DNA from: an uncultured Clostridia bacterium
GTDB lineage: Bacteria > Bacillota > Clostridia > Christensenellales > Borkfalkiaceae
Direction: 5' to 3'
Length of the DNA: 64,000 nt
Assembly (NCBI GenBank): GCA_944372525.1
Contig: CALVZL010000040.1
Location: forward strand, 16,695 to 80,694
Below are positions 1 through 64,000 of this stretch, piece after piece (positions within the stretch are counted from its first letter, which is position 1; the number at the start of each line of letters is the position of its first letter). The translations under genes were made by a program, and so were the position numbers. The notes under the pieces were generated by a model. It saw nothing but the letters and a program-made list of their open reading frames with translations, had not been told where the DNA came from and did no database searches.

Positions 1-355
1 CGTACACCAGCTCGGCACAAGGAGGTTTTTTGGGCCCTCCTTCAGCCGATCGCGACAGCAATTCCCCACAGTTGAGACTTCCGTTCCGCTCGCGGAACTT
101 CCCTCCGAACTCCCGCACAAGCGCATAGATTTCCCCCTTGGAACGCTCCGAAAAGAGCAACCCGAGTGCGACCGCCCCGCCCGAAACGCAGCCGCAAGTC
201 TCTTTCAGCCGTCCAAGCCCGCCGCCGAGCGGAAGCGTCGCCGCCATAACGGTTTCCTCCGGCAATTCAAGCAAATCCGAAAACGCAAGTGCAACAGCCT
301 GCGCACAGTTTTTCCCCGACAAAAAATATTCTTTTGCCCGTTCCGCTCTCGTCAT
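1..355 (-). CDS. C-GCAxxG-C-C family protein (partial, 3' end outside window)
   Basis: The visible 118 codons start MTRAERAKEYFLSGKNCAQ and contain the hallmarks of the small C-GCAxxG-C-C family of putative redox-active proteins: a CAQAVALAF segment near residue 17, a GGGLGRLKETCGCVSGG segment near residues 44-60, and a third conserved Cys in NCGELL. The stop lies beyond position 1. The ATG at 353-355 is chosen because GGAGG (complement of 364-368) sits 8 nt upstream; an earlier ATG at 361-359 is followed directly by TAA. The gene is divergent from the phosphopantetheinyl transferase, and its start codon abuts that gene's -35 box. The biochemical role of this family is not established; a cysteine-based redox or metal role is inferred from the Cys pattern. 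Confidence 0.85.
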   Translation of the reverse strand, partial: MTRAERAKEYFLSGKNCAQAVALAFSDLLELPEETVMAATLPLGGGLGRLKETCGCVSGGAVALGLLFSERSKGEIYALVREFGGKFRERNGSLNCGELLSRSAEGGPKKPPCAELVY

Positions 356-383
356 TTACATTTCCTCCCGTTTGTGTTATACT
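355..383 (+). promoter_or_regulatory. SigA-type promoter for the PPTase gene
   Basis: TTTACA (355-360), 17-bp spacer, TATACT (378-383). The ATG of the downstream gene begins at 390, six bases after the -10 box, so the transcript probably starts at or next to the start codon. Confidence 0.75.
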
Positions 384-389
384 TTAGCT

Positions 390-881
390 ATGATCTCGGT
401 CTACCTCACTCATGCGCCGCAGCAGCAGAGCAGGAACTTCCTTCGCCATATCCTCTCCGAGCGTTACCGCATCGAAGCAGAGCTGTGCTCCTCGCCCGCG
501 GGAAAACCCTGCCTTTCAAACAATCCTCTCCGCTTCAGCCTCGCTCACAGCGGCGGGCTGCTTGCGCTTGCCGTCTGCAAACAAGAAATTGGGCTGGATG
601 CGGAGCTCCGCCGCCCGATCCGCTGCGAAGCGATCGCCGCGCGCCTGTCGCAGGCAGAACGAAAAGAAGATTTCCTCACGCTCTGGACGGCAAAGGAAGC
701 GTATGTGAAATTCCGCGGAGAACGCCTCTGCTCCCTCTTGCCCGCACTGCGCTACGAGGCGGGAGTGCTTTCCTTCGCGGGCGCGCCCGTCTCCGCCTGT
801 CTGCGGCATTTCGAAGCGGAGGGCGCGGTCCTGTGCGTCTGCACCGAACATAAAGAGGACGTGCGCCTTACCGTCGTCTGA
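390..881 (+). CDS. 4'-phosphopantetheinyl transferase superfamily protein (Sfp-like, short)
   Basis: 163 residues. It would transfer 4'-phosphopantetheine from CoA to a Ser of acyl or peptidyl carrier proteins. The family signature is readable: FSLAHSGGLLALAV (about residues 50-63), then IGLDAELRRP (magnesium-binding Asp/Glu pair), then LTLWTAKEAYVKF (the W-x-x-KEA motif). It is shorter than typical Sfp (about 230 residues) and close to AcpS-like or minimal Sfp sizes. The frame is open from 138, but the ATG at 390 is chosen because a good promoter ends at 383 and the homologous part starts there; no Shine-Dalgarno precedes it. It ends 1 nt from the hemW stop on the other strand. The carrier protein served is unknown; no NRPS or PKS gene is in the window. 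Confidence 0.85.
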   Translation: MISVYLTHAPQQQSRNFLRHILSERYRIEAELCSSPAGKPCLSNNPLRFSLAHSGGLLALAVCKQEIGLDAELRRPIRCEAIAARLSQAERKEDFLTLWTAKEAYVKFRGERLCSLLPALRYEAGVLSFAGAPVSACLRHFEAEGAVLCVCTEHKEDVRLTVV

Positions 882-882
882 A

Positions 883-1992
883 TCAATTCATATATTCTGC
901 CAGAATCTGATTCTGCACATAGAGATATTCCCCGCGGATCCGCGTCCGATCCCCCGATTCCGCGAAATATTTCCTCGTCTTGGCATATCCATCCGAAAAA
1001 TCCGTCTTCCAATCGCTGTGGAACGCGGCTCTGTATTCCCGCGCGGAAAGTCCGCGAACGGTGCGGAGCGCCAGCATGACAAACTCAAATTTTGCGTCCT
1101 GCTCCGACACCGTCTCGCTCTCGATGACGGGAAAAACACCGGAAAGAATGCACTTCATATACTCGTCGAGATCAAAGGTATTCGTAAAGCGCTTTCCGAA
1201 AAAGAAGGAACTTGCCGAAACGCCCAGCCCGATGTATTCTCCCCGCCGCCAGTAATTGAGATTATGGCGGCTTTCATATCCTTTCTGCGCAAAGTTGCTG
1301 ACTTCATAACGGAAATACCCCTTCTGCCGCAGCAGCTTTCTCCCGAAATCGTAGAGCTCAGCCACCTCGTCCCCGTCGGGCAGTTCTCCGTTGAGATAGT
1401 CGGTATAGATCGGCGTTCCGTCTTCGGGAGTGAGCGCATACATCGAAATATGCTTCGCTCCGCCCAGCGCGGCGACTTCGATGCTCTTGCGGACATCTTC
1501 TTTGGTCTGCCCCTTGAGCCCGAGCATGATGTCTGCCGAAAAATTCTCTCCCTTGAGCAGGGAAGCACAATAGAGGAAATCCTGTACGTTGTGGATGCGC
1601 CCCAACTCGGCAAGCTGGGCGTCGATCGCCGTCTGCAACCCGACGGAGAACCGATTGATGCCCGCACGGCGATAGGTCTCGATCTTTTTTTCGCTGACGG
1701 TCCCGGGATTGAGTTCGATGGTGATCTCGGGATCTTTCGTAAGACGGAAAGATTTCGTGATCTGTTTCATCACCGCATAAATATAATCGGGATCGACGAC
1801 GGAAGGCGTTCCGCCTCCGAGATAGACGCTTTCAAAGACATTGTTTTCCAATTCCTTTCCGCGGCGTTCCGCTTCCCTGATCAGACACGCCATATAGGCC
1901 TCCGCCACATCGAGGCGGTTGGGAAAGGAAACAAAATCGCAATACGTGCATTTCTGCCTGCAAAAGGGAATGTGTAAATAAATACCCGCCAT
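883..1992 (-). CDS. hemW: HemW family radical SAM heme chaperone
   Basis: 369 residues. HemW proteins bind heme and a [4Fe-4S] cluster and are thought to deliver heme; older annotation calls them oxygen-independent coproporphyrinogen III oxidase-like. The N-terminus IYLHIPFCRQKCTYCDF carries the radical SAM CxxxCxxC motif with the HemW-type YCDF ending, followed by YLGGGTPS (SAM-binding GGE/GGT region) and a C-terminal HemN_C region. The start is the ATG at 1992, which overlaps the TGA of the upstream alkyltransferase-like gene (TGATG) with GGAG 8 nt upstream, so translation is probably coupled. A lepA-hemW neighbourhood is common in Firmicutes; here one gene is inserted between them. It ends tail-to-tail with the PPTase gene, 1 nt apart, with no terminator visible. 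Confidence 0.93.
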   Translation of the reverse strand: MAGIYLHIPFCRQKCTYCDFVSFPNRLDVAEAYMACLIREAERRGKELENNVFESVYLGGGTPSVVDPDYIYAVMKQITKSFRLTKDPEITIELNPGTVSEKKIETYRRAGINRFSVGLQTAIDAQLAELGRIHNVQDFLYCASLLKGENFSADIMLGLKGQTKEDVRKSIEVAALGGAKHISMYALTPEDGTPIYTDYLNGELPDGDEVAELYDFGRKLLRQKGYFRYEVSNFAQKGYESRHNLNYWRRGEYIGLGVSASSFFFGKRFTNTFDLDEYMKCILSGVFPVIESETVSEQDAKFEFVMLALRTVRGLSAREYRAAFHSDWKTDFSDGYAKTRKYFAESGDRTRIRGEYLYVQNQILAEYMN

Positions 1993-2297
1993 CAGTTTCT
2001 CCATAAACAGCGCGCCAGGTCGACGAATCCGCCGCGCACCTCCACCCCTTCCGCACGCAGGAGCGCAGCCTGCGTCTCCTCTCCGCCGAAGGCGAACGCG
2101 GGCGCCAGTCTTCCCTCGCGGTTGACGACTCGGTGACAGGGGATCCGGACGGGGGCGGGATTGCGGTGCAGCGCCCTCCCGACTGCGCGCGCGGCACGCG
2201 GACGTCCGAGCGCGCAAGCGATCTGCCCGTAGGTGACGACTTTTCCCGCGGGAACGGCGAGAAGGTATTCGTACACAAGTTCGTCGAAGCTTTTCAT
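1992..2297 (-). CDS. MGMT-family protein (alkyltransferase-like, with active-site Cys)
   Basis: 101 residues, covering only the C-terminal DNA-binding domain of O6-methylguanine-DNA methyltransferases. [13 protein letters not shown] and [15 protein letters not shown] match the helix-turn-helix and arginine finger, and RIPCHRVV keeps the PCHR acceptor cysteine. Free-standing proteins of this length are usually alkyltransferase-like (ATL) proteins, which have Trp in place of this Cys, so the retained Cys suggests genuine repair activity; this is inference. The start at 2297 overlaps the lepA stop (ATGA). The gene sits between lepA and hemW and is translationally coupled to both. The remaining part of the open frame up to 2444 is a shadow of lepA. 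Confidence 0.85.
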
Positions 2298-4114
2298 CTT
2301 GTCTTTCTGTCCTTGTTGGTCCTGAGAATGTCCATGAACACTTCGGAAGGGACTTCCACGGTTCCGATCTGCCGCATCCGTTTTTTCCCCTCCTTCTGCT
2401 TTTCGAGCAGTTTTTTCTTTCTTGTGATATCGCCCCCGTAGCACTTGGCAAGCACGTCCTTTCGGACTGCTTTCACTGTCTCCCGCGCGATGATCTTTCC
2501 CCCGACCGCCGCCTGAACGGGAATTTCGAAGAGTTGGCGGGGAATCGCATCGCGCAGGTTCTCGCAGAGCATCCTCCCGCGGGCATAGGCGCGCCCTTCG
2601 TGCACAATGGTCGAGAGCGCGTCGCAGACCTCCCCGTTGAGTAAAATATCCAGACGGACGAGCTTGCTCTTCTGATAACCCGTCAGTTCGTAGTCAAAAC
2701 TCGCATATCCCTTCGTGCGGGATTTGAGCTCGTCAAAGAAATCGTACACGATCTCGTTGAGCGGAAGGAAGTACTCCAGGCGCACCCGCCGCTCGTCGAG
2801 ATAGGTCATGTCCCGAAACGTCCCCCGCTTGTCCTGACAGAGCTCCATGATCGCGCCGAGATAGTCGGGCGGAGAGTAGATCTCCGCTTTGACGATCGGC
2901 TCCTCCATGCTCTCGATATCCGAAGGGGGCGGAAGATGAGAGGGATTGTCCACAAACAGATCGCTCCCGTCTGTCTTGTGCACGAGATAACTCACGGAGG
3001 GCGCCGTCGTGATGATATCGAGGTTAAACTCCCGCTCGATGCGCTCCTGGATGATCTCCATATGCAGCAGCCCCAAAAAACCGCAGCGGAACCCGAATCC
3101 GAGCGCAACCGAATTGTCCGGTTCAAAGGTAAGCGCCGCATCGTTGAGTTTGAGTTTGAGAATCGCCTCCCGAAGGTCGGTGAAGCGGCTGCCGTCGAGC
3201 GGATAGATCCCGCAGAACACGACGGGCTGCGCCTTCTTATATCCCGGAAGGGGCTGCGCGGCGGGCCGTTCCGCCCCCGTCACGGTATCGCCCACGGCAA
3301 CATCCTCAATGGACTTGATGCTCGCCGCCAGATAGCCGACCTCTCCCGCCGCCAGCATGCCTTTGGGCTGCAGATGCGGCGCAAAGGCCCCCACCTCCGT
3401 CACCTCGTAAACTTTTTCGGAGAGGAAGGTGCGGATCTTATCCCCCGCTTTCACCGTGCCGTCTTTGACGCGCACGAACAAGATGACGCCCTTATAATTG
3501 TCATAATAGCTGTCGAAGATCAGCGCAGAAAGCGGGGCGTCCGTATCCCCGTCCGGCGGAGGGACGCAGTGCACCACCGCCTCAAGGATGTCACGGATGT
3601 TCGTCCCCTCTTTCGCCGAAACGCAGGGACAGTTCTCCGTATCCAGCCCGATGACTTCCTCGATCTCCTTCTTGGCCTCTTCCACCCGTGCCGACTGCAA
3701 ATCGATCTTGTTGATGACGGGCACGATCTCGAGATTGTTGTCGAGCGCAAGATAAACGTTGGCGAGCGTCTGAGCCTCCACGCCCTGCGTCGCGTCCACG
3801 ACCAACAGCGCCCCCTCGCAGGCGGCGAGAGAGCGGCTGACCTCGTAAGTAAAATCCACGTGCCCCGGCGTATCGATGAGATTGAACTCGTATTCCTCTC
3901 CGTCGAGCGCGGTATAGTACATCCGCACAGGCGTCAGTTTGATGGTGATCCCGCGCTCCCGCTCGATCTCCATGCTGTCGAGGAGCTGTTCCTCCATGTC
4001 GCGTTTGCTGACCTGTCCCGTAAATTCCATGATCCGGTCTGCGATCGTGCTTTTTCCGTGATCGATGTGTGCGATGATACAGAAATTTCTCAGATTCCGA
4101 TTGGGTTTCGCCAT
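2294..4114 (-). CDS. lepA: Elongation factor 4 (LepA)
   Basis: 606 residues, the normal length for LepA/EF4, a ribosome-associated translational GTPase. The GTPase domain begins [18 protein letters not shown] (P-loop AHIDHGKST), followed by RERGITIK (G2 region), DTPGHVDF (G3) and NKID (G4). The LepA-specific C-terminal domain ends near [15 protein letters not shown], a family-typical basic stretch. The ATG at 4114 is preferred over upstream in-frame ATGs because AAAGGA lies just before it and homologues start here with NRNLRNF. A good promoter (4137-4165) lies directly upstream. First gene of the lepA, MGMT-like, hemW operon. Confidence 0.97.
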
Positions 4115-4136
4115 ATTTTTGTTCCTTTTCAAAGAC

Positions 4137-4165
4137 ATTATAAACAATTTTTCCGAATTTTGCAA
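4137..4165 (-). promoter_or_regulatory. Promoter for the lepA operon
   Basis: On the minus strand TTGCAA (complement of 4160-4165), 17-bp spacer, TATAAT (complement of 4137-4142). It lies back to back with the divergent GDPD promoter (4172-4200). Confidence 0.75.
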
Positions 4166-4171
4166 CCGCTC

Positions 4172-4200
4172 TTGCAAATTGTTTTTTCTTTTGATACAAT
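4172..4200 (+). promoter_or_regulatory. Promoter of the glycerophosphodiesterase gene (leaderless layout)
   Basis: TTGCAA (4172-4177), 17-bp spacer, TACAAT (4195-4200), then six bases and the ATG at 4207. No Shine-Dalgarno sequence fits in between. Confidence 0.7.
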
Positions 4201-4206
4201 AGCGGC

Positions 4207-4956
4207 ATGAAAACGGATTTTTTGAAAACGATCCCCATTGCTCACCGCGGACTGCACGGAGACGGCATCCCGGAAAACTCCCTCTCCGCCTTCCGCGCTG
4301 CGATCGATGCAGGCTATGCCATCGAAACGGATGTCCGTCCCGCGCGGGACGGCACGCTTTTCCTCATGCACGACGACGAGTTGCCCCGCATGACGGGCGC
4401 GGAGGGTCTTGTGAGCGATTCGGACCCCGAACGATTGCGCGGGCTGCGCCTTTCGGACACGGAGGAACCCGTGCCGCTCTTTCCGGAATTTCTCGAACTG
4501 ATCGGCGGACGCGTTCCCGTCCTGCTCGAAATCAAGCGCGCGCCCGTCTCCGATTCCGAAGCCTATCTCCGCGCGATTGCCGATGCGCTCTCCGACTATT
4601 CCGGCGCGATCGCGATTCAATCTTTCGACCCGCGTTATGTGAAAACATTCAAACGCCTTCGTCCCGACCTTCCCTGCGGAATCCTCGCCAAAGGACGCTA
4701 CGGCAAGGCGGAATTTCCCTCGCCCTTCCTGTATCGGACCAAAAGCGCTCTGCTTGCACGACTTGCCTTCAATCGATTCGTAAAACCGGACTTCATCAGT
4801 TATTGTTTCTCGGACTGTCCCAACCGCGCGACGGAAAAATTCCGCAAACTCCGCCTTGCGTGGACCGTCCGCACGGAAGAAGAAGCGGCATACGCCCTTC
4901 GGTACTGTGACAATATCATTTTCGAAAGGATCCGCCCGCCGCTTTCCGCAGAATGA
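4207..4956 (+). CDS. Glycerophosphodiester phosphodiesterase
   Basis: 249 residues, one GDPD/PI-PLC TIM-barrel domain. It hydrolyses glycerophosphodiesters, such as deacylated phospholipids, to glycerol-3-phosphate and an alcohol. Motifs: [15 protein letters not shown] (catalytic HR and the E-N pair, residues about 11-25), [12 protein letters not shown] (metal ligands E and D) and LFLMHDDE (second catalytic His). No signal peptide, so probably cytoplasmic, as for UgpQ-type enzymes. The ATG lies six bases after the -10 box and lacks a ribosome binding site, so the mRNA is predicted to be leaderless. The gene stands alone; ilvA has its own promoter. Confidence 0.92.
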
Positions 4957-4994
4957 CCGCCTCCCCTCCGGGAGCCTTTCCCCTCGCCATTTCA

Positions 4995-5023
4995 TTGACA
5001 AACGCCGAAAAACAGGCTATAAT
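4995..5023 (+). promoter_or_regulatory. Perfect-consensus SigA promoter for ilvA-ridA
   Basis: TTGACA (4995-5000), 17-bp spacer, TATAAT (5018-5023): both boxes match consensus fully. The leader is about 24 nt and ends in a GAGG Shine-Dalgarno before the ATG at 5054. Confidence 0.85.
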
Positions 5024-5053
5024 TTTTTCAATCCACTTTTCCGAGGACATATC

Positions 5054-6250
5054 ATGCTTACACGCGAAAGAATCCAAGCCGCCCGCTCCATTCTCTCCGA
5101 AGCGATCTACAAAACGGAAGTCGTGCAGACTAACGGACTTTCCGAAGAATATCACATCTTTCTCAAAACGGAAAACTTACAGAAGACGGGAAGTTTCAAG
5201 ATCCGCGGCGCCTATCATAAGATCGCCCTGCTCTCTCCCGAAGAAAAGCGGCGGGGCGTGATCGCCTGCTCCGCGGGCAACCATGCACAGGGCGTCGCAC
5301 TTGCGGCAAAAAAGAACGGCATCTTTTCTCTCATCTGCCTTCCCGAGGGGGCGCCCATCTCCAAAGTAGAGGCGACCAAGAGCTACGGCGCGCAGCTCTG
5401 CCTCGTCCCCGGCGTGTACGACGACGCATATAACCGGGCAGTCGAACTGCAGCACGAAAAAGGCTATACCTTTATCCATCCCTTTGACGACGAGCAGGTC
5501 ATCGAAGGGCAGGCGACCATCGGTGCGGAGATCCTGGAACAGCTCGACGACGTCGATGCGATCGTCGTCCCCGTAGGCGGCGGAGGATTGATCGCAGGCG
5601 TTGCCTTTGCGGTAAAATCGATCAATCCGAACGTAAAAGTGTATGGAGTTCAGGCGGAAGGAGCGCCGAGCATGTTCAACTCGGTGCGCGACCACAGGCG
5701 CGAAACCCTTCCCTTTGTCTCCACGATCGCAGACGGGATCGCCGTAAAACAGCCGGGAGAGCTGACATTCGACTATTGCAGCCGTTATGTCGACGATATC
5801 GTGACCGTCACCGACGACGAGATCGCCATGGCGATCCTCGCGCTCATCGAAAAACAGAAGATGATCGCGGAGGGCGCGGGCGCGGCATCGCTCGCCGCCG
5901 TGCTCTCGCACAAACTTCCCTTCCTGAAAGGAAAACGCGTATGCTGTCTCATCTCCGGCGGCAACATCGACGTCACGATCCTGAGCCGCGTCATTCAGCG
6001 GGGCCTGCTCATGACAGGGCGTCAATGCACCTTTAACGTGGAACTGCTCGACAAACCGGGACAGCTCGTCGCCGTCTCGCAGATCATTGCCCACTGTGGC
6101 GCAAACGTGACGGGCGTGCATCACGAACACGCCAATGCGGGAAGCGACGTCATCGGCTGTTTCCTGCGCATCGACATGGAGACCCGCGACACCGCGCACA
6201 TTGCGCAGATCAAAACCGAACTGGCGAACGCCGGATTTAAAATCAGCTGA
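5054..6250 (+). CDS. ilvA: Threonine ammonia-lyase (PLP-dependent, with ACT domain)
   Basis: 398 residues. Converts L-threonine to 2-oxobutanoate and ammonia; the intermediate enamine/imine is cleared by RidA, encoded next. KTGSFKIRGAY (residues about 47-57) carries the PLP-binding Lys, SAGNHAQGVA is the substrate loop and VPVGGGGLIAG the phosphate-binding glycine loop. The C-terminal about 75 residues (FNVELLDKPGQL onward) form a single ACT domain, the layout of the about 400-residue tdcB/ilvA-type enzymes of Clostridia and Bacillus, not of the longer enterobacterial IlvA with two regulatory domains. Whether the role is biosynthetic or catabolic cannot be decided here. A frame open from 4856 is ignored; ATG 5054 has GAGG upstream. 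Confidence 0.93.
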   Translation: MLTRERIQAARSILSEAIYKTEVVQTNGLSEEYHIFLKTENLQKTGSFKIRGAYHKIALLSPEEKRRGVIACSAGNHAQGVALAAKKNGIFSLICLPEGAPISKVEATKSYGAQLCLVPGVYDDAYNRAVELQHEKGYTFIHPFDDEQVIEGQATIGAEILEQLDDVDAIVVPVGGGGLIAGVAFAVKSINPNVKVYGVQAEGAPSMFNSVRDHRRETLPFVSTIADGIAVKQPGELTFDYCSRYVDDIVTVTDDEIAMAILALIEKQKMIAEGAGAASLAAVLSHKLPFLKGKRVCCLISGGNIDVTILSRVIQRGLLMTGRQCTFNVELLDKPGQLVAVSQIIAHCGANVTGVHHEHANAGSDVIGCFLRIDMETRDTAHIAQIKTELANAGFKIS

Positions 6251-6268
6251 ATATGGGAGGACGGCAAG

Positions 6269-6643
6269 ATGAAATTTATTGCAACAGACCGGGCGCCCGC
6301 CGCAATCGGGCCATACAGTCAGGCGATCATGGCAGGAGGGCTTTTGTTCACTTCCGGACAAATCGCTCTCGATCCTGAAACGGGAACACTTGCGGAAGGC
6401 GGAATACGTGAACAGACGGAGCGCATCTGTAAAAACCTTGCCGCCGTTCTCGAGGCAGCAGGTTCTTCACTGGAAAAAGTCGTGAAAACTACCTGTTTTC
6501 TCGCCGAAATGGACGACTTTTCCGCTTTCAACGAAGTTTATGCCCGCTGGTTTGCCAACAAACCCGCGCGCAGCTGTATTGCGGCAAAAGCGCTTCCCAA
6601 GGGAGCGCTTGCGGAAATCGAAGCGATCGCGCTGCTCGATTGA
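6269..6643 (+). CDS. ridA: RidA family reactive enamine/imine deaminase
   Basis: 124 residues, the typical RidA (YjgF/YER057c/UK114) length. It hydrolyses 2-aminoacrylate and related imines made by PLP enzymes such as threonine and serine dehydratases. Visible family features are APAAIGPYSQAI near the N-terminus, FTSGQIALDP, and the C-terminal KGALAEIEAIA block with the conserved substrate-binding Arg in ARSCIAAK. It starts 18 nt after ilvA with GGGAGG upstream, so the two are one operon with a direct metabolic link. A strong bidirectional terminator follows at once. Confidence 0.95.
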   Translation: MKFIATDRAPAAIGPYSQAIMAGGLLFTSGQIALDPETGTLAEGGIREQTERICKNLAAVLEAAGSSLEKVVKTTCFLAEMDDFSAFNEVYARWFANKPARSCIAAKALPKGALAEIEAIALLD

Positions 6644-6658
6644 ATCTTAAACAACACA

Positions 6659-6691
6659 AAAGAGACCGGCTCGCAATGTGCCGGTCTCTTT
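6659..6691. terminator. Bidirectional intrinsic terminator between ridA and glgP
   Basis: A 12-bp perfect stem (6659-6670 with 6680-6691) around a 9-nt loop, flanked by T-rich sequence on the plus strand and A-rich sequence on the other side, so it can end both converging genes. Confidence 0.85.
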
Positions 6692-6699
6692 TCTTTGTC

Positions 6700-9009
6700 T
6701 TACTTCAACTTCCAAATAAGCTTTGCGTAATCTGTCACCGAACGATCCGCCGAAAACTTCCCCGACGAAGAAAGATTGATCAGACACTTTTTGTCAAATT
6801 CCTCGCTCCCGTAATCGCGCAGCAACTGTTCCTTGACGCGGACATAATCCGCAAAATCATACAGTACGAGATACCGGTCCGCGTCGCAGTCATTGACAAG
6901 GCTGTCGTAAAGCTTGGCGAGCATTCCCCTCTCGTCGCGGAAGGTCCCGTCGCGCAACGTCTCCGCAATACGCCTGAGTTCGGGGTTATTGGCAAGGATC
7001 TCGCGCGGACAGTAATAGCGTTTGACCGCGTCGACTTCCTCCACTGTTGCCCCGAAGATATAGTTGTTTTCCTTGCCCGCCTCTTCGCAGATCTCGACGT
7101 TTGCACCGTCCATCGTACCGAGCGTCACCGTTCCGTTGAGCATGAACTTCATGTTGCTCGTTCCGGACGCCTCCATGCCTGCCATAGAGATCTGTTCCGA
7201 GGCATCCGCCGCGCAGACGATGCGCTCCGCATAGGAAACGTTATAATTCTGAACAAATACGACCTTCATGCGATCCGCCACCGCCTCGTCTCCGTTGACG
7301 AGCGCGGCGATCTCGTTGATGTACTTGATGATCCCCTTGGCGTTATAATAGCCCGGAGCAGCTTTGGCGCCGAACAAAAAGACGGTCGGCGGGAAATCGG
7401 CAATTCTTCCCTCTTTGATCCCGTAATAAAACCAGAGCACGGAAAAGGCGTTCAAAAGCTGACGCTTATACTCATGCAGCCGCTTGACCTGCACGTCGAA
7501 AATAAAGTCGGGAGAGATCTCGATCTTTTCCTTCTCCGCGATCATGCGGGCGAGGCGCGCTTTGTTGTCGCGTTTGATCTGCCGAAAACGGGGCAGGATC
7601 GACGGGATGAACGGACGGATCTCCGCAAGCCGCGCCAGATCGGTATGCCATGCGGTTCCGATCTTGCTGTCGATCAGCTTCGCCATCTCGGGATTGTTCA
7701 GAAGCATCCAGCGGCGGGGGGTGATCCCGTTCGTGATGTTCTCAAATTTCTCCGGATAACGCACATACCAGTTGCGGAAAGTGCGTTCTTTGAGGATCCC
7801 CGTATGGATCTCCGCCACGCCGTTCACTTTGGCGCAGACATAGATCGCAAGGTTCGCCATATGAATGACGTTGTCGCGGATGATAAAGTATTTCTCGGCT
7901 TCCGCTCCCGCCTCCCGTTCCAGCTTCTGCTGACACTTGACGATCTGCTCATATACATCGGGAAGCAGATCGGAAAGAGCGAGGGCGTCCCATTTTTCAA
8001 GCGCCTCCGCCATGATCGTATGATTGGTAAAATTGAAACACTTTGCGCAGACACCGAATGCGTCCTCAAAGGAAAGTCCCTCTGCCTGCAAAATGCGCAG
8101 CATTTCGGGAATGGCAAGGACGGGGTGCGTATCGTTGAGCTGAAAACAGCGATACGCGGGCAGGTCAGACAGCGCCCTTCCGCTCTGCTTGTATTTGTTT
8201 ATGATATCCTGCAGCGAGGCGCTCACCATAAAGTACTGCTGGCGAAGGCGCAGCATCTTGCCCGTCATGGTGTTGTCGTTGGGATAGAGCACGTCGGTGA
8301 TCTTGCTCGCCGTAAAGTTTTCGACGGCGATCCGATCCCCCTTCATTTCGTTGAAGGCGGCGAAATCAAACTTGCGCAGCGGCTCGCTCTGCCACAGCCG
8401 CAGTGTGTTCACGACGCCGTTCCGATATCCGAACACGGGCATATCGTAGGGAACGGCAAGCACTTTCAGGTCGGAAAATGAGACCGTCACGGCATCGCGC
8501 TCGACGCGCACGCTCCACGGATCCCCCCAGCGAAGCCAGTCGTCGCCCTCCTCATGCTGATATCCGTCGACGAAACTCTGACGGAAAAGCCCGTAACGAT
8601 AGCGGATCCCGTAGCCGTCGAGCGGAATATCCATGCTCGCCGCACTTTCGAGATAGCAGGCGGCGAGGCGTCCCAGACCGCCGTTCCCGAGGGCAGCATC
8701 CTCTACTTCCTCAAACTGATTGAGATCCTCCCCGACGGACGCGAGTGCGTCCTTCACGTCTTCCCAGATCCCCAGATTGAGCAAATTGGAATAGATCGCC
8801 CTGCCCACGAGAAATTCCGCGGAAAAATAGGCGCAGCGCCGTTTATCCGCTTGCTTTTCCCGCTTCCAGTCATCGTATATGCCCGCCATGACCGTCTTGG
8901 AGAGCGCATTGTAAAGCTCCTTTTTATCTGCAGCGGCGAGATCGCTTTCGGCATCCGCATGCAGCATTGCATCGATATCCCGCAAAAAATTATTTTTATC
9001 AAGTTTCAT
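6700..9009 (-). CDS. glgP: Glycogen/starch/alpha-glucan phosphorylase
   Basis: 769 residues, GT35 family. Releases glucose-1-phosphate from alpha-1,4-glucans using PLP. ALGNGGLGRLAACYLES (about residues 105-121) is the glucan-phosphorylase glycine-rich segment, and EASGTSNMKFMLNG near residue 625 is the C-terminal signature next to the PLP lysine. The protein is slightly shorter than mammalian and E. coli enzymes because the regulatory N-terminus is reduced, as in many Clostridia. The start at 9009 has a weakly spaced GGAG upstream. Monocistronic, with its own promoter at 9060-9088 and a terminator at 6659-6691. No other glg gene is in the window. Confidence 0.96.
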   Translation of the reverse strand: MKLDKNNFLRDIDAMLHADAESDLAAADKKELYNALSKTVMAGIYDDWKREKQADKRRCAYFSAEFLVGRAIYSNLLNLGIWEDVKDALASVGEDLNQFEEVEDAALGNGGLGRLAACYLESAASMDIPLDGYGIRYRYGLFRQSFVDGYQHEEGDDWLRWGDPWSVRVERDAVTVSFSDLKVLAVPYDMPVFGYRNGVVNTLRLWQSEPLRKFDFAAFNEMKGDRIAVENFTASKITDVLYPNDNTMTGKMLRLRQQYFMVSASLQDIINKYKQSGRALSDLPAYRCFQLNDTHPVLAIPEMLRILQAEGLSFEDAFGVCAKCFNFTNHTIMAEALEKWDALALSDLLPDVYEQIVKCQQKLEREAGAEAEKYFIIRDNVIHMANLAIYVCAKVNGVAEIHTGILKERTFRNWYVRYPEKFENITNGITPRRWMLLNNPEMAKLIDSKIGTAWHTDLARLAEIRPFIPSILPRFRQIKRDNKARLARMIAEKEKIEISPDFIFDVQVKRLHEYKRQLLNAFSVLWFYYGIKEGRIADFPPTVFLFGAKAAPGYYNAKGIIKYINEIAALVNGDEAVADRMKVVFVQNYNVSYAERIVCAADASEQISMAGMEASGTSNMKFMLNGTVTLGTMDGANVEICEEAGKENNYIFGATVEEVDAVKRYYCPREILANNPELRRIAETLRDGTFRDERGMLAKLYDSLVNDCDADRYLVLYDFADYVRVKEQLLRDYGSEEFDKKCLINLSSSGKFSADRSVTDYAKLIWKLK

Positions 9010-9059
9010 AATAGAATTCTGTCTCCGTCTTGTATATCTTATGACACAAAGAATGCCTC

Positions 9060-9088
9060 ATTCTATCACAAATAAAAAGAAAAGTCAA
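9060..9088 (-). promoter_or_regulatory. Promoter of glgP
   Basis: On the minus strand TTGACT (complement of 9083-9088), 17-bp spacer, TAGAAT (complement of 9060-9065), about 45 nt upstream of the glgP start. The rest of 9010-9200 is AT-rich with a small ATGTC/GACAT hairpin near 9163-9179 and no gene. Confidence 0.7.
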
Positions 9089-9201
9089 TTTATTTCGTTT
9101 TTTTCACCGTTCTTTTCCGCCTTTGAGAAAATTATCAGGCGCGGCGATTTTCCTGATGAAAAATGTCTTTTTTTGACATGAATCGTCAATTATAAAATAG
9201 C

Positions 9202-9230
9202 TTGTCATTTTTCTGCAAATATGCTATAAT
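9202..9230 (+). promoter_or_regulatory. Promoter of the hydrogenase operon, extended -10
   Basis: TTGTCA (9202-9207), 17-bp spacer, TATAAT (9225-9230) preceded by TG one base away (extended -10). Transcription is expected at 9237-9238, exactly where an in-frame ATG (9238) lies. Confidence 0.8.
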
Positions 9231-9272
9231 TCAGTCAATGGAATGCCGCCCCGCTCATGGAGGAGGTTTTTT

Positions 9273-9356
9273 GTGGAAAACGCGGCGATTTCGATTTACG
9301 ATATGGAGGTTGAAGATGGAACATTGCAATGCGTGCGGCACGGCGGAGCAGGCTGA
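9273..9356 (+). CDS. Possible 27-residue leader ORF overlapping hydC start
   Basis: A GTG at 9273 preceded by an excellent GGAGGAGG (9259-9266) opens a 27-codon frame beginning VENAAISIYDMEV that ends with TGA at 9354-9356, overlapping the first 41 nt of hydC in another frame. I recognise no family. It may be a translated leader peptide that couples initiation of hydC, or the strong ribosome binding site may be a relic. The call rests only on the ribosome binding site and position. Confidence 0.3.
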   Translation: MENAAISIYDMEVEDGTLQCVRHGGAG

Positions 9357-9810
9357 AAAACTGCGGGCCGTCATCGAGTCCTCGCGCGAAACACCGGGCT
9401 GTCTCATGCACATTTTGCAAGAGGCGCAGGCGATCTACGGATTTCTTCCGATCGGCGTACAGAAGACGATCGCGGAGGGATTGGGCATTTCTCTCTCGGA
9501 GGTGTACGGAGTCGTCACCTTCTACTCGCAGTTCTCCCTCAAACCCAAGGGAAAACACCGAATCAGCGTCTGCCTGGGAACGGCATGCTATGTCAAGGGA
9601 TCGGATAAGATCCTTGCGGAAGTGGAAAAACAGCTCGGCATCAAATGCGGAGAATGTACGGAGGACGGCTTGTTCTCCATCGATTCCTGCCGTTGCGTCG
9701 GCGCATGCGGGCTCGCTCCCGTCATGATGGTCGGCGAAGAAGTGTACGGAAAACTCGAGCCGGGAAAAATCAAGGACATCCTCGATCAATACAGGAGGGA
9801 AGAGCAATGA
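9316..9810 (+). CDS. hydC: NuoE-like [2Fe-2S] subunit of trimeric NADH/ferredoxin [FeFe] hydrogenase
   Basis: 164 residues, thioredoxin-like ferredoxin fold. Four cysteines of the NuoE cluster are present as CLGTACYVKG and, about 40 residues on, CRCVGACGLAP. In Thermotoga and Clostridia the homologue (HydC/HndA) passes electrons within the HydABC complex that couples NADH plus reduced ferredoxin oxidation to H2 formation. The N-terminus adds MEHCNACG, two extra Cys not needed for the fold. The ATG at 9316 is chosen for its GGAGG at 9305-9309; the frame is also open to an ATG at 9238 that coincides with the predicted transcription start, which would add 26 mostly basic residues. First gene of hydCBA; its stop overlaps the hydB start (ATGA). 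Confidence 0.93.
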   Translation: MEHCNACGTAEQAEKLRAVIESSRETPGCLMHILQEAQAIYGFLPIGVQKTIAEGLGISLSEVYGVVTFYSQFSLKPKGKHRISVCLGTACYVKGSDKILAEVEKQLGIKCGECTEDGLFSIDSCRCVGACGLAPVMMVGEEVYGKLEPGKIKDILDQYRREEQ

Positions 9811-11699
9811 CGGTCAAAGAGCTCGACGCCATTCGCAAGGCGAAAGAAGAACTCATTCAGGTGCGCCGCACCGTACGCGAACAGGGAGAAGCGCTCGCCG
9901 GAAAGACGGGCTACCGCAAACAGGTTCTCGTCTGCGGCGGAACGGGATGCACCTCCTCTCACTCCATGAAAGTGATCGCACAGCTCGAGCAGTCCCTGGA
10001 GGAACTCGGGATACACGATGTGCTTGTCGTAAAGACCGGCTGTTTCGGACTCTGCGCGCTCGGCCCCATCATGATTGTTTACCCCGAGGGCGCGTTTTAT
10101 GCACAGATGACCCCGGAACACGTCAAGACGGTGGCGGAGAAGCACCTCGTCAAAGGCGGAGAGATCGTGAAAGATCTGCTGTACCGGGGAACCGTGCTTT
10201 CAGACGGAAGCGTGATCCCCTTCGGCGAGACGCCTTTCTATAAAAAGCAGATGCGCATCGCGCTGAGAAACTGCGGCGTGATCGCCGCGGAAGACATCGA
10301 GGAGGCGATTGCGGCGGGCGACTATGCCGCGGTCGAAAAAGTACTCACCTCGATGACGCCCGACGACGTCATCAACGAAATGCTCGCTTCCGGCCTGCGC
10401 GGACGGGGCGGCGCGGGCTTCCCCACGGGACGCAAATGGGCGTTTGCCAAGGCGTCGCAGGGCGAAGTGAAATATGTCTGTTGCAACGCAGACGAGGGCG
10501 ACCCCGGTGCGTTCATGGACCGCTCCGTCCTTGAGGGCGATCCTCACTGCGTGCTCGAAGCAATGACCATCGCGGGTTATGCGATCGGCGCGCATCAGGG
10601 CTATATCTACGTCCGCGCGGAATATCCCGTCGCCGTGCATCGTCTGGAGATCGCCATCCGTCAGGCGCGGGAATACGGTCTGCTCGGAAAAAACATCTTA
10701 GAAAGCGGCTTCGACTTCGATATCGAGATCCGCCTCGGGGCAGGTGCGTTTGTCTGCGGTGAAGAAACGGCGCTCATGACGAGCATCGAGGGACACCGCG
10801 GAGAACCCCGTCCCCGTCCCCCCTTCCCCGCCGTCAAAGGTCTGTTCGGGAAACCGACCATTCTGAACAACGTGGAAACCTGGGCAAACATCAACCCCAT
10901 CATCATGAAGGGCGCGAAATGGTTCTCCTCCATCGGAACGGAGACCTCTTCGGGAACGAAGGTCTTTGCGCTCGGAGGAAAGATCACGAACGTCGGTCTG
11001 GTGGAAGTCCCCATGGGAACGACGCTGCGCGAGATCGTGGAAGAAATCGGCGGCGGCATTCCGGGAGGAAAGAAGTTCAAGGCGGCACAGACGGGCGGCC
11101 CCTCGGGCGGCTGCATTCCCGCCGCCTGCATCGATACCCCCATCGACTACGATTCCCTGCTTGCCATCGGTTCGATGATGGGAAGCGGCGGCATGATCAT
11201 CCTCGATGAGGACGACTGCATGGTGGACATCGCCAAATTCTACCTCGAATTCACGGCAGACGAAAGCTGCGGAAAGTGCACGCCCTGCCGCATCGGGACT
11301 AAGCGCCTGCTCCAGCTGCTCACCAAGATCACGGAGGGCACCGGCGAACCGGAAGATATCGTAAAAATCGAAGAGCTTGCCTCCCATATGAAGCAGTCTT
11401 CCCTGTGCGCCCTGGGACAGAGCGCGCCCAATCCCATTCTCTCCACTCTGCGCTACTTCCGCGAAGAATACGAAGAGCATATCAACGAGAAGAAATGCCG
11501 CGCAGGCGTCTGCAAAGCGATGCTCAATTATACGATCCTCGCAGACAAATGCAAGGGCTGCACTCTCTGCGCGCGCAACTGCCCCGTCAAAGCCATCTCG
11601 GGCGCAGTCAAACAGCCGCACGTCATCGATCAGAGCAAGTGCATCAAGTGCGGCGTGTGCATGAGTAACTGCAAATTCGGCGCCATCGAAAGGAGGTAA
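9807..11699 (+). CDS. hydB: NuoF-like flavoprotein subunit of bifurcating [FeFe] hydrogenase
   Basis: 630 residues. Domains in order: N-terminal thioredoxin-like [2Fe-2S] domain (CGGTGCTSSHS with a later CFGLCALGP), the NuoF core with the NADH/FMN glycine-rich loops (GLRGRGGAGFPTGRKW; CNADEGDPGAF; GAGAFVCGEETAL), an SLBB domain, the [4Fe-4S] site ESCGKCTPCRIG, and a C-terminal two-cluster ferredoxin (CKGCTLCARNCP and CIKCGVCMSNC). This fusion is the HydB/HndC layout of NAD-dependent bifurcating hydrogenases. The start overlaps the hydC stop; hydA follows after 4 nt. Cytoplasmic complex. Confidence 0.96.
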   Translation: MTVKELDAIRKAKEELIQVRRTVREQGEALAGKTGYRKQVLVCGGTGCTSSHSMKVIAQLEQSLEELGIHDVLVVKTGCFGLCALGPIMIVYPEGAFYAQMTPEHVKTVAEKHLVKGGEIVKDLLYRGTVLSDGSVIPFGETPFYKKQMRIALRNCGVIAAEDIEEAIAAGDYAAVEKVLTSMTPDDVINEMLASGLRGRGGAGFPTGRKWAFAKASQGEVKYVCCNADEGDPGAFMDRSVLEGDPHCVLEAMTIAGYAIGAHQGYIYVRAEYPVAVHRLEIAIRQAREYGLLGKNILESGFDFDIEIRLGAGAFVCGEETALMTSIEGHRGEPRPRPPFPAVKGLFGKPTILNNVETWANINPIIMKGAKWFSSIGTETSSGTKVFALGGKITNVGLVEVPMGTTLREIVEEIGGGIPGGKKFKAAQTGGPSGGCIPAACIDTPIDYDSLLAIGSMMGSGGMIILDEDDCMVDIAKFYLEFTADESCGKCTPCRIGTKRLLQLLTKITEGTGEPEDIVKIEELASHMKQSSLCALGQSAPNPILSTLRYFREEYEEHINEKKCRAGVCKAMLNYTILADKCKGCTLCARNCPVKAISGAVKQPHVIDQSKCIKCGVCMSNCKFGAIERR

Positions 11700-11703
11700 G
11701 CAC

Positions 11704-13428
11704 ATGGAAAAACAAGTAACCCTGAAAATCAATAACATTCCCGTCACCGTTCCGGAAGGGACGACCATCCTCGAGGCGGCGCGCAAAGCGCACATCGAGA
11801 TCCCTACCCTGTGCTATCTCAAAGACGTCAGCTGTGTCGGCTCGTGCAGAATGTGCGTCGTGGAAGCAACCGGCGCGCGGGGGCTTGTCGCGGCCTGCGT
11901 CTACCCCGTTGCGGAGGGCATGGAGGTGCGCACGAACACCGAAAAATGCCGCCAATCCCGCAAAATGACGCTGGAATTGCTTTTGAGTAAGCACAAAAAG
12001 AAATGCCTCTCCTGCGAACGCAACCATAACTGCGAACTGCAGAAACTGTCGTTAGGGTACAGCGTGGACGAAGACCGTTTCAAGGGCGAGGACTATGTGC
12101 TTCCCATCGACGATTCCGCTCCCTATGTTGTCCGCGACAACGACAAGTGCATCAACTGCATGCGCTGCGTCGCCGCCTGCCGGAATCAGAACGTGAACGC
12201 CATCGGCCCCATCGGCAGAGGTTTCCACGTACACATCGGAAGCGCGTTCGATATGCCGCTCTCCGAATCGGTCTGCGTGGGCTGCGGTCAATGCGTCGTT
12301 GCCTGCCCCGTCGGTGCGCTTTCGGAGCGCTCCACGATCGACGAAGTATGGTCGGCGCTTGCCAATCCCGCAAAGAAGGTCCTCTTCTTCACGGCTCCCT
12401 CCATCCGCGCCACGCTTGGCGAGGCATTCGATCTGCCCGTCGGCACCAACGTAGAAGGCAAAATGGTCGCCGCCATCCGCAGACTGGGTCCCGCCGCCGT
12501 CTTCAACATGGACGTCACGGCAGACCTCACGATCATGGAAGAGGCAAGCGAACTCATCAACCGCATCAAGACGGGCAAACCCATGCCCATGTTTACTTCC
12601 TGCTGCCCCGCATGGGTCAAATTTGTGGAACAGCGCTATCCCGAAATGATCCCCCATCTGTCTTCCTGCAAATCGCCGCAGCAGATGTTCGGCGCACTGC
12701 TCAAGAGCTATTGGTGCGAAAAGAACGGAATCGCGCCCGAAAACGTGTATACGGTGAGCGTCATTCCCTGCACGGCGAAAAAATACGAATGCCACCGCCC
12801 CGAAATGGAAGGCGACGTGGACGCGGCGATCACGACGCGAGAACTTGCGCGCATGATCAAAACGGCAGGGATCAAGTTTACCGAACTTCCCGACGAAGAA
12901 TTTGACAATCCCTTCTCCACGGCAACAGGCGGCGGCGCGATCTTCGGCGCGACGGGCGGCGTGATGGAAGCGGCGCTCCGCACGGCTGCGCACATGATGG
13001 ACGGGAGCTTCGAAGTTTTGGATTTCTTTGCAGTGCGCGGCACCAATCCCTATAAGGAGGCGACCTATCTCGTGGCCGGCAACGCCCTGCGCGTCGCAGT
13101 GGTATCCGGACTCAAAAACGCAACCGAACTGCTGGAAAAGATCCGCTCCGGAGAAAAACACTACGACTTCATCGAAGTCATGGCATGCCCGGGCGGATGT
13201 GTCAACGGCGGCGGACAGCCGACGCTTTCGGACAGCGTGCGCAATACCGTCGAGCTCAAAGACGCGCGCGCCAAAGCGCTGTATTCCAGCGATACGCTCA
13301 ACGCCCTGCGCCGTCCCTCCGACTCGCCCGTCATGGACATGATCTACAACGATTATCTGGGCTTCCCGAACAGCCATAAGGCACACGAAATTCTGCACAC
13401 TTCCTACCATGCAGACAAGAGAATCTGA
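11704..13428 (+). CDS. hydA: [FeFe] hydrogenase catalytic subunit
   Basis: 574 residues. N-terminal [2Fe-2S] domain (CVGSCRMCVVE), His-ligated [4Fe-4S] site (HKKKCLSCERNHNC), two [4Fe-4S] sites (CINCMRCVAAC and CVGCGQCVVACP), then the H-cluster domain with all three signatures: TSCCPAWVKF (L1), IPCTAKKYE (L2) and EVMACPGGCVNGGGQP (L3). L2 has Ile where many enzymes have Met before PCT, a common variant. Together with hydC and hydB it forms the trimeric group A hydrogenase, which is generally electron-bifurcating. Maturases HydE, HydF and HydG are not in the window. A GC-rich hairpin follows the stop. Confidence 0.97.
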   Translation: MEKQVTLKINNIPVTVPEGTTILEAARKAHIEIPTLCYLKDVSCVGSCRMCVVEATGARGLVAACVYPVAEGMEVRTNTEKCRQSRKMTLELLLSKHKKKCLSCERNHNCELQKLSLGYSVDEDRFKGEDYVLPIDDSAPYVVRDNDKCINCMRCVAACRNQNVNAIGPIGRGFHVHIGSAFDMPLSESVCVGCGQCVVACPVGALSERSTIDEVWSALANPAKKVLFFTAPSIRATLGEAFDLPVGTNVEGKMVAAIRRLGPAAVFNMDVTADLTIMEEASELINRIKTGKPMPMFTSCCPAWVKFVEQRYPEMIPHLSSCKSPQQMFGALLKSYWCEKNGIAPENVYTVSVIPCTAKKYECHRPEMEGDVDAAITTRELARMIKTAGIKFTELPDEEFDNPFSTATGGGAIFGATGGVMEAALRTAAHMMDGSFEVLDFFAVRGTNPYKEATYLVAGNALRVAVVSGLKNATELLEKIRSGEKHYDFIEVMACPGGCVNGGGQPTLSDSVRNTVELKDARAKALYSSDTLNALRRPSDSPVMDMIYNDYLGFPNSHKAHEILHTSYHADKRI

Positions 13429-13445
13429 ACTTATCTGCTTACGAC

Positions 13446-13490
13446 GCGCCGCCGCGGAGCTTCCGCGGCGGCGCAATTGATTTTCTTTCT
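13446..13490 (+). terminator. Probable terminator after hydA
   Basis: A 13-bp perfect GC-rich stem (13446-13458 with 13462-13474) with a 3-nt loop, followed by a moderately T-rich stretch. The T tract is interrupted, so efficiency is uncertain. Confidence 0.7.
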
Positions 13491-13523
13491 CCATGTAAAA
13501 CAAATAAACATTCTGAGGTGCAT

Positions 13524-14504
13524 ATGAAAATCGCAGCATTTGAAGTCAAAGAATACGAACGCAGAGATTTTTCCCGTTTTGCGGATCCCGAATCAGACAT
13601 AACGCTCCACGCCGAACCGCTCACCGAACAGAACCTTTCGCTCTGTCAAGGCTGCGAAGCAATCACGACGCTCGGGTTCAGCCGACTTGACGAAACCATG
13701 CTTGCCCGTCTCTCTTCGCTCGGTGTCCGCTTTCTCGCAACCCGTACGATCGGCTACAACCACATAGACCTGACCGCCGCAAAAAAATTCGGGATCCGCG
13801 TGAGCAACGCGCGCTACTCCCCTTACAATGTGGCAGACTTTACCGTCATGCTCATTCTCATGCTGTTGAGAAAAGCCAAAATTTCCGTCTGCCGCGCCCT
13901 GGTCAACGATTTTTCGCTCGACGGAATGTGCGGAAGGGAGATGCACAGCCTCACGGTCGGAATCATCGGGGCGGGCAACATCGGGCGTGCCGTTGTGAAA
14001 AATCTCTCCGGCTTCGGATGCAGAATTCTTGCATACGATCCCTATGTCTCGCCCGAGGCTGTTCCCTCCGCCCGATTCGTGCCGCTGGAGACGCTCTATG
14101 CGGAAAGCGACGTCATCACCCTGCATATGCCCCTGACGGCCGAAAACCGACATATGATCGACCGAACGGCTTTCTCCAAAATGAAGCGGGGCGCGTTGCT
14201 CGTAAATACCGCGCGGGGCGGGCTTGTAAACACCCGCGATCTCATTCGCGCCCTCGAATCCGAACAGATCGGCGGAGCCGGCATCGACACCGTAGAAGAG
14301 GAAGACAACATCTGTCACGTCGACCTGCGGGCACGCATCGTAGAGCGGCGGGATCTGTTCTATCTCAAACAGTTCCCCAACGTGATCTACACCTCGCATT
14401 ACGCCTTCTTCACGGAAGAAGCGACTTCTGCCATGGTGGAATGTGCTCTCACCAGTCTCGCCGCCTTCCGCGACGGAAAGGAGAACGCTTACGAAATCAA
14501 ATAA
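13524..14504 (+). CDS. D-2-hydroxyacid dehydrogenase, VanH/D-lactate dehydrogenase-like
   Basis: 326 residues. NAD-dependent 2-hydroxyacid dehydrogenase; the closest family by eye is D-lactate dehydrogenase/VanH. Motifs: RTIGYNHIDLTAA and YSPYNVADFTVM (VanH-like substrate domain), VGIIGAGNIGRAV (Rossmann glycine motif, about residues 150), NTARGGLV (catalytic Arg), AGIDTVEEE (catalytic Glu) and YTSHYAFFTEEA (catalytic His). Likely fermentative reduction of pyruvate to D-lactate. No D-Ala-D-Lac ligase or VanX is adjacent, so vancomycin resistance is not suggested. ATG 13524 has GAGG upstream. Confidence 0.85.
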   Translation: MKIAAFEVKEYERRDFSRFADPESDITLHAEPLTEQNLSLCQGCEAITTLGFSRLDETMLARLSSLGVRFLATRTIGYNHIDLTAAKKFGIRVSNARYSPYNVADFTVMLILMLLRKAKISVCRALVNDFSLDGMCGREMHSLTVGIIGAGNIGRAVVKNLSGFGCRILAYDPYVSPEAVPSARFVPLETLYAESDVITLHMPLTAENRHMIDRTAFSKMKRGALLVNTARGGLVNTRDLIRALESEQIGGAGIDTVEEEDNICHVDLRARIVERRDLFYLKQFPNVIYTSHYAFFTEEATSAMVECALTSLAAFRDGKENAYEIK

Positions 14505-14571
14505 CCGCGCAGGCACAGGGAAGCTTTCTGTGAAAAAGACGAAAAAAACCAAAACGGCATATACTGATTGT

Positions 14572-15495
14572 GTGCAAACCGCTTATGAAAAGAAAAAAAT
14601 CGGAACGGGAATCCTCTACATTCTCGGGGCGGCGCTCTCGTTTGCGCTCATGAATCTTTTCGTTCGGCTTGCGGGCGATCTGCCCGTCATGCAGAAAGTA
14701 TTTTTCCGCAATCTCGTCGCGACCTTCGCCGTCCTCCCCGTGCTCGCCGTCTCCCGGGAAAAATTCCGCATTCGGCGGGGAAGCTTACCCTATCTGCTGC
14801 TGCGCTCGGCGATCGGATTTTTGGGCGTCGTTCTCAACTTCTATGCCATCGATCGGCTGAACATCTCCGACGCCTCCATCCTCAACAAACTCTCCCCTTT
14901 CTTTGCGATCCTTTTTTCCGCGCTTCTGCTCCGCGAGCGGCCTCGTTTGGCGGAGCTGTTTTTTGTCCTGCTGGCATTTTCCGGCGCGCTGCTCGTCATC
15001 AAACCGACTTTTACGGTTGAATCTCTCCCCGCGCTTTCGGGGTTTGCAAGCGGATTGTGCGCAGGATTTGCCTATACTTGCGTTCGCGCGCTCGGAATGC
15101 GCGGAGAGCGGGGAACTGTCACGGTATTCTTTTTTTCCGCATTTTCTACCCTTGTCTCGCTGCCCTTTCTCCTTGCCTTCTATCGGCAGATGAGCGCCGA
15201 ACAATGGTGTTTTCTCCTGCTGTCCGGCTGCGCCGCAGCAGGCGGGCAGTTTTTTATCACTGCCGCCTACCGTTTCGCACCCGCAAAAGACATCGCCGTC
15301 TTCGATTACGCACAAGTGCTCTTTGCCGCACTTTTGGGATATCTCTTTTTGGAACAGCTTCCCGACGCGTACTCCTTTGCCGGCTATGCGATCATTCTCG
15401 CCGCGGCGATCGGGAAATGGGTCTGGGTACACGTCCGTTCCAAACATGCCCCCGCATCCGACGCGCAGACTTCCGAAAACAAAACAAACGGATAA
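14572..15495 (+). CDS. EamA-family (DMT) transporter
   Basis: 307 residues with about ten hydrophobic segments in two EamA repeats; the first begins ILYILGAALSFALMNLF. DMT proteins export small metabolites or import amino acids or nucleotide sugars; the substrate cannot be read from sequence. Start is uncertain: a GTG at 14572 lies six bases after a TATACT box (14560-14565), the same leaderless spacing seen at other genes here, but a GTG at 14530 is also in frame and neither has a good ribosome binding site. It lies 67 nt after the D-lactate dehydrogenase, so co-transcription is also possible. Confidence 0.85.
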   Translation: MQTAYEKKKIGTGILYILGAALSFALMNLFVRLAGDLPVMQKVFFRNLVATFAVLPVLAVSREKFRIRRGSLPYLLLRSAIGFLGVVLNFYAIDRLNISDASILNKLSPFFAILFSALLLRERPRLAELFFVLLAFSGALLVIKPTFTVESLPALSGFASGLCAGFAYTCVRALGMRGERGTVTVFFFSAFSTLVSLPFLLAFYRQMSAEQWCFLLLSGCAAAGGQFFITAAYRFAPAKDIAVFDYAQVLFAALLGYLFLEQLPDAYSFAGYAIILAAAIGKWVWVHVRSKHAPASDAQTSENKTNG

Positions 15496-15510
15496 ATATC
15501 CTAGATTTCA

Positions 15511-15539
15511 TTGCCTTTCCGCGCAAAACGTGGTATGAT
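15511..15539 (+). promoter_or_regulatory. Promoter of the flippase-like gene
   Basis: TTGCCT (15511-15516), 17-bp spacer, TATGAT (15534-15539), about 36 nt upstream of the ATG at 15576, with GGAG before the start. Confidence 0.6.
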
Positions 15540-15575
15540 AGCAATGAGAAAATAAGGATCGGAGAAGATCATTTC

Positions 15576-16775
15576 ATGTCCGAACAATCCGGCCGTCCGG
15601 AAGATCAGGATTTCCGTTCGGAGAACGATTTTCTGGCGCCACTCAACCGAACATCAAAAAAACAGATGAAACGATGGTGGATTAAGACGACGGCACTGCT
15701 GTTGCTCGTCGTGTTTTCCGTTGTTCTTCTGTTTACGATCGGCGACCTTGTCTCCGCGGAGGATACGCCTCAGCTTCGTTTTGTCCAGCTCATCCGTCTC
15801 ATCAACTATCCCCTGTTTGCCTTGCTTTTGAGCATCATCCTCTCTTACATTCTGGTCGAAAGCTTCAAATATGCCTGGATGCTCAAAATATCGACGGGAA
15901 AGTTTTATCTGCGCACTTCCATCAAGACGATGTTTTTGGGAAAATATTACGACGGAATTACTCCGTTGAGCACAGGCGGACAACCCTTCCAGATCATGTA
16001 TCTGCATAAAAAGGACATTCCGCGCGGCATCGCCTCGGCGATCCCGCTCATGCGCTATTTGGTCTCTTCTGTCGTCATGACGGCGTTTGCCGCCGTACTG
16101 CTCGCACTTACCCCGCATTTTGTTCCCGGACGGATCGCGACCGTCGCCCTGCTCGCGATCGCCTGCGTTTCGCTCGTGATCAACGCGCTTGTTCCGGTCA
16201 CGATCATTCTGTTTACCGTCTCCCCCGTGCTGAGCACCAAGATCATGGCGACAATCATCCATGTCCTGTATAAACTGCGCATCGTAAAGAACCGCTATGC
16301 GACCATGAAAAAAACAGTGCGGGATCTGAGAGAATACAGCGAGGCGATCCGCATGTTTACCCGCAAAACGGCGCAGATGATCCCCCTGATCCTGCTGAGC
16401 ATTGCAGAGACCTTTTTGTATCTTGCCATCCCCTTCTTTGTCGTCATTGCGATCGCAGACGTTCCGCCGACCGCTGAACTGCTTGTACAGATCCTCTGTC
16501 TGAGCGTGATCACCCGCTACACCTCCCTGCTCCTTCCCACGCCGGGAAATACGGGCGCAGTAGAGGCGACCAGTTCCCTCATCTTCATCACGGTGGCAGG
16601 CATCGACGCCTATTTGGGCTGGGTCGTACTCGTATGGCGCTTTTTGACCTACTATATCTATATCCTCTCGGGAATCGGCATCAACATCTTCGAGATCATT
16701 CGAAGCGCCGTCCGCAGCCGAAGACAGCGGCACATTTCGGGATCTCCGCCTCCCGAGCAAGACGCGTCCGAATAA
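15576..16775 (+). CDS. Lysylphosphatidylglycerol synthase TM-domain/flippase-like membrane protein
   Basis: 399 residues. After a charged N-terminus of about 40 residues there are eight or so membrane segments of the YbhN/AglD/LPG-synthase TM (flippase-like) family, without the catalytic aminoacyl-transferase domain of MprF. YYDGITPLSTGGQPFQ and the late TRYTSLLLPTPGNTGAVEA are family-typical conserved loops. A role in moving lipids or lipid-linked sugars across the membrane is inferred from the family. A paralogue sits at 34232-35359 in the phosphatidylethanolamine operon. ATG 15576 has GGAG upstream. Confidence 0.85.
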   Translation: MSEQSGRPEDQDFRSENDFLAPLNRTSKKQMKRWWIKTTALLLLVVFSVVLLFTIGDLVSAEDTPQLRFVQLIRLINYPLFALLLSIILSYILVESFKYAWMLKISTGKFYLRTSIKTMFLGKYYDGITPLSTGGQPFQIMYLHKKDIPRGIASAIPLMRYLVSSVVMTAFAAVLLALTPHFVPGRIATVALLAIACVSLVINALVPVTIILFTVSPVLSTKIMATIIHVLYKLRIVKNRYATMKKTVRDLREYSEAIRMFTRKTAQMIPLILLSIAETFLYLAIPFFVVIAIADVPPTAELLVQILCLSVITRYTSLLLPTPGNTGAVEATSSLIFITVAGIDAYLGWVVLVWRFLTYYIYILSGIGINIFEIIRSAVRSRRQRHISGSPPPEQDASE

Positions 16776-16798
16776 AGCCGATCCCCACAGGGGCGAAG

Positions 16799-16830
16799 GG
16801 AGCGAGGATTTCGAAAATCCTCGCTCCTTT
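16799..16830. terminator. Bidirectional terminator between the flippase-like gene and the minus-strand genes
   Basis: A 12-bp stem (16799-16810 with 16816-16827) with a small TCGA-type loop, followed by TTT. It lies after the flippase-like gene and before the tail of the P-loop gene. The sequence 16831-16925 holds no gene. Confidence 0.65.
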
Positions 16831-16925
16831 GCATAAAAGACGCTGCGGCGGCCGCAACCCGTGCTTCCTCAAGCATTTGCTCTTTGAAGAAGGACAACCG
16901 GAATGCAGCCGGAAATCGACTGCAT

Positions 16926-17420
16926 TTAAGAAAAGTCTGCCATCAAATATTCGTCTGTTTCCTCTCTTGATCTGAATATTATGATTTGTTTATCGCCTCT
17001 ATATTTTTCTAACAATTCCAGAATTTTCGGAAGTGATTTGCAGGGATAATCGCATATCCACTGCTTAAAATCCTCATCAAATGCTGTTTCCCGCCACGGC
17101 AAATCTTCCCGCTTTCTGCCGATGCGAGATTGTGCGCCTTCCAAGCAGATTTGCGTCGGAATATCCAACAGGAATACCGTATCGCATTCTTTCAACCGCA
17201 TTTCGAGCGTTCTTTGATAATTGCCGTCTACGATCCATTCCTCTTTTTGCAACAGCATTGCAAGCTGTTCGTCAAATTCTTTCTCCGTGATCGTAGTCCG
17301 ATCGGGTTTATGCCATATCATATCCAAATAATACAGCGGAATGTTTGTTTTAGCGGACAATTTTCGCGCGAACACGCTTTTTCCGCTTCCGGAACAGCCG
17401 ATGACGATAATTTTTTTCAT
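16926..17420 (-). CDS. P-loop kinase-like protein (DNA topology modulation/FlaR-like)
   Basis: 164 residues. GCSGSGKSVFARKLS near the N-terminus is a Walker A motif, followed by a LDMIWHKPD segment and IVDGNYQRTLEMR, as in the adenylate-kinase-like proteins often annotated as topology modulation proteins. The later SRIGRKREDLPWRE region resembles a lid. The substrate is unknown. The start at 17420 has GGGG upstream. The gene is visibly richer in A+T than its neighbours, with relaxed codon use (many AAA, TTT, ATT), which may indicate recent acquisition. It is flanked by a terminator and by an unexplained 210-nt spacer carrying a long palindrome. Confidence 0.8.
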   Translation of the reverse strand: MKKIIVIGCSGSGKSVFARKLSAKTNIPLYYLDMIWHKPDRTTITEKEFDEQLAMLLQKEEWIVDGNYQRTLEMRLKECDTVFLLDIPTQICLEGAQSRIGRKREDLPWRETAFDEDFKQWICDYPCKSLPKILELLEKYRGDKQIIIFRSREETDEYLMADFS

Positions 17421-17488
17421 AACATTCCCCTGTAAGATCGCTGCCTTTTCAAGCACACATCGAACAACTGAACCGCTATCGCAATCGA

Positions 17489-17516
17489 CGCCCCGCTTTG
17501 CATGCAAAGCGAGGCG
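17489..17516. repeat. 28-bp interrupted palindrome in an intergenic spacer
   Basis: An 18-bp perfect palindrome (17494-17511, centre GCATGC) extends to 28 bp with one mismatch. It lies in the 17421-17630 spacer between yfcE and the P-loop gene, where no gene is seen. There is no T tract, so it is not a standard terminator; an operator or a hairpin-forming relic is possible. Confidence 0.6.
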
Positions 17517-17630
17517 CTATGCGCTTTTCTCCGCGATAAATTTCCGACCCGATTGCAGAAATCAAACGAGCTTCCGCTTCGCCGCATTCCGTCGACTTTT
17601 TCCGCGATCGGCGTTTCCGCACGATTTTCG

Positions 17631-18098
17631 TTAAAGAGAAACGAGCGTATGCGTCGCCTTCCCCCGATTCAGCACGAGATAACAATAGGAAGGATCGGAA
17701 TAGGAGCCGAGCGCGCCGGGATTGATACACAGCACGCCTTCCAGCTCCCGAACTTCCGCGAGATGCGTATGACCGTACAGCGCGATATCGCAGTCCTTCG
17801 ATCGCGCATAGGCTGCCAGCCGCTCGATCCCGCTTTTGACGGACTGCCGATGTCCGTGACAGCAGAGAATGCGCAGCCCTTCTGCCTCGATGACGAATTC
17901 TTCGGCACCGAAGGAAAAATCACAGTTTCCTTTGCAGAGAAAGGTCTTTTCCGGGTAGGCGCGGAGGATCTCTCTCAAATCGGAAGACCCGTCTCCCAGG
18001 TGCACGATATAGTCGTTCTCTGCAAACAAAGGCCGCAGTTTCTCCAATTCCCGCCGCGCCCTGCCGTGGGAATCGGACAACACAATCATCGTCTTCAA
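17631..18098 (-). CDS. yfcE: YfcE/MJ0936-type metallophosphoesterase
   Basis: 155 residues. Two-metal phosphodiesterase fold: MIVLSDSHG (D-x-H), VHLGDGSSD (GD), CKGNCDF (GNC-D in place of GNH-D, usual in this subfamily), CCHGHRQS and LYGHTHLAEV (GHTH). Such enzymes cleave phosphodiesters in vitro; the physiological substrate is unknown. Its start overlaps the rdgB stop by 4 nt (ATGA), so the two are translated together. Confidence 0.9.
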   Translation of the reverse strand: MKTMIVLSDSHGRARRELEKLRPLFAENDYIVHLGDGSSDLREILRAYPEKTFLCKGNCDFSFGAEEFVIEAEGLRILCCHGHRQSVKSGIERLAAYARSKDCDIALYGHTHLAEVRELEGVLCINPGALGSYSDPSYCYLVLNRGKATHTLVSL

Positions 18099-18661
18099 AG
18101 AAGTTCCTCCAGCGCTCTCAACGCTCGTCCGCGATGGGAAACGGAATTTTTTTCTTCCTCCGTCGCCTCCGCAAAACTCTTTCCCAGTTCCTCACTGAAA
18201 AAGAGGCTGTCATATCCGAATCCGCGCTCCCCCCGTTCGGAAAACAGGATTCTGCCGGGACTGCTTCCCTGCGCTGTCAACACCCTTCCGTCCGGATAAA
18301 CCAAGGAAACCGCGCAGACAAACCGTGCACTGCGGTCCCGTTCCCCTTCGAGATTTTTCAAAAGCAATGCGCGGTTTTCCGCATCGTCCCCTCCCGAATA
18401 GCGGGCACTGTAAACACCGGGCGCATCGTTCAGCGCACGCACGCACAGTCCGCTGTCGTCTGCCAGAGCGGGAAGCCCGGTCGCGCGGCAAACCGCGTGC
18501 GCTTTCAAAAAGGCGTTTTCCGCAAACGTGCTCCCCGTCTCCTCTACTTCGCCGAAAAACCCCGCCTCGCGCTCGGAAAGAATTTCATACTCCCGCAGAA
18601 TCGCGCGAATTTCCCGCAATTTATGTTCGTTCCCTGTCGCCGCAACCAATTTCTTCTTCAT
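18095..18661 (-). CDS. rdgB: Non-canonical purine NTP pyrophosphatase (RdgB/HAM1)
   Basis: 188 residues. Hydrolyses dITP, ITP and XTP to the monophosphates to keep them out of nucleic acids. Family motifs are LVAATGNEHKLREI at the N-terminus, LADDSGLCVRAL with APGVYSARYSG, FGYDSLFF, and SHRGRALRALEELL at the C-terminus. The ATG at 18661 follows AAAGGAG. Its promoter is at 18680-18708. Pairing of rdgB with yfcE is common in Firmicutes. Confidence 0.95.
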   Translation of the reverse strand: MKKKLVAATGNEHKLREIRAILREYEILSEREAGFFGEVEETGSTFAENAFLKAHAVCRATGLPALADDSGLCVRALNDAPGVYSARYSGGDDAENRALLLKNLEGERDRSARFVCAVSLVYPDGRVLTAQGSSPGRILFSERGERGFGYDSLFFSEELGKSFAEATEEEKNSVSHRGRALRALEELL

Positions 18662-18679
18662 AGTCCGCTCCTTTTTGCA

Positions 18680-18708
18680 ATTATAGCACAGCGGCGGCTT
18701 TCCCGCAA
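18680..18708 (-). promoter_or_regulatory. Promoter of rdgB-yfcE, extended -10
   Basis: On the minus strand TTGCGG (complement of 18703-18708), 17-bp spacer ending TGTGC, TATAAT (complement of 18680-18685). A long hairpin (about 18689-18731, stem GCGGCGGCT/AGCCGCCGC) just past the P-type ATPase stop overlaps this promoter. Confidence 0.65.
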
Positions 18709-18745
18709 TCGATCGGGTGAGCCGCCGCCGATTTTTCTGAAAAAT

Positions 18746-20818
18746 TCAACGGATCTTGCCGCGCATCCGCATGGCGTTGAGTACGGCGAGCAGCATAACT
18801 CCCACGTCTCCGAATACTGCCGCCACCAACGGAATGAGATCAAAAAGAGACAGCACCATGAGCAGGAACTTTACGGCGAGCGAAAATACGATGTTCTGAG
18901 CCACGATTTTGCGCGTCTTTTTGGCTGCTTTCAGCGCCTTCGGCAGTGCGGACAAGTTGTCCGACGCAAGCACGAGATCGCTCGCTTCAATGGCGGCATC
19001 GCTTCCGAGTCCCCCCATCGCGACGGAGACGTCGCTCTCCGCCATCATGGGCGTATCGTTGATTCCGTCGCCGACATAGAGCAATCCGCCGTCCCCCTTC
19101 AACGCTCTCGCGCGCTGAGGTTTCTGATCGGGCAAAAGTTGAGAGCAGATGACATCGATCGGCAGGTTTTCGAGCACCGCCCGCGTACGCCGCTCGCTGT
19201 CCCCTGTCAGCACGACCGTACGCTCCACGCCCGCACGTTTGAGTTCGGCAAGCGCGGAAGCGGCGTCCGCCCGGATCCGATCCTCAATCAAAACGATCCC
19301 GACAAGCCGCCCCTCTTCCGCGACATAGATGACGCCGCAGGGCGTGTCCGGCTCTTCGAATTCGATCCTCTGCTCGCGCATCAGCCGTGCGCTTCCGACG
19401 AAAACGCGCTTTCCCTCAACGAGCGCGGTCAACCCCAAACCGGGAAGTTCTTCGCATTGCTCCGCGCGCAAAGAGGTGGACACCGAAAGAAACGCCTGTG
19501 CGAGCGGATGGGAAGAGTTGCGTTCCAGCGCAGCGGCAAGTTCCGCGGCGCGCGGTTCTCCGCGCACTTCGGCAAGACTGAATTTTCCCTCCGTAAGCGT
19601 TCCCGTTTTGTCAAACGCGGCGACCTTGACCTTTGCAAGCGGATCGAGATAGACGGCGCCCTTTGCCAGTACGCCGTAGCGCGCAAGCGTTCCCACGCCG
19701 GAAAAATAAGTCAACGGAACGGAAATAATCAGCGCGCAAGGGCAGGAAATGACCAACAGATTGAGCGCACGGGTGATCCAGGGAAGAAAATCACCGTCGA
19801 GAAACAACGGGGGCACGACGGCAAGAATCAACGCAAGCAAGACAACGACAGGAGTATACCAGCGCGCAAACCGCGTGATGAACTTTTCGGGTGCCGCCTT
19901 CTGCGCCGTGGAATTTTCGACCAGATCGAGAATTTTCGCGACCGCACTGTCCGAATAGGGACGCACGACGCGCGCCCGCACCGCAGTTCCCTCGTTTACG
20001 CATCCCGCAAGCATCTCTTCTCCTGCCTCTACTTCGCGCAGATAGGCTTCGCCCGTCAGAGTCTTGGTATCCAATTCCGTTCTTCCCTCTTCGAGCAGAC
20101 AGTCGACGGGAACGCGGTCTCCCTTTCGCAGCAGAATGAAATCTCCCTCCCGAAGTTCTTCCGGGGGAATTTCGGTCTGCGTCTCCCCATCCAAGAGAAT
20201 TGCGGACTCGCTCTTCATCTCCATCAGTTTTTCGATCTCTCCGCGGGAACTCCCGACTGCAAGCGCCTGCAGGTATTCTCCGATCTGATACAAGAGCATC
20301 ACGGCGGCGCCTTCCATGCTCTGTCCGATGCAAAAAGCCCCTACGCTCGCGACAAGCATGAGAAGATTTTCATCGAACAGCACACCGAACGTACCGTGCT
20401 TCTGCCTGAACAATCTGACAATGTTTTTTCCCACCGACCATACGACCGACCAGCCCGCCGCCGCAAATGCACAGAGATAGAGAAGAAATGCGGCGATCTC
20501 CCCTCGTTCCCCGAGAAGAATATCGCACAACAGCGCCGGCAGGAAAAAGACTGTTGACACCGCGACGGAGATCAGCTCTTTCAGATGCCGCTCCTTTTTT
20601 TTGGGCGCATTTCCGTCGATGATCTCCACTTCTTCGAAATGAGAAATCACAGAGACAGCGCCCGCAAACGCCTCCGCGCTCTCCGCATCCAATTTCACCC
20701 TCTGTCCGACAAAATCAACCGAGACTTCTCTGATCCCCGACAGTTCGGAAAGTTCCTCCTGCAATTCCGCCGCGCAGACCGCGCAGTCAAGGTTGCGGAT
20801 CTTGATGACCTTTTCCAT
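18746..20818 (-). CDS. cadA: Heavy-metal P1B-type ATPase (Cd/Zn/Pb class)
   Basis: 690 residues. N-terminal heavy-metal-associated domain with the metal-binding pair C12 and C15 (LDCAVC), two membrane helices, actuator domain (LTGEAY), the transmembrane metal site SCPCAL, phosphorylation motif DKTGTLTEG, then the ATP-binding domain with SSHPLAQAF (the HP motif) and GDGINDTPMM. Pumps soft divalent metals out of the cell. The CPC motif fits both Cu and Zn/Cd classes; the adjoining ArsR regulator with a CadC-like box favours Zn/Cd/Pb. It starts 51 nt after the regulator with AAAGGAG upstream. Confidence 0.93.
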   Translation of the reverse strand: MEKVIKIRNLDCAVCAAELQEELSELSGIREVSVDFVGQRVKLDAESAEAFAGAVSVISHFEEVEIIDGNAPKKKERHLKELISVAVSTVFFLPALLCDILLGERGEIAAFLLYLCAFAAAGWSVVWSVGKNIVRLFRQKHGTFGVLFDENLLMLVASVGAFCIGQSMEGAAVMLLYQIGEYLQALAVGSSRGEIEKLMEMKSESAILLDGETQTEIPPEELREGDFILLRKGDRVPVDCLLEEGRTELDTKTLTGEAYLREVEAGEEMLAGCVNEGTAVRARVVRPYSDSAVAKILDLVENSTAQKAAPEKFITRFARWYTPVVVLLALILAVVPPLFLDGDFLPWITRALNLLVISCPCALIISVPLTYFSGVGTLARYGVLAKGAVYLDPLAKVKVAAFDKTGTLTEGKFSLAEVRGEPRAAELAAALERNSSHPLAQAFLSVSTSLRAEQCEELPGLGLTALVEGKRVFVGSARLMREQRIEFEEPDTPCGVIYVAEEGRLVGIVLIEDRIRADAASALAELKRAGVERTVVLTGDSERRTRAVLENLPIDVICSQLLPDQKPQRARALKGDGGLLYVGDGINDTPMMAESDVSVAMGGLGSDAAIEASDLVLASDNLSALPKALKAAKKTRKIVAQNIVFSLAVKFLLMVLSLFDLIPLVAAVFGDVGVMLLAVLNAMRMRGKIR

Positions 20819-20869
20819 ATCACTCCTTTTGCCCGTTTCCGCGGGCTTCCGTTGATAAAACGTTCCGCT

Positions 20870-21220
20870 TCAGAACTTGCAGTTGAGATGTGCGCAGGCA
20901 AGCTCCAAAACGGCAAGGATATGCTCGTCTGCCAGGGAATATACGATATTCTGCCCGTCCCGCCGCGCCTTGATCATACGGTTCGCACGCAAGATCCGAA
21001 GCTGGTGCGAAACGGCGCTCTGCGTCCCTCCCACCGTCTCGACAATGTGGTAAACACACATTTCACCATGTCGGAGCGCAAAGAGAATGCGCAGACGGCT
21101 TGGTTCGGAAATCGCCTTGAACGAAGCGCTGAGCCGTTCGATCTCCTCTTCCGCGGGCATATTTTCTTTCGCCTGCGCTACAATCCGCGCATGTTCGCTC
21201 TCCCGACCGCAATAATCCAT
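20870..21220 (-). CDS. ArsR/SmtB-family metal-sensing repressor
   Basis: 116 residues, winged helix: LFALRHGEMCVYHIVETVGGTQSAVSHQ covers the alpha-3 to recognition-helix region. The alpha-3 metal box reads EMCVYH where CadC-type sensors have ELCVCD, so one Cys is replaced by Tyr and a His is gained; the N-terminal MDYC supplies another Cys and the C-terminus has HLNC. This suggests altered metal preference (inference). The ATG at 21220 follows GGAGG; the frame upstream is open but lacks a ribosome binding site. It probably represses itself and cadA through the operator at 21239-21264. Confidence 0.92.
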   Translation of the reverse strand: MDYCGRESEHARIVAQAKENMPAEEEIERLSASFKAISEPSRLRILFALRHGEMCVYHIVETVGGTQSAVSHQLRILRANRMIKARRDGQNIVYSLADEHILAVLELACAHLNCKF

Positions 21221-21238
21221 TCTCGCCTCCGATATTTT

Positions 21239-21264
21239 AATATATGAATAACCGTTCATATATT
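21239..21264. promoter_or_regulatory. ArsR/SmtB-type operator
   Basis: A perfect 10-bp inverted repeat (ATATATGAA-type half-sites at 21239-21248 and 21255-21264) with a 6-bp spacer, the familiar ATGAA...TTCAT architecture of SmtB/CadC operators. It overlaps the -10 box and start region of the regulator's promoter, so binding would block transcription. Confidence 0.85.
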
Positions 21265-21288
21265 AGCACAAAAAAAAGACGCTGTCAA
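21260..21288 (-). promoter_or_regulatory. Promoter of the arsR-cadA operon
   Basis: On the minus strand TTGACA (complement of 21283-21288), 17-bp spacer, TAATAT (complement of 21260-21265). The -35 box is exactly the loop of the terminator hairpin of the upstream rluA operon. Confidence 0.8.
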
Positions 21289-21295
21289 GCGTCTT
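21270..21295 (-). terminator. Intrinsic terminator of the feoAB-rluA operon
   Basis: On the minus strand a 7-bp stem AAGACGC/GCGTCTT with a 6-nt loop TTGACA, running into eight T residues. It lies 23 nt after the rluA stop. Confidence 0.8.
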
Positions 21296-21317
21296 GTCTC
21301 ATATTTTTGATAAAATT

Positions 21318-22124
21318 TCAGCACAGGGATCGCTCCGAGGAAAAGGTCGCGTTCAGATAGGAAAGCCGCCCTTCACATGTCAGGCGAAGGCTCTTTGCAA
21401 TCAGTTGCTGCCGCATGACATGGTGACTGCGATTATAGATCTCGTCCCCGTACTTTTCGTCACCGACAACGGGATGCCCGAAGTAAGCCATGTGCGCGCG
21501 GATCTGATGTGTCTTTCCCGTATGCAGCGTGATCTTAAGCAAAGAGGTCTCCCCGTTCTCGACGAGCACTTCGTACTCGGTGACGATCCGTTCTCCGATC
21601 GGAGTTGACGAAACCCTCACGCGGGCATTTTTTTCGTCCTTCCGAAGATATGCGGAGAGCACCTCGTGTTTCGCGGGCATCTTTCCCAGCACAAGCGCAT
21701 GATAGATTTTCTCGACACGGCGCTTGCGGAAAGCATCGAGGATCTCCCGTTCCGTCTCCGTATTTTTCGCAAAGATCATGACGCCGGCAGTATTGCGGTC
21801 AAGGCGGTGAAGAAAGTACGTCTCCCCTCGCTTGCACAATGCACGAAAGACCGCCTCCGAGTTGACCCCGCTCTCCTTATCCACCACGACGACGTTGTCG
21901 TCCTCGTACAAAATGAGGAAAGCGGAACGAGATGCCTGTGCAGACGTGAGGTAATATCTTACGACGTCCCCCTTTTTGAGAAGCAGATCCCGTCCGACCT
22001 TTTCCCCGTTCACGCGGATCTCTCGGTCCCGCAGCAGAGTGCGGAAACAAAACGACGCCTGTGCGCAGACCTTGTCTGTGAAGTCGGAAAGGGAGATGGG
22101 TTCGGTTACGACGTATTCTTCCAT
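21318..22124 (-). CDS. RluA-family pseudouridine synthase (copy 1)
   Basis: 268 residues. N-terminal S4-like RNA-binding region (LLRDREIRVNGEKVG), then the catalytic domain with HRLDRNTAGVMIFAKN, which holds the catalytic Asp, and HTGKTHQIRAHMAYFGHPV. Modifies uridine in rRNA or tRNA; target unknown. ATG 22124 is preferred because GAGG lies 8 nt upstream. The feoB frame, lacking an early stop, runs through this start and about 250 nt into the gene. Confidence 0.92.
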   Translation of the reverse strand: MEEYVVTEPISLSDFTDKVCAQASFCFRTLLRDREIRVNGEKVGRDLLLKKGDVVRYYLTSAQASRSAFLILYEDDNVVVVDKESGVNSEAVFRALCKRGETYFLHRLDRNTAGVMIFAKNTETEREILDAFRKRRVEKIYHALVLGKMPAKHEVLSAYLRKDEKNARVRVSSTPIGERIVTEYEVLVENGETSLLKITLHTGKTHQIRAHMAYFGHPVVGDEKYGDEIYNRSHHVMRQQLIAKSLRLTCEGRLSYLNATFSSERSLC

Positions 22125-23877
22125 GACGGTTCCTCGGTGCAAGCAGCGCTATAAGCGGAAGAGGAAAGACCAGCCAAGCGCCGCCCTGCATAAGAAAATA
22201 GACAGAATAAGAAGCCGCCAGCGCCGCAGCCATGCCAACCAACGCGGCAAGCAACGCGCGGCCTGCTCCGATTGCGCGTGCGATCGCCGTGATCGCAGAC
22301 ACGCAAGGCGGACAAAGCAACAAAAAAACGGAAAAGGCGATCGCACTCTCCGCTTCGAACGGAAATCCTCCGCAAAAAAGCGCAAACGTTCCCGCAATGT
22401 TCTCCTTTGCGATCAAACCCGAAAAAGCCGCATAGGCGACCCGCCAATCCCCGCACCCGATGGGCACAAATAATATTTTTAATCCTCCGCAAATCGTTGC
22501 AAGTATGCTCTCTTCCGCCGCGCAAAAGCGAAGGGAGAAATCGAAGGAGGAGAGCATCCAGGAGGCGAGAAAAAACGCAAAGATCACCGTTGCCAATTTT
22601 ATTATAAACTGTTTGAGCTGAAAGAGCAAGGATTTGAAGACAAAAACGGGATGAGGAATTTGCAACGGAGCCAATTCGAGAACAAGGGGCGCGGCAGGCC
22701 GGCGTTCGACAAAGGACGCGACGAACAGGCAGACAAGCGCGCCCGCAAAATAAAAAATAAGTACCGCCGGAAATGGGTTCTTGAGAAAAGAGGAAAAAAG
22801 CATGAGCGTGACGGGAAGTTTGGCGCTGCAAGGCAGAAAAGGCAGCGAAAAAAGCACTTTTCGGCGTGTTTTTTCGTCCTCTAATCCCTGCGTCGTCAAA
22901 GCCGCCGCAGCGGTACAACCGAACCCCATCAGCAAAGAAAAAACCGCGCGTCCGTTTAATCCCACGCGAGAAAACATTCCGTCCGTCAGCGCGGCAAGCC
23001 GGGACATCAAGCCGCTTTCCTCCAAAAGGATGAGAAAAAAGAAGAGAAGCAGGATCTGGGGAAGAAAGCAAACCACTCCCCCCACGCCCGCAACAATCCC
23101 GTCCGCAACGAGCGAGCGAATCACGGGAGACGCGATGCCTCCGGCAAGGCGGGAGAGACGGGAAAAAAGCGCTTCTGCCCCTGTGCGAAGCAGATCGCCC
23201 GCGCACCCGGGTGCAAAGACGAGATAAAAGACCGCCGCGATCAGAGACAAAAAAAAGACCGCGCCGAAAACAGGATGGCAAAACAGACGGTCCGCCCGTG
23301 TCCACACCGCGGCAGGCGGATCATAAGCCTCCTTCGGAAGCACCGGCTCCCGGTCCAATGTTTCCTGCTGCGGCAGCAAATGCAACGCGCGCTCCAATTC
23401 CGCTCCGAACGTACGTCTTCCCCCGTCTGCAGATAACACCTGCACCCCGAGCGCCTCGGCAATCGCAACGCGGTTATACCGCCCGCCCGCACGGAGAAAG
23501 CGCCGTTCTTTTGTCAAAACAAGTGCCATGCGCCGCCCTTCTTTTCGCAGACGGCCGATCAGAGGAAGACAGCGCAGAAGCGCACTGCATTCGCAGACGA
23601 ACAGCACAAAGGCGTCGGAGTGACTGCGCAGAAACGCAACGGCATTCTGTTCCTCCAAAGTCAGACCGTCGAAGGAATATACTCCGGGAAGATCGCAGAC
23701 GCGCACCAAAGTTTTGCCGATCGTCGCTTCTTTGGACAAAACGGACACTGTAACGCCGTGCCAATTTCCTACGGCGGCATGTCCGCCCGTTAAAACATTA
23801 AACAACGTGCTTTTTCCCGCATTCGGATTTCCGACAAGTACGACTTCATCTGTTACAGAGTGCGCACGAGAACGCAT
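21877..23877 (-). CDS. feoB: FeoB ferrous iron transporter, reading frame extended into rluA
   Basis: 666 codons as read. GTPase domain: GNPNAGKSTLFN (G1) and CDLPGVYSFDG (G3); the G4 position reads LVLTKER, not the usual NxxD, so guanine specificity may be weakened. Membrane domain: ESGLMSRLAALTDG, MGFGCTAAA (for GFGCNVPA) and FLPCSAKLPV, two Gate motifs of FeoB. The last recognisable helix ends near residue 578 (about 22143). After this the frame continues for about 88 codons of arginine-rich sequence out of frame with rluA. In another frame a TAG at 22149-22151 sits where a natural stop would be expected, so a 1-nt indel, real or from sequencing, is plausible. The start overlaps the feoA end by 25 nt, with GGGAGG upstream. 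Confidence 0.82.
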   Translation of the reverse strand: MRSRAHSVTDEVVLVGNPNAGKSTLFNVLTGGHAAVGNWHGVTVSVLSKEATIGKTLVRVCDLPGVYSFDGLTLEEQNAVAFLRSHSDAFVLFVCECSALLRCLPLIGRLRKEGRRMALVLTKERRFLRAGGRYNRVAIAEALGVQVLSADGGRRTFGAELERALHLLPQQETLDREPVLPKEAYDPPAAVWTRADRLFCHPVFGAVFFLSLIAAVFYLVFAPGCAGDLLRTGAEALFSRLSRLAGGIASPVIRSLVADGIVAGVGGVVCFLPQILLLFFFLILLEESGLMSRLAALTDGMFSRVGLNGRAVFSLLMGFGCTAAAALTTQGLEDEKTRRKVLFSLPFLPCSAKLPVTLMLFSSFLKNPFPAVLIFYFAGALVCLFVASFVERRPAAPLVLELAPLQIPHPVFVFKSLLFQLKQFIIKLATVIFAFFLASWMLSSFDFSLRFCAAEESILATICGGLKILFVPIGCGDWRVAYAAFSGLIAKENIAGTFALFCGGFPFEAESAIAFSVFLLLCPPCVSAITAIARAIGAGRALLAALVGMAAALAASYSVYFLMQGGAWLVFPLPLIALLAPRNRHGRIRRNRTHLPFRLHRQGLRTGVVLFPHSAAGPRDPRERGKGRTGSASQKGGRRKILPHVCTGISFRFPHFVRGRQRRRGG

Positions 23878-24077
23878 TCCGCCACCTCCCGTCCGAGCGC
23901 AACCGTACTCCCGGCTGCCGCAACCAAATAAGTGCGTCCGCGCGGAAACCTCTTTAAGAGCGAAATCTCCCCGCCCCGCTCGATCCCGAGCGCACGCAGA
24001 CGTTCTCTCCACAGGGGCGGCGCTTTGACCGCCGTCACGACGGCGCGCGTACCGCGCTTCAGATCGCCGATATTCAT
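23853..24077 (-). CDS. feoA: FeoA-domain ferrous iron transport protein
   Basis: 74 residues, a single SH3-like FeoA domain: MNIGDLKRGTRAVV at the start, LRALGIERGGEISLLKRFP (the L-x-x-LG-hydrophobic-x-x-G pattern) and VALGREVAECVLV at the end. It is thought to modulate FeoB from the cytosol. The ATG at 24077 is chosen as homologues begin there; only a weak Shine-Dalgarno is seen. First gene of feoA-feoB-rluA. No Fur box or clear promoter was identified in the 77 nt upstream, which consist largely of the preceding gene's terminator. Confidence 0.9.
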   Translation of the reverse strand: MNIGDLKRGTRAVVTAVKAPPLWRERLRALGIERGGEISLLKRFPRGRTYLVAAAGSTVALGREVAECVLVRTL

Positions 24078-24109
24078 ACCGTCATCAATGCGAAAAAGAG
24101 AAAAAATAT

Positions 24110-24147
24110 GCAATAAAAAACGAAATCCCCTCATTTGAGGGGATTTC
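24110..24147 (-). terminator. Terminator after the DUF378 gene
   Basis: A 12-bp stem (GAAATCCCCTCA-type arms) with almost no loop at about 24122-24147; on the minus strand it is followed by a T6 tract. Confidence 0.85.
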
Positions 24148-24154
24148 GCCGCAC

Positions 24155-24400
24155 TTATTTCGCGTGTTCTTCTACGACATCGCGGTTTCCCATGAGTTTC
24201 AGCACGCCGTTTGTGATCATGGGCGAGATGATCAGCCAGATCGCTGCCGCCGCAATGATGAGGTAGGTGATGATCGAGCCGATCGTCCGAGGTCCCGCAA
24301 ACGCCATGGAAACGAGATTGACGTCGAACAGCCCGTACAGCCCCCAGTTCAGCGCGCCGATGAGCACGAGAATATAGGAAATCAGATTTGCAATTACCAT
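24155..24400 (-). CDS. DUF378 family small membrane protein
   Basis: 81 residues with two hydrophobic helices. ISYILVLIGALNWGLYGLF and VSMAFAGPRTIGSIITYLIIA match the DUF378 (YuzA-like) pattern, including the invariant GALNWGL. Function unknown. GGAGG lies 6 nt before the start. It stands between two terminators and appears monocistronic. Confidence 0.88.
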   Translation of the reverse strand: MVIANLISYILVLIGALNWGLYGLFDVNLVSMAFAGPRTIGSIITYLIIAAAAIWLIISPMITNGVLKLMGNRDVVEEHAK

Positions 24401-24446
24401 ATCTTTGCCTCCTGCAGCCAGTTTGCGCAGTGTAAGAGGAAACTAT

Positions 24447-24481
24447 GCAAAAAAGCAGCGCCGCGGTTTTTTCGCGGCGCT
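24447..24481 (-). terminator. Terminator after the large surface protein gene
   Basis: A 9-bp GC-rich stem (24457-24465 with 24473-24481) with a 7-nt loop, followed on the minus strand by GC and a T6 tract. Confidence 0.85.
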
Positions 24482-24497
24482 CCGTCAGCCAACCGAT

Positions 24498-26756
24498 TTA
24501 TCGGCGGTCTTTCTCAGATTTTTTCTTTCCCTTGAGTTTTTCAAGATCGACGTCGGAAACCGTCTGATCCGAAGGCTTGACAACCGCCAGAAGGATGACG
24601 AGAATCAAAAGCACACCTGAAATCGAGAAAAGCACAACGGAAGCGATGTTGTTCTCCAGCCAATAAGTGGAATCGGGGGGCGTATCGATGGGGTTGCGCA
24701 CGTCGATGACCTGGTACGCCGTCGCATTCCTGCCGGGCATTGCCGCCTCCGATACGATCAGTTTGACGATATAATATCCCGCTTCGTCGGGCACAAAGGA
24801 CAGGGAAGACGTCGGGTTCCATTGATATTTATTGTCTGTTCTGTCCCATGCCTCGTCGTCTTCGCTGATCTCGCTGTTGTAGGTCTTGATCTCCACGAGC
24901 GCATCCGCAAGATCGCCTTCAAAATACTCCTTCGCATTGGTCACGAGATCGGAGTAAACAAGACTTCCCATTGCGGAAGGAACCAGCGATTCGTCAAGCC
25001 GATAGAGCGTGTATTCCGTCTCGTACCCCGTCACCGCAATAATTTCAAACTCCTCGACGGTGTACTTATTGCCGCGGTAACCCAAGGACTGCTCGTCCGG
25101 ATCTTCAATCGTCGCTCCGTCGTATCCGACCGTAAAGCTGAACTCGGGGATCTCGTCGATTTCCCAAATGTTGCTCGAAGAGAGCGCGACAAGCGATCCG
25201 TCGTAATAATATTTCATGGTATTGCCCGAAGAATCGGAGGCAAGGATGCGGAACACATACTTTCCCGGCTCATCGATCTCAAAGCGAAGGGAATTGTAAC
25301 TCAGCGACGCTGCGGAGGATGCGGAATCGCCCTCTTGCTGACTCTGCTTATAATAGTAAACGCTGAATGAGAGATTGCGGTAGTCCGCATAATCACTCGC
25401 GATCATGCCGCGCAAAGAAGGCAGATAGAAATACGCTCCGCTGCCTGCGCTCAGACCCTCGCTCGCCGCGTCCACTTCTTCCTGAAAGGCCGCGAAAGCC
25501 TCTCTCGCCGCCGCGCTTACGGTATTGGTCTTGCTCTCTTCCTCTGCAGTGATTCCGATATAATAAGGCGCCTCTTTGTCCCGGTCGACCAGGATGTAAT
25601 TGAGCGCTTCCTCTCCCTCGCCCATCGTGACAACGGCATTTTCCGCCGCATACCAGCTGAGATAGACGAACTGCTCCTCTTCATCCGAGACTTCCCGTCC
25701 GTCGTCGAGAGAAATGCGGATGGAGACATACTGACGTTCCTCCTCGACAGAATCTCCCGAAGGCATAAAGAACGTAGACGTCGTGAGGGTCTTATAATCG
25801 CTGTCTGCGGGCTTGGTATATTCTCCCTCTTCGTTCGGCTCTGCAAGCATCGCATAATAACGGCTGACGCTCACAGAGGTATCGCATACGTCGATCGCCT
25901 GATAGGTAAGACTGAAGCGCTGCCCGAGCGTATAGGCATAGATCTTTTCGTTGACGACGAGCACGGGCGCCGCGTTGTCGACGATCATGCCGTCCTCCAG
26001 CTCGAAGGACTGTCCGTTAAGCTCTTTGACATAGAGCGTCTGCGATTTCTCTTCCGCCGCAAAGGAATCCAGCGTAAACGTGATCGGCGTGCGGGGCGTC
26101 GTTGCCGCGGAGGAAAAATATTCCATATAATAACCGCCGATGTTGGTGATCTTTCCGACAAATTCTCCGTTCACATAGACGGCGAACTCTCCGATTGCGC
26201 AATCCGTCTCATCCAACGTGAGAATGACATCGCTCAGAACGTCCACTTCCACGCCTTCCGCCGACCAGTCTTCCTCGTCCTGTTCGGCCGCGTTCTTTAC
26301 GGCAACGGTGACTCTCCCCGTCTCGTCGCTGCGGAAAATGACGGAATTGACCGATTTTGCTTCCTTGCTGATATTCTCTTCCTCGCTCTCAAAACTGATC
26401 GTGTACGACGAGAACGAAAGCGAAGAAAAGGAAAACCGCAGAGAGAAATAGGCGACTTCCCCGGGATTGGAAAGCTCGCTTGTCGGCGCAGCGGCGGTAT
26501 ACCATTTCAAAGCCAGATCGCGGCGGAAATAGACGGAAGAATTCTCCGTATTATGCGCAAACTGCACATAAGAGATATCCCCCTGCGTTCCGGAAGAGAC
26601 TGTCGTCCCCGACCCTGACGAGAAAATTCCCGTCGGCGAATAATCCGCCCGCGCCTCCTTGTGCGGCATAAACGCAACCGCAAGAGATAACATGAACGCC
26701 GCAAGCACAGCCAGCGCAATCATTGTGATCGAACGAAATTTAGTCTTATTCATGTA
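24498..26756 (-). CDS. Large secreted protein with C-terminal membrane anchor, unknown function
   Basis: 752 residues. An N-terminal signal peptide (MNKTKFRSITMIALAVLAA..., cleavage near ARA-DY) is followed by an acidic, Ser/Tyr-rich extracellular part of about 680 residues and one C-terminal helix (SVVLFSISGVLLILVILLAVV) with a charged tail ending KKKSEKDRR. Several stretches look like beta-sandwich (Ig/cadherin-like) modules, for instance around YKTLTTSTFFMPSGDS and DEPGKYVFRILASDSSGN, but I assign no family. The architecture matches the subtilase at 51041-58450 (signal peptide, ectodomain, single anchor). Start at 26756 has GGAG upstream. Confidence 0.75.
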   Translation of the reverse strand, partial: YMNKTKFRSITMIALAVLAAFMLSLAVAFMPHKEARADYSPTGIFSSGSGTTVSSGTQGDISYVQFAHNTENSSVYFRRDLALKWYTAAAPTSELSNPGEVAYFSLRFSFSSLSFSSYTISFESEEENISKEAKSVNSVIFRSDETGRVTVAVKNAAEQDEEDWSAEGVEVDVLSDVILTLDETDCAIGEFAVYVNGEFVGKITNIGGYYMEYFSSAATTPRTPITFTLDSFAAEEKSQTLYVKELNGQSFELEDGMIVDNAAPVLVVNEKIYAYTLGQRFSLTYQAIDVCDTSVSVSRYYAMLAEPNEEGEYTKPADSDYKTLTTSTFFMPSGDSVEEERQYVSIRISLDDGREVSDEEEQFVYLSWYAAENAVVTMGEGEEALNYILVDRDKEAPYYIGITAEEESKTNTVSAAAREAFAAFQEEVDAASEGLSAGSGAYFYLPSLRGMIASDYADYRNLSFSVYYYKQSQQEGDSASSAASLSYNSLRFEIDEPGKYVFRILASDSSGNTMKYYYDGSLVALSSSNIWEIDEIPEFSFTVGYDGATIEDPDEQSLGYRGNKYTVEEFEIIAVTGYETEYTLYRLDESLVPSAMGSLVYSDLVTNAKEYFEGDLADALVEIKTYNSEISEDDEAWDRTDNKYQWNPTSSLSFVPDEAGYYIVKLIVSEAAMPGRNATAYQVIDVRNPIDTPPDSTYWLENNIASVVLFSISGVLLILVILLAVVKPSDQTVSDVDLEKLKGKKKSEKDRR

Positions 26757-26793
26757 ACTTGCTCCATACGGGCAAAAACCCGATATCTTTTGT

Positions 26794-26822
26794 ATTTTAC
26801 ACAAATTTTCCCGCTCCGTCAA
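26794..26822 (-). promoter_or_regulatory. Promoter of the large surface protein gene
   Basis: On the minus strand TTGACG (complement of 26817-26822), 17-bp spacer, TAAAAT (complement of 26794-26799). A short CGGG/CCCG hairpin lies in the leader (26769-26782). Confidence 0.65.
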
Positions 26823-26858
26823 GCGGTAATGCCCCTTCTTTGGAAGAAAATCCAAATT

Positions 26859-27626
26859 TCACGCAAATATCCCGTTGAACGGGCTGACCTCTCCGAAGTC
26901 GAATCGGTTCCAGGGTTTCTCATCGACCGGCGGCTCGCAGAGAAACCGCATCCGCTCCTTGGCAACCGGGTGCGTAAAGGAGAGCGAATAAGCCCAGAGC
27001 GCGAGTTTTCCCTTCTGCGCCCGTTCGCCGCCGTAGCGCATATCTCCGTAAACGGGATGAGCGATCCCTGCCATCTGTACCCGGATCTGATGGCTCCTGC
27101 CGGTATGAAGGCGAATATCGGTAAGACAAAACCCCTCTCGTTTCTGCAAAACGGTATAGTCAAGAGACGCCGGTTTGGCGCCGTCCGTTCCCTGCGGACA
27201 CAGATATACCATATTGTTGACGGCGTTCTTTTTGAGATAGCCCCTGAGAGTTCCGCTTTCTTCGTGCGGAACCCCGTTGATCACGGCGAAATATTTTTTT
27301 TCAAAATCCCCCGTCTTCATCTGTTCGGAAAGACGCGCCGCCGCCTTGCTCGTCTTGGCAAACACCATCACGCCGCCCGTCGGACGGTCCAGCCGATGCA
27401 CCAATCCGATGTAAACGTTTCCGGGCTTGTTCCCGCTGATCTTGACGTATCGCTTCACGCGATCGAGCAAGTTGTCGTCCCCGCTCTCATCGGGACAGGA
27501 AGGAAGATTCTGCGGCTTCATCGCCACAAGGAGATGATTGTCCTCGAACAATACGGTGACCCCGTCTTTCCGATCTTCCGTCGCTTCCTCGGAATGCGGC
27601 TGTATCAATTCTGTTTCATCGGTCAT
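26859..27626 (-). CDS. RluA-family pseudouridine synthase (copy 2)
   Basis: 255 residues, catalytic domain without an evident S4 domain. LVHRLDRPTGGVMVFAKT carries the catalytic Asp, and LHTGRSHQIRVQMAG and HPVYGDMRYGG follow as in the RluA family. It lacks the N-terminal RNA-binding part of copy 1, so the RNA target may differ. The start at 27626 overlaps the end of the upstream methyltransferase gene by 11 nt, which couples two probable RNA-modification enzymes. Confidence 0.9.
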   Translation of the reverse strand: MTDETELIQPHSEEATEDRKDGVTVLFEDNHLLVAMKPQNLPSCPDESGDDNLLDRVKRYVKISGNKPGNVYIGLVHRLDRPTGGVMVFAKTSKAAARLSEQMKTGDFEKKYFAVINGVPHEESGTLRGYLKKNAVNNMVYLCPQGTDGAKPASLDYTVLQKREGFCLTDIRLHTGRSHQIRVQMAGIAHPVYGDMRYGGERAQKGKLALWAYSLSFTHPVAKERMRFLCEPPVDEKPWNRFDFGEVSPFNGIFA

Positions 27627-28479
27627 TGACGTAAATACCTCCCGCTCCGCAGGGCAAGACGATTCCCTCGTCGGTGGGGAGACCGACTTCATAGGCGTCG
27701 TATCTTCCCTTCCTCCCTTCCAGACAGAGCGTCAAAAGATTGCTGAGCACCGCGGGCTGAAGGCCCGTCGTATAGCTATTGATGAGAAAAAAGAGCGGAT
27801 CGTCGGAGAGCAGCCGCGCACAGTCATGAACAAAAGAATACAGTTCGCTCTCGATCTTCCACATCTCTCCGCCCGGCCCTCTGCCATAGGAGGGCGGATC
27901 CATGACGATCCCGTCGTAACGGTTCCCGCGGCGGATCTCCCGCTGCACGAACTTCTTGCAGTCGTCTACGAGATAGCGGATCCCCTCCGAGATCCCGGAG
28001 AGCCGCGCATTTTCTCCCGCGCGCTCTACCATTCCCTTCGCCGCGTCGACGTGCGTGACTTCCGCACCCGCTTTCGCCATCGCAACCGTTGCCCCGCCCG
28101 TATATGCAAAGAGATTGAGGACGCGCGTCTTGCGCCCGGCTCTCCGAATGAGCGCAGCAGTCTCATCCCAATGTACCGCCTGCTCCGGAAACAGCCCGGT
28201 ATGTTTGAATCCCATCGGTTTGATCTTAAACGTAAGCTCCCGATAAGAGATCGTCCATTCCGACGGAACGGGTTTGATATATTCCCACGCGCCCCCTCCC
28301 CGTTCGCTTCTCCGATAGACGGCACAGAGATCGGGATGCGAAAAGAGATCCTGCCGAGCGGGCCAGATCACCTGCGGATCGGGACGAAGCAGGACAATCT
28401 TTCCCCATCGTTCGAGTTTCATTCCGTCGCCCGTGGCGACGACGCGGTATTCTTTCCAACCGTCGGCAATGCGAATCAT
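27616..28479 (-). CDS. Class I SAM-dependent methyltransferase, RlmI/RlmK-like
   Basis: 287 residues. RVLNLFAYTGGATVAMAKAG is the SAM-binding motif I, VTHVDAAKGMVE the motif II acidic loop, and VMDPPSYGRG the catalytic DPP-Y motif typical of the 23S rRNA methyltransferase group. Substrate not determined, but its pairing with a pseudouridine synthase supports RNA. The ATG at 28479 sits six bases after a TATAAT box and has no Shine-Dalgarno, so the mRNA is probably leaderless. Confidence 0.88.
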   Translation of the reverse strand: MIRIADGWKEYRVVATGDGMKLERWGKIVLLRPDPQVIWPARQDLFSHPDLCAVYRRSERGGGAWEYIKPVPSEWTISYRELTFKIKPMGFKHTGLFPEQAVHWDETAALIRRAGRKTRVLNLFAYTGGATVAMAKAGAEVTHVDAAKGMVERAGENARLSGISEGIRYLVDDCKKFVQREIRRGNRYDGIVMDPPSYGRGPGGEMWKIESELYSFVHDCARLLSDDPLFFLINSYTTGLQPAVLSNLLTLCLEGRKGRYDAYEVGLPTDEGIVLPCGAGGIYVNDR

Positions 28480-28485
28480 AATCAG

Positions 28486-28514
28486 ATTATAATAAAAACG
28501 TCTTGGTTTGTAAA
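28486..28514 (-). promoter_or_regulatory. Promoter of the methyltransferase-RluA operon (leaderless layout)
   Basis: On the minus strand TTTACA (complement of 28509-28514), 17-bp spacer, TATAAT (complement of 28486-28491), then six bases to the ATG at 28479. The rest of 28515-28718 holds only the asnB terminator. Confidence 0.8.
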
Positions 28515-28658
28515 GTAATTTTCACCCGCGCAGCGGAATTCCGTCGAGTTTTCTCCCTCTGCGCGCAACCTCTGCCGCATGCAGCCGAACCCCGCTCCGC
28601 ACAGATCCCGCCGCGGTAGAGCGGTCTCTTTCTTTGTTGCCTTTTGCGCGCCGAAACG

Positions 28659-28684
28659 CGAAAAAAGGGCGTCTGCCCTTTTCG
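28659..28684 (-). terminator. Terminator after asnB
   Basis: Stem AAGGGC/GCCCTT with a 4-nt loop, followed on the minus strand by a T6 tract; about 35 nt past the asnB stop. Confidence 0.75.
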
Positions 28685-28718
28685 CCATATCTCCGCGCAC
28701 GTTCGCCGACCGGCCCAT

Positions 28719-30302
28719 TTATTTTCCGCTGTCTCCGTAATTGGAGAGAGCACGCGCGGAAGGATCGTCGACGTCACAGCCCTTCCAGCTTCGGTTGGGC
28801 ATCCAGAAATCGCTTATCATCTTTGCCTGTCCGGGATAAAACTTTTCGAATATCTCCCGATAGAGCAGCGATTCCTTGGTGAACGGTTTGCAATGATCGG
28901 CATATTGTTCTGCGCGCTGCCTCCAGCGATCGTCGTAACGCGTCTCGGCATACGCTTTGAGCGCGTCTGCCATGGAATGTCCGACCGCATCCGAAAACGC
29001 CGCTTTCTCGCGGAACAGAATGTCATGGGGCAGCAAACCGCCCTCAAATGCGCGCCGAAGCAGATATTTTCCTTTTCCGTAGCGATTGAGCTTGAGTTCC
29101 GGATCGATGCTCATCACATATTCGACAAAGGCAAGGTCGCCGAAAGGGACGCGCGCTTCAAGCGAGTTGACGGAGATACAGCGATCCGCCCGCAATACGT
29201 CGTACATGTGCACTTCTCGGATGCGTTTCACCGCCTCTGCCTGAAAGGCCTCCGCAGAAGGTGCGAAATCGGTATATTTATATCCGAACAGCTCGTCCGA
29301 GATCTCTCCCGTGAGCAAGACGCGCACGTCCGTCTGTTCGTGGATGTATTTGCAAAGCAGATACATACCCATGCTCGCACGGATGGTCGTGATGTCGAAA
29401 GTCGCCAACGCCTCGATGACGCGCTCCAGCGAGGAGATCACATCCTCCTCCGTCATAAACACCTCGGTATGTTCGCTCCCGATATAATCCGCGACTTCCC
29501 GCGCATAGCGCAGATCGATCGCGTCCCCGCGCATTCCGATCGCAAAGGTGCGGATCGGCCGAACCGACCGCTTTGCCGCAATTGCACATACAAGCGAAGA
29601 ATCCAGTCCTCCCGAAAGCAGAAACCCGACGGGCGCATCTGAATCCAAACGCTTTTCCACGGCGGCAACCAGCCTTGCGCGGATCCCGCGGCAGACGGCG
29701 CCCGGCTCCATGCCGATCCCGGAAGAGACCTCGGTCATGTCCCGATAGCAGACAAATTTTCCTCCCGCATAGTAATGGCCGGGAGGGAAGGGCGCGACGG
29801 TTCCCCGACAAATCGAAACAAGGTTTTTGGGTTCGCTCGCAAACGCGATCTCCCCTCCCGAAAGATATCCGTAATAGAGCGGACGGATCCCGATCGGGTC
29901 GCGCGCGGCAATGTATTCGCCCTTTGCTCCGTCGTAGATAACGCAGGCAAATTCCGCATCGAGGCGGCGAAACAGGTCGGTCCCATAGCGTTCATAGAGC
30001 GGAAGAAGCAATTCGCAATCGGACTCCGAATCAAACCGATATCCCTCCAGTGCAAGTCTTTTCCGCACCGGTCGAAACCCGTACAGTTCTCCGTTGCAGA
30101 CGCAAAAATTTTTCCCGCGCACGAAGGGCTGCATTCCGGAAACGCTCAGCCCCATGATCGCAAGACGGTGAAATCCGACAAATCCGTCCTCCGTCTCATA
30201 AAAACGGCTCAAATCCGGTCCGCGCGAAAGGGTCTTATAAAACGCCCGTTCCGCGTCCTGCAGGGAAACGCTCTTTCCCGTCAATACGAAAATCGAACAC
30301 AT
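28719..30302 (-). CDS. asnB: Asparagine synthase (glutamine-hydrolysing)
   Basis: 527 residues. N-terminal class II glutamine amidotransferase with the nucleophile Cys2 (MCSIFVL; most homologues have MCGI), VCNGELYG and ESDCELLLPLY; C-terminal ATP-pyrophosphatase domain with LLSGGLDSSLVCAIAA (PP-loop) near residue 230. Makes asparagine from aspartate, glutamine and ATP. Length fits AsnB of the about 500-residue type. A near-consensus promoter is at 30332-30360, and GGAGAG precedes the ATG. Monocistronic. Confidence 0.94.
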   Translation of the reverse strand: MCSIFVLTGKSVSLQDAERAFYKTLSRGPDLSRFYETEDGFVGFHRLAIMGLSVSGMQPFVRGKNFCVCNGELYGFRPVRKRLALEGYRFDSESDCELLLPLYERYGTDLFRRLDAEFACVIYDGAKGEYIAARDPIGIRPLYYGYLSGGEIAFASEPKNLVSICRGTVAPFPPGHYYAGGKFVCYRDMTEVSSGIGMEPGAVCRGIRARLVAAVEKRLDSDAPVGFLLSGGLDSSLVCAIAAKRSVRPIRTFAIGMRGDAIDLRYAREVADYIGSEHTEVFMTEEDVISSLERVIEALATFDITTIRASMGMYLLCKYIHEQTDVRVLLTGEISDELFGYKYTDFAPSAEAFQAEAVKRIREVHMYDVLRADRCISVNSLEARVPFGDLAFVEYVMSIDPELKLNRYGKGKYLLRRAFEGGLLPHDILFREKAAFSDAVGHSMADALKAYAETRYDDRWRQRAEQYADHCKPFTKESLLYREIFEKFYPGQAKMISDFWMPNRSWKGCDVDDPSARALSNYGDSGK

Positions 30303-30331
30303 GACTCTTTCTCTCCATTTGACTTTTGTCT

Positions 30332-30360
30332 ATTTTATCGCATTTTTTCGTATTTGTCAA
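30332..30360 (-). promoter_or_regulatory. Promoter of asnB
   Basis: On the minus strand TTGACA (complement of 30355-30360), 17-bp spacer, TAAAAT (complement of 30332-30337). Confidence 0.8.
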
Positions 30361-30396
30361 CTGTATATTCATGTTTCATGAATTTTTATTCTTTTT

Positions 30397-31098
30397 TCAC
30401 TCGGAGAAAAAATCTTCGCGGCTGAGGCCGGCTCGCAGCTTTTCCAGCGCGCGCTTTTCGATGCGGGAAACATAGGAGCGGGAAATCTTCAGCCTTGCCG
30501 CCACCTCGCGCTGCGGCATGGGGGCGCCGCCCGTGAGCGCATAGCGCAGACAGATGACGACCGCCTCCCGCCTGCTGAGCAGACGGCGGACGGAAGAGAG
30601 GAATTTTTCCTGCATCAGCGACTGCTCTACTCCCGCAAACACCGTGTCCTCTTTTTCGAAGAGCAGATCCATCAGCGTCAGTTCGTTCCCGTCTTTGTCC
30701 GTTCCCACAGGCTCGGACAGAGAAACACTGTTGCGGTGTTTCTTTCCGGCGCGGATCAGCATGAGGATCTCGTTTTCGATACAACGCGCCGTATAAGTCG
30801 CAAGCCGCGTCCCGTGTCCCGGCTCGTAAGTATTGATTGCCTTGATCAATCCGATGCTCCCCACCGAGATCATGTCGTCCGTCTCCGCCGCCCCGCCGTA
30901 TTTTTTCACAATGTGCGCGACCAGCCGCATATTGTGGCGGATGAGTTTATCCTTTGCCGCTTTGTCTCCCGCGCGGGCAAGACGGAGGCAGCGCTGTTCT
31001 TCCTCCGCTGTGAGCGGTCTGGGATAAGACCCGTCCTCTCGGACAGATCCGGAAAAGAAAAAAATTCTGCACAAAAACGCATAAAACAGCTCGATCAT
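30397..31098 (-). CDS. sigK: Late mother-cell sporulation sigma factor SigK
   Basis: 233 residues. Sigma-70 regions 2 to 4: IRHNMRLVAHIVKKYGG and MISVGSIGLIKAI (region 2), ATYTARCIENEILM (2.4, promoter -10 contact), SLSEPVGTDKDGNELTLMDLL (region 3), and a region 4 helix-turn-helix REVAARLKISRSYVSRIEKRAL. The last segment and the short hydrophobic pro-sequence-like N-terminus (MIELFYAFLCRIFFFSG) match SigK, with its membrane-associated pro-peptide. The gene is continuous, with no skin-type excisable element. Its presence suggests endospore formation. A candidate SigE promoter lies upstream, and GGAGGAG precedes the ATG. Confidence 0.92.
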   Translation of the reverse strand: MIELFYAFLCRIFFFSGSVREDGSYPRPLTAEEEQRCLRLARAGDKAAKDKLIRHNMRLVAHIVKKYGGAAETDDMISVGSIGLIKAINTYEPGHGTRLATYTARCIENEILMLIRAGKKHRNSVSLSEPVGTDKDGNELTLMDLLFEKEDTVFAGVEQSLMQEKFLSSVRRLLSRREAVVICLRYALTGGAPMPQREVAARLKISRSYVSRIEKRALEKLRAGLSREDFFSE

Positions 31099-31124
31099 AT
31101 CTCCTCCGAAATCGGCATCGGCTC

Positions 31125-31154
31125 ATTTTATGCGCTCAACGCTTTGTCCTATGC
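31125..31154 (-). promoter_or_regulatory. Candidate SigE-type promoter of sigK
   Basis: On the minus strand GCATAGG (complement of 31148-31154), 15-bp spacer, CATAAAAT (complement of 31125-31132), similar to the SigE consensus (ATA in the -35, CATACAAT -10). In Bacillus sigK is SigE-dependent. No SigA-like promoter is seen here. Confidence 0.4.
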
Positions 31155-31161
31155 CGCGAGC

Positions 31162-31192
31162 AAAAAAAACGGCGCCCCCGAGGGGAGCGCCG
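31162..31192 (-). terminator. Terminator after the M18 aminopeptidase gene
   Basis: A GC-rich stem (CGGCGC/GCGCCG extended by CCC/GGG across one mismatch) with a 4-nt loop, followed on the minus strand by T8. Confidence 0.85.
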
Positions 31193-31210
31193 GCTCTCTG
31201 TCTTCCGATG

Positions 31211-32617
31211 TCACTTCATAAAAGCAAGAAATGCTCTGTAATTGCTGTAAAGATCCGCCTTGGAGATCAGCTCCCAGGGCGCGTGCATGGAGATGACGGG
31301 AACGCCCAGATCGACCGTATCGATGTTGAGCTTCGCCACATACTTCGCGACCGTTCCGCCCCCGCCGATGTCTACCTTGCCGAGCTCTGCCGTCTGCCAC
31401 ACGACGCCTTCCGCGTCGAACATCCTGCGCACTTCTCCCACAAATTCCGCCGTCGCGTCGTTGGACCCGCTCTTCCCGCCCGAACCGGTAAACTTGCACA
31501 TTGCCGTCCCGCAGGAGAGAACGGCGGAATTGAGTTTTTCGTATACGCCGGGGAAATTGGGGTCATATGCCGCCGTTACGTCCGAAGAAAGGCACTTGGA
31601 TTTTGCGCGAACCTTCCGGAAATTTGCACCCAGCGCGAGCGCGATCTCTTCCATGAGATCTTCATAGACTTTGCACTGGATCCCCGTCGTCCCTTCGCTT
31701 CCGATCTCCTCTTTGTCGACCAGCATGGCAAGCACGGTATGATCGCTCTCCCCGTCCAAAACGGCAGTCAGCGCGGGATAAGAACACACCCTGTCGTCGT
31801 GCCCGTATGCGCCGATGAGCGCACGGTCAAATCCGACGTCGCGCGCACGGAATGCGGGGACCGCGCACAACTCTGCCGAAATGAAATCTTCCTCGCAAAT
31901 CCCGTATTGCTCGCTGAGCAGAGAGAGCACCGTCAGCTTGATCTTGTCGTTCACTTCCTCGTCCGCATAGGGAAGCCCGCCCACGACTACGTTGAGCTGT
32001 TCGCCCTCAATGATCTTGTTCGCCGCTCCCGCCATCTGTTCTCTGCCGAGATGGGGCAGCAAATCGTTGATATAGAATACGGGGTCGCCCTCCCCCTCTC
32101 CGATGCACAGCTCGACCTTCCTCCCGTCCTTGAGCATGACCGCGCCGTGCAGGGCGAGCGGGATCGCCGTCCACTGATACTTTTTGATCCCTCCGTAATA
32201 GTGCGTCTTGAGGAAACACATGCCGGAATCCTCATACATGGGAACTTGTTTGATATCCACGCGGGGCGCATCGATATGCGTGGCAATGAGACGGAATCCG
32301 TCTTCTTCCAAGGGCTTTGTTCCGACTCGGAACACCACAATGCTTTTGCCGCGGTTGACGAAATATTTTTTGTCTCCGGCCTTTAACGGATCTCCGAAAG
32401 CATATTCCGTAAATCCCTTCTCCCGCGCCATTTCAATGCTGCGCGCACATGCCTCACGCTCCGTCTTTGCCGCGTCGAGAAATTCCTTATATCCTTCGGC
32501 ATAGCCGAAGATCTTTGCCCGCTCCGCTTCAGACGCCTGTTCGAAATAATTCTTCTTTTTGTACACAAGCTGTTCCTGTTTTTTCTGTCCTTCCGTTTTT
32601 TCCCGATTCTTTTCCAT
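31211..32617 (-). CDS. M18 family metallo-aminopeptidase
   Basis: 468 residues. Removes N-terminal residues, often acidic, from peptides; a dinuclear zinc enzyme. Family blocks are IATHIDAPRVDIK (His ligand), VDKEEIGSEGTTG (catalytic Glu pair), SSDVTAAYDPNF and ISMHAPWELISKADLY (His ligand near the C-terminus). No signal peptide, so cytoplasmic. It could finish degradation of peptides taken up by the Opp system encoded downstream, though not linked to it. The start at 32617 has GGAGG upstream; the frame continues upstream without a ribosome binding site. Confidence 0.93.
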   Translation of the reverse strand: MEKNREKTEGQKKQEQLVYKKKNYFEQASEAERAKIFGYAEGYKEFLDAAKTEREACARSIEMAREKGFTEYAFGDPLKAGDKKYFVNRGKSIVVFRVGTKPLEEDGFRLIATHIDAPRVDIKQVPMYEDSGMCFLKTHYYGGIKKYQWTAIPLALHGAVMLKDGRKVELCIGEGEGDPVFYINDLLPHLGREQMAGAANKIIEGEQLNVVVGGLPYADEEVNDKIKLTVLSLLSEQYGICEEDFISAELCAVPAFRARDVGFDRALIGAYGHDDRVCSYPALTAVLDGESDHTVLAMLVDKEEIGSEGTTGIQCKVYEDLMEEIALALGANFRKVRAKSKCLSSDVTAAYDPNFPGVYEKLNSAVLSCGTAMCKFTGSGGKSGSNDATAEFVGEVRRMFDAEGVVWQTAELGKVDIGGGGTVAKYVAKLNIDTVDLGVPVISMHAPWELISKADLYSNYRAFLAFMK

Positions 32618-32663
32618 GTTATCCTCCGCAAACAGGACGCCGAACGCGTCCCTGACCTTTCTT

Positions 32664-32692
32664 ATTATATCACGCATTTTTGGGATATGCAA
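32664..32692 (-). promoter_or_regulatory. Promoter of the M18 aminopeptidase gene
   Basis: On the minus strand TTGCAT (complement of 32687-32692), 17-bp spacer, TATAAT (complement of 32664-32669). Confidence 0.75.
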
Positions 32693-32737
32693 ACGGTTCG
32701 CGGCGGTTCATTGAAAAAAGAGCGGTTTTCCCGCTCT

Positions 32738-33577
32738 TCATGACTCCTCTGCCGCGACGCCGATGCGCTCCCCGCACAGGACGCGCGTCTCCAGTCCCCT
32801 GCTCGTATTTTCCGCGAATTCCCCGTCCGGAATCACCGTTCCCTTTCGGGTAAACAACACGATCGTCGAACCGCCGAATTCAAACCTTCCCTTTTCCTCG
32901 CCGCGCGCAAAGCTCGTCTTTTCTTCGTTGACAATCCTTCCCACAAACATCGCGCCGATCTCCGCCTGTGCGATCTCGCCGAAATGGCGGGTATGCATGA
33001 CCGTTACGCTCCGCACGTTTTCACACAGCACCCGCCGTGCCCCGAGCGCTACGGGCTGCACGGTATGCAGTTTTCCCCCAAGCAGGCGCGGCGTCTCCGC
33101 GCGCCCGTCGTCGGGATAGTGATACCGATGATAATCGCATACCGTGAGACGAATGACAAAGCAGTATCCGCCGTAAAATGCCGATGCGTCCGCCCCGAGC
33201 ATACTGTCCGCCGTATAGGAAAAGCCTTTGACGGTGATTTTTCCCTCCGCCGAGACGGGAAAGAGCGTCAGTCTCCCGTCGCAGGGCGAAGCGAGGGCCG
33301 GAGCCGGCGCAAAGGGACGCAGTTCGGGACGAATCCTGCGCGTGAAGAACGCATTGAAACTGCGGTATTTCTCTGCAAGATACTCCTCCGTACGGATCCC
33401 GTTTCGACGGATAAACCCTCGGATCAGCGGCTTTGAGAGCGGACTGTCCAAAAAAGCGCTCGCCGCACGGGAGAGCCACCGCGCCGAGAGCAACCGCAAC
33501 AACAGTCCTCCGACGCGGTGCCGATACAGAAACCGCAACCCGCCGGAAGGGATCTCTTCCGCAAACGTCTCTCTCAT
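32738..33577 (-). CDS. psd: Phosphatidylserine decarboxylase proenzyme
   Basis: 279 residues. Converts phosphatidylserine to phosphatidylethanolamine; a pyruvoyl enzyme made by self-cleavage. SPCDGRL (substrate region), YHRYHYPDDG and the C-terminal FEFGGSTIVLF, whose G-S-T is the autocleavage site (family LGST), are visible. Membrane-associated. The start at 33577 overlaps the pssA stop (ATGA), so the two steps of phosphatidylethanolamine synthesis are translationally coupled; an ATG at 33595 is also in frame. Confidence 0.94.
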   Translation of the reverse strand: MRETFAEEIPSGGLRFLYRHRVGGLLLRLLSARWLSRAASAFLDSPLSKPLIRGFIRRNGIRTEEYLAEKYRSFNAFFTRRIRPELRPFAPAPALASPCDGRLTLFPVSAEGKITVKGFSYTADSMLGADASAFYGGYCFVIRLTVCDYHRYHYPDDGRAETPRLLGGKLHTVQPVALGARRVLCENVRSVTVMHTRHFGEIAQAEIGAMFVGRIVNEEKTSFARGEEKGRFEFGGSTIVLFTRKGTVIPDGEFAENTSRGLETRVLCGERIGVAAEES

Positions 33578-34248
33578 AGTCCCCGCACGCCGCATACGAA
33601 ATGGCGGATGAGCATGAGCGCGGTCAACAGGAGCAGCAGCACGAGAATCGTGACAATCAGCCCCTTTGCGCGCAATTTGGGCATCCGAAAGCGAATGACG
33701 AAGAGCGCGGAGGCAAGCAGATAAAACCCGAGCATGATGAGCTTGGTGACGAGCGGAACATGAAACATCGTCGCAACGATATAAAAGACGGGAAGCCCGA
33801 CCGCCACGTTGGTCACGGGAAGTCCTTCGAAGGAGGTGCGTTTTTTCTGCGACCCTTCGATCTCCATGATCTCCTCCGTCACATTATAATAGGCGAGACG
33901 GACCAGCGCACAGAGCACAAAGAGTGCAAACGCAGGATAAAAGAACCACTGGTGCATCCCAAGCCCGAACCCGATCATGACGGGCGCCACACCGAATGCA
34001 ATGATATCGCTCAGCGAATCGATCTGCCCGCCGAAGATCCTCTCTTCGTCGGTCCTGTTCTTGCGCGTCGACGCAACCATCCCGTCGAAGGCATCACACA
34101 AACCGGAGACGAGCAGACAGATCACGCCGATCCCCGGTCTTCCCATGGCAGAAAAGCAAATCCCGATGATCGCGGAAACCACGGACGCATATGTAAGAAT
34201 TACCCCGTAATGCCAATACCCGACGACCGCTTTAGACGTTGTTTTCAT
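33574..34248 (-). CDS. pssA: CDP-diacylglycerol-serine O-phosphatidyltransferase
   Basis: 224 residues, about six membrane helices. The CDP-alcohol phosphatidyltransferase motif is LCDAFDGMVA with the distal GGQIDSLSD (DxxDG...GxxxDxxxD), although the usual AR after DG is replaced by MVAS and the central Ala-Arg is not evident. It makes phosphatidylserine from CDP-diacylglycerol and serine, the substrate of Psd next door. The start at 34248 follows GAGG and overlaps the end of the flippase-like gene by 17 nt. Confidence 0.92.
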   Translation of the reverse strand: MKTTSKAVVGYWHYGVILTYASVVSAIIGICFSAMGRPGIGVICLLVSGLCDAFDGMVASTRKNRTDEERIFGGQIDSLSDIIAFGVAPVMIGFGLGMHQWFFYPAFALFVLCALVRLAYYNVTEEIMEIEGSQKKRTSFEGLPVTNVAVGLPVFYIVATMFHVPLVTKLIMLGFYLLASALFVIRFRMPKLRAKGLIVTILVLLLLLTALMLIRHFVCGVRGL

Positions 34249-35359
34249 CTTGCACCTCTTCCGTACCTTTGATATTGCTCCCATCATCCCGTGATGCGGA
34301 GTCCGTCCCTCTCTTGTATTTTCTGATACCCGCTGCATGGTAGATCACCATGAAGATTCCGCTCACGATCAGACAGACGTAATACGAAATAACCCGACTG
34401 ATCATCATGGCAGACAGAATAAATGCCTGTTCGAAATGAGTGCTGTAAATATTCAGATAGAGATATTCAAAGGCGCCCACCCCGCCCGGAAGCGGAACAG
34501 AGTTGTACCCGAGGAGTACAAAGCACTGCATGGAGAACAGATCGACAAACGACGCGCTCGGATCCGCGGCTGCGCACACAAAGCAAGTGATCATTATCTG
34601 AGCAACGCGCTGGCAGAGATTGAGCAGAAGCGCCTCGAAAATCAAGGTGGGATGCGCCTTGATGACAAGCAGCCCCGCATGGTACTTTTCCACCTCATCC
34701 GAAAGCTTTTTCTCCCACTTTTCCCGATGGCGGACGATGCGAAGCTTGGCAAGCAGGACGACGATCTTTCTCCCGAGCCACAGCACTGCTTTGCGGCAGA
34801 AGATACAGGCGATGAAAAAGCTGAGCAGCAATCCCTGCACGACAAACCCGGCGATCACCAGAAAGCGGGAAAATCCGCTCTCGACGCCTCCGAGCAGGGA
34901 GGGACGGAGAAGAAATGCCGTCGCCCCCATGATCAGGATGGCGGCGGTATAGGCGATCAGATTAAAGATGAGCGCAAACGTCGACGTTCCCGCCCCGATC
35001 CCGTCGCGCAGCATGTAATATGCAGAAGCGGGTTGCCCTCCCGTTGCAGACGGCGTTATCGCCGAATAATAGACATCCGCCGCAGAATAGGCGAGCGAAG
35101 AGACAAGCTTCCCCCGATGACCCAGTCTGCGGAGGATGACATACAGACTCAGTCCCTCCGCCACAACAAACAGGAGCATGCAACCAAACGCCGCGACGAT
35201 CATCCAGGGGTTGGCGGAGGAGAGAAACGCCCCGATGTTTTCAAAATTCAGTTCGCTCTGACTCGCGGCCAGGATCGCGGCGGTAATCCCGACGAGAAGC
35301 ACCAGAAACGCAAGATTCAGAAGTTGTTTTTTTGCCTGACGGGACAATTTTTTCGCCAT
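34232..35359 (-). CDS. Lysylphosphatidylglycerol synthase TM-domain/flippase-like protein (copy 2)
   Basis: 375 residues, about eight membrane segments, same family as 15576-16775. AYSAADVYYSAITPSATGGQPAS mirrors the conserved loop of copy 1, and LLGYNSVPLPGGVGAFEY is the C-terminal family loop. It is the first gene of an operon with pssA and psd, so a role in the phosphatidylethanolamine pathway, such as moving the lipid across the bilayer, is a reasonable inference, not established. ATG 35359 has GGGAG upstream. Expression is driven by a tandemly duplicated promoter. Confidence 0.85.
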   Translation of the reverse strand: MAKKLSRQAKKQLLNLAFLVLLVGITAAILAASQSELNFENIGAFLSSANPWMIVAAFGCMLLFVVAEGLSLYVILRRLGHRGKLVSSLAYSAADVYYSAITPSATGGQPASAYYMLRDGIGAGTSTFALIFNLIAYTAAILIMGATAFLLRPSLLGGVESGFSRFLVIAGFVVQGLLLSFFIACIFCRKAVLWLGRKIVVLLAKLRIVRHREKWEKKLSDEVEKYHAGLLVIKAHPTLIFEALLLNLCQRVAQIMITCFVCAAADPSASFVDLFSMQCFVLLGYNSVPLPGGVGAFEYLYLNIYSTHFEQAFILSAMMISRVISYYVCLIVSGIFMVIYHAAGIRKYKRGTDSASRDDGSNIKGTEEVQDENNV

Positions 35360-35413
35360 TCCGACTCCCTTTCCGCGCATCGGCCGTTTTGTTCGCCGCT
35401 TACTATTTTTCTC

Positions 35414-35475
35414 ATTATACTACTTTCTTCCGTAATTGTCAAGGACTATATACTACTTCCTTCCGTAATTGTCAA
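35414..35475 (-). promoter_or_regulatory. Two tandem promoters of the flippase-pssA-psd operon
   Basis: Minus strand. Proximal: TTGACA (complement of 35437-35442), 17 bp, TATAAT (complement of 35414-35419). Distal: TTGACA (complement of 35470-35475), 17 bp, TATATA (complement of 35447-35452). They arose by the 33-bp duplication and are in register. Confidence 0.8.
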
Positions 35476-35482
35476 GGACTAT
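35417..35482. repeat. 33-bp tandem duplication
   Basis: Copy 1 at 35417-35449 and copy 2 at 35450-35482 are identical except one T/C difference. Each carries a complete minus-strand -35 box. Confidence 0.9.
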
Positions 35483-35587
35483 CGCCGGCTCGCAAGAGAA
35501 CAGCATCCCGGAATGTCCGAACAAAATTTACCATCTCGTCATAAGATGAAGCAGAACCGAAAACGGTTCTTCACACGGAGGTAACCA

Positions 35588-36238
35588 ATGTCATTTTTTT
35601 CCAATTTTTCATCGGATCACTGCCCCGGGACGATTTCGGGCAATCCGTTGAACGGACTTTGCGAAAAGGTGTGTATCCAGGCGGAAAAAATCTTCGACGC
35701 GGGCATCATCCAGACGAGGCTCGACGGCTATACCGTCGTCGCAAATCACTTCACGCCCGCCAATCCTACATATCCTCTCACGTTTCTCAGCGCGCGTTCC
35801 CTCTCGTCCGAGGGAATCGTGACCAATCTTTCCGTCGATCGTCAGGCGGAAAACCAGTTCGCCCGCATACAGGCGACGATCTCCCTTCCCATCGAGATCG
35901 TCTACACGGATGCGACGGGCGCCGAGGGCAAAGCGACCGGGGCGATCGTCCTTCCGGAAGATGTGCTCATGTTCGTTCCCTCCGCTTCCGTTATGCCTTT
36001 TGTTGTAACAGCGGTCGCGTCCTGCGTCTCCCCCGAGGGACGCTGGCTGGGCAACGATTCGTTCAGCATCAGTGCCTGCGTGACCTGCATCCTGAAAGTT
36101 GCCATGCAGGTGGAGCTGCTCGTTCCGAGCTACGGATATTGCGCCATCCCTCCCGCGCAGGAGTATTCGCAGGAGGTCTGCACGGGATTTTTCGAGCTTC
36201 CTCTGTATCCTCAGGGGCGAACTTCCAACAAGAGATAG
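35588..36238 (+). CDS. Uncharacterised Cys-containing protein, possibly spore-coat related
   Basis: 216 residues, no signal peptide and no clear membrane helix. Cysteines are spread along the chain (HCPG, GLCEKVCIQAEKIFD, VASC, SACVTC, YGYC, EVC). The LCEKVCIQAEKIFD...TRLDGYTV region recalls proteins seen in spore-forming Clostridia, but I cannot name a family. Strong ribosome binding site (GGAGG, 6 nt spacing). The upstream region has a CATAAGAT element near 35539 that resembles a SigE/SigK -10 box and an AGAACCG/CGGTTCT hairpin (35550-35568); no SigA promoter is obvious. A sporulation role is a weak inference. It ends in a good terminator. Confidence 0.7.
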   Translation: MSFFSNFSSDHCPGTISGNPLNGLCEKVCIQAEKIFDAGIIQTRLDGYTVVANHFTPANPTYPLTFLSARSLSSEGIVTNLSVDRQAENQFARIQATISLPIEIVYTDATGAEGKATGAIVLPEDVLMFVPSASVMPFVVTAVASCVSPEGRWLGNDSFSISACVTCILKVAMQVELLVPSYGYCAIPPAQEYSQEVCTGFFELPLYPQGRTSNKR

Positions 36239-36263
36239 CGGCTTTGCCGTTCAGCGGAATCGG

Positions 36264-36300
36264 AAAAAAAGCAAACCGGCAACCCGCCGGCTTGCTTTTT
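36264..36300. terminator. Bidirectional terminator between the Cys protein gene and rqcH
   Basis: 10-bp stem with one mismatch (36271-36280 with 36286-36295), flanked by A7 on one side and T6 on the other. Confidence 0.85.
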
Positions 36301-36308
36301 TCTTTCCG

Positions 36309-37967
36309 TCATCCGAGCTCCTCCCCTTCCGACGCCTCGGCATACAATGTCCGAAACTCGGTATACACGACAAATCCCGCTTTTGCCCCGGATGGTTTTT
36401 TTACATATTTCGCCGGACAGTAATCGACGGCGACCTTTCCCCCCGCCCGCGCTTCGGAATAGCGAACGCAAATGCCTGCCGCAAACAGGAGCGTCTGTTC
36501 CGAAACCGGATTCCCGCCCGTTCGGATCAGCACATGACAGGAGTGATAGTTCTGTACATGCATCCAGAGATCCTCGGGTGCGGCAGAACGGAGAAGACGA
36601 TCGTTCTGCAAATTGTTTCTCCCCGCCTCGATCTTCATGCCGCCGTGCTCGTACCTGCGGCATTCGCTCGGCGGATCGTTTTTTTTCTTCCGCTGTTCGG
36701 GCGCTTTCAGAAGCCCCTCCGAGTACAGCTCCTCTTCCAGGCACCGCAGATCCTTCTCTGTCTCTGCAACCGAGACCGCAGTGAGAAGTCCCGTAAAATA
36801 ATCCAGTTCGTTGCGCACTTCTCTCTCCTGCGGAACAAGGATCTCCAACGTGCGTTTCTGCTTTCGATAACGCCGAAAATACGCCTGCGCATTCTGCGAA
36901 GGAGAGAGCAGCGGATCCAGCCGAATTTTACGCGTTGCTCCCTTTTCTTCATAGAAATCCGGCAATTCGCAGGAATTCATCCCCTTTTCCAACCGATACA
37001 GATTGGCGGTAATCAGTTCGCCCTTCACGCGGTTTTCCTCGCAGTCGCTGCATTCCCGCTGTTTCTCCAAAATCTGTGCAAGCCGTTTTTCCTGCTTCTT
37101 TTTCGCCGAGGTTACGGCTGCGGCAAGCCTCCTCCTCAGCCCGTCCAACGCCCGAAGTTCCCGCTTTTTTGCATAAAACACGGTCTCCGCTTCGGATATC
37201 GTCGGAAAAGGCCGGGCCCCCTCTACCGAGCGGGCAAAAAAATCGACCGGCACCCCGTCCCGGCAGAGAATACAGGGTGACACCTCGTCGGAAAAAATAT
37301 AATCCCGCACATGCCGCGCAAAATCTCCGCCCCGAAACGCGGCGACGATCTGTTCCGCCGTGCAGGGGGCGAGCCCCGCAACGCGGGAGAACAGAAAACG
37401 GGCGAGATCCCCCTCGGGAAGGGGCGAAAACAGCGCAGACAGCGCGGCAAGGTCTTCGGGCGAGACCTTGTCCTGCGGTCGAGGAGAGACATAGTCCACC
37501 CCCGGCAAAATTGTCCTCCTGCAATTCTCGTCGAGCGACGTCGTCTTGAGCGCGCCGAGAATCTTACCTTCCTGCGTGAGAATGACATTGGAATATTTCC
37601 CCATGATTTCGACGACGAGCATCCGTTCGCAACTGGAAAAATCCGAAACGCAATGAAGCCGGAACTGCAAAATGCGTTCAAATCCGGGCGTTGAGACGGA
37701 AAGGATCTCCGCACCCGAGAGATATTTCCTCAGCAGCATGCAGAAATTAGGCGCAACGGCAGGATTTTCCCTGGTCTCTTCCGTAAAATATACGCCGCAC
37801 TCCGCTGCATTTGCATTGACTATCAGTTTAAGCGCCCGCCTTCCCGTGTATATATGAAAAGAGAGTTCTTCGCGGCCGGGCTGGCCGATTTTGTTGATCC
37901 GCCCGCCGCGGAGCACGGAATCCAGCTCCCGCGACAGCAAACGGATGGTAAAGGTATCCTGCGGCAT
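36309..37967 (-). CDS. rqcH: RqcH/NFACT family ribosome quality control factor
   Basis: 552 residues. Homologue of Rqc2/NEMF, long annotated as fibronectin-binding protein (FbpA). It binds obstructed 50S subunits and adds C-terminal alanine tails to stalled chains. Seen: NFACT-N start MPQDTFTIRLLSREL with GGRINKIGQPGREELSF, a long coiled coil (about residues 270-430, rich in K, E and R), and a C-terminal NFACT-R domain with ILVPQ..., APEDLWMHVQNYHSCHVLIR and CPAKYVKKPSGAKAGFV. The expected N-terminal Asp-Arg pair of active RqcH is not clearly seen, so tailing activity is uncertain. ATG 37967 has GGGGG upstream. Tailed chains are substrates of ClpXP, encoded divergently next door. Confidence 0.9.
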   Translation of the reverse strand: MPQDTFTIRLLSRELDSVLRGGRINKIGQPGREELSFHIYTGRRALKLIVNANAAECGVYFTEETRENPAVAPNFCMLLRKYLSGAEILSVSTPGFERILQFRLHCVSDFSSCERMLVVEIMGKYSNVILTQEGKILGALKTTSLDENCRRTILPGVDYVSPRPQDKVSPEDLAALSALFSPLPEGDLARFLFSRVAGLAPCTAEQIVAAFRGGDFARHVRDYIFSDEVSPCILCRDGVPVDFFARSVEGARPFPTISEAETVFYAKKRELRALDGLRRRLAAAVTSAKKKQEKRLAQILEKQRECSDCEENRVKGELITANLYRLEKGMNSCELPDFYEEKGATRKIRLDPLLSPSQNAQAYFRRYRKQKRTLEILVPQEREVRNELDYFTGLLTAVSVAETEKDLRCLEEELYSEGLLKAPEQRKKKNDPPSECRRYEHGGMKIEAGRNNLQNDRLLRSAAPEDLWMHVQNYHSCHVLIRTGGNPVSEQTLLFAAGICVRYSEARAGGKVAVDYCPAKYVKKPSGAKAGFVVYTEFRTLYAEASEGEELG

Positions 37968-37994
37968 GATTTCCCCCAAGGATGGTTTTCGGTT

Positions 37995-38023
37995 ATTATA
38001 CCCGAAAAGAACAAATTTGTAAA
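37995..38023 (-). promoter_or_regulatory. Promoter of rqcH
   Basis: On the minus strand TTTACA (complement of 38018-38023), 17-bp spacer, TATAAT (complement of 37995-38000), about 27 nt upstream of the ATG. Confidence 0.75.
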
Positions 38024-38032
38024 CGAAAACGC

Positions 38033-38061
38033 TTTCCTTTCTCGCGCCGATATGCTAAAAT
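38033..38061 (+). promoter_or_regulatory. Extended -10 promoter of tig-clpP-clpX
   Basis: TAAAAT (38056-38061) with TG one base upstream; the -35 (TTTCCT, 38033-38038) is weak. A GCTTTCT/AGAGAAAGC hairpin in the leader (about 38081-38100) lies before the ribosome binding site. Confidence 0.55.
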
Positions 38062-38122
38062 GTACGGGAGTAAAAATAAGCTTTCTCCGAGAGAAAGCAA
38101 AAGAAAAGATCAGGAGCAAACT

Positions 38123-39445
38123 ATGAAATACGAAGTGGTACCCGCCGAAAAAAGTACGGTCAAGATCACCATCACTTTCACGCCCGAGGAATGGGCGGAT
38201 GCGAACAACAAAGCGTACGTCGCAAACAGAGGCAGGTACGTCGTCAACGGATTCCGCAAAGGGAAGGCGCCCAAGCACGTTCTCGAACTGTATTACGGAA
38301 AGGGCTTGTTCTATGAAGAAGCGCTCAACCTGCTCTATTCCGAACATTACGGAGATATTCTCGAAAAAGAACACAACCGTTTTACACCGGTCGGCGAGCC
38401 TGCTCTCTCCGTCGAAGACATTTCGGATGAAAAAGTTGTTCTCGTCGCGCAGACCCCCGTCAAACCGGACGTGACGATCGACCGCTACAAGGGTATAAAG
38501 ATCGCGAAATATGAGTATACTGTCTCGGACGAGGATGTCGAAAAGGAGATCGAGAGCACTCGCGAACGCATCGCAAAGAGCGTTGAGATCTCCGACCGAC
38601 CCGCTCAGACGGGCGATCTCGTCAACATCGACTTCACGGGCAAGACGGACGGAAAAGAATTTGAAGGCGGCACGGCAAAGGGATACGATCTCACGCTCGG
38701 CTCCGGGCAGTTCATTCCGGGATTCGAAGACGCCGTCGTCGGCATGCAGACGGGCGAGACCAAAGACATTGCCGTCACGTTCCCCGCCGACTATCAGGCG
38801 GAAGACCTCAAGGGAAAAGACGCGGTCTTTACCGTAACGCTTCACAAGATCACAGCCAAAGAACTTCCCGCGCTCGATGAAGAATTTGCCAAAAAGATGG
38901 GAAGCGAGTCTGTCGAGGCATATCGCGCAAAAGTAAGAGAACGGCTGGAAAAGAACGCCGCATCCCGCGCGCTCAACGAGACGGAAAACGCCATCGTGAC
39001 CGAGATCGCCAAAGGTGCGCATGCGGAGATCCCGCAGGCAATGATCGACCGCCAGACCGAGGCGTCTCTGCAGAGAATGGAATACAATCTCATGTATCAG
39101 GGCGTCCGTCTCGACGATTACCTCAAATATCTCGGGACGACCCGCGAAGAGTACAAGAAGAACTTCGAGGAAGACTCGAAAAATGCGGTGCTTCGCCAGC
39201 TCGTTGTAGAGAAGATCATTGAGTTGGAGCACATCGAAGCGAGCGAAGAAGAGATCGAAGCAAAGATCGGCGAACAGGCAAAAAGCGTCGGAAAAGAGAC
39301 GGAAGAATATAAGAAGACGATGGATCCCCGTCAGAGGGAATACATCGAAAACGACATCAAGGTGACGAAACTGTTCGACTTCCTTCAGGCAAACAACGAG
39401 ATGATCGCGGCGCAGACGCCCGCAACGGCAGAGGAGGCAAAATAA
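38123..39445 (+). CDS. tig: Trigger factor (ribosome-associated chaperone)
   Basis: 440 residues. N-terminal ribosome-binding domain with the signature GFRKGKAP (residues 43-50), central FKBP-type prolyl isomerase domain ([14 protein letters not shown] to GMQTGE, about residues 160-240), and a C-terminal helical chaperone domain rich in Glu and Lys. It catches nascent chains at the exit tunnel. ATG 38123 follows AGGAG. Its stop overlaps the clpP start by one base (TAATG), so folding and degradation genes are coupled, as is common in bacteria. Confidence 0.97.
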
Positions 39446-40038
39446 TGGACGAAAAAAACGTTCTCATTCCCTATGTGGTCGAACGCACTTCCAGCGGCGA
39501 AAGAAGTTATGACCTCTATTCCCGTCTGCTCGAAGATCGGATCATCTTTCTGAGCGGAGAGATCGACGATGCGGTGGCAAACACGGTGGTCGCACAGCTC
39601 ATCTACCTGGAAGGAAAAGATCCGGGCAAGGACATCAGCCTGTATATCAACAGTCCGGGCGGCTCGGTCACTTCGGGCATGGCGATCTATGACACGATGA
39701 ACTATATCAAGTGCGACGTCTCCACCATCTGCATCGGTATGGCGGCGTCGATGGCGGCATTTCTGCTCTCGTCGGGCGCCAAGGGAAAGCGCTATGCGCT
39801 CAAAAACAGCGAAGTGATGATCCATCAGCCTCTCGGCGGCGCACAGGGACAGGCGAGCGACATCCGCATTCAGGCAGAGCACATCCTCCGCATCAAGCAT
39901 AAAATGAACTCGATTCTTGCCGCCAATACCGGGAAATCTGTCGAGCAGATCGAACGGGACACGGACAGGGACAACTATCTTACGGCAGACGAGGCGTGTG
40001 CCTACGGGCTGATCGACCGAGTCTACGTGAAGCGATAA
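39445..40038 (+). CDS. clpP: ATP-dependent Clp protease proteolytic subunit
   Basis: 197 residues, normal ClpP size. Catalytic triad Ser102 (GMAASMAAF), His127 (MIHQPLGG) and Asp176 (DTDRDNY) are all present, as is the oligomerisation segment [18 protein letters not shown]. Forms a tetradecameric chamber fed by ClpX, encoded 30 nt downstream. The N-terminal [22 protein letters not shown] matches the start of mature ClpP. Confidence 0.98.
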
Positions 40039-40068
40039 GAAAAAAATAATCTGGGAAACGGGGTGAAC

Positions 40069-41301
40069 ATGGGTAAATACGAACAGAGCTGTTCTTTTTG
40101 CGGCAAAGAAAAATCCAAGACGAAAAAACTCATTGCGGGACCCGACGGCATCTTTATCTGCGACGAATGTGTGGAACTCTGCAAAGACATGCTCGACAAA
40201 ATGCCTTCCTCTTCTCCTGCCGAGCAGATCGAGCTGAAGAAACCCGCGGAAATCAAGGAAGAACTCGATCAGTACATCATCGGACAGGACAAGGCAAAGC
40301 GCGTCCTCTCCGTTGCGGTATACAATCATTACAAACGCATCAATTCTCTTGCGCTCGGCAAAAAAGAGGACGATGTCGAGATCGAAAAGAGCAATATTCT
40401 GCTCCTCGGACCGACCGGGAGCGGCAAGACTCTGCTCGCCAGAACGCTTGCGAAAATTCTCAACGTCCCCTTTGCAACCTGCGACGCGACCACGCTCACC
40501 GAAGCGGGTTACGTCGGCGAAGACGTCGAGAACATTTTGCTCAAACTGATACAAAACGCAGACTACGACATCGAACGCGCACAGCGCGGCATCATCTATA
40601 TCGATGAGATCGATAAGATTGCGCGCAAAGGGGAAAACGTCTCCATCACGCGGGACGTTTCGGGAGAGGGCGTGCAGCAGGCGCTTCTGAAAATCATCGA
40701 AAGCACGGTCGCCAACGTCCCTCCGCAGGGCGGAAGAAAGCACCCGCAGCAGGACTGCATGCACATCGACACGACCAACATCCTGTTCATCTGCGGCGGC
40801 GCCTTTGTGGGGCTCGACCGCATCGTGAGCGCAAGAAAGGACGACGCCGGCCTCGGATTCGGCGGGAAAGTCAAATTGAGCGAAAATGAAGTCGACTACA
40901 CCGTGCTCGACGATGTGAAACCGCAGGATCTGACAAAATTCGGGCTCATTCCCGAATTTGTGGGAAGAATTCCCATCGTTGTGAGCCTGCAAGCACTCGA
41001 CGAGGACGCGCTCGTGAGCATTCTCACCCGTCCGAAAAATGCCATCATCAAACAGTATCAGAAACTGGTCGGACTGGACGGCGTGAAACTGACCGTCGAA
41101 GAAGATGCGGTGCGCGAGATCGCCAATACCGCAATCCGCCTGAAAACGGGTGCCCGCGGGCTCCGCACCATCATCGAAGGACTGATGACGGACGTCATGT
41201 TCGACATTCCGTCTCAGCAGAACGTCGAAGAGGTCGTCATTACCCGCGACTGTGTGCTCAGCGGGGCAAAACCCAAACTTGTGTATAAAAAATCGGCATA
41301 A
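40069..41301 (+). CDS. clpX: ATP-dependent Clp protease ATP-binding subunit ClpX
   Basis: 410 residues. N-terminal zinc-binding domain with four Cys (CSFCGKEK and CDECVELC), AAA+ module with Walker A GPTGSGKT, pore loop GYVGEDVEN, Walker [11 protein letters not shown] and the C-terminal sensor-2 region [11 protein letters not shown]. Unfolds substrates for ClpP. The ATG at 40069 is preferred over the GTG two codons upstream, which is itself part of the GGGGTG ribosome binding site. Last gene of tig-clpP-clpX; two terminators follow. Confidence 0.97.
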
Positions 41302-41310
41302 TCCGAATAA

Positions 41311-41345
41311 AAAAGCGCCCGCGCTGAATGCGCGGGCGCTTTTAT
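41311..41345 (+). terminator. Terminator 1 after clpX
   Basis: Perfect GC-rich stem AGCGCCCGCGC/GCGCGGGCGCT with a 5-nt loop and T4; directly followed by terminator 2. Confidence 0.85.
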
Positions 41346-41346
41346 C

Positions 41347-41380
41347 AAAACTCCGTCCCAAACAGGGGACGGAGTTTTTT
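41347..41380. terminator. Terminator 2, bidirectional, between clpX and a minus-strand gene
   Basis: 13-bp stem AAAACTCCGTCCC/GGGACGGAGTTTT with a 6-nt loop, T6 on the plus side and A-rich on the other. It can serve the convergent membrane protein gene (stop at 41384). Confidence 0.85.
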
Positions 41381-41383
41381 GCT

Positions 41384-41791
41384 TTACTTGTTTTCTTCCG
41401 GTTTGTTCTCCTGCGTCTCCTCGGCCGGCTTGGATTCCGTCGGCTTGCCGCTCTGCACTTTGCTCGCCTTCAGCGAAATACCGCACAGATCCAAAATGCA
41501 CAATGTGACAAAGCAGACCGCTTTGATGATCGCACAGACCGACGCCGTCACGACGTAGCCCGCATAGTTTGCCGTCGGCGACATGGTCACGATCGATGAG
41601 ACGATCAGCAAAATAATGTCGATTATGGTAAAAACAACCGTGATCAGAAGCACCGTCTTTGCAGAATTGCGCAGGTTTTCGTTATCCGACTTCTGATAAA
41701 TATATCCGCCCGCGATCACAAATGCGATGATGCTCAAATAGCCCGTCAGCCATAAAATAAGCTTTTGCCATCTCTCCGATAAATTTTTCAT
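41384..41791 (-). CDS. Small membrane protein, unknown function
   Basis: 135 residues. Three to four hydrophobic helices (about residues 10-32, 42-66, 73-103) followed by a hydrophilic tail rich in Pro, Lys and Glu (ESKPAEETQENKPEENK). No recognised domain. AGGAG is placed before the ATG. It has its own consensus promoter (41839-41867) and lies just past the terminator of the Opp operon on the same strand, so it is a separate unit. Confidence 0.75.
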   Translation of the reverse strand: MKNLSERWQKLILWLTGYLSIIAFVIAGGYIYQKSDNENLRNSAKTVLLITVVFTIIDIILLIVSSIVTMSPTANYAGYVVTASVCAIIKAVCFVTLCILDLCGISLKASKVQSGKPTESKPAEETQENKPEENK

Positions 41792-41838
41792 AACAATCTC
41801 CTGAAAGTCGCAACTGTATAATATATGCCCTTAGTTGG

Positions 41839-41867
41839 ATTATATCACAGCCTTTTTTTGCTGTCAA
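41839..41867 (-). promoter_or_regulatory. Consensus promoter of the small membrane protein gene
   Basis: On the minus strand TTGACA (complement of 41862-41867), 17-bp spacer, TATAAT (complement of 41839-41844); both boxes are perfect. The -35 begins about 10 nt past the T tract of the Opp operon terminator. Confidence 0.85.
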
Positions 41868-41876
41868 CATTTTTAT

Positions 41877-41910
41877 AAAAAAAACCGTCCTTCTGCGAGA
41901 AAGACGGTTA
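41877..41910 (-). terminator. Terminator of the subtilase-Opp operon
   Basis: Stem AACCGTC/GACGGTT with an imperfect upper part, followed on the minus strand by T8. It includes the last bases of the final gene's stop codon. Confidence 0.85.
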
Positions 41911-42186
41911 TCCGTTGATCAAATAATTGATGAATACAAAGACAAGATAGACAATCGTAAACGCCGCCAACGTGCAGAGCATGGGCAAAAGCATCTTTCG
42001 CATGACGGAAAAGAACGTCTGCGATTTTTCGCGGAAGGTCGACTTCCGCTTGGGAGGAAGATCGCCGCGTTTGCGCGTTCCGCTCATATCCGCGACGGTA
42101 GAACCGTCGTCGTAGTAGACGATCTTCACCTCACGCTTGGGGGTCTCTTTGTTTTCTTCCTGCGCCCCCTTCCCTTTCTTCTTCAT
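41908..42186 (-). CDS. Small single-pass membrane protein at the end of the Opp operon
   Basis: 92 residues. A Lys/Glu-rich cytosolic N-terminus (MKKKGKGAQEENKE...), a segment VKIVYYDDGSTVADMSG, and one hydrophobic helix near the C-terminus (MLLPMLCTLAAFTIVYLVFVFI). No known family. Its ATG overlaps the oppF stop (ATGA) and has GGAGG, so it is surely co-translated with the transporter; a role as an accessory or membrane-anchoring peptide is inference only. Confidence 0.75.
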   Translation of the reverse strand: MKKKGKGAQEENKETPKREVKIVYYDDGSTVADMSGTRKRGDLPPKRKSTFREKSQTFFSVMRKMLLPMLCTLAAFTIVYLVFVFINYLING

Positions 42187-43322
42187 CAATCCTCCTGGGA
42201 ATAGCAGTGGCAGGCAGCGAAATGCCCGGGCGCATATTCCTTGTATACGGGAGCGATGTGACTGCAGATCTCCTTTGCCTTCGGACAACGGGTGTGGAAC
42301 TTGCAGCCCGCAGGCGGGTTCGCCGGCGAAGGAATATCGCCTTTGAGCACGATACGATTCATTTTTACATCCGGATTCGGATTGGGAACGGCGGAGAACA
42401 GCGCCTGCGTATAGGGATGCAGCGGATTGGAAAAGATCTCTTCCTTGCTTCCGAATTCCACCATTGACCCGAGATACATAACGCCGATCTTATCGGAAAT
42501 ATATTTGACAACGGACAAATCGTGCGAGATAAACAGATAGGTCAGACCCATCGTATTCTGCAGACGTTTGAGCAAATTGATGATCTGCGCCTGAATGGAG
42601 ACGTCGAGCGCGGAGACAGGTTCGTCGCAAACGATAAGTTTGGGATTGACCGTGAGCGCGCGCGCAATGCAGATGCGCTGGCGCTGTCCGCCCGAAAACT
42701 CATGCGGATACCGCTCATAATAATAGTCTCTCAGTCCGCACTGATCCATGATATTCAGCACGTAGTCCTTGATCTGTTCGGGCGGAACGATCTTGTGCAC
42801 CTTAACCGGTTCGGATAGGATGCCCCCCACCGTACTGCGCGGCGGCAGAGAAGAATACGGATCCTGAAAGATGATCTGCATCTTCGTGCGGAGAGGGCGC
42901 ATCTGCGCGGGTTTATAAGCCGCAATGTCCTTCCCCTCAAAAAAGATCTGCCCTTCCGTCGGCTGATAGAGTTTGAGCACCGTTCTCCCGAACGTCGTCT
43001 TTCCGCAGCCGGATTCTCCGACGATGCCGATCGTCTCTCCGGCATGAAGTTTAACGGAAACGTCGTCGACTGCGCGCAGCCAAACGGTGGTCTTGCCCGT
43101 GATCGTCTTTTTGACAGAAAAATATTTCTTCAGGTGCCGCACTTCAAGCAGAGCGTCCGGATCAGGCGGAAGTTGCTTGTCCGCTTCCGCTTTCTCATCC
43201 CGTTCGACCTGCTCTTTAGCCGCTTCCGCCGCATCGTCGAACGCGGCAAAATCGTCCGCGGCGGCGGGCGACGCGGCGCTCTGTCCGAATTCTTCGTCCT
43301 GCTTTTCGGCTTCGTTCCGCAT
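42186..43322 (-). CDS. oppF: Oligopeptide ABC transporter ATP-binding protein OppF
   Basis: 378 residues. ABC ATPase: GESGCGKTTFGR (Walker A), Q-loop FQDPYSSLPPR, signature FSGGQRQR, Walker B LIVCDEPVSALD, H-loop ISHDLSV, and the C-terminal oligo_HPY domain with its four-Cys segment (GCKFHTRCPKAKEIC). About 65 extra residues, Ala/Glu/Asp-rich, precede the ABC domain, more than usual for OppF. The start is the ATG at 43322, 1 nt from the oppD stop, with AAGGAG upstream. Powers peptide import with OppD. Confidence 0.95.
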   Translation of the reverse strand: MRNEAEKQDEEFGQSAASPAAADDFAAFDDAAEAAKEQVERDEKAEADKQLPPDPDALLEVRHLKKYFSVKKTITGKTTVWLRAVDDVSVKLHAGETIGIVGESGCGKTTFGRTVLKLYQPTEGQIFFEGKDIAAYKPAQMRPLRTKMQIIFQDPYSSLPPRSTVGGILSEPVKVHKIVPPEQIKDYVLNIMDQCGLRDYYYERYPHEFSGGQRQRICIARALTVNPKLIVCDEPVSALDVSIQAQIINLLKRLQNTMGLTYLFISHDLSVVKYISDKIGVMYLGSMVEFGSKEEIFSNPLHPYTQALFSAVPNPNPDVKMNRIVLKGDIPSPANPPAGCKFHTRCPKAKEICSHIAPVYKEYAPGHFAACHCYSQED

Positions 43323-43323
43323 A

Positions 43324-44694
43324 TCAATCCTTCTCCTTCTTCCCTTCGTGTTCATCCTGATGATAGAGATGGCAGGCGACCCAATGCGTCGGGCTCACCC
43401 GGACCATTTCGGGATATTCCCCGAAACATCTGTCGATACATCCGCTGCAGCGTTCGCGGAAATAGCAATAATCCGGCATATCGATGGGATTGGGAACATT
43501 CCCGGGAATGTTAAATAACTCGTCCGCAGAGGAGTCCATCGTCGGTTTAGAACGCTGCAAACCGATCGTATAAGGATGCATGGGATGATGAAAGATCTCC
43601 GAAGCAGTACCCTGCTCGATGATCCTTCCCGCATACATGACGACAACATAATCGGCCATTTCGGCAATGATCCCGAGATCGTGCGTGATCAGGAGAATCG
43701 AACCGTTGATCCGATCTTTTAAGTTGCGGAGCAGGTCAAGGATCTGCGCCTGAATGGTCACGTCGAGCGCCGTTGTAGGCTCGTCTGCAATGATCAGACG
43801 GGGATTTCCCGCAAGCGCCATGGCGATCATCACGCGCTGTCTCATTCCTCCGGAAAGTTCGTGCGGATAAGAGGAATAGACCCGTTCGGGTCCCGCAATC
43901 CCGACGAGATTGAGCATCTCGACAGAACGCCGCTTCGCCTCCTCCTTCGTCGAGCCGGGAACGTGCAAAAGTGTCACTTCGTCGAGCTGATTTCCGATGG
44001 TAAACACCGGATTGAGCGAGGTCATCGGTTCCTGAAAGATCATGGCGATCTGCCTGCCGCGCAGACGATACATCTCTTTCGTCGGCATTTTGGCAATGTC
44101 GAACGCCTTTTCCTCCATTTCGTACATCTTGGTCCCGTATTCATCTCGCTTTTGGCGGGGCTCGGTAACAAGATTTCCCTTCTGATCTTTTTTGGGATTG
44201 CCGTTTTTGTCGAACACCGTATCGCAGATGACGGCGCCCGTCTCGTCCGTTTCATAGAGCGGAATGGGATTCCCGTCCTCTCCAAGTTTGAAGTCGAAAG
44301 ACTTGAACCGCATGCTTCCGGAGACGATCTGCCCCTGCGGACCCTGCAAAAGCTGCATCACAGACATGCTTGTGACTGATTTTCCGCAGCCTGACTCTCC
44401 GACGACTCCTACGACAGAACCTTGCGGTACGTTGAACGAAACGCCGTTCACCGCTTTGACCACGCCCTGATCGGTAAAGAAATAGGAATGAAGGTCTTCG
44501 ATCTCCAAAATATTGCCCTGATCCTTCATCTCGGTCAAAAATTCCGATTCGTCTGCCTTTCTGCGCTTATGCTTCTCCAGCCTGCGCATTTCCTTCATGT
44601 TCTCTTTGGCGATCGCGCGGACTTCTTTTCCCGAGAGATAATGCTTTTTCTCTTTTTTTTCGGTTTTCGCGGTTTTTTCCGTATTTTCCGTCAT
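43324..44694 (-). CDS. oppD: Oligopeptide ABC transporter ATP-binding protein OppD, with insertion
   Basis: 456 residues, versus about 330-360 for typical OppD. GESGCGKS Walker A at 99-106, Q-loop at Gln221 ([11 protein letters not shown]), signature LSGGMRQR, Walker [13 protein letters not shown] and H-loop ITHDLG. Two additions: a charged N-terminal extension of about 60 residues and about 60 residues (roughly 137-196) between Walker A and the Q-loop, containing a repeated-looking segment with [17 protein letters not shown]. The oligo_HPY four-Cys site is present ([14 protein letters not shown]). Starts 6 nt after oppC. Confidence 0.94.
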
Positions 44695-44700
44695 TGCGCG

Positions 44701-45888
44701 TTACCTCCTCATCTTGGGATCGAGCGCATCCCGCAATCCGTCGCCCACAAAGTTGAAGCCGAGCACGGCAATGATGATACAGATTCCGGGAGGTCCCCAG
44801 ATGTTAAAGTAATTTTGAAGAATATCGGTATTGTTTGCCGCGTTGACCATAAGCCCCCAGGACGCATAAGGCGCCTGTACGCCCAGCCCCAGATAGGACA
44901 GCGACGCCTCATAAAGAATCATGCTGCCGAGGCTCAGCGTCATGGAGACAATCAGCTGCGGCATGACGTTGGGCACAAGATGTTTGAAGATTTTTCTGCC
45001 GGTAGAGAATCCCATCGCCTCTGCGGCGACCATATATTCCTGTTCCCGCAGGAAAAGAATCTGCCCTCGCACCAGCCGCGCCGTTCCGGACCAGGAAAAC
45101 ACCGTCAGAAAGAGCATGAGAAAATAGATTCGGTCATGTGACGGAATATCGATTGCGTCGAGCAAAGACCCCAAAATCAACATAATGGGCAGCCCCGGAA
45201 GACACATCAGAATGTCACAGATTCGCATGATGACGTTGTCGATCTTCCCGCCGAAATAGCCCGCGATGCCCCCGAAAATAATTCCGATGATGGAAATCGC
45301 AAACACGGCAATAAAACTGATGGACAGGGAGACTCTTCCGCCGTACATGAGCCGTGCAAAGACGTCCATTCCGCTCTCGTCCGTACCGAGCGGATGCGTC
45401 GCGCTGGGCCGCGCCTTGCTGTTCAGCCCCTTGCTTGTTTCCACGACCTGATAGATCGTATAGGTCCTTCCGTCTTCGTCCGTGACCGTGATGGCGCGTT
45501 TATCATATTCGATAAATCCGCTGTAATCCGTCTGCGTCTCATCCCACCCAAAGGTGTTGGAGTTATAGATGACGGGGCCCAGCCAGGAGAAGAGCAGCAG
45601 TGCTATGATCATTACCAAACCGATGATGCTCAGCTTGGAACGGAAGAACCGGCGGGCAACCATGCGCCCCGGAGACATGAGACGAAGATTTTTGTCGAGC
45701 GGTTTTTCACCGTCGTCATATTCGGTGCGGCGCTCGGCATCACTCTCTTCCGCGCTTTCGGACCGACCGAACTCTTTCTCCAACTGATCGTTGCATTGCA
45801 GGGTCTCACAAAGCGTCTCGTTTTGGGCGTCCTGTGCATTCAGCTCCGGTTGTTCGTTCGCGATTTGCTTTTCCTTTTGTTCGTCCAT
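44701..45888 (-). CDS. oppC: Oligopeptide ABC transporter permease OppC
   Basis: 395 residues. After a hydrophilic, acidic N-terminal extension of about 75 residues come MVARRFFRSKLSIIG (the OppC_N motif), an extracytoplasmic loop with YTIYQVVETSKG, and the permease core with EAAAMGFS-like coupling motif (VAAEAMGFSTGRKIFKHLVPN). Five to six helices. Pairs with OppB to form the peptide channel. It starts 9 nt after oppB. Confidence 0.95.
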   Translation of the reverse strand: MDEQKEKQIANEQPELNAQDAQNETLCETLQCNDQLEKEFGRSESAEESDAERRTEYDDGEKPLDKNLRLMSPGRMVARRFFRSKLSIIGLVMIIALLLFSWLGPVIYNSNTFGWDETQTDYSGFIEYDKRAITVTDEDGRTYTIYQVVETSKGLNSKARPSATHPLGTDESGMDVFARLMYGGRVSLSISFIAVFAISIIGIIFGGIAGYFGGKIDNVIMRICDILMCLPGLPIMLILGSLLDAIDIPSHDRIYFLMLFLTVFSWSGTARLVRGQILFLREQEYMVAAEAMGFSTGRKIFKHLVPNVMPQLIVSMTLSLGSMILYEASLSYLGLGVQAPYASWGLMVNAANNTDILQNYFNIWGPPGICIIIAVLGFNFVGDGLRDALDPKMRR

Positions 45889-45897
45889 AATTCCTCC

Positions 45898-46890
45898 TCA
45901 GGCAAGTTTGACGCGCGGATCGACCACCGCATACATGAGATCGGACAGCAGGACGCCGATGACGCTGAGCAGAGCGAGGAACATGTTATAGCCCATAATG
46001 AAGGGAATATCTGCCGCGAGCGTTGCTTTCAGCGCATGGTTTCCGATTCCGGGAAGGTCAAAGACCTGTTCCGTGATCATCGCGCCCGAAAACAGCGTAG
46101 GAAGGATGCCCGCCATCATCGTCACGATGGGGATCATCGTATTGCGGAACGCATGCTTATAGACGACTTTGCTCTCCTTCAAGCCCTTTGCTCGTGCCGT
46201 ACGGATATAGTCGGAGTTGAGCACTTCGAGCATATTTGTCCTCATATAGCGCATGGTCCCGCCGATTCCCAGCACGACCAGCGCAAGCAGAGGAAGGAAG
46301 ATATGCCACAGATAATCTCCGAGCTCCTCGATAAAGGTCATATCTTTCGTAGTGTCCTCCAACCCCGAAAAGGGGAACCAGCCGAGCTTGAGAGAAAACA
46401 GATCCTGCAGCAAGCGGCCGAAGAAGAAGGAGGGAAGGGAAATCCCGACCATGACGAGCACGGTCACAAGATAATCGCGGAAGGCGTACTGATGCGTCGC
46501 CGCCGTCACACCGAGCGGAATCGCGATCATGTATTGGAAGATGATCGCGATAAATGCAATGGCGAAGGAAACGCCCATATGCGAGACGATCTCATCCAGC
46601 ACGCTGTTTCCGTACAGGAAACTTGTGCCGAGATCAAACCGGCAAAGCGCCCAAAGCCAGGATCCATATCCGCTGAGGACTCCCCAAAAGCTGTCGTCGC
46701 CCAACCCGTACATCTCATACATCGCATCAATGGTCTCTTGCGGGACCTGTGCGCCGCCCTGATTGATTTCGGCAATTTTCTGCTCAATGAAATCGACCGG
46801 CATACAGCGCACAAGGACATAAATGATCAGGGAGACGCCGAGCAGAATGATGATCGAGAGCCCGAGTCTTTTTAAGATATATTTCAGCAT
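45898..46890 (-). CDS. oppB: Oligopeptide ABC transporter permease OppB
   Basis: 330 residues. Standard OppB: MLKYILKRLGLSIIILLGVSLIIY first helix, an external region, and the coupling loop YIRTARAKGLKESKVVYKHAFRN, ending with the conserved VDPRVKL tail. Six helices. Inner-membrane permease of the peptide importer; starts 24 nt after oppA. Confidence 0.95.
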   Translation of the reverse strand: MLKYILKRLGLSIIILLGVSLIIYVLVRCMPVDFIEQKIAEINQGGAQVPQETIDAMYEMYGLGDDSFWGVLSGYGSWLWALCRFDLGTSFLYGNSVLDEIVSHMGVSFAIAFIAIIFQYMIAIPLGVTAATHQYAFRDYLVTVLVMVGISLPSFFFGRLLQDLFSLKLGWFPFSGLEDTTKDMTFIEELGDYLWHIFLPLLALVVLGIGGTMRYMRTNMLEVLNSDYIRTARAKGLKESKVVYKHAFRNTMIPIVTMMAGILPTLFSGAMITEQVFDLPGIGNHALKATLAADIPFIMGYNMFLALLSVIGVLLSDLMYAVVDPRVKLA

Positions 46891-46914
46891 TTGCCTGCTC
46901 CGAAATTGCTTGAA

Positions 46915-49539
46915 TTATTTGACGAACTCGATTTCCCAGATCTTTGAAAGCGGAGACGTATAGGAGTTGATCTCTTCGGGCAGCGTGCTCGAATCAATGA
47001 CGTTGCCGTTGTAAGCATAGAGCGTCTGTCTCTGATAGAGCGGCATCTCAACGCCGAGATCCAAAACATATCCCATCGCCTCTTTGTAGAGTTCGGCACG
47101 CACGGTCTTGTCTTCCGTCTCGCGCGCATCCTCGATGACGGCGCTCAGTTTATTAAGAATTCCGTTTTCATAGGAATAGAGCGTCGTATTGGACAGAATT
47201 GCATCGTAACCCCATGCAAGCACGCTGGTCGCCGTCGAGTTCTTGTGATAGACCTGATACATATCCGGATCGATCGTAGAGCCCCATGCCGCCGCCCAGA
47301 CGGTCAAAGATCCCGTCGCGAGCTTGGTGAGCGCATTGATATCGGAAGAGATCTCCACCTCCCAGCCACACTCGTTCAGAAGGTCCATCGCCTGTTTGAG
47401 CGTCGCGTAAGCGGGGTGCTCGGTCATGCTCGAACCTGCGATCGTGAACTTGATGGACAGCGAGCTGTCCCCTTCGCTCACGCCCGCCTGGCTCATATAG
47501 TTTTTGATCTTGGTCTTTGCCGCATCGCTCCCCGTCCACTGCGTATATGCGTGGTTGTTGTTCGTCTCCATGTTTGCGGTGGGATTGCTTCCGTCATAGG
47601 AGCTTCCCGTCGTTCTCGGATATGCCCAGCTCACTGCGGACATCGGCCAGCTGATCGTGACCGCGGTATTCGCGGAATAATACTGAAGCGCAAGACTCGT
47701 CTGCATTGCAGCCATGATCGCATACCGCAGATAGCGGTTGCTCACTTTTGCCGCGTTGATCCCGATATAGCCGTAGCCGAGCTGCCAGGTCGAGGTCGAG
47801 ACGTATCCGTCGCTCTTGAGATCTTCCAACATATCCGCGTTGGCTTTGGTGAGCTGCGGGGAAACGAAATGCACCTGCCCGCTCTGCAGAGCACCGAGCG
47901 CGTTGGAAGAGCTGACGACCTGATAGTGCATCTTGGCGATCTTGGGCTCGCCGAGCAGGAAGTTCGGATTCGCCTTGTAATAGACGATATTGTTGGCGTT
48001 GAAGTCATTCGCCTGCGGATTGTCGCTGTTGTTTTTGTCGGTTGCGATATAGGGACCGGCACCGAGCGGGACCTTGTTCTTGCTCACGCCGTGCGTGTTC
48101 GTTCCCTGAATGACATTCGTCATGAAGTTATAACTCGCCCACTCCACGCCGAACTCATTCGCCGCAATGTCCACGTTGTATTGCGTGGGATCGGAATAAT
48201 AATGGAAGGGAGCAACCGTAAAGCCGAAGTTCCAGATCGCCTTGGGGTCAACGCCGTTGATCTGAATGCGGAGCACGTCGTATTCTCCCGCATTGGAGAC
48301 CGTGCCGTCCTCGTTGTGGCTGTGCGCGACTTTGTAAGTCGTCCCGTCGATCACCACTTCCGAAACATCGGACGTGTGTCCGAGAGAGGTGATCCCCTCG
48401 ATGTTCTGATAGATGAGTCCGCTGTCGTCGTCCAGATTTTCGTGCAGAATGACATCCTTTGCCTTCGCGACATAATTCGTGCGCATCTGCGTACCGGTCG
48501 CCCAATAACGGAGAATGTTGTTCAGTTCGCTCGAGATCTTGTCGTTATAGACGTAATCGATCGCACTCTCCATATTCGTGATCGTGCCTGTATTATAGTT
48601 GCGCTTGACTTCCTTGATGCTTTCCTTATCGTATGTCCCGTCGGGCGCACGGTTGTATTCGATCTCGACATATCCTTCCATATACATGAAGGACGTCACC
48701 TCGTCGAATTCGCCCGTCGATTTATAGGGCTCATCCAAATATGCTTCTTTTGCGCTGTTGTAGTCGTTGTGAAGCTCTTCCGCAAAGAGGCGGAGCGTCT
48801 CCTGATAGTCTGCCTTGAGCTGGGCGCGCGCCTCCTCGTCGGAGACCTCTCCGTTGACCGCGATCGCACGCTTATAGCCGCTGGAAGGAACATAACTGTC
48901 GAGATACGCATTCATCTTTGCCTCGTCCGCATCGTAAGACGTGGATGTGGAAGAAGAAGCGCCCGCAGCCTGGAAAGCCTGAATGAGTTCGTTCCTGCGG
49001 TCCTCCGCTCTGCTGTTCGCACTCGTGGTGAGCGCCGTATCCGTATCGCTGTCGTCTGAAATGTTCTGCTGCGTCCTGTATTTCTGCAACCCGACGATAT
49101 CCGTGGAATACATGGTCGACGAACCCGTATATGCAGGATCGAGATAGACGTACATGTTGAAAAGCACGTCGTTCATCGTAAGCGGAACACCGTCCGAAAA
49201 GGTAATGCCGTTCTTCAGCACGAAATAATAAGAAGTGACATCGTTTGCCCCGTCATATTCCTGCTTATAGTCGAGCACGACCACAGGCTCAGCTTCCCCG
49301 TAAGCGATCTCCCCGTCTTTGTCCGTCGAAAGCATGGAGATCTGCGTCTGCCCGACGACGTCCATATCCGTGCCCGCCGTCGAGAAGAAGGGGTTGAACA
49401 ATCCGTTCAGCTCTTCCGTCATGATCACGAGCGCATCAACCTCATTCTTGCAGGACGTTCCCGTAAAGACCAGTCCCATCGTCATAACGACGCCGAGAGA
49501 GAGTGCCGCGCAGCGTATCGCTCTGTTTTTCTGTTTCAT
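46915..49539 (-). CDS. oppA: Peptide-binding lipoprotein of the Opp transporter (OppA-like, enlarged)
   Basis: 874 residues, against about 540-650 for typical OppA. Signal peptide with a lipidation Cys at position 30 (FTGTSC), then solute-binding family 5 features: GLFNPFFST, FVLKNGITFSDGVPLTMNDVLFNMYVYLDP, and the C-terminal lobe with WGSTIDPDMYQVYH. About 200 extra residues lie between these (roughly 150-380), rich in Asp, Ser and Tyr. Captures peptides outside the membrane. The enlargement may fit longer peptide products of the operon's protease; this is inference. ATG 49539 has GGAGG. Confidence 0.93.
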   Translation of the reverse strand: MKQKNRAIRCAALSLGVVMTMGLVFTGTSCKNEVDALVIMTEELNGLFNPFFSTAGTDMDVVGQTQISMLSTDKDGEIAYGEAEPVVVLDYKQEYDGANDVTSYYFVLKNGITFSDGVPLTMNDVLFNMYVYLDPAYTGSSTMYSTDIVGLQKYRTQQNISDDSDTDTALTTSANSRAEDRRNELIQAFQAAGASSSTSTSYDADEAKMNAYLDSYVPSSGYKRAIAVNGEVSDEEARAQLKADYQETLRLFAEELHNDYNSAKEAYLDEPYKSTGEFDEVTSFMYMEGYVEIEYNRAPDGTYDKESIKEVKRNYNTGTITNMESAIDYVYNDKISSELNNILRYWATGTQMRTNYVAKAKDVILHENLDDDSGLIYQNIEGITSLGHTSDVSEVVIDGTTYKVAHSHNEDGTVSNAGEYDVLRIQINGVDPKAIWNFGFTVAPFHYYSDPTQYNVDIAANEFGVEWASYNFMTNVIQGTNTHGVSKNKVPLGAGPYIATDKNNSDNPQANDFNANNIVYYKANPNFLLGEPKIAKMHYQVVSSSNALGALQSGQVHFVSPQLTKANADMLEDLKSDGYVSTSTWQLGYGYIGINAAKVSNRYLRYAIMAAMQTSLALQYYSANTAVTISWPMSAVSWAYPRTTGSSYDGSNPTANMETNNNHAYTQWTGSDAAKTKIKNYMSQAGVSEGDSSLSIKFTIAGSSMTEHPAYATLKQAMDLLNECGWEVEISSDINALTKLATGSLTVWAAAWGSTIDPDMYQVYHKNSTATSVLAWGYDAILSNTTLYSYENGILNKLSAVIEDARETEDKTVRAELYKEAMGYVLDLGVEMPLYQRQTLYAYNGNVIDSSTLPEEINSYTSPLSKIWEIEFVK

Positions 49540-49571
49540 ATGATGTCCTCCGTTGATTTACCGTTTTATCC

Positions 49572-51020
49572 TCAATCGACGTATTCGATCTCGGGTTTTA
49601 CCGCCGTATCGGGATTCGCCGTAAGCGTCACCGTGCCCGTCGTTCTGTCTATTGATACATTGCAAGGATAATAATAGGAAGTCCCGCTCATATCGTCCGC
49701 AATCTCCGCGTCGATCTCGTATTGCGCCCCGTTTGTCGCACCGTTCCCGCTGAACAGCCCGATCGAATATCCGTCGTAATCGACGCCCGCCGGCTTCTTC
49801 AGCGGATATATCCCTCCCCCGAACACAAACGTACCCGTAACGGAAACTCCTGAGAGCTGTACTTCGCTCGCGAGCGAGCCGGTGAACAGTCCGAAACTTG
49901 CGCCCTGCTGGCGGGACCCCGCCGCAAGTTTGTAAACCACGTTCTCGAAGGTGACATTCTCAAAGACCGCATCGGGCATGATCCTGCCGAATAACCCGCC
50001 GTAAACGCGGCTGTTATCTGCCTGAACCACCGAAATATTGGAAAAGACGTGCCCGTTTCCGTAAATTGCCCCCGAGAAGTTTCCGATGGAGAGTCCGTTG
50101 CTCCATGTTTTGCCTGTAAAATCGAGATTTTCAAAAATTTGGTAATATCCGTCGATGCGTGCATTGTCGAGGAACTGATCGGCCGTATAGATATGGAACC
50201 AAATTCCGTTCTGCCATTCGGTATAAAGATCGAGCACGCCGTCCTGCGAAATGCCCCGTTCATAATCGATGATTCCCGGATGTTCGACCAAGCCTTCGCA
50301 TTCCTCTTGCTTTTCTTCGTCCCAATAGGCGGCGGTAAACGTCTTTCCCTCCGCTTGCGGAAAATCACCGTATACCATCGCTCCCGTTCCTGCGCTCCCC
50401 TCGATCCAATGGGGCAGCTCCAGCTCTTTCGACTGTGTCGCGGGATTGAACGTATAGCTTCCGAGCAATTCCCATTCCTGTTCCTCGTTTTCGATGTAGA
50501 TGCGATAGGCAAACGTGGGGACCCATGCCGCATATAGGGTCATGGTATATTCTCCCCGCACATAATCCGTCTCCTCTTCGGTCACAGAAAAGAGATCCCG
50601 ATCAAAATCCCAGCGTCCGGAATAGACATACCCCTGTTCCTTTCCCGATTCGCTGCAGAGGTTTCCGTCCTCGTCGACTGCCGCGCCGCCTTCGTCTGTG
50701 CGCAATTCCCGCGTGCGGTACCAGCCGGCAAAGACATAGCCGCTGCGCGAAATGGTGTGACGGTTATCCCCTCTCAGATCGCTGTCGGGAGCGATCAGTT
50801 TGATCCCCTCTCCGATGTCCTCGGGACGGAATACGTCCACAACATTGACTCCTTCGATAGAAGAAAACATGCCGCCGTTGATATCGTAGCGAACGCTTAC
50901 GGAATATCCCTCGTCGTTGAGGCCGCCGTAAGGATTCCCGTCACCCGCGCAAGCGCCAAGGATCAGCGTCCCGGCGCAGGCAACGAGCAACCCGATGATG
51001 AGTTTCATCCTCTTTTTCAT
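49572..51020 (-). CDS. Lipoprotein with InlB-type repeat, between the subtilase and Opp genes
   Basis: 482 residues. Lipobox LGAC with Cys24. Residues about 40-170 form an InlB B-repeat (Listeria-Bacteroides repeat: VRYDINGG..., FAGWYRTREL, TLYAAW), a module for surface adhesion. The middle and C-terminal parts (GYYQIFENLDFTGKTW, FSGAIYGNGHVFSNISV, GGLFGRIMPDAVFENVTFENV) resemble right-handed beta-helix/GLUG-like repeats. Probably a surface protein exposed on the membrane, perhaps a substrate-presenting or adhesive partner of the protease; this role is inferred only from its operon place. Start at 51020 has GGAG. Confidence 0.85.
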   Translation of the reverse strand: MKKRMKLIIGLLVACAGTLILGACAGDGNPYGGLNDEGYSVSVRYDINGGMFSSIEGVNVVDVFRPEDIGEGIKLIAPDSDLRGDNRHTISRSGYVFAGWYRTRELRTDEGGAAVDEDGNLCSESGKEQGYVYSGRWDFDRDLFSVTEEETDYVRGEYTMTLYAAWVPTFAYRIYIENEEQEWELLGSYTFNPATQSKELELPHWIEGSAGTGAMVYGDFPQAEGKTFTAAYWDEEKQEECEGLVEHPGIIDYERGISQDGVLDLYTEWQNGIWFHIYTADQFLDNARIDGYYQIFENLDFTGKTWSNGLSIGNFSGAIYGNGHVFSNISVVQADNSRVYGGLFGRIMPDAVFENVTFENVVYKLAAGSRQQGASFGLFTGSLASEVQLSGVSVTGTFVFGGGIYPLKKPAGVDYDGYSIGLFSGNGATNGAQYEIDAEIADDMSGTSYYYPCNVSIDRTTGTVTLTANPDTAVKPEIEYVD

Positions 51021-51040
51021 TTCCGTCTCCGTCAGAATTT

Positions 51041-54000
51041 TCAGACTTCGTCCTTGGGTTCTTCTTTGTCAGACGCTTCCGCAGGCGTCTCCGCTTTGTT
51101 CGTCTCTTCCGCTTGCTCGGTCCCGGACGCAACCGTCTCGTCCGTTTCGGAACCATGCGCCTCAGTCTCTTCCGCGGAAACGGCTTTCGCTTTTTTGCCG
51201 CGAAGCACGAGCATCGCAACGACGAGCGCGATCACGATGACGCCGAGCGTTCCGATCGCAATATAGACGCCCGTCATATCCTCCTCCTCGGAAGGCGTCG
51301 GATTGTCCGGCCCCGGATCGACACTCCCCTGATCTTTCAGATAGCTGAGCACGCTCTCCGCCTCTTCGAGCTTCTCGTAATTGGTCACGAGCGCCTGCTG
51401 TTCCGCAGTCGTGATGAGGTTATACGCGGCGCGTGCGGCAAGAATGACGGCCTCATCGTTCAGCGTGATATTGACGGGGATCTGCTCGATCGCATAGATC
51501 GCGGCAAGCGTCGTCTCCTGAGGCGCGCTCATCCCGCTGACCACCACGTCGAAATACTGTCCGTAAATGAAGTTCTCGTATCCGGTCCCGTTATTGGGAC
51601 GGACCATGATGAGGATCACGTCGTCATGGGTCGCTTCGCCGATCAGATCGACAAAATTTGCGCCGTAATAGAAGTTGGTGAAATCCGTCCAGTTCCACAT
51701 CTTATAGGGAACGATCTCCAGTCCGTGCAGCACCGTACCGTTGCTCAGTTCGATCTCGCCCGTCATGGGAGCGCGGTTATAGATGTTGTAGACTCCGTTT
51801 TCGCCCACCGTTTCCAGATACTCGGTATCGAATTCCTCTTCCAGAATGGGCGCTTCCAGGCTCTTGAAGACAACGGTGCTGAGGCTGAGACAGCCGTAGA
51901 ACGCTTTATCGCCGATGGCATCGAGCTCGACGGGAAGTTCGACGAAGACGATATCCGTCCCGTAGAATGCCCGCGCGCCGATGCGTACGGTCCCGTCTGC
52001 CACCACATAAGTCTTTTCTGTCTTGCCGAGCGGATAGGTAACCAACTCAAGACCATACTGCTCGTTGCTGTAACTGAGTACCCGCGTGGCATAGACGCGG
52101 TAGAGCACGCCGTCGATCACGCGCACCGTTTCGCTCAGTGAATAGGTATCGGTCATTTCTCCGTCGATCACTTTCTCAAATGCACCGATCTGACAGTCCG
52201 CAAACGGGTTTTCGCCGATCGAAATCAGCTGCTCGCCCAACTCAACGGACGTAAGTGCGCTGGACATGAAAGCGAAATCGCCGATATAGAGGGCCTCACT
52301 CAGATCGGCCTCCGTGATCGCCGCTCCGACAAATGCCTCCGCACCGATATATTTTGCCTTGTCGAGATTTTTGATCGCCGCCAAAGACGTATTGCCGGAG
52401 AAGGCAAAATCTCCGATCTGCGCTCCTTTGGAGGAAAGCGTAAGGCTCGTGAGTTTGGCATTGGCAAACGCCTGCGCTCCGATCGTCTCTGCATTTGCAA
52501 GGTTGGCGGAGGTAAGCGCCGTATTCATGAATGCACCTGCGCCGACTTCGGTGAGTCTGTTGAGCTCTGCCGTCTTCAGCGAAGAACAGTAACAGAAGAT
52601 TCCCTCTCCGATCGATGTGAGCGTCCCCAAATCGACTGATGCAAGCGATGCGTTAAAGGCAAACGCATAATTGCCGAGGCTCTCGCAAGAAGTGAGATCC
52701 ACCGACGTCAGCGGAGCAGACTGTCCGCCGAGATACCCCGCAAACGACATGGACGAAAGGTCGTTCGGCGTACTGCCGTAGTAAACGGGAATACGCGAGC
52801 CGGAGAAAGCATATGCACCGATCGAAAGGACTTCGGACAAATCAATGCTGGAAAGATACATGGCATTGAAGAACGCATAGTCTCCGATCGTAACGCCCTT
52901 TCCGAGCGTCACGCTCTGCAGAGAGGAAGCGGCATTCGTTCCCGTCGTGCCTGCAAAGGCATACTCACCGATCACAACATTATCGCCGACCGTCACGCGA
53001 TTCAGAGCGTTGTAATAGATATTGAGATAATAGTAATAGTTGGTCTGAAATTCCCCGTAGGACATTCCGCGGAGCATTCCCGCAAACGCATAGGCGCCGA
53101 GCACGGCATTGTCGCCGACCGTCACGGAAGTGAGCGCGGAACAAGCATAGAAGGCATATTTTCCGACCTGCACGCCGTCGGGCACGGTCACTTCTTTGAG
53201 CGCCGTTCCGAAAAAGGCATAGTTCCCGATGGTATTCAAAGAAGCGTCAAAAGCGGGAAGCTCGGAAATCGCCGTTCCTGCAAAGGCATAGTCGCCGATC
53301 CTCGCAAGATCTCCAAGTTTGAGCTCAGTTAAAGAAGTGCATCCGTAAAACGCATAGCTTCCGACCGACGTAACATTGGGAAGCGTCACGCTTTCCAACA
53401 CGGAATTCCCGGAGAATGCACTCTCCCCGACCGACGTAATGCGGATCGAACCGTTTGTGCGGAAGTCGGTCACCGTAGGCACGACCGCCACCAACGTTTC
53501 TCCCTCCACAAGATAGGTACCGTTTTCCTCCGCCGAATAGACGGGATTGGCGGGATCAACCGAGAAGGACGTGACTCCGGTCTCCGCGAAAGCATTCTGT
53601 GCAATGTGCGTCACGTCTTTCCCGAAACGGAAGGTCTTCAATTTTTCGCAGCCGTAGAACAGCCCGGCAGGAATGACGGAGGCATTCAGATCCACCGATT
53701 CCAGCGCTGTGCACGCCGCAAACGCCTGTTCGCCGAGCTTGACGACATCCGCGGGAATACTCACGGAGACGAGGTCGGTGTTGCCGTAAAATGCGCGCGC
53801 ACCGATAGACTGCGTGTTTTCGGTAAAGCTGAGGCTGCTCAGCGCCGTCCCTTCGAACGCGCTCGCCCCGATCGCGATCACCGAATCCATTTCGATATCG
53901 GTCAGCGCGCCGCAGCCGTAGAACGCCTTGTCGCCGATAAACTGCAGATTGTTCTCACCGCTGAATTTGATGGATTTGAGGGCGGTGCATCCGTAGAAGG

Positions 54001-57000
54001 CTCCGACCTGAATCTTACGCAGGGTCGAGGGAAGCGTTACGCTCTCAAGCGCCGTCAAATTTGCAAACGCATAAAAGTTGATGGTTTCCACGCCTTCGGG
54101 AATGATGACTTCCGTAATCGTATCGTCCCCGATATAGGTGATCTTCGTCTTATAGGGATCTTCTTCCGAGATCTCGTCATTTTCGTCCTTGGGCACGTAA
54201 TGATAATTGGAGAACGCGTACTGATAGATCTCCGTCACGCCCAGATCCGTAGGGATCTCAACGACGCCGCCCAATCCCATATAACTCATGAGGTAGATTG
54301 AATTCGTCGTATAAGGTTTCTTGACGGTGATCAACACGGATTGCGAATAGAGGGTGCTCCCTCCGTTCATCAGCACTCGCACGGAAACGGTCGCCGAAAC
54401 CTCGGTATTTTGCCCTTTCCCTTCCGAATTGACGTTCTTTGCCGTGACCGTTCCGTCCGGAGTGACCTCGACGATGTTCGAGTTGCTGCTTGTAAACTCC
54501 ACCGTGGTATTCTCGGGGAAATACGCCGCCAGTTCGTATTGCAATGTCACGGATTCGGAAGGGAACATCTTCAGCGAATAACCGTTATTCGTAAAGGAGA
54601 CGACCGTTCCCGCTTCCGTCGCGCCAAGATCGCGATCCTTCGACGATCCGAAATAGAACACTTTGTTGACCTTATAGCCCGTCAGCGCAAAAGAATCTGC
54701 CACGGGCGCGTCGTATTTCTGATACCCGGGCTCCCCTTCCGCCAGAACTTTGACGGTCAGCGTCGCAGAGACAGTCTCATCCGTATTTGCGGTCGCGGTG
54801 ATCGTCGCGGTCCCCGCTTTCAACCCGATGAGCTTGCCGTTTACGATATGGACAACGGTTTCATCGGAGGAGACATAATTGAGAGACTGCGACCAATTCC
54901 CCTCGGGGAATACCGTCGGATTGAGCGTATAGGTCTCATTCGGGCTGATCGAGATCCCACCCTCCGCTTCTTCCGCAAACAGAATGGTCTTCACGGAATC
55001 GGGGATCTGCACTTCGTAAGTCGCAGAATTCTGCGCATAGTCATAGGTTTGAACGATAAAGGAATTCCCGTTGTAAGAATTCTTGATCTCGTCGATATAG
55101 TCGGTCAATTCGTATGTGACAACAGAGGTGGTGTTGAACTCGGAATAGACGGGCGTCACATATCTTCCGAAAGAGCTGAGCGAATACGCATATTCGCTTC
55201 CCGGCTCATTTTCGTAGATATATCCGACGACAAGTCCCTGCGAATAGTGGTTGTCATAGACGGACAGGTTGACAAAGAGCCTCGTCTTTTTCGTCTCCGT
55301 GTCATATTCGGTATAGAACTGTGCGTCGGTAAGCGCGGGCGCCTCGTAATCGACCACAAACGGGAAGGAGAACGTGTTCTTCACGTTCGTCGTCGCGCCG
55401 TCGTTTTCATAGTCGAGATATGCCGTCAACGTCACCATGTACTGCGCGTTGTTCTTGAGATTATAATCGGCAAGATTGAAATCGATATCCACAGAGGAAG
55501 GATAGATCGTTGAGCCGCTGCTGTAAGATTTGCGCTGATTCCATTCCGTCTTCTCGTAGATCACTTCACCCGTAACGCTGTCCGTGATGGTGATCACCAT
55601 GCGTTTCGCGCTTCGCAGCAGCCCGGCATAGACAGAATAGAGACTGTTGACCGTCCCGGTCTCCCCCTCCTGATTGGACAGCGAAATGTATTTCCTGTCC
55701 GCAGAGATCTGCCTGGAAGAGGGATCTTGCGTAAAGGCATAGGAGCCGAGATAGACGATGTAATCGTTATATGTTCCGCCAAGAGGACGGGTCGCATAGG
55801 CGTCGGGCAAAGTCTTGTCGAGCAGATCGATGCTGTCGTCAAGTTCGTCTTTATTCGTCTCGAAATAATCCAAGTCGAAAATAGGCGCCTGCGACCAATC
55901 GCCGTAAAAGGCAAGATAGGGAACGCTCAGACTGCTGTCTGTTCCGCTTGTCGGAGTAAGCTGAATGAACCCTTCGACATACATTCCGTTTTCGAAGGAG
56001 GCGTCAAGATACTCTTTGTCCGCATCGCTGAGGACGATCTGAACCGTCACCTTTGCCGTGCCGTTCCCCGCAACCGTCACAGAATTGCCGCGCGCGGATC
56101 CGCCGGAAATGTCGACAACGGTAACTTTTGCGCCGTCCAGCAGATAACCGTCCTGCGTAACCGTCGTCTCGCCCTGATGGGTGAGCGTTTCGCTCACGCC
56201 TTCGGTCATGACGATCGCGCTGACGTCGTAGGTGAGATCGCTGCTCTGCATATTTACGATCTCAAACGTCATCGAATATTCGCCCGTTTTGGAAGGATCA
56301 TCTCCCAGTTCGAGCTTAGTCTTGTCCATGAGGTTGCCGTCCTCATCGTAAGAACGAAGATAAGCCGGAGTCGACGTCGCCTTCATCAGATTGGTGACGC
56401 CCGCACCCTGTCTTCTCACCGAATAGGCAAGTCCGTTCTTATTGAGCAGGATGTCCGCGGTGGACATGATCAGCTGATTGACCGTCGCAGTGATCTCCTT
56501 CGCCGTCGCATCGGGATAGAGGTTTTTGACATACTGACGGACAAGCGCCGTCACGCCCGCCTGGTTGGGCGCCGCCATGGACGTGCCCGACAGATGATCG
56601 TAACCCTGTCCGGGAACAGCGGAATAGATCTCTCCGCCGTGCGCCGTGATCTCCGGCTTGATGCCGAGGTCGGCCGCAGGCCCCCAAGAGGAGAAATTCG
56701 ACATGAACGGACCTGCCGTCTGATCGCGGCTGATCTTGATCGTCCCCGTCTGTGCGTCGGCAAGCATTTCGCCGTCGTCCTGCGAGATCGAGCAAACCGG
56801 GAAGCTTCCCAGCGATCCGACCGTCATGGAGATCTCACCGGATACATTGTTATAAATGATACAGCCGATCGCGCCCTTCTCCTTCGCAATGCGCGCCTTG
56901 TCTTCGAACGTTGTGTCGCCGCGCCGCACGAGTGCGATTTTCCCTGTCACATCAACGCCGCTGTAATCGCTCGATCTGCCGATTCCCGGGATCGTGACAT

Positions 57001-58450
57001 AGGTAAACGTCCTTTCGTTCTCGGAAGAAGAGAGAATTTCATTGACAAAATATTTGGTCTCCGCACCCATGCCGGTCGATTCCGTAAAATAGATGATCGA
57101 CCCGTCCGCCGTGGTGAGATACGGCGTTTCCGTCCCGCTGACAGATGCGACCGAGATGGCGGAGGCAAACGTCGAGGGCGAACCGACGACGCTGCTGTCC
57201 GGATTGGAGGTAAGTCCGAGGTTTCCGTTTTTCTCGGAACCGAACGTGGAGTTGTAATCGTTGCCCGCCGCCGTCACGAGGGAGATCCCCTGCTCTCCGA
57301 TGGCCTCGTACACTTCCCGCATCGCCGCATTGTCTTCTTCCCGCGCAAATCCTGCGGCGGAACCGAGAGACATGTTGATGACGTCCACGCCGAGAATGAC
57401 GCAGTCCTCCAGCGCGGCAATGATCCAGGAGTTTTTCGCACCGCTCTGGGAATCGGAGAATACCTTCATCGAGACGAGCTGCGCGTTGGGCGCGACGCCC
57501 GTGATCACGTCATCGTTTCCGACAATGATTCCGGAGACGTGCGTGCCGTGATCGCTGTTGATGGGATAAACGTCGGGATCCTTGTCCGCATAATCATAGG
57601 CATAGGGAACCTTCTTGTTGAGATAGACGTCTCCGACAGCAAGCCCGGACGTCGTCTGCGAAGCGGTGAGTTTTCCGATCTTCTCCGCAAGGTTCGCCTG
57701 CGTGATCACTTCTTCGCCTTCAAAGGTAGAGGGATCAAACGCCGTATGCGTATAGTCAAGCCCGGTGTCGAGCACGGCTACGGTAACCCCGCTTCCGCTG
57801 TATTCCGACTCACTGCTGTCAAAAATACCGGTCTCGTAGACATTGACGTCATTTTTCACGACGCTCCCGCCCTCGGACGAAACCGTCTCGCATGCGGCAT
57901 ACTCCTCGCTGACGAGGACCTGCGCGCTGTCTCCGACCGCCTTGACCACTTTCTCATAATCTTTTGCCGTGATCACGATCTCAAATCCGCTCATGAGCAC
58001 GTCGTAGCTGTTGCCGATCGTAAAGCTGACCCCTGCCTTGCGAAGAAGACTTTGCACCTGCTTCCCGTCCTGTGTGACCGCGGTGGAGACAGCAAGCCCC
58101 TCTCTTGTGACCGAATAGTCGCCCACGCTCAGATTAGACATGGAATGACTTCTTTCCTCGTAAGCCTCCAAGACCGTCTCCGAATCCAGCTTGATGAGAA
58201 GGGACAGTTCCTGATTATCTTCTACCGTATCGGGAAGCGTCTGCACGACGGAAGTATCATAGTAATCCTCGATATGAGAATCGAGATCCAGATCGCTCAG
58301 ATCCGCGATCAGCTCCGTATCCTTTCCCGTTGCGTTCTCCGCTCCGGATACCGTCTGAAAAGAGGGCAAAATCGCCGCCAGCGCAAACGTGCACGACAAC
58401 GCCATTCCCGACGTACAAAGCAACGCTTTTCTGAGATGTCTTTTCTTCAT
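51041..58450 (-). CDS. Giant membrane-anchored subtilisin-like protease with leucine-rich repeats
   Basis: 2469 residues. Signal peptide (cleavage near VSG-AEN); an inhibitor-I9-like propeptide region (about 60-190); S8 catalytic domain with Asp228 (VAVLDTGLDYTH), His301 (SDHGTHVSGI) and Ser624 (LSGTSMAAPNQAG), the H-S distance being enlarged by a PA domain (about 440-560); Fn3/Ig-like modules; a Big_2-type domain (about 1175-1237) and another Ig-like domain (about 1270-1400); BspA-type LRR_5 repeats (about 1430-2190, repeating IG.YAF.G.....V.LP); then FIVAR-like linker and a C-terminal helix (VYIAIGTLGVIVIALVVAMLVL) with a Glu-rich tail. Cell-envelope proteinase, comparable in plan to lactococcal PrtP and C5a peptidase. 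First gene of the Opp operon; GGAG before the ATG. Confidence 0.93.
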   Translation of the reverse strand: MKKRHLRKALLCTSGMALSCTFALAAILPSFQTVSGAENATGKDTELIADLSDLDLDSHIEDYYDTSVVQTLPDTVEDNQELSLLIKLDSETVLEAYEERSHSMSNLSVGDYSVTREGLAVSTAVTQDGKQVQSLLRKAGVSFTIGNSYDVLMSGFEIVITAKDYEKVVKAVGDSAQVLVSEEYAACETVSSEGGSVVKNDVNVYETGIFDSSESEYSGSGVTVAVLDTGLDYTHTAFDPSTFEGEEVITQANLAEKIGKLTASQTTSGLAVGDVYLNKKVPYAYDYADKDPDVYPINSDHGTHVSGIIVGNDDVITGVAPNAQLVSMKVFSDSQSGAKNSWIIAALEDCVILGVDVINMSLGSAAGFAREEDNAAMREVYEAIGEQGISLVTAAGNDYNSTFGSEKNGNLGLTSNPDSSVVGSPSTFASAISVASVSGTETPYLTTADGSIIYFTESTGMGAETKYFVNEILSSSENERTFTYVTIPGIGRSSDYSGVDVTGKIALVRRGDTTFEDKARIAKEKGAIGCIIYNNVSGEISMTVGSLGSFPVCSISQDDGEMLADAQTGTIKISRDQTAGPFMSNFSSWGPAADLGIKPEITAHGGEIYSAVPGQGYDHLSGTSMAAPNQAGVTALVRQYVKNLYPDATAKEITATVNQLIMSTADILLNKNGLAYSVRRQGAGVTNLMKATSTPAYLRSYDEDGNLMDKTKLELGDDPSKTGEYSMTFEIVNMQSSDLTYDVSAIVMTEGVSETLTHQGETTVTQDGYLLDGAKVTVVDISGGSARGNSVTVAGNGTAKVTVQIVLSDADKEYLDASFENGMYVEGFIQLTPTSGTDSSLSVPYLAFYGDWSQAPIFDLDYFETNKDELDDSIDLLDKTLPDAYATRPLGGTYNDYIVYLGSYAFTQDPSSRQISADRKYISLSNQEGETGTVNSLYSVYAGLLRSAKRMVITITDSVTGEVIYEKTEWNQRKSYSSGSTIYPSSVDIDFNLADYNLKNNAQYMVTLTAYLDYENDGATTNVKNTFSFPFVVDYEAPALTDAQFYTEYDTETKKTRLFVNLSVYDNHYSQGLVVGYIYENEPGSEYAYSLSSFGRYVTPVYSEFNTTSVVTYELTDYIDEIKNSYNGNSFIVQTYDYAQNSATYEVQIPDSVKTILFAEEAEGGISISPNETYTLNPTVFPEGNWSQSLNYVSSDETVVHIVNGKLIGLKAGTATITATANTDETVSATLTVKVLAEGEPGYQKYDAPVADSFALTGYKVNKVFYFGSSKDRDLGATEAGTVVSFTNNGYSLKMFPSESVTLQYELAAYFPENTTVEFTSSNSNIVEVTPDGTVTAKNVNSEGKGQNTEVSATVSVRVLMNGGSTLYSQSVLITVKKPYTTNSIYLMSYMGLGGVVEIPTDLGVTEIYQYAFSNYHYVPKDENDEISEEDPYKTKITYIGDDTITEVIIPEGVETINFYAFANLTALESVTLPSTLRKIQVGAFYGCTALKSIKFSGENNLQFIGDKAFYGCGALTDIEMDSVIAIGASAFEGTALSSLSFTENTQSIGARAFYGNTDLVSVSIPADVVKLGEQAFAACTALESVDLNASVIPAGLFYGCEKLKTFRFGKDVTHIAQNAFAETGVTSFSVDPANPVYSAEENGTYLVEGETLVAVVPTVTDFRTNGSIRITSVGESAFSGNSVLESVTLPNVTSVGSYAFYGCTSLTELKLGDLARIGDYAFAGTAISELPAFDASLNTIGNYAFFGTALKEVTVPDGVQVGKYAFYACSALTSVTVGDNAVLGAYAFAGMLRGMSYGEFQTNYYYYLNIYYNALNRVTVGDNVVIGEYAFAGTTGTNAASSLQSVTLGKGVTIGDYAFFNAMYLSSIDLSEVLSIGAYAFSGSRIPVYYGSTPNDLSSMSFAGYLGGQSAPLTSVDLTSCESLGNYAFAFNASLASVDLGTLTSIGEGIFCYCSSLKTAELNRLTEVGAGAFMNTALTSANLANAETIGAQAFANAKLTSLTLSSKGAQIGDFAFSGNTSLAAIKNLDKAKYIGAEAFVGAAITEADLSEALYIGDFAFMSSALTSVELGEQLISIGENPFADCQIGAFEKVIDGEMTDTYSLSETVRVIDGVLYRVYATRVLSYSNEQYGLELVTYPLGKTEKTYVVADGTVRIGARAFYGTDIVFVELPVELDAIGDKAFYGCLSLSTVVFKSLEAPILEEEFDTEYLETVGENGVYNIYNRAPMTGEIELSNGTVLHGLEIVPYKMWNWTDFTNFYYGANFVDLIGEATHDDVILIMVRPNNGTGYENFIYGQYFDVVVSGMSAPQETTLAAIYAIEQIPVNITLNDEAVILAARAAYNLITTAEQQALVTNYEKLEEAESVLSYLKDQGSVDPGPDNPTPSEEEDMTGVYIAIGTLGVIVIALVVAMLVLRGKKAKAVSAEETEAHGSETDETVASGTEQAEETNKAETPAEASDKEEPKDEV

Positions 58451-58494
58451 TGTATATCTCCAAATGCAAATGATATCTTGTTTCTATCAAATTT

Positions 58495-58531
58495 TATTAT
58501 ATCGCATACATGAAATATTATATCGCATACA
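58495..58531. repeat. Two 16-bp direct repeats 21 bp apart at the subtilase promoter
   Basis: TATTATATCGCATACA occurs at 58495-58510 and 58516-58531. The 21-bp period is two helical turns. Confidence 0.85.
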
Positions 58532-58545
58532 CCAAATTTTTGCAA
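58496..58545 (-). promoter_or_regulatory. Proximal promoter of the subtilase-Opp operon with duplicated -10 box
   Basis: On the minus strand TTGCAA (58540-58545), 17-bp spacer, TATAAT (complement of 58517-58522). A second TATAAT (complement of 58496-58501) lies 21 bp downstream as part of a 16-bp direct repeat (58495-58510 and 58516-58531); it has no -35 of its own. Confidence 0.7.
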
Positions 58546-58688
58546 GCATTTCACCGCGCAAAAAGCGACTTCCGCGCCCTTTCAAAGACAAATTCTTTCC
58601 CCCGGAACCCGCTTGTAAAAATATACAGTTTATACATTAAAAAATGTATTTTCAACGGACATTGCCCGTTGCTGCGACAATTTAATAC

Positions 58689-58717
58689 ATTATAAGCGTC
58701 AAAAGGAAGATTGTCAA
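58689..58717 (-). promoter_or_regulatory. Distal promoter of the subtilase-Opp operon
   Basis: On the minus strand TTGACA (complement of 58712-58717), 17-bp spacer, TATAAT (complement of 58689-58694), both perfect. It gives a leader of about 230 nt. The leader holds two small hairpins (CAACGG/CCGTTG at 58652-58670 and ATACATT/AATGTAT near 58635-58652). No gene is seen in 58451-58823. Confidence 0.75.
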
Positions 58718-58818
58718 CTGATTTCTCCTCCCTCTTTGTGAAAGAATTTTTTTTGAAAAAAAAGAAAAAAATTTTGCTGAATTTGTAAAATTATGCGTTT
58801 TTTCATGCAAAAAAAGCC

Positions 58819-58848
58819 AAAAACCGCCCCGAAATCGGGTGCGGTTTT
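58819..58848 (-). terminator. Terminator of the oadB-oadG operon
   Basis: Stem AAAACCGC/GCGGTTTT with an inner CCCGA/TCGGG stem and one bulge; on the minus strand T-rich sequence follows. The 120 nt between this and the oadG stop (58849-58970) hold nothing recognisable. Confidence 0.75.
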
Positions 58849-58970
58849 CCTCCTGACGGAACTGCCGATACGAAATTTCCGGTATGCTCCCTGTTTTATT
58901 TGTCTTTCACTGCATAAACAGCAATTATATTTTCACGATTCTCACCGATTTTTCACAAAACAAAGCGGCG

Positions 58971-59177
58971 TCACGTGCGGTTTCCGTCCTGTTTCCCTTC
59001 GTCTTTTTGCTCCCGCTCTTCTTTTTGTTTGCGGAAGGCATTGTAGCCCCGATTGAGCAAAACGGTCACCAGAATGACAATCACGATGACGATCGCGATC
59101 GCAAGCATTCCCTTCCAGAAGATGTTGAGAGATTGCATGAGCCCTTCCCGATTGATTGCCAGAAACAATGTGTTCAT
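58971..59177 (-). CDS. OadG-like small membrane subunit of a sodium-pump decarboxylase
   Basis: 68 residues. One N-terminal hydrophobic helix (FWKGMLAIAIVIVIVILVTVLL) followed by a highly charged tail (RKQKEEREQKDEGK). This matches the gamma/delta subunit plan of oxaloacetate or methylmalonyl-CoA decarboxylase complexes, which anchors the carboxyltransferase to the beta subunit. Sequence alone would not be decisive; the call rests on its position 10 nt after oadB. The tail lacks the Pro/Ala-rich and His-rich zinc-binding end of enterobacterial OadG. ATG 59177 has GGAGG. Confidence 0.7.
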   Translation of the reverse strand: MNTLFLAINREGLMQSLNIFWKGMLAIAIVIVIVILVTVLLNRGYNAFRKQKEEREQKDEGKQDGNRT

Positions 59178-59187
59178 AAGTCCCTCC

Positions 59188-60321
59188 TCAGAGTACGAGT
59201 CCGATGATGAGTCCGCCGATGATCGCCGAAGCGACTTGCCCGGAGACATTTGCGCCCGCCGCATGCATGAGCAGATAGTTGGAGCGGTCTTCTTCCTGAC
59301 CCAGTCGATGCACGACGCGTGCTGCCATCGGGAAAGCGGAAATGCCCGCCGCGCCGATCATGGGATTGATCTTTTTGCGGCAGAACAGATTCATGACCTT
59401 TGCACAGAGAACGCCGCCGACCGTGTCAAAGACAAAAGCAAACAACCCGAGTGCGAGAATAAGCAGCGTCTGCACGGACAAGAATGCTGTGGCCTGCATC
59501 TGAAAGGCGATCGTGATGCCGAGCAGAAGCGTAATGAGATTGGAGAGCGTCGTCTGTGCCGTCTCGGCAAGCGTCCCGAGCACGCCGCATTCGCGGATCA
59601 GATTGCCGAACATGAGGAAGCCGACGAGCGCCAGACTCTTGGGCGCGATCAGACCCGCCGTCAGAGTGATGACAATGGGAAAGAGGATCTTGACGGGTTT
59701 TCCCACCTTCTGCGTCGGATTTTCCATGCGAATGCGGCGCTCTTTCTTTGTCGTAATCGCCTTGATGACGATGGGCTGAATGATGGGCACCAATGCCATA
59801 TACGAATACGCCACGACCGTAATCGCTCCCACATATTTGCTCCCCAGCACATTTCCGACGAGAATCGCCGTCGGCCCGTCCGCGGCGCCGATGATCGCAG
59901 CCGCCGCCGCGTCGATCAGGTCGAATCCGAACAGACAGGCGAGCAGCATCGTGAGGAAAATCCCGATCTGCGCAAATGCGCCGAGCAGCATGAGTTTCGG
60001 ATTTGCGATGAGCGGTTCAAAGTCGATCATCGCTCCGATCCCGATGAACAGCAGGATAGGAAGCGCCTCCGACGTCTCGATCGTCGTCTCATACAGCCAC
60101 TGAATGATCCCCGCGACCTCGTTCCCCTCCTCCACGCTGTTGAGCACATTGGAAAAGGGAAGATTGACGAGGATCGCGCCGAATCCCATCGGAAGCAGCA
60201 GAGCAGGCTCGATCTTCTTCTTGATCGCAAGAAAAATGAGCAATCCGCCGACCGCCCACATGGCGACCTGCTGCCATGTCACCGCAGCAAGCGCCTCCCA
60301 TAAAAACGCAAATTCTTCCAA
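59188..60321 (-). CDS. oadB: Sodium ion-translocating decarboxylase beta subunit
   Basis: 377 residues, about nine to eleven membrane segments. The OadB/GcdB/MmdB family uses free energy of decarboxylating carboxybiotin to export Na+. LLFIGIGAMIDFEPLI, GAADGPTAILVGN (the conserved Asp of the Na+ site), GFLMFGNLIRECGV and ISAFPMAARVVHRLGQ are family blocks. The start is a TTG at 60319-60321, since AAGGAGG lies 9 nt upstream and no ATG fits. The biotin carrier and carboxyltransferase partners are not in the window, so the substrate (oxaloacetate, methylmalonyl-CoA, glutaconyl-CoA or malonate) is undetermined. Preceded by a candidate riboswitch and terminator. Confidence 0.94.
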   Translation of the reverse strand: MEEFAFLWEALAAVTWQQVAMWAVGGLLIFLAIKKKIEPALLLPMGFGAILVNLPFSNVLNSVEEGNEVAGIIQWLYETTIETSEALPILLFIGIGAMIDFEPLIANPKLMLLGAFAQIGIFLTMLLACLFGFDLIDAAAAAIIGAADGPTAILVGNVLGSKYVGAITVVAYSYMALVPIIQPIVIKAITTKKERRIRMENPTQKVGKPVKILFPIVITLTAGLIAPKSLALVGFLMFGNLIRECGVLGTLAETAQTTLSNLITLLLGITIAFQMQATAFLSVQTLLILALGLFAFVFDTVGGVLCAKVMNLFCRKKINPMIGAAGISAFPMAARVVHRLGQEEDRSNYLLMHAAGANVSGQVASAIIGGLIIGLVL

Positions 60322-60343
60322 GTTCCGATCCTCCTTCGTTTTA

Positions 60344-60374
60344 CAAAAAAACCATACCGAAAAACCGGTATGGT
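60344..60374 (-). terminator. Leader terminator (expression platform) before oadB
   Basis: A 9-bp perfect stem ACCATACCG/CGGTATGGT with a 6-nt loop followed on the minus strand by T7, 23 nt before the oadB start codon. Its 5' arm shares CCATAC with the closing helix of the aptamer just upstream. Confidence 0.85.
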
Positions 60375-60453
60375 CTCGTCATTTCAAATGAAACCGGGGT
60401 ATGCGCCCGTGTTAGCGACTTCATTGCGATCTCTCGCCGACTACTCCCCAAAC
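60368..60453 (-). ncRNA. Candidate yybP-ykoY (manganese) riboswitch aptamer
   Basis: In the leader of oadB, minus strand, the sequence contains GGGGAGTAG (complement of 60441-60449), a GCGA/TCGC hairpin, then AATGAAG paired with TTTCATT enclosing TCGCTAACA and a GGG/CCC stem, and GACGAGACC. This order matches yybP-ykoY riboswitches as I know them (conserved GGGGAGUAG, a P3 arm with UCGUCAAU-like loop, AGACC at the 3' end). The closing helix GTTTGG/CCATAC competes with the downstream terminator, giving an ON switch when ligand stabilises the aptamer. Assignment is by eye; the 3' junction is shorter than in the best-known example. Confidence 0.72.
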
Positions 60454-60462
60454 AACGTCCCC

Positions 60463-60491
60463 AGTATATCTCATTCATGCGCATTTGTCAA
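60463..60491 (-). promoter_or_regulatory. Promoter of the riboswitch-oadB-oadG transcript
   Basis: On the minus strand TTGACA (complement of 60486-60491), 17-bp spacer, TATACT (complement of 60463-60468). The transcript would start near 60456, just 5' of the aptamer. Confidence 0.8.
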
Positions 60492-60834
60492 GCGGATTGC
60501 AAACATTTTTTTTCTCAAAAGCAATCCTTCCGCCAAACGAACCGGACTTTCCCTATCGGATACAGCTCCGAGTGCCGGAACGAATCCGAGCACTCAGGGA
60601 ACAACCAGGCAATCGCGTGATCGTTACTTCTGCTCGTGAACGGATTGCTTTCACGATTTTGCGCTTTGTATTCGGTCTCCCTCTGTTTTCCTTCTTGCTT
60701 GTGCTTCTGCGTTTCCATTTTCTTTTTCGCTTGACGATCTCTCGCTTTGCCTTGTTGCCGTTGCCGCCCCTTTTGGTCTTCCGTTCCCCCTCTCGAAACC
60801 CGGTTTCGTCCCGCAGCCGCAAATTTCGGGACAC
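60492..60834. other. Gene-free spacer of about 340 nt between eno and the oadB promoter
   Basis: No convincing gene. The minus strand is strongly purine-rich between about 60660 and 60790. Two small hairpins (GAAACC/GGTTTC near 60795-60807, GTCCCG/CGGGAC near 60809-60833) lie just past the eno terminator. Short open frames here are Lys/Arg-rich, lack ribosome binding sites and look like noise. A small RNA is possible but not supported by a promoter. Confidence 0.5.
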
Positions 60835-60866
60835 AAAAAAACCCTGCCGCGGAAAACGCAGCAGGG
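60835..60866 (-). terminator. Terminator after eno
   Basis: Stem CCCTGC-GCG/CGC-GCAGGG with one internal mismatch, followed on the minus strand by T7. Confidence 0.9.
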
Positions 60867-60882
60867 CAAACGCTTTTTGCAA

Positions 60883-62299
<1,417 letters not shown>

Positions 62300-62365
62300 T
62301 ATCTTTGGAAATTTTCTTGTCCTGCGTTTTCCGAAAAATCGGAAAACGCCATCCGCTCCGCACAA

Positions 62366-62656
62366 TCAGAATTCGATGTGTTCAAACCCCTTCCGCGAAG
62401 AGCGGCGGTAGAAGATCGCCTTCCTGCCGATGACGGCGACAACTTCCGCATTCAGAAATTCCGCAAGGTTTGCGGCAAGATTTTCCCCGTCTTCCCCCGC
62501 CGCGGGAAGAAGGGTAACCTTGATGAGTTCATGTGCTTCAAGCGCATCCGAGAGTCCGCGAACGAGCGTTTCGCTCACCCCTTCCTTGCCGACCTGACCG
62601 ATGGGTCTGAGATTCGCGGCGATGGCCTTGAGATTGCTTCTCTGTTTACTTGTCAT
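62366..62656 (-). CDS. yhbY: YhbY family RNA-binding protein (CRM domain)
   Basis: 96 residues, a single CRM/YhbY domain. MTSKQRSNLKAIAANLRPIGQVGKEGVS is the family N-terminus with the GxxG-like loop, and VAVIGRKAIFYRRS the C-terminal strand. Homologues associate with pre-50S ribosomal particles. It lies 13 nt after an unknown gene and has AAGGAG before the ATG, so the two form an operon; terminator not evident. Confidence 0.92.
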   Translation of the reverse strand: MTSKQRSNLKAIAANLRPIGQVGKEGVSETLVRGLSDALEAHELIKVTLLPAAGEDGENLAANLAEFLNAEVVAVIGRKAIFYRRSSRKGFEHIEF

Positions 62657-62669
62657 ACTTTGCTCCTTA

Positions 62670-63998
62670 TTATTCGTCCACAAGGGTAAAATCATAGCCG
62701 CATTCATAGACGCTCACCCCGTCCCCGTTCACGACGACAACCTTGACGTGATACGCCTGCAATACGGGCGCAAGAATGCGAAGGGTGCGGAAAAATCTTT
62801 TTTCGTCTGTGACCAGCTCGTCGACGAGAATTCCCCGTTCGCCGCAGTCTGCCGCGCCGATCCCCGTCGCACATTCCGCCTCGTCCTCCTCCGGGGCGCG
62901 GATCGGCTCCGGAATGCGATCTGTATTGGACAAATACCACAATACGGGATCCTCCTCTCCCCCTTTTTCCGCACGGGGGATATAGAGATAGGCAAAAGAG
63001 ACCAACCCCGTCCACCAGGGAGGATTGAGCACGTCTTCCCGCACCAGTGCGGCAAGATCCGGCGCGAGGGTCATCCCTTCTTTGATCAAATCGCGATAGG
63101 GCAGCAGCGGCGTCTCCGCTTCTTCGGTGCAACTGTAAGAACAGGCGGGGGGGAATTCGGAGGAAAACCCCTCCGTTTCCTGCTTGCGCCGCAGAAAATC
63201 CAGCATCTCCCGTACGGTCATCATGCCCTCTTTTTCCGCGCTGAAGGCAACCCCCCAGACCATTGCGATCGCCTGCGCCTCGCCGAACTCGCAGATCAGG
63301 CGATCGGCAAACGCAGCGACCCGTCTCCTCCTGGTCTGATCGGAAATCTCTTCTCCGCGCGGATGATAAAGCGTAAATAACAATCCGCCGTAATACGGCT
63401 CTGCGCGCACAATCTTCCTGTTGTCCGACGTCTCTCCCTCCCCTTTCGGCACATAGATGCCGTAAGGAATGCAGGGAAGCACCTTCCATCCCCTCTTTGT
63501 GATCGGACTTCTCTCCGACGAGCCGAGTTTGACGAGACAGACGATCATCGAATATACGATCGGAACGTAATCGACATCCGGATGAAAACAGATGCAGTAT
63601 GTCCCGCCGATCGACGCGCCATAAAAGGGAATGCGGATCATGAAATGCCGCAATTCCGTCCCGAGGATCCGGTTGAACGTGCGCTGATCCCCCTTGTCGA
63701 TACAGACGGCAAGCTCGTTCAGACGAGCGGCGACGCGCTCCCAGAAGATCTGCCCGCAACGGGCAAAGGAGAGGCGGTCCGAGGGTTCCGACCGCTCAAA
63801 ACAAACCCCGGAGAGAGAAATTTCCCGATGATGGCCGCGGAGCTCGGGATCCCCGTCGTCCGTATAACGCTCACAGCCGGGACAGACGCGCCGTACCTGC
63901 CTGCCCAGCCGCGCATCGTATTCCTCCTTGGAATAGAGATTCACGCGTACTTCGAACAATCGATCCGGCGCCTCGATCTCCAGCTCTTCTTCCGTCAC
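62670..63998 (-). CDS. Uncharacterised protein, possibly incomplete at the 5' end
   Basis: 442 codons to the window edge. The first codon seen as a start is a GTG at 63998-63996, only 2 nt from the edge, so the true start may lie outside. No signal peptide. Residues about 30-60 have two spaced cysteines (RVCPGCERYTDDGDPELRGHH), which may bind zinc; the middle is mixed alpha/beta with GVAFSAEKEGMM, and the C-terminus ends in a strand-rich domain (VKVVVVNGDGVSVYECGYDF). I recognise no family. It is transcribed with yhbY downstream. Confidence 0.7.
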   Translation of the reverse strand: MTEEELEIEAPDRLFEVRVNLYSKEEYDARLGRQVRRVCPGCERYTDDGDPELRGHHREISLSGVCFERSEPSDRLSFARCGQIFWERVAARLNELAVCIDKGDQRTFNRILGTELRHFMIRIPFYGASIGGTYCICFHPDVDYVPIVYSMIVCLVKLGSSERSPITKRGWKVLPCIPYGIYVPKGEGETSDNRKIVRAEPYYGGLLFTLYHPRGEEISDQTRRRRVAAFADRLICEFGEAQAIAMVWGVAFSAEKEGMMTVREMLDFLRRKQETEGFSSEFPPACSYSCTEEAETPLLPYRDLIKEGMTLAPDLAALVREDVLNPPWWTGLVSFAYLYIPRAEKGGEEDPVLWYLSNTDRIPEPIRAPEEDEAECATGIGAADCGERGILVDELVTDEKRFFRTLRILAPVLQAYHVKVVVVNGDGVSVYECGYDFTLVDE

Positions 63999-64000
63999 GC

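Follow-up and report, generated by a model that had tools for sequence, protein, structure and literature searches.

A predicted manganese riboswitch of the yybP-ykoY class upstream of an oxaloacetate decarboxylase beta-subunit paralogue in Clostridia

In a 64,000-nucleotide stretch of Clostridia DNA (the window), a minus-strand leader (60491-60345) preceding a paralogue of the oxaloacetate decarboxylase beta subunit, OadB, is predicted to be a Mn2+ riboswitch of the yybP-ykoY class, a known kind of RNA, and homologous leaders support this assignment. The explanation that best accounts for the data as a whole, and that we consider probable from sequence, is a terminating Mn2+ ON riboswitch governing an OadB that would serve as a Na+-coupled Mn2+ exporter. 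The three-way-junction form of the RNA is already known; the OAD_beta target is the new part.

The leader was confirmed to be a real feature. Its promoter, aptamer elements and terminator (Table 1) lie in the order that the first-pass annotation of this DNA had read, and the sequence, the fold and the promoter match bear that order out; 0.3 promoters of this kind were expected by chance in shuffles. The closing helix GTTTGG/CCATAC does share a strand with the terminator arm, as had been proposed, although it contains one U-U mismatch that the proposal did not mention. The inner three pairs of P1.1 are present in the consensus of oadB leaders, and among 27 aligned oadB leaders the first G of L1 varies while every other L1 position is invariant. 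The minimum free energy (MFE) of the whole leader is -40.7 kcal/mol (z -2.84), with equally low values in 1 of 200 shuffles. Because the free MFE fold is that of the terminator and not the aptamer, the aptamer call depends on homologues rather than on folding, and it is the compensatory changes carried by homologous leaders elsewhere that place the leader beyond chance. A simple terminator scanner returned 0 sites on the leader, we think because the stem extends into the T run.

Table 1. Features of the oadB leader and the genes behind it, in window coordinates
Feature	Position	Strand	Evidence or remark
Promoter TTGACA-17-TATACT	60463..60491	-	11/12 consensus positions matched
Predicted Mn2+ aptamer, yybP-ykoY type, three-way-junction, including 10 nt of 5′ flank	60366..60463	-	R1 covariance model; homologues with covariation
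P1.1 5′ strand GTTTGG	60448..60453	-	pairs with CCATAC, 60368-60373
L1 GGGGAGTAG	60441..60449	-	sequence; 27-leader oadB alignment
P2 hairpin GCGA-GAGA-TCGC	60426..60437	-	sequence and consensus fold
P3.1/L3/P3.2 paired arm	60387..60425	-	alignment
TCGCTAACA within paired arm	60410..60418	-	sequence
GACGAGACC	60372..60380	-	sequence
Intrinsic terminator hairpin, 5′ arm includes P1.1 3′ strand CCATAC	about 60351..60374	-	sequence and fold
T run 3′ of terminator hairpin	60345..60352	-	sequence
oadB paralogue, 377 aa, clade 1 OAD_beta, start TTG, AAGGAGG ahead	59188..60321	-	PF03977, 483.3 bits; tree
68-aa one-helix protein, gamma-subunit-like, 10 nt past oadB stop	58971..59177	-	sequence

No Rfam model matched anywhere in the window at the gathering cut-off. 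The search with the yybP-ykoY model (RF00080) that had been suggested as a check gave 0 matches in the window at this cut-off and none on the leader up to E 10, and the best permissive Rfam match of the leader was SSRC10 (RF02617; 31.9 bits, E 1.4e-4, cut-off 56). In 101 related genomes, RF00080 produced weak matches in 39 and none above its cut-off, despite 24 clear mntP leaders, which argues that the cut-off is blind to the compact form. The model does reach seven other oadB leaders (G135, G119, G109, G118, G088, G113 and G108; E 3e-8 to 0.012), all under the cut-off. BLAST of the leader against 101 genomes recovered it in two genomes of the same genus (85% and 74%), with an OAD_beta gene downstream in both cases. 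A genome from another family gave a weak match (E 0.009, 69%) ahead of an MntP gene; the remaining matches among those listed were short.

Homology to the leaders of Mn2+ exporter genes was established with a covariance model, R1, trained on mntP-type leaders alone. Twenty-five of 30 loci derived from RF00080 matches resemble full mntP-type leaders, and in 24 of these 25 an MntP-like frame lies no more than 700 nt away; for training leader L069, the MntP match is split in two and lies about 1 kb on, not directly behind the leader. L074 precedes a P-type ATPase gene and L075 an OAD_beta gene, and three short partial loci, one of them (L079) upstream of an MntP-like frame, were left unused. R1 was built from 26 mntP-type leaders (the 25 plus L005) and no oadB leader, on an alignment with double changes in 17 of 29 pairs. 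It matched the window leader at full length (1-101) with 51.8 bits and E 6.3e-12, E-values being rough according to the tool's own remark. Both hallmarks of the class, L1 GGGGAGUAG and the L3 adenosine, are present in the window leader, and the column of this adenosine is invariant in 27/27 oadB and 26/26 mntP-type leaders. By alignment, A60413 would be the counterpart of the adenosine that contacts Mn2+ in L. lactis (A41) and X. oryzae (A48) (PMC6754395). The class named in the first-pass annotation was therefore upheld by R1, homologues and covariation, and not by RF00080; the ligand of the leader RNA is very probably Mn2+.

Covariation was assessed in 27 of the 48 oadB leaders, chosen for like length and type, a selection that favours a clean result. 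In this alignment 95.6% of cells are paired and double changes occur in 18 of 27 pairs, so that homologous oadB leaders do not lack the covariation whose absence had been named beforehand as evidence against the class. None of 500 shuffles scored as high, and sliding the partner strand left 30-40% paired. The covariation supports P1, P2 and P3, with double changes in one pair of three in P1.1 itself, and the elements of the consensus fold follow in the order P1.1, L1, P1.2, P2, P3.1, L3, P3.2. Crystal structures of yybP-ykoY RNAs have a four-way junction with P4. This helix was looked for in the consensus folds of mntP-type and oadB leaders and was absent from them; it was not counted as required, since a three-way-junction member has been reported in S. 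pneumoniae (PMC9495176).

The 3′ strand of P1, which follows AGA, doubles as the 5′ arm of a terminator with a T run in 46 of 48 oadB leaders, in 25/26 mntP-type leaders and in the 1/1 P-type ATPase leader; the two oadB exceptions, L134 and L167, have the hairpin and no T4 close by. This overlap upholds the earlier proposal that ligand binding would switch expression on, and in all likelihood the leader acts as a Mn2+ ON switch via antitermination. At low Mn2+, CCATAC would join the terminator and oadB would be off. Mn2+ bound between L1 and L3 would hold P1.1 (GTTTGG/CCATAC), and P1.1, once held, would block the terminator and allow oadB and the one-helix microprotein gene to be transcribed. 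We adopt here the account in PMC6754395, which describes Mn2+ riboswitch action as antitermination (ON); contrary to it, one review labels Mn2+ riboswitches OFF switches (PMC11477304).

The OAD_beta tree, computed without L131, L093 and L184, consists of two clades split by a 100% branch (SH-aLRT), and leaders were found only on the window's side of it, clade 1, among the loci examined. R1 gave 47 matches at E <= 1 on the window and 80 loci of its nearest OadB relatives (857,685 bases). In 40 of the 80 clade-1 loci 45-174 nt separate the end of the leader from the oadB match behind it, and the beta-subunit gene, which had been called an unusual target, thus held up in the survey of relatives proposed with it. 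The other 40 have no clear leader directly upstream by R1, including three (L185, L183 and L149) in which one lies upstream of oadB at E 0.5-0.94; at L138, L142 and L161 a leader stands ahead of a neighbouring gene, and a motif scan found leaders in 43/80 loci. As a control, R1 detected the leader in 0/33 clade-2 loci, which hold 31 distinct genes, and further loci from the window's side of the OadB tree had it in 5/17 cases. The leader state changes at least 14 times on this tree, with 8 changes forced by well-supported branches, and local duplication as the sole source was rejected for this reason. At L142 (61-3041), a Mn2+-type leader is followed by a Na/Pi cotransporter gene with a PhoU domain and then by clade-1 oadB, possibly an operon joining Mn2+ and phosphate.

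Among 391 genomes of the class, R1 matched 101 at E <= 1e-4. The window genome was matched twice, before oadB and before mntP (C23, 82.5 bits, a leader outside the R1 training set), and its closest relatives, G049 and G038, have the same pair of leaders. Because mntP of this genome has an RNA of the same kind ahead of it, oadB appears to be part of a small Mn2+-stress regulon. The idea that oadB replaces mntP was rejected, as PF02659 was found in G000, G049 and G038. Genes were assigned at 111 R1 sites, the window's own excluded and with one member each confirmed for most families, as follows: MntP 42 (in three cases with a Na/Ca exchanger behind it), P-type cation ATPase 39, Na/Ca exchanger 9, ABC ATPase 7, clade-1 OadB 4, GDT1 4, CitMHS 1 and none 5. 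Genes behind the leader are thus mostly cation exporters class-wide, and no clade-2 OadB was among those assigned.

Several of these sites have features of their own. The ABC ATPase sites (L217, L228, L232, L238, L239, L240 and L268) combine a Mn2+-type leader with the ATPase gene and a large adjacent frame; ABC ATPase genes are not known to be Mn2+ riboswitch targets. At L286 (G151:C60, 4825-4927 and 4969-5067), a single P-type ATPase gene is preceded by two Mn2+-type leaders arranged in tandem. A further leader (L293, G216:C177; E 3.8e-7) precedes a frame encoding 2Fe-2S and RACo domains where the contig ends.

The product of the window oadB belongs to OAD_beta by both profile and predicted fold. 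Its AlphaFold model (pLDDT 84.7) has 6iww_A as top match (TM 0.85, 42% identity), with CitS and Na+/H+ antiporters such as NapA next and far weaker. The 68-aa protein scores 14.2 bits against PF04277 (OAD_gamma), below the cut-off of 27. This gamma-like frame follows the window oadB, and no alpha or biotin carrier gene lies beside it; the other OAD_beta copy of the genome is a clade-2 member in a full decarboxylase operon at C33, without a leader. By tblastn within loci, OadA-type alpha occurs in 2/80 clade-1 loci versus 29/33 clade-2 loci and the biotin carrier in 2/80 versus 31/33, the clade-2 loci being the shorter; the same two clade-1 loci, L135 and L137, hold both. A plain decarboxylase operon was rejected on these grounds. 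Nothing came to light in favour of the speculative link through the metal of the carboxyltransferase subunit. The phrase "sodium-pump decarboxylase subunits" in the first-pass annotation is correct as a name by homology and does not extend to a decarboxylase operon, because what is found is a stand-alone beta and gamma-like pair. The next large gene after this pair is a 2469-aa frame (51041-58450, minus strand) that to our eye encodes a secreted protein resembling subtilases and carrying leucine-rich repeats.

A microprotein gene with one helix and the motif follows oadB in 67 of 80 clade-1 loci, and 8 more loci have a similar frame without the exact motif. In OadB itself, the Na+-site residues of StOAD (D203, S382 and N412) are kept in 85/85 clade-1 rows, a set in which L131 is gapped and L093, the same gene as L111, is nevertheless counted. 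Clade 1 also retains E40 throughout, a residue on which carboxybiotin decarboxylation critically depends. R304 is present in 11/85 clade-1 versus 31/31 clade-2 rows and N311 in 49/85 clade-1 rows; the window OadB has T at both 304 and 311. In an alignment of 94 clade-1 rows made without L131, L093, L100 and L104, 15 positions differ between the clades, and D299, M275 and Q362 each occur in 94/94 clade-1 rows.

We propose that the OadB paralogue would work without a decarboxylase, as a Na+-coupled carrier that would expel Mn2+, or a divalent ion resembling it. Mn2+ export is the likeliest role of clade-1 OadB, with about an even chance against everything else together, and is favoured by the regulon, by the loss of R304 and by the absence of a nearby alpha, together with the shortness of the microprotein. 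Export-type genes adjoin some clade-1 oadB genes, namely those for MntP and P-type ATPases at L138, L161 and L179 and for a cation efflux facilitator at L127 and L178. The exporter role is weakened by the retention of E40, by N311 in 49/85 rows, by the moderate effect of R304A and N311A on the enzyme (PMC7274780) and by the possibility of an alpha acting in trans, and also by the tail of the window microprotein, which at 27 residues after the helix is unlike most very short ones (median 8, n=67).

An unlikely alternative keeps the same Mn2+ riboswitch and makes beta and gamma a working Na+ pump that takes carboxybiotin from an alpha encoded elsewhere, its Na+ gradient being spent by Na+-coupled Mn2+ exporters. 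In its favour, every Na+-site residue and E40 are retained, and an alpha in trans is possible because an oadA-type match lies elsewhere in 44/45 genomes, none of them above the family cut-off. Biotin chemistry is hinted at by the alpha, carrier and beta sets of L135 and L137 and by birA-bioY beside clade-1 oadB at L117, L120 and L124; membrane pyrophosphatase adjoins it at L157, L172 and L187, and Na/Ca exchangers carry the same leader. Against a pump, R304 is lost in 74/85 rows, 78/80 loci are without an alpha or carrier match, and the microprotein tail is typically short, whereas the gamma tail binds the alpha subunit (PMC7274780). Moreover, 42/44 leader-bearing genomes already own another full-length OAD_beta. 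The exceptions are G127 and G135; in G127 the leader-borne copy is the single full-length one and no oadA match was found, an absence that carries little weight because G127 is a metagenome assembly.

It is improbable that the RNA has switched ligand and reports Na+, Ca2+ or another ion as the substrate of a Na+ pump. The target is indeed a sodium-pump homologue, and according to a review Ca2+ is also a ligand of the three-way-junction RNA of S. pneumoniae mgtA (PMC9495176). L1 and the discriminator adenosine are nevertheless the same in all 27 oadB and 26 mntP-type leaders, and one genome carries the RNA at both mntP and oadB. A Na+-I riboswitch (DUF1646, RF03071) is a far more remote prospect: its targets according to White et al. 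2022 include oxaloacetate decarboxylase (PMC9337991), but the RF03071 search that had also been suggested gave no match on the leader up to E 10, and the Na+-I aptamer, described there as two stems (P1, P2) carried by an unstructured linker, has another architecture. Chance resemblance of a mere terminator leader to the aptamer, which would fit the dominance of the terminator in the free fold and the failure of RF00080, is countered by the R1 matches and the covariation and has a negligible probability.

A Mn2+ riboswitch with an exporter target would have wider implications. In the open-access literature, covered through titles and abstract openings and with the target lists of Dambach 2015, Price 2015 and Martin 2019 outside that scope, no link between a Mn2+ riboswitch and OAD_beta was found, and the Na+-I riboswitch paper alone surfaced for oxaloacetate decarboxylase together with yybP-ykoY. 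If the proposal is true, a whole protein family joins the Mn2+ regulon of Clostridia, and there is a concrete, testable guess at its function: the beta subunit of a Na+ pump would have become a metal exporter. Our results also suggest that the compact form escapes the Rfam manganese model at its cut-off, so that the extent of Mn2+ control in these bacteria is underestimated. More tentatively, at somewhat less than an even chance, clade-1 OadB and its microprotein may be an unrecognised Na+/Mn2+ antiporter family derived from the decarboxylase beta subunit, with riboswitches repeatedly gained and lost in gut Clostridia; such a family would have arisen by uncoupling from alpha and by acquiring ligands, D299 and M275 among them.

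Among known systems, the leader resembles yybP-ykoY RNAs (RF00080) in the L1 motif, in L3 with its invariant adenosine, in a P1 switch helix that runs into the terminator and in targets that are mostly cation exporters. It differs in having a three-way junction without P4, in falling below the model cut-off and in preceding an OAD_beta paralogue. The three-way-junction yybP-ykoY RNA of S. pneumoniae mgtA shares its compact layout and is that of a gene described as encoding a Ca2+/Mn2+ ATPase (PMC9495176) rather than OadB. SSRC10 (Streptococcus 'sRNA 10') matched window 60343-60453, L003, L005 and L134 at 30.9-36.4 bits (cut-off 56), and its consensus has, to our eye, the look of a three-way-junction Mn2+ riboswitch with a terminator, not that of a free sRNA. 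The Na+-I riboswitch can likewise precede oxaloacetate decarboxylase genes (PMC9337991), with a different fold. Finally, the window OadB is predicted to share the fold of StOAD beta (6iva/6iww) and has its Na+-site residues, whereas it belongs to a separate clade, has threonines in place of R304 and N311, and lacks an adjoining alpha or biotin carrier gene.
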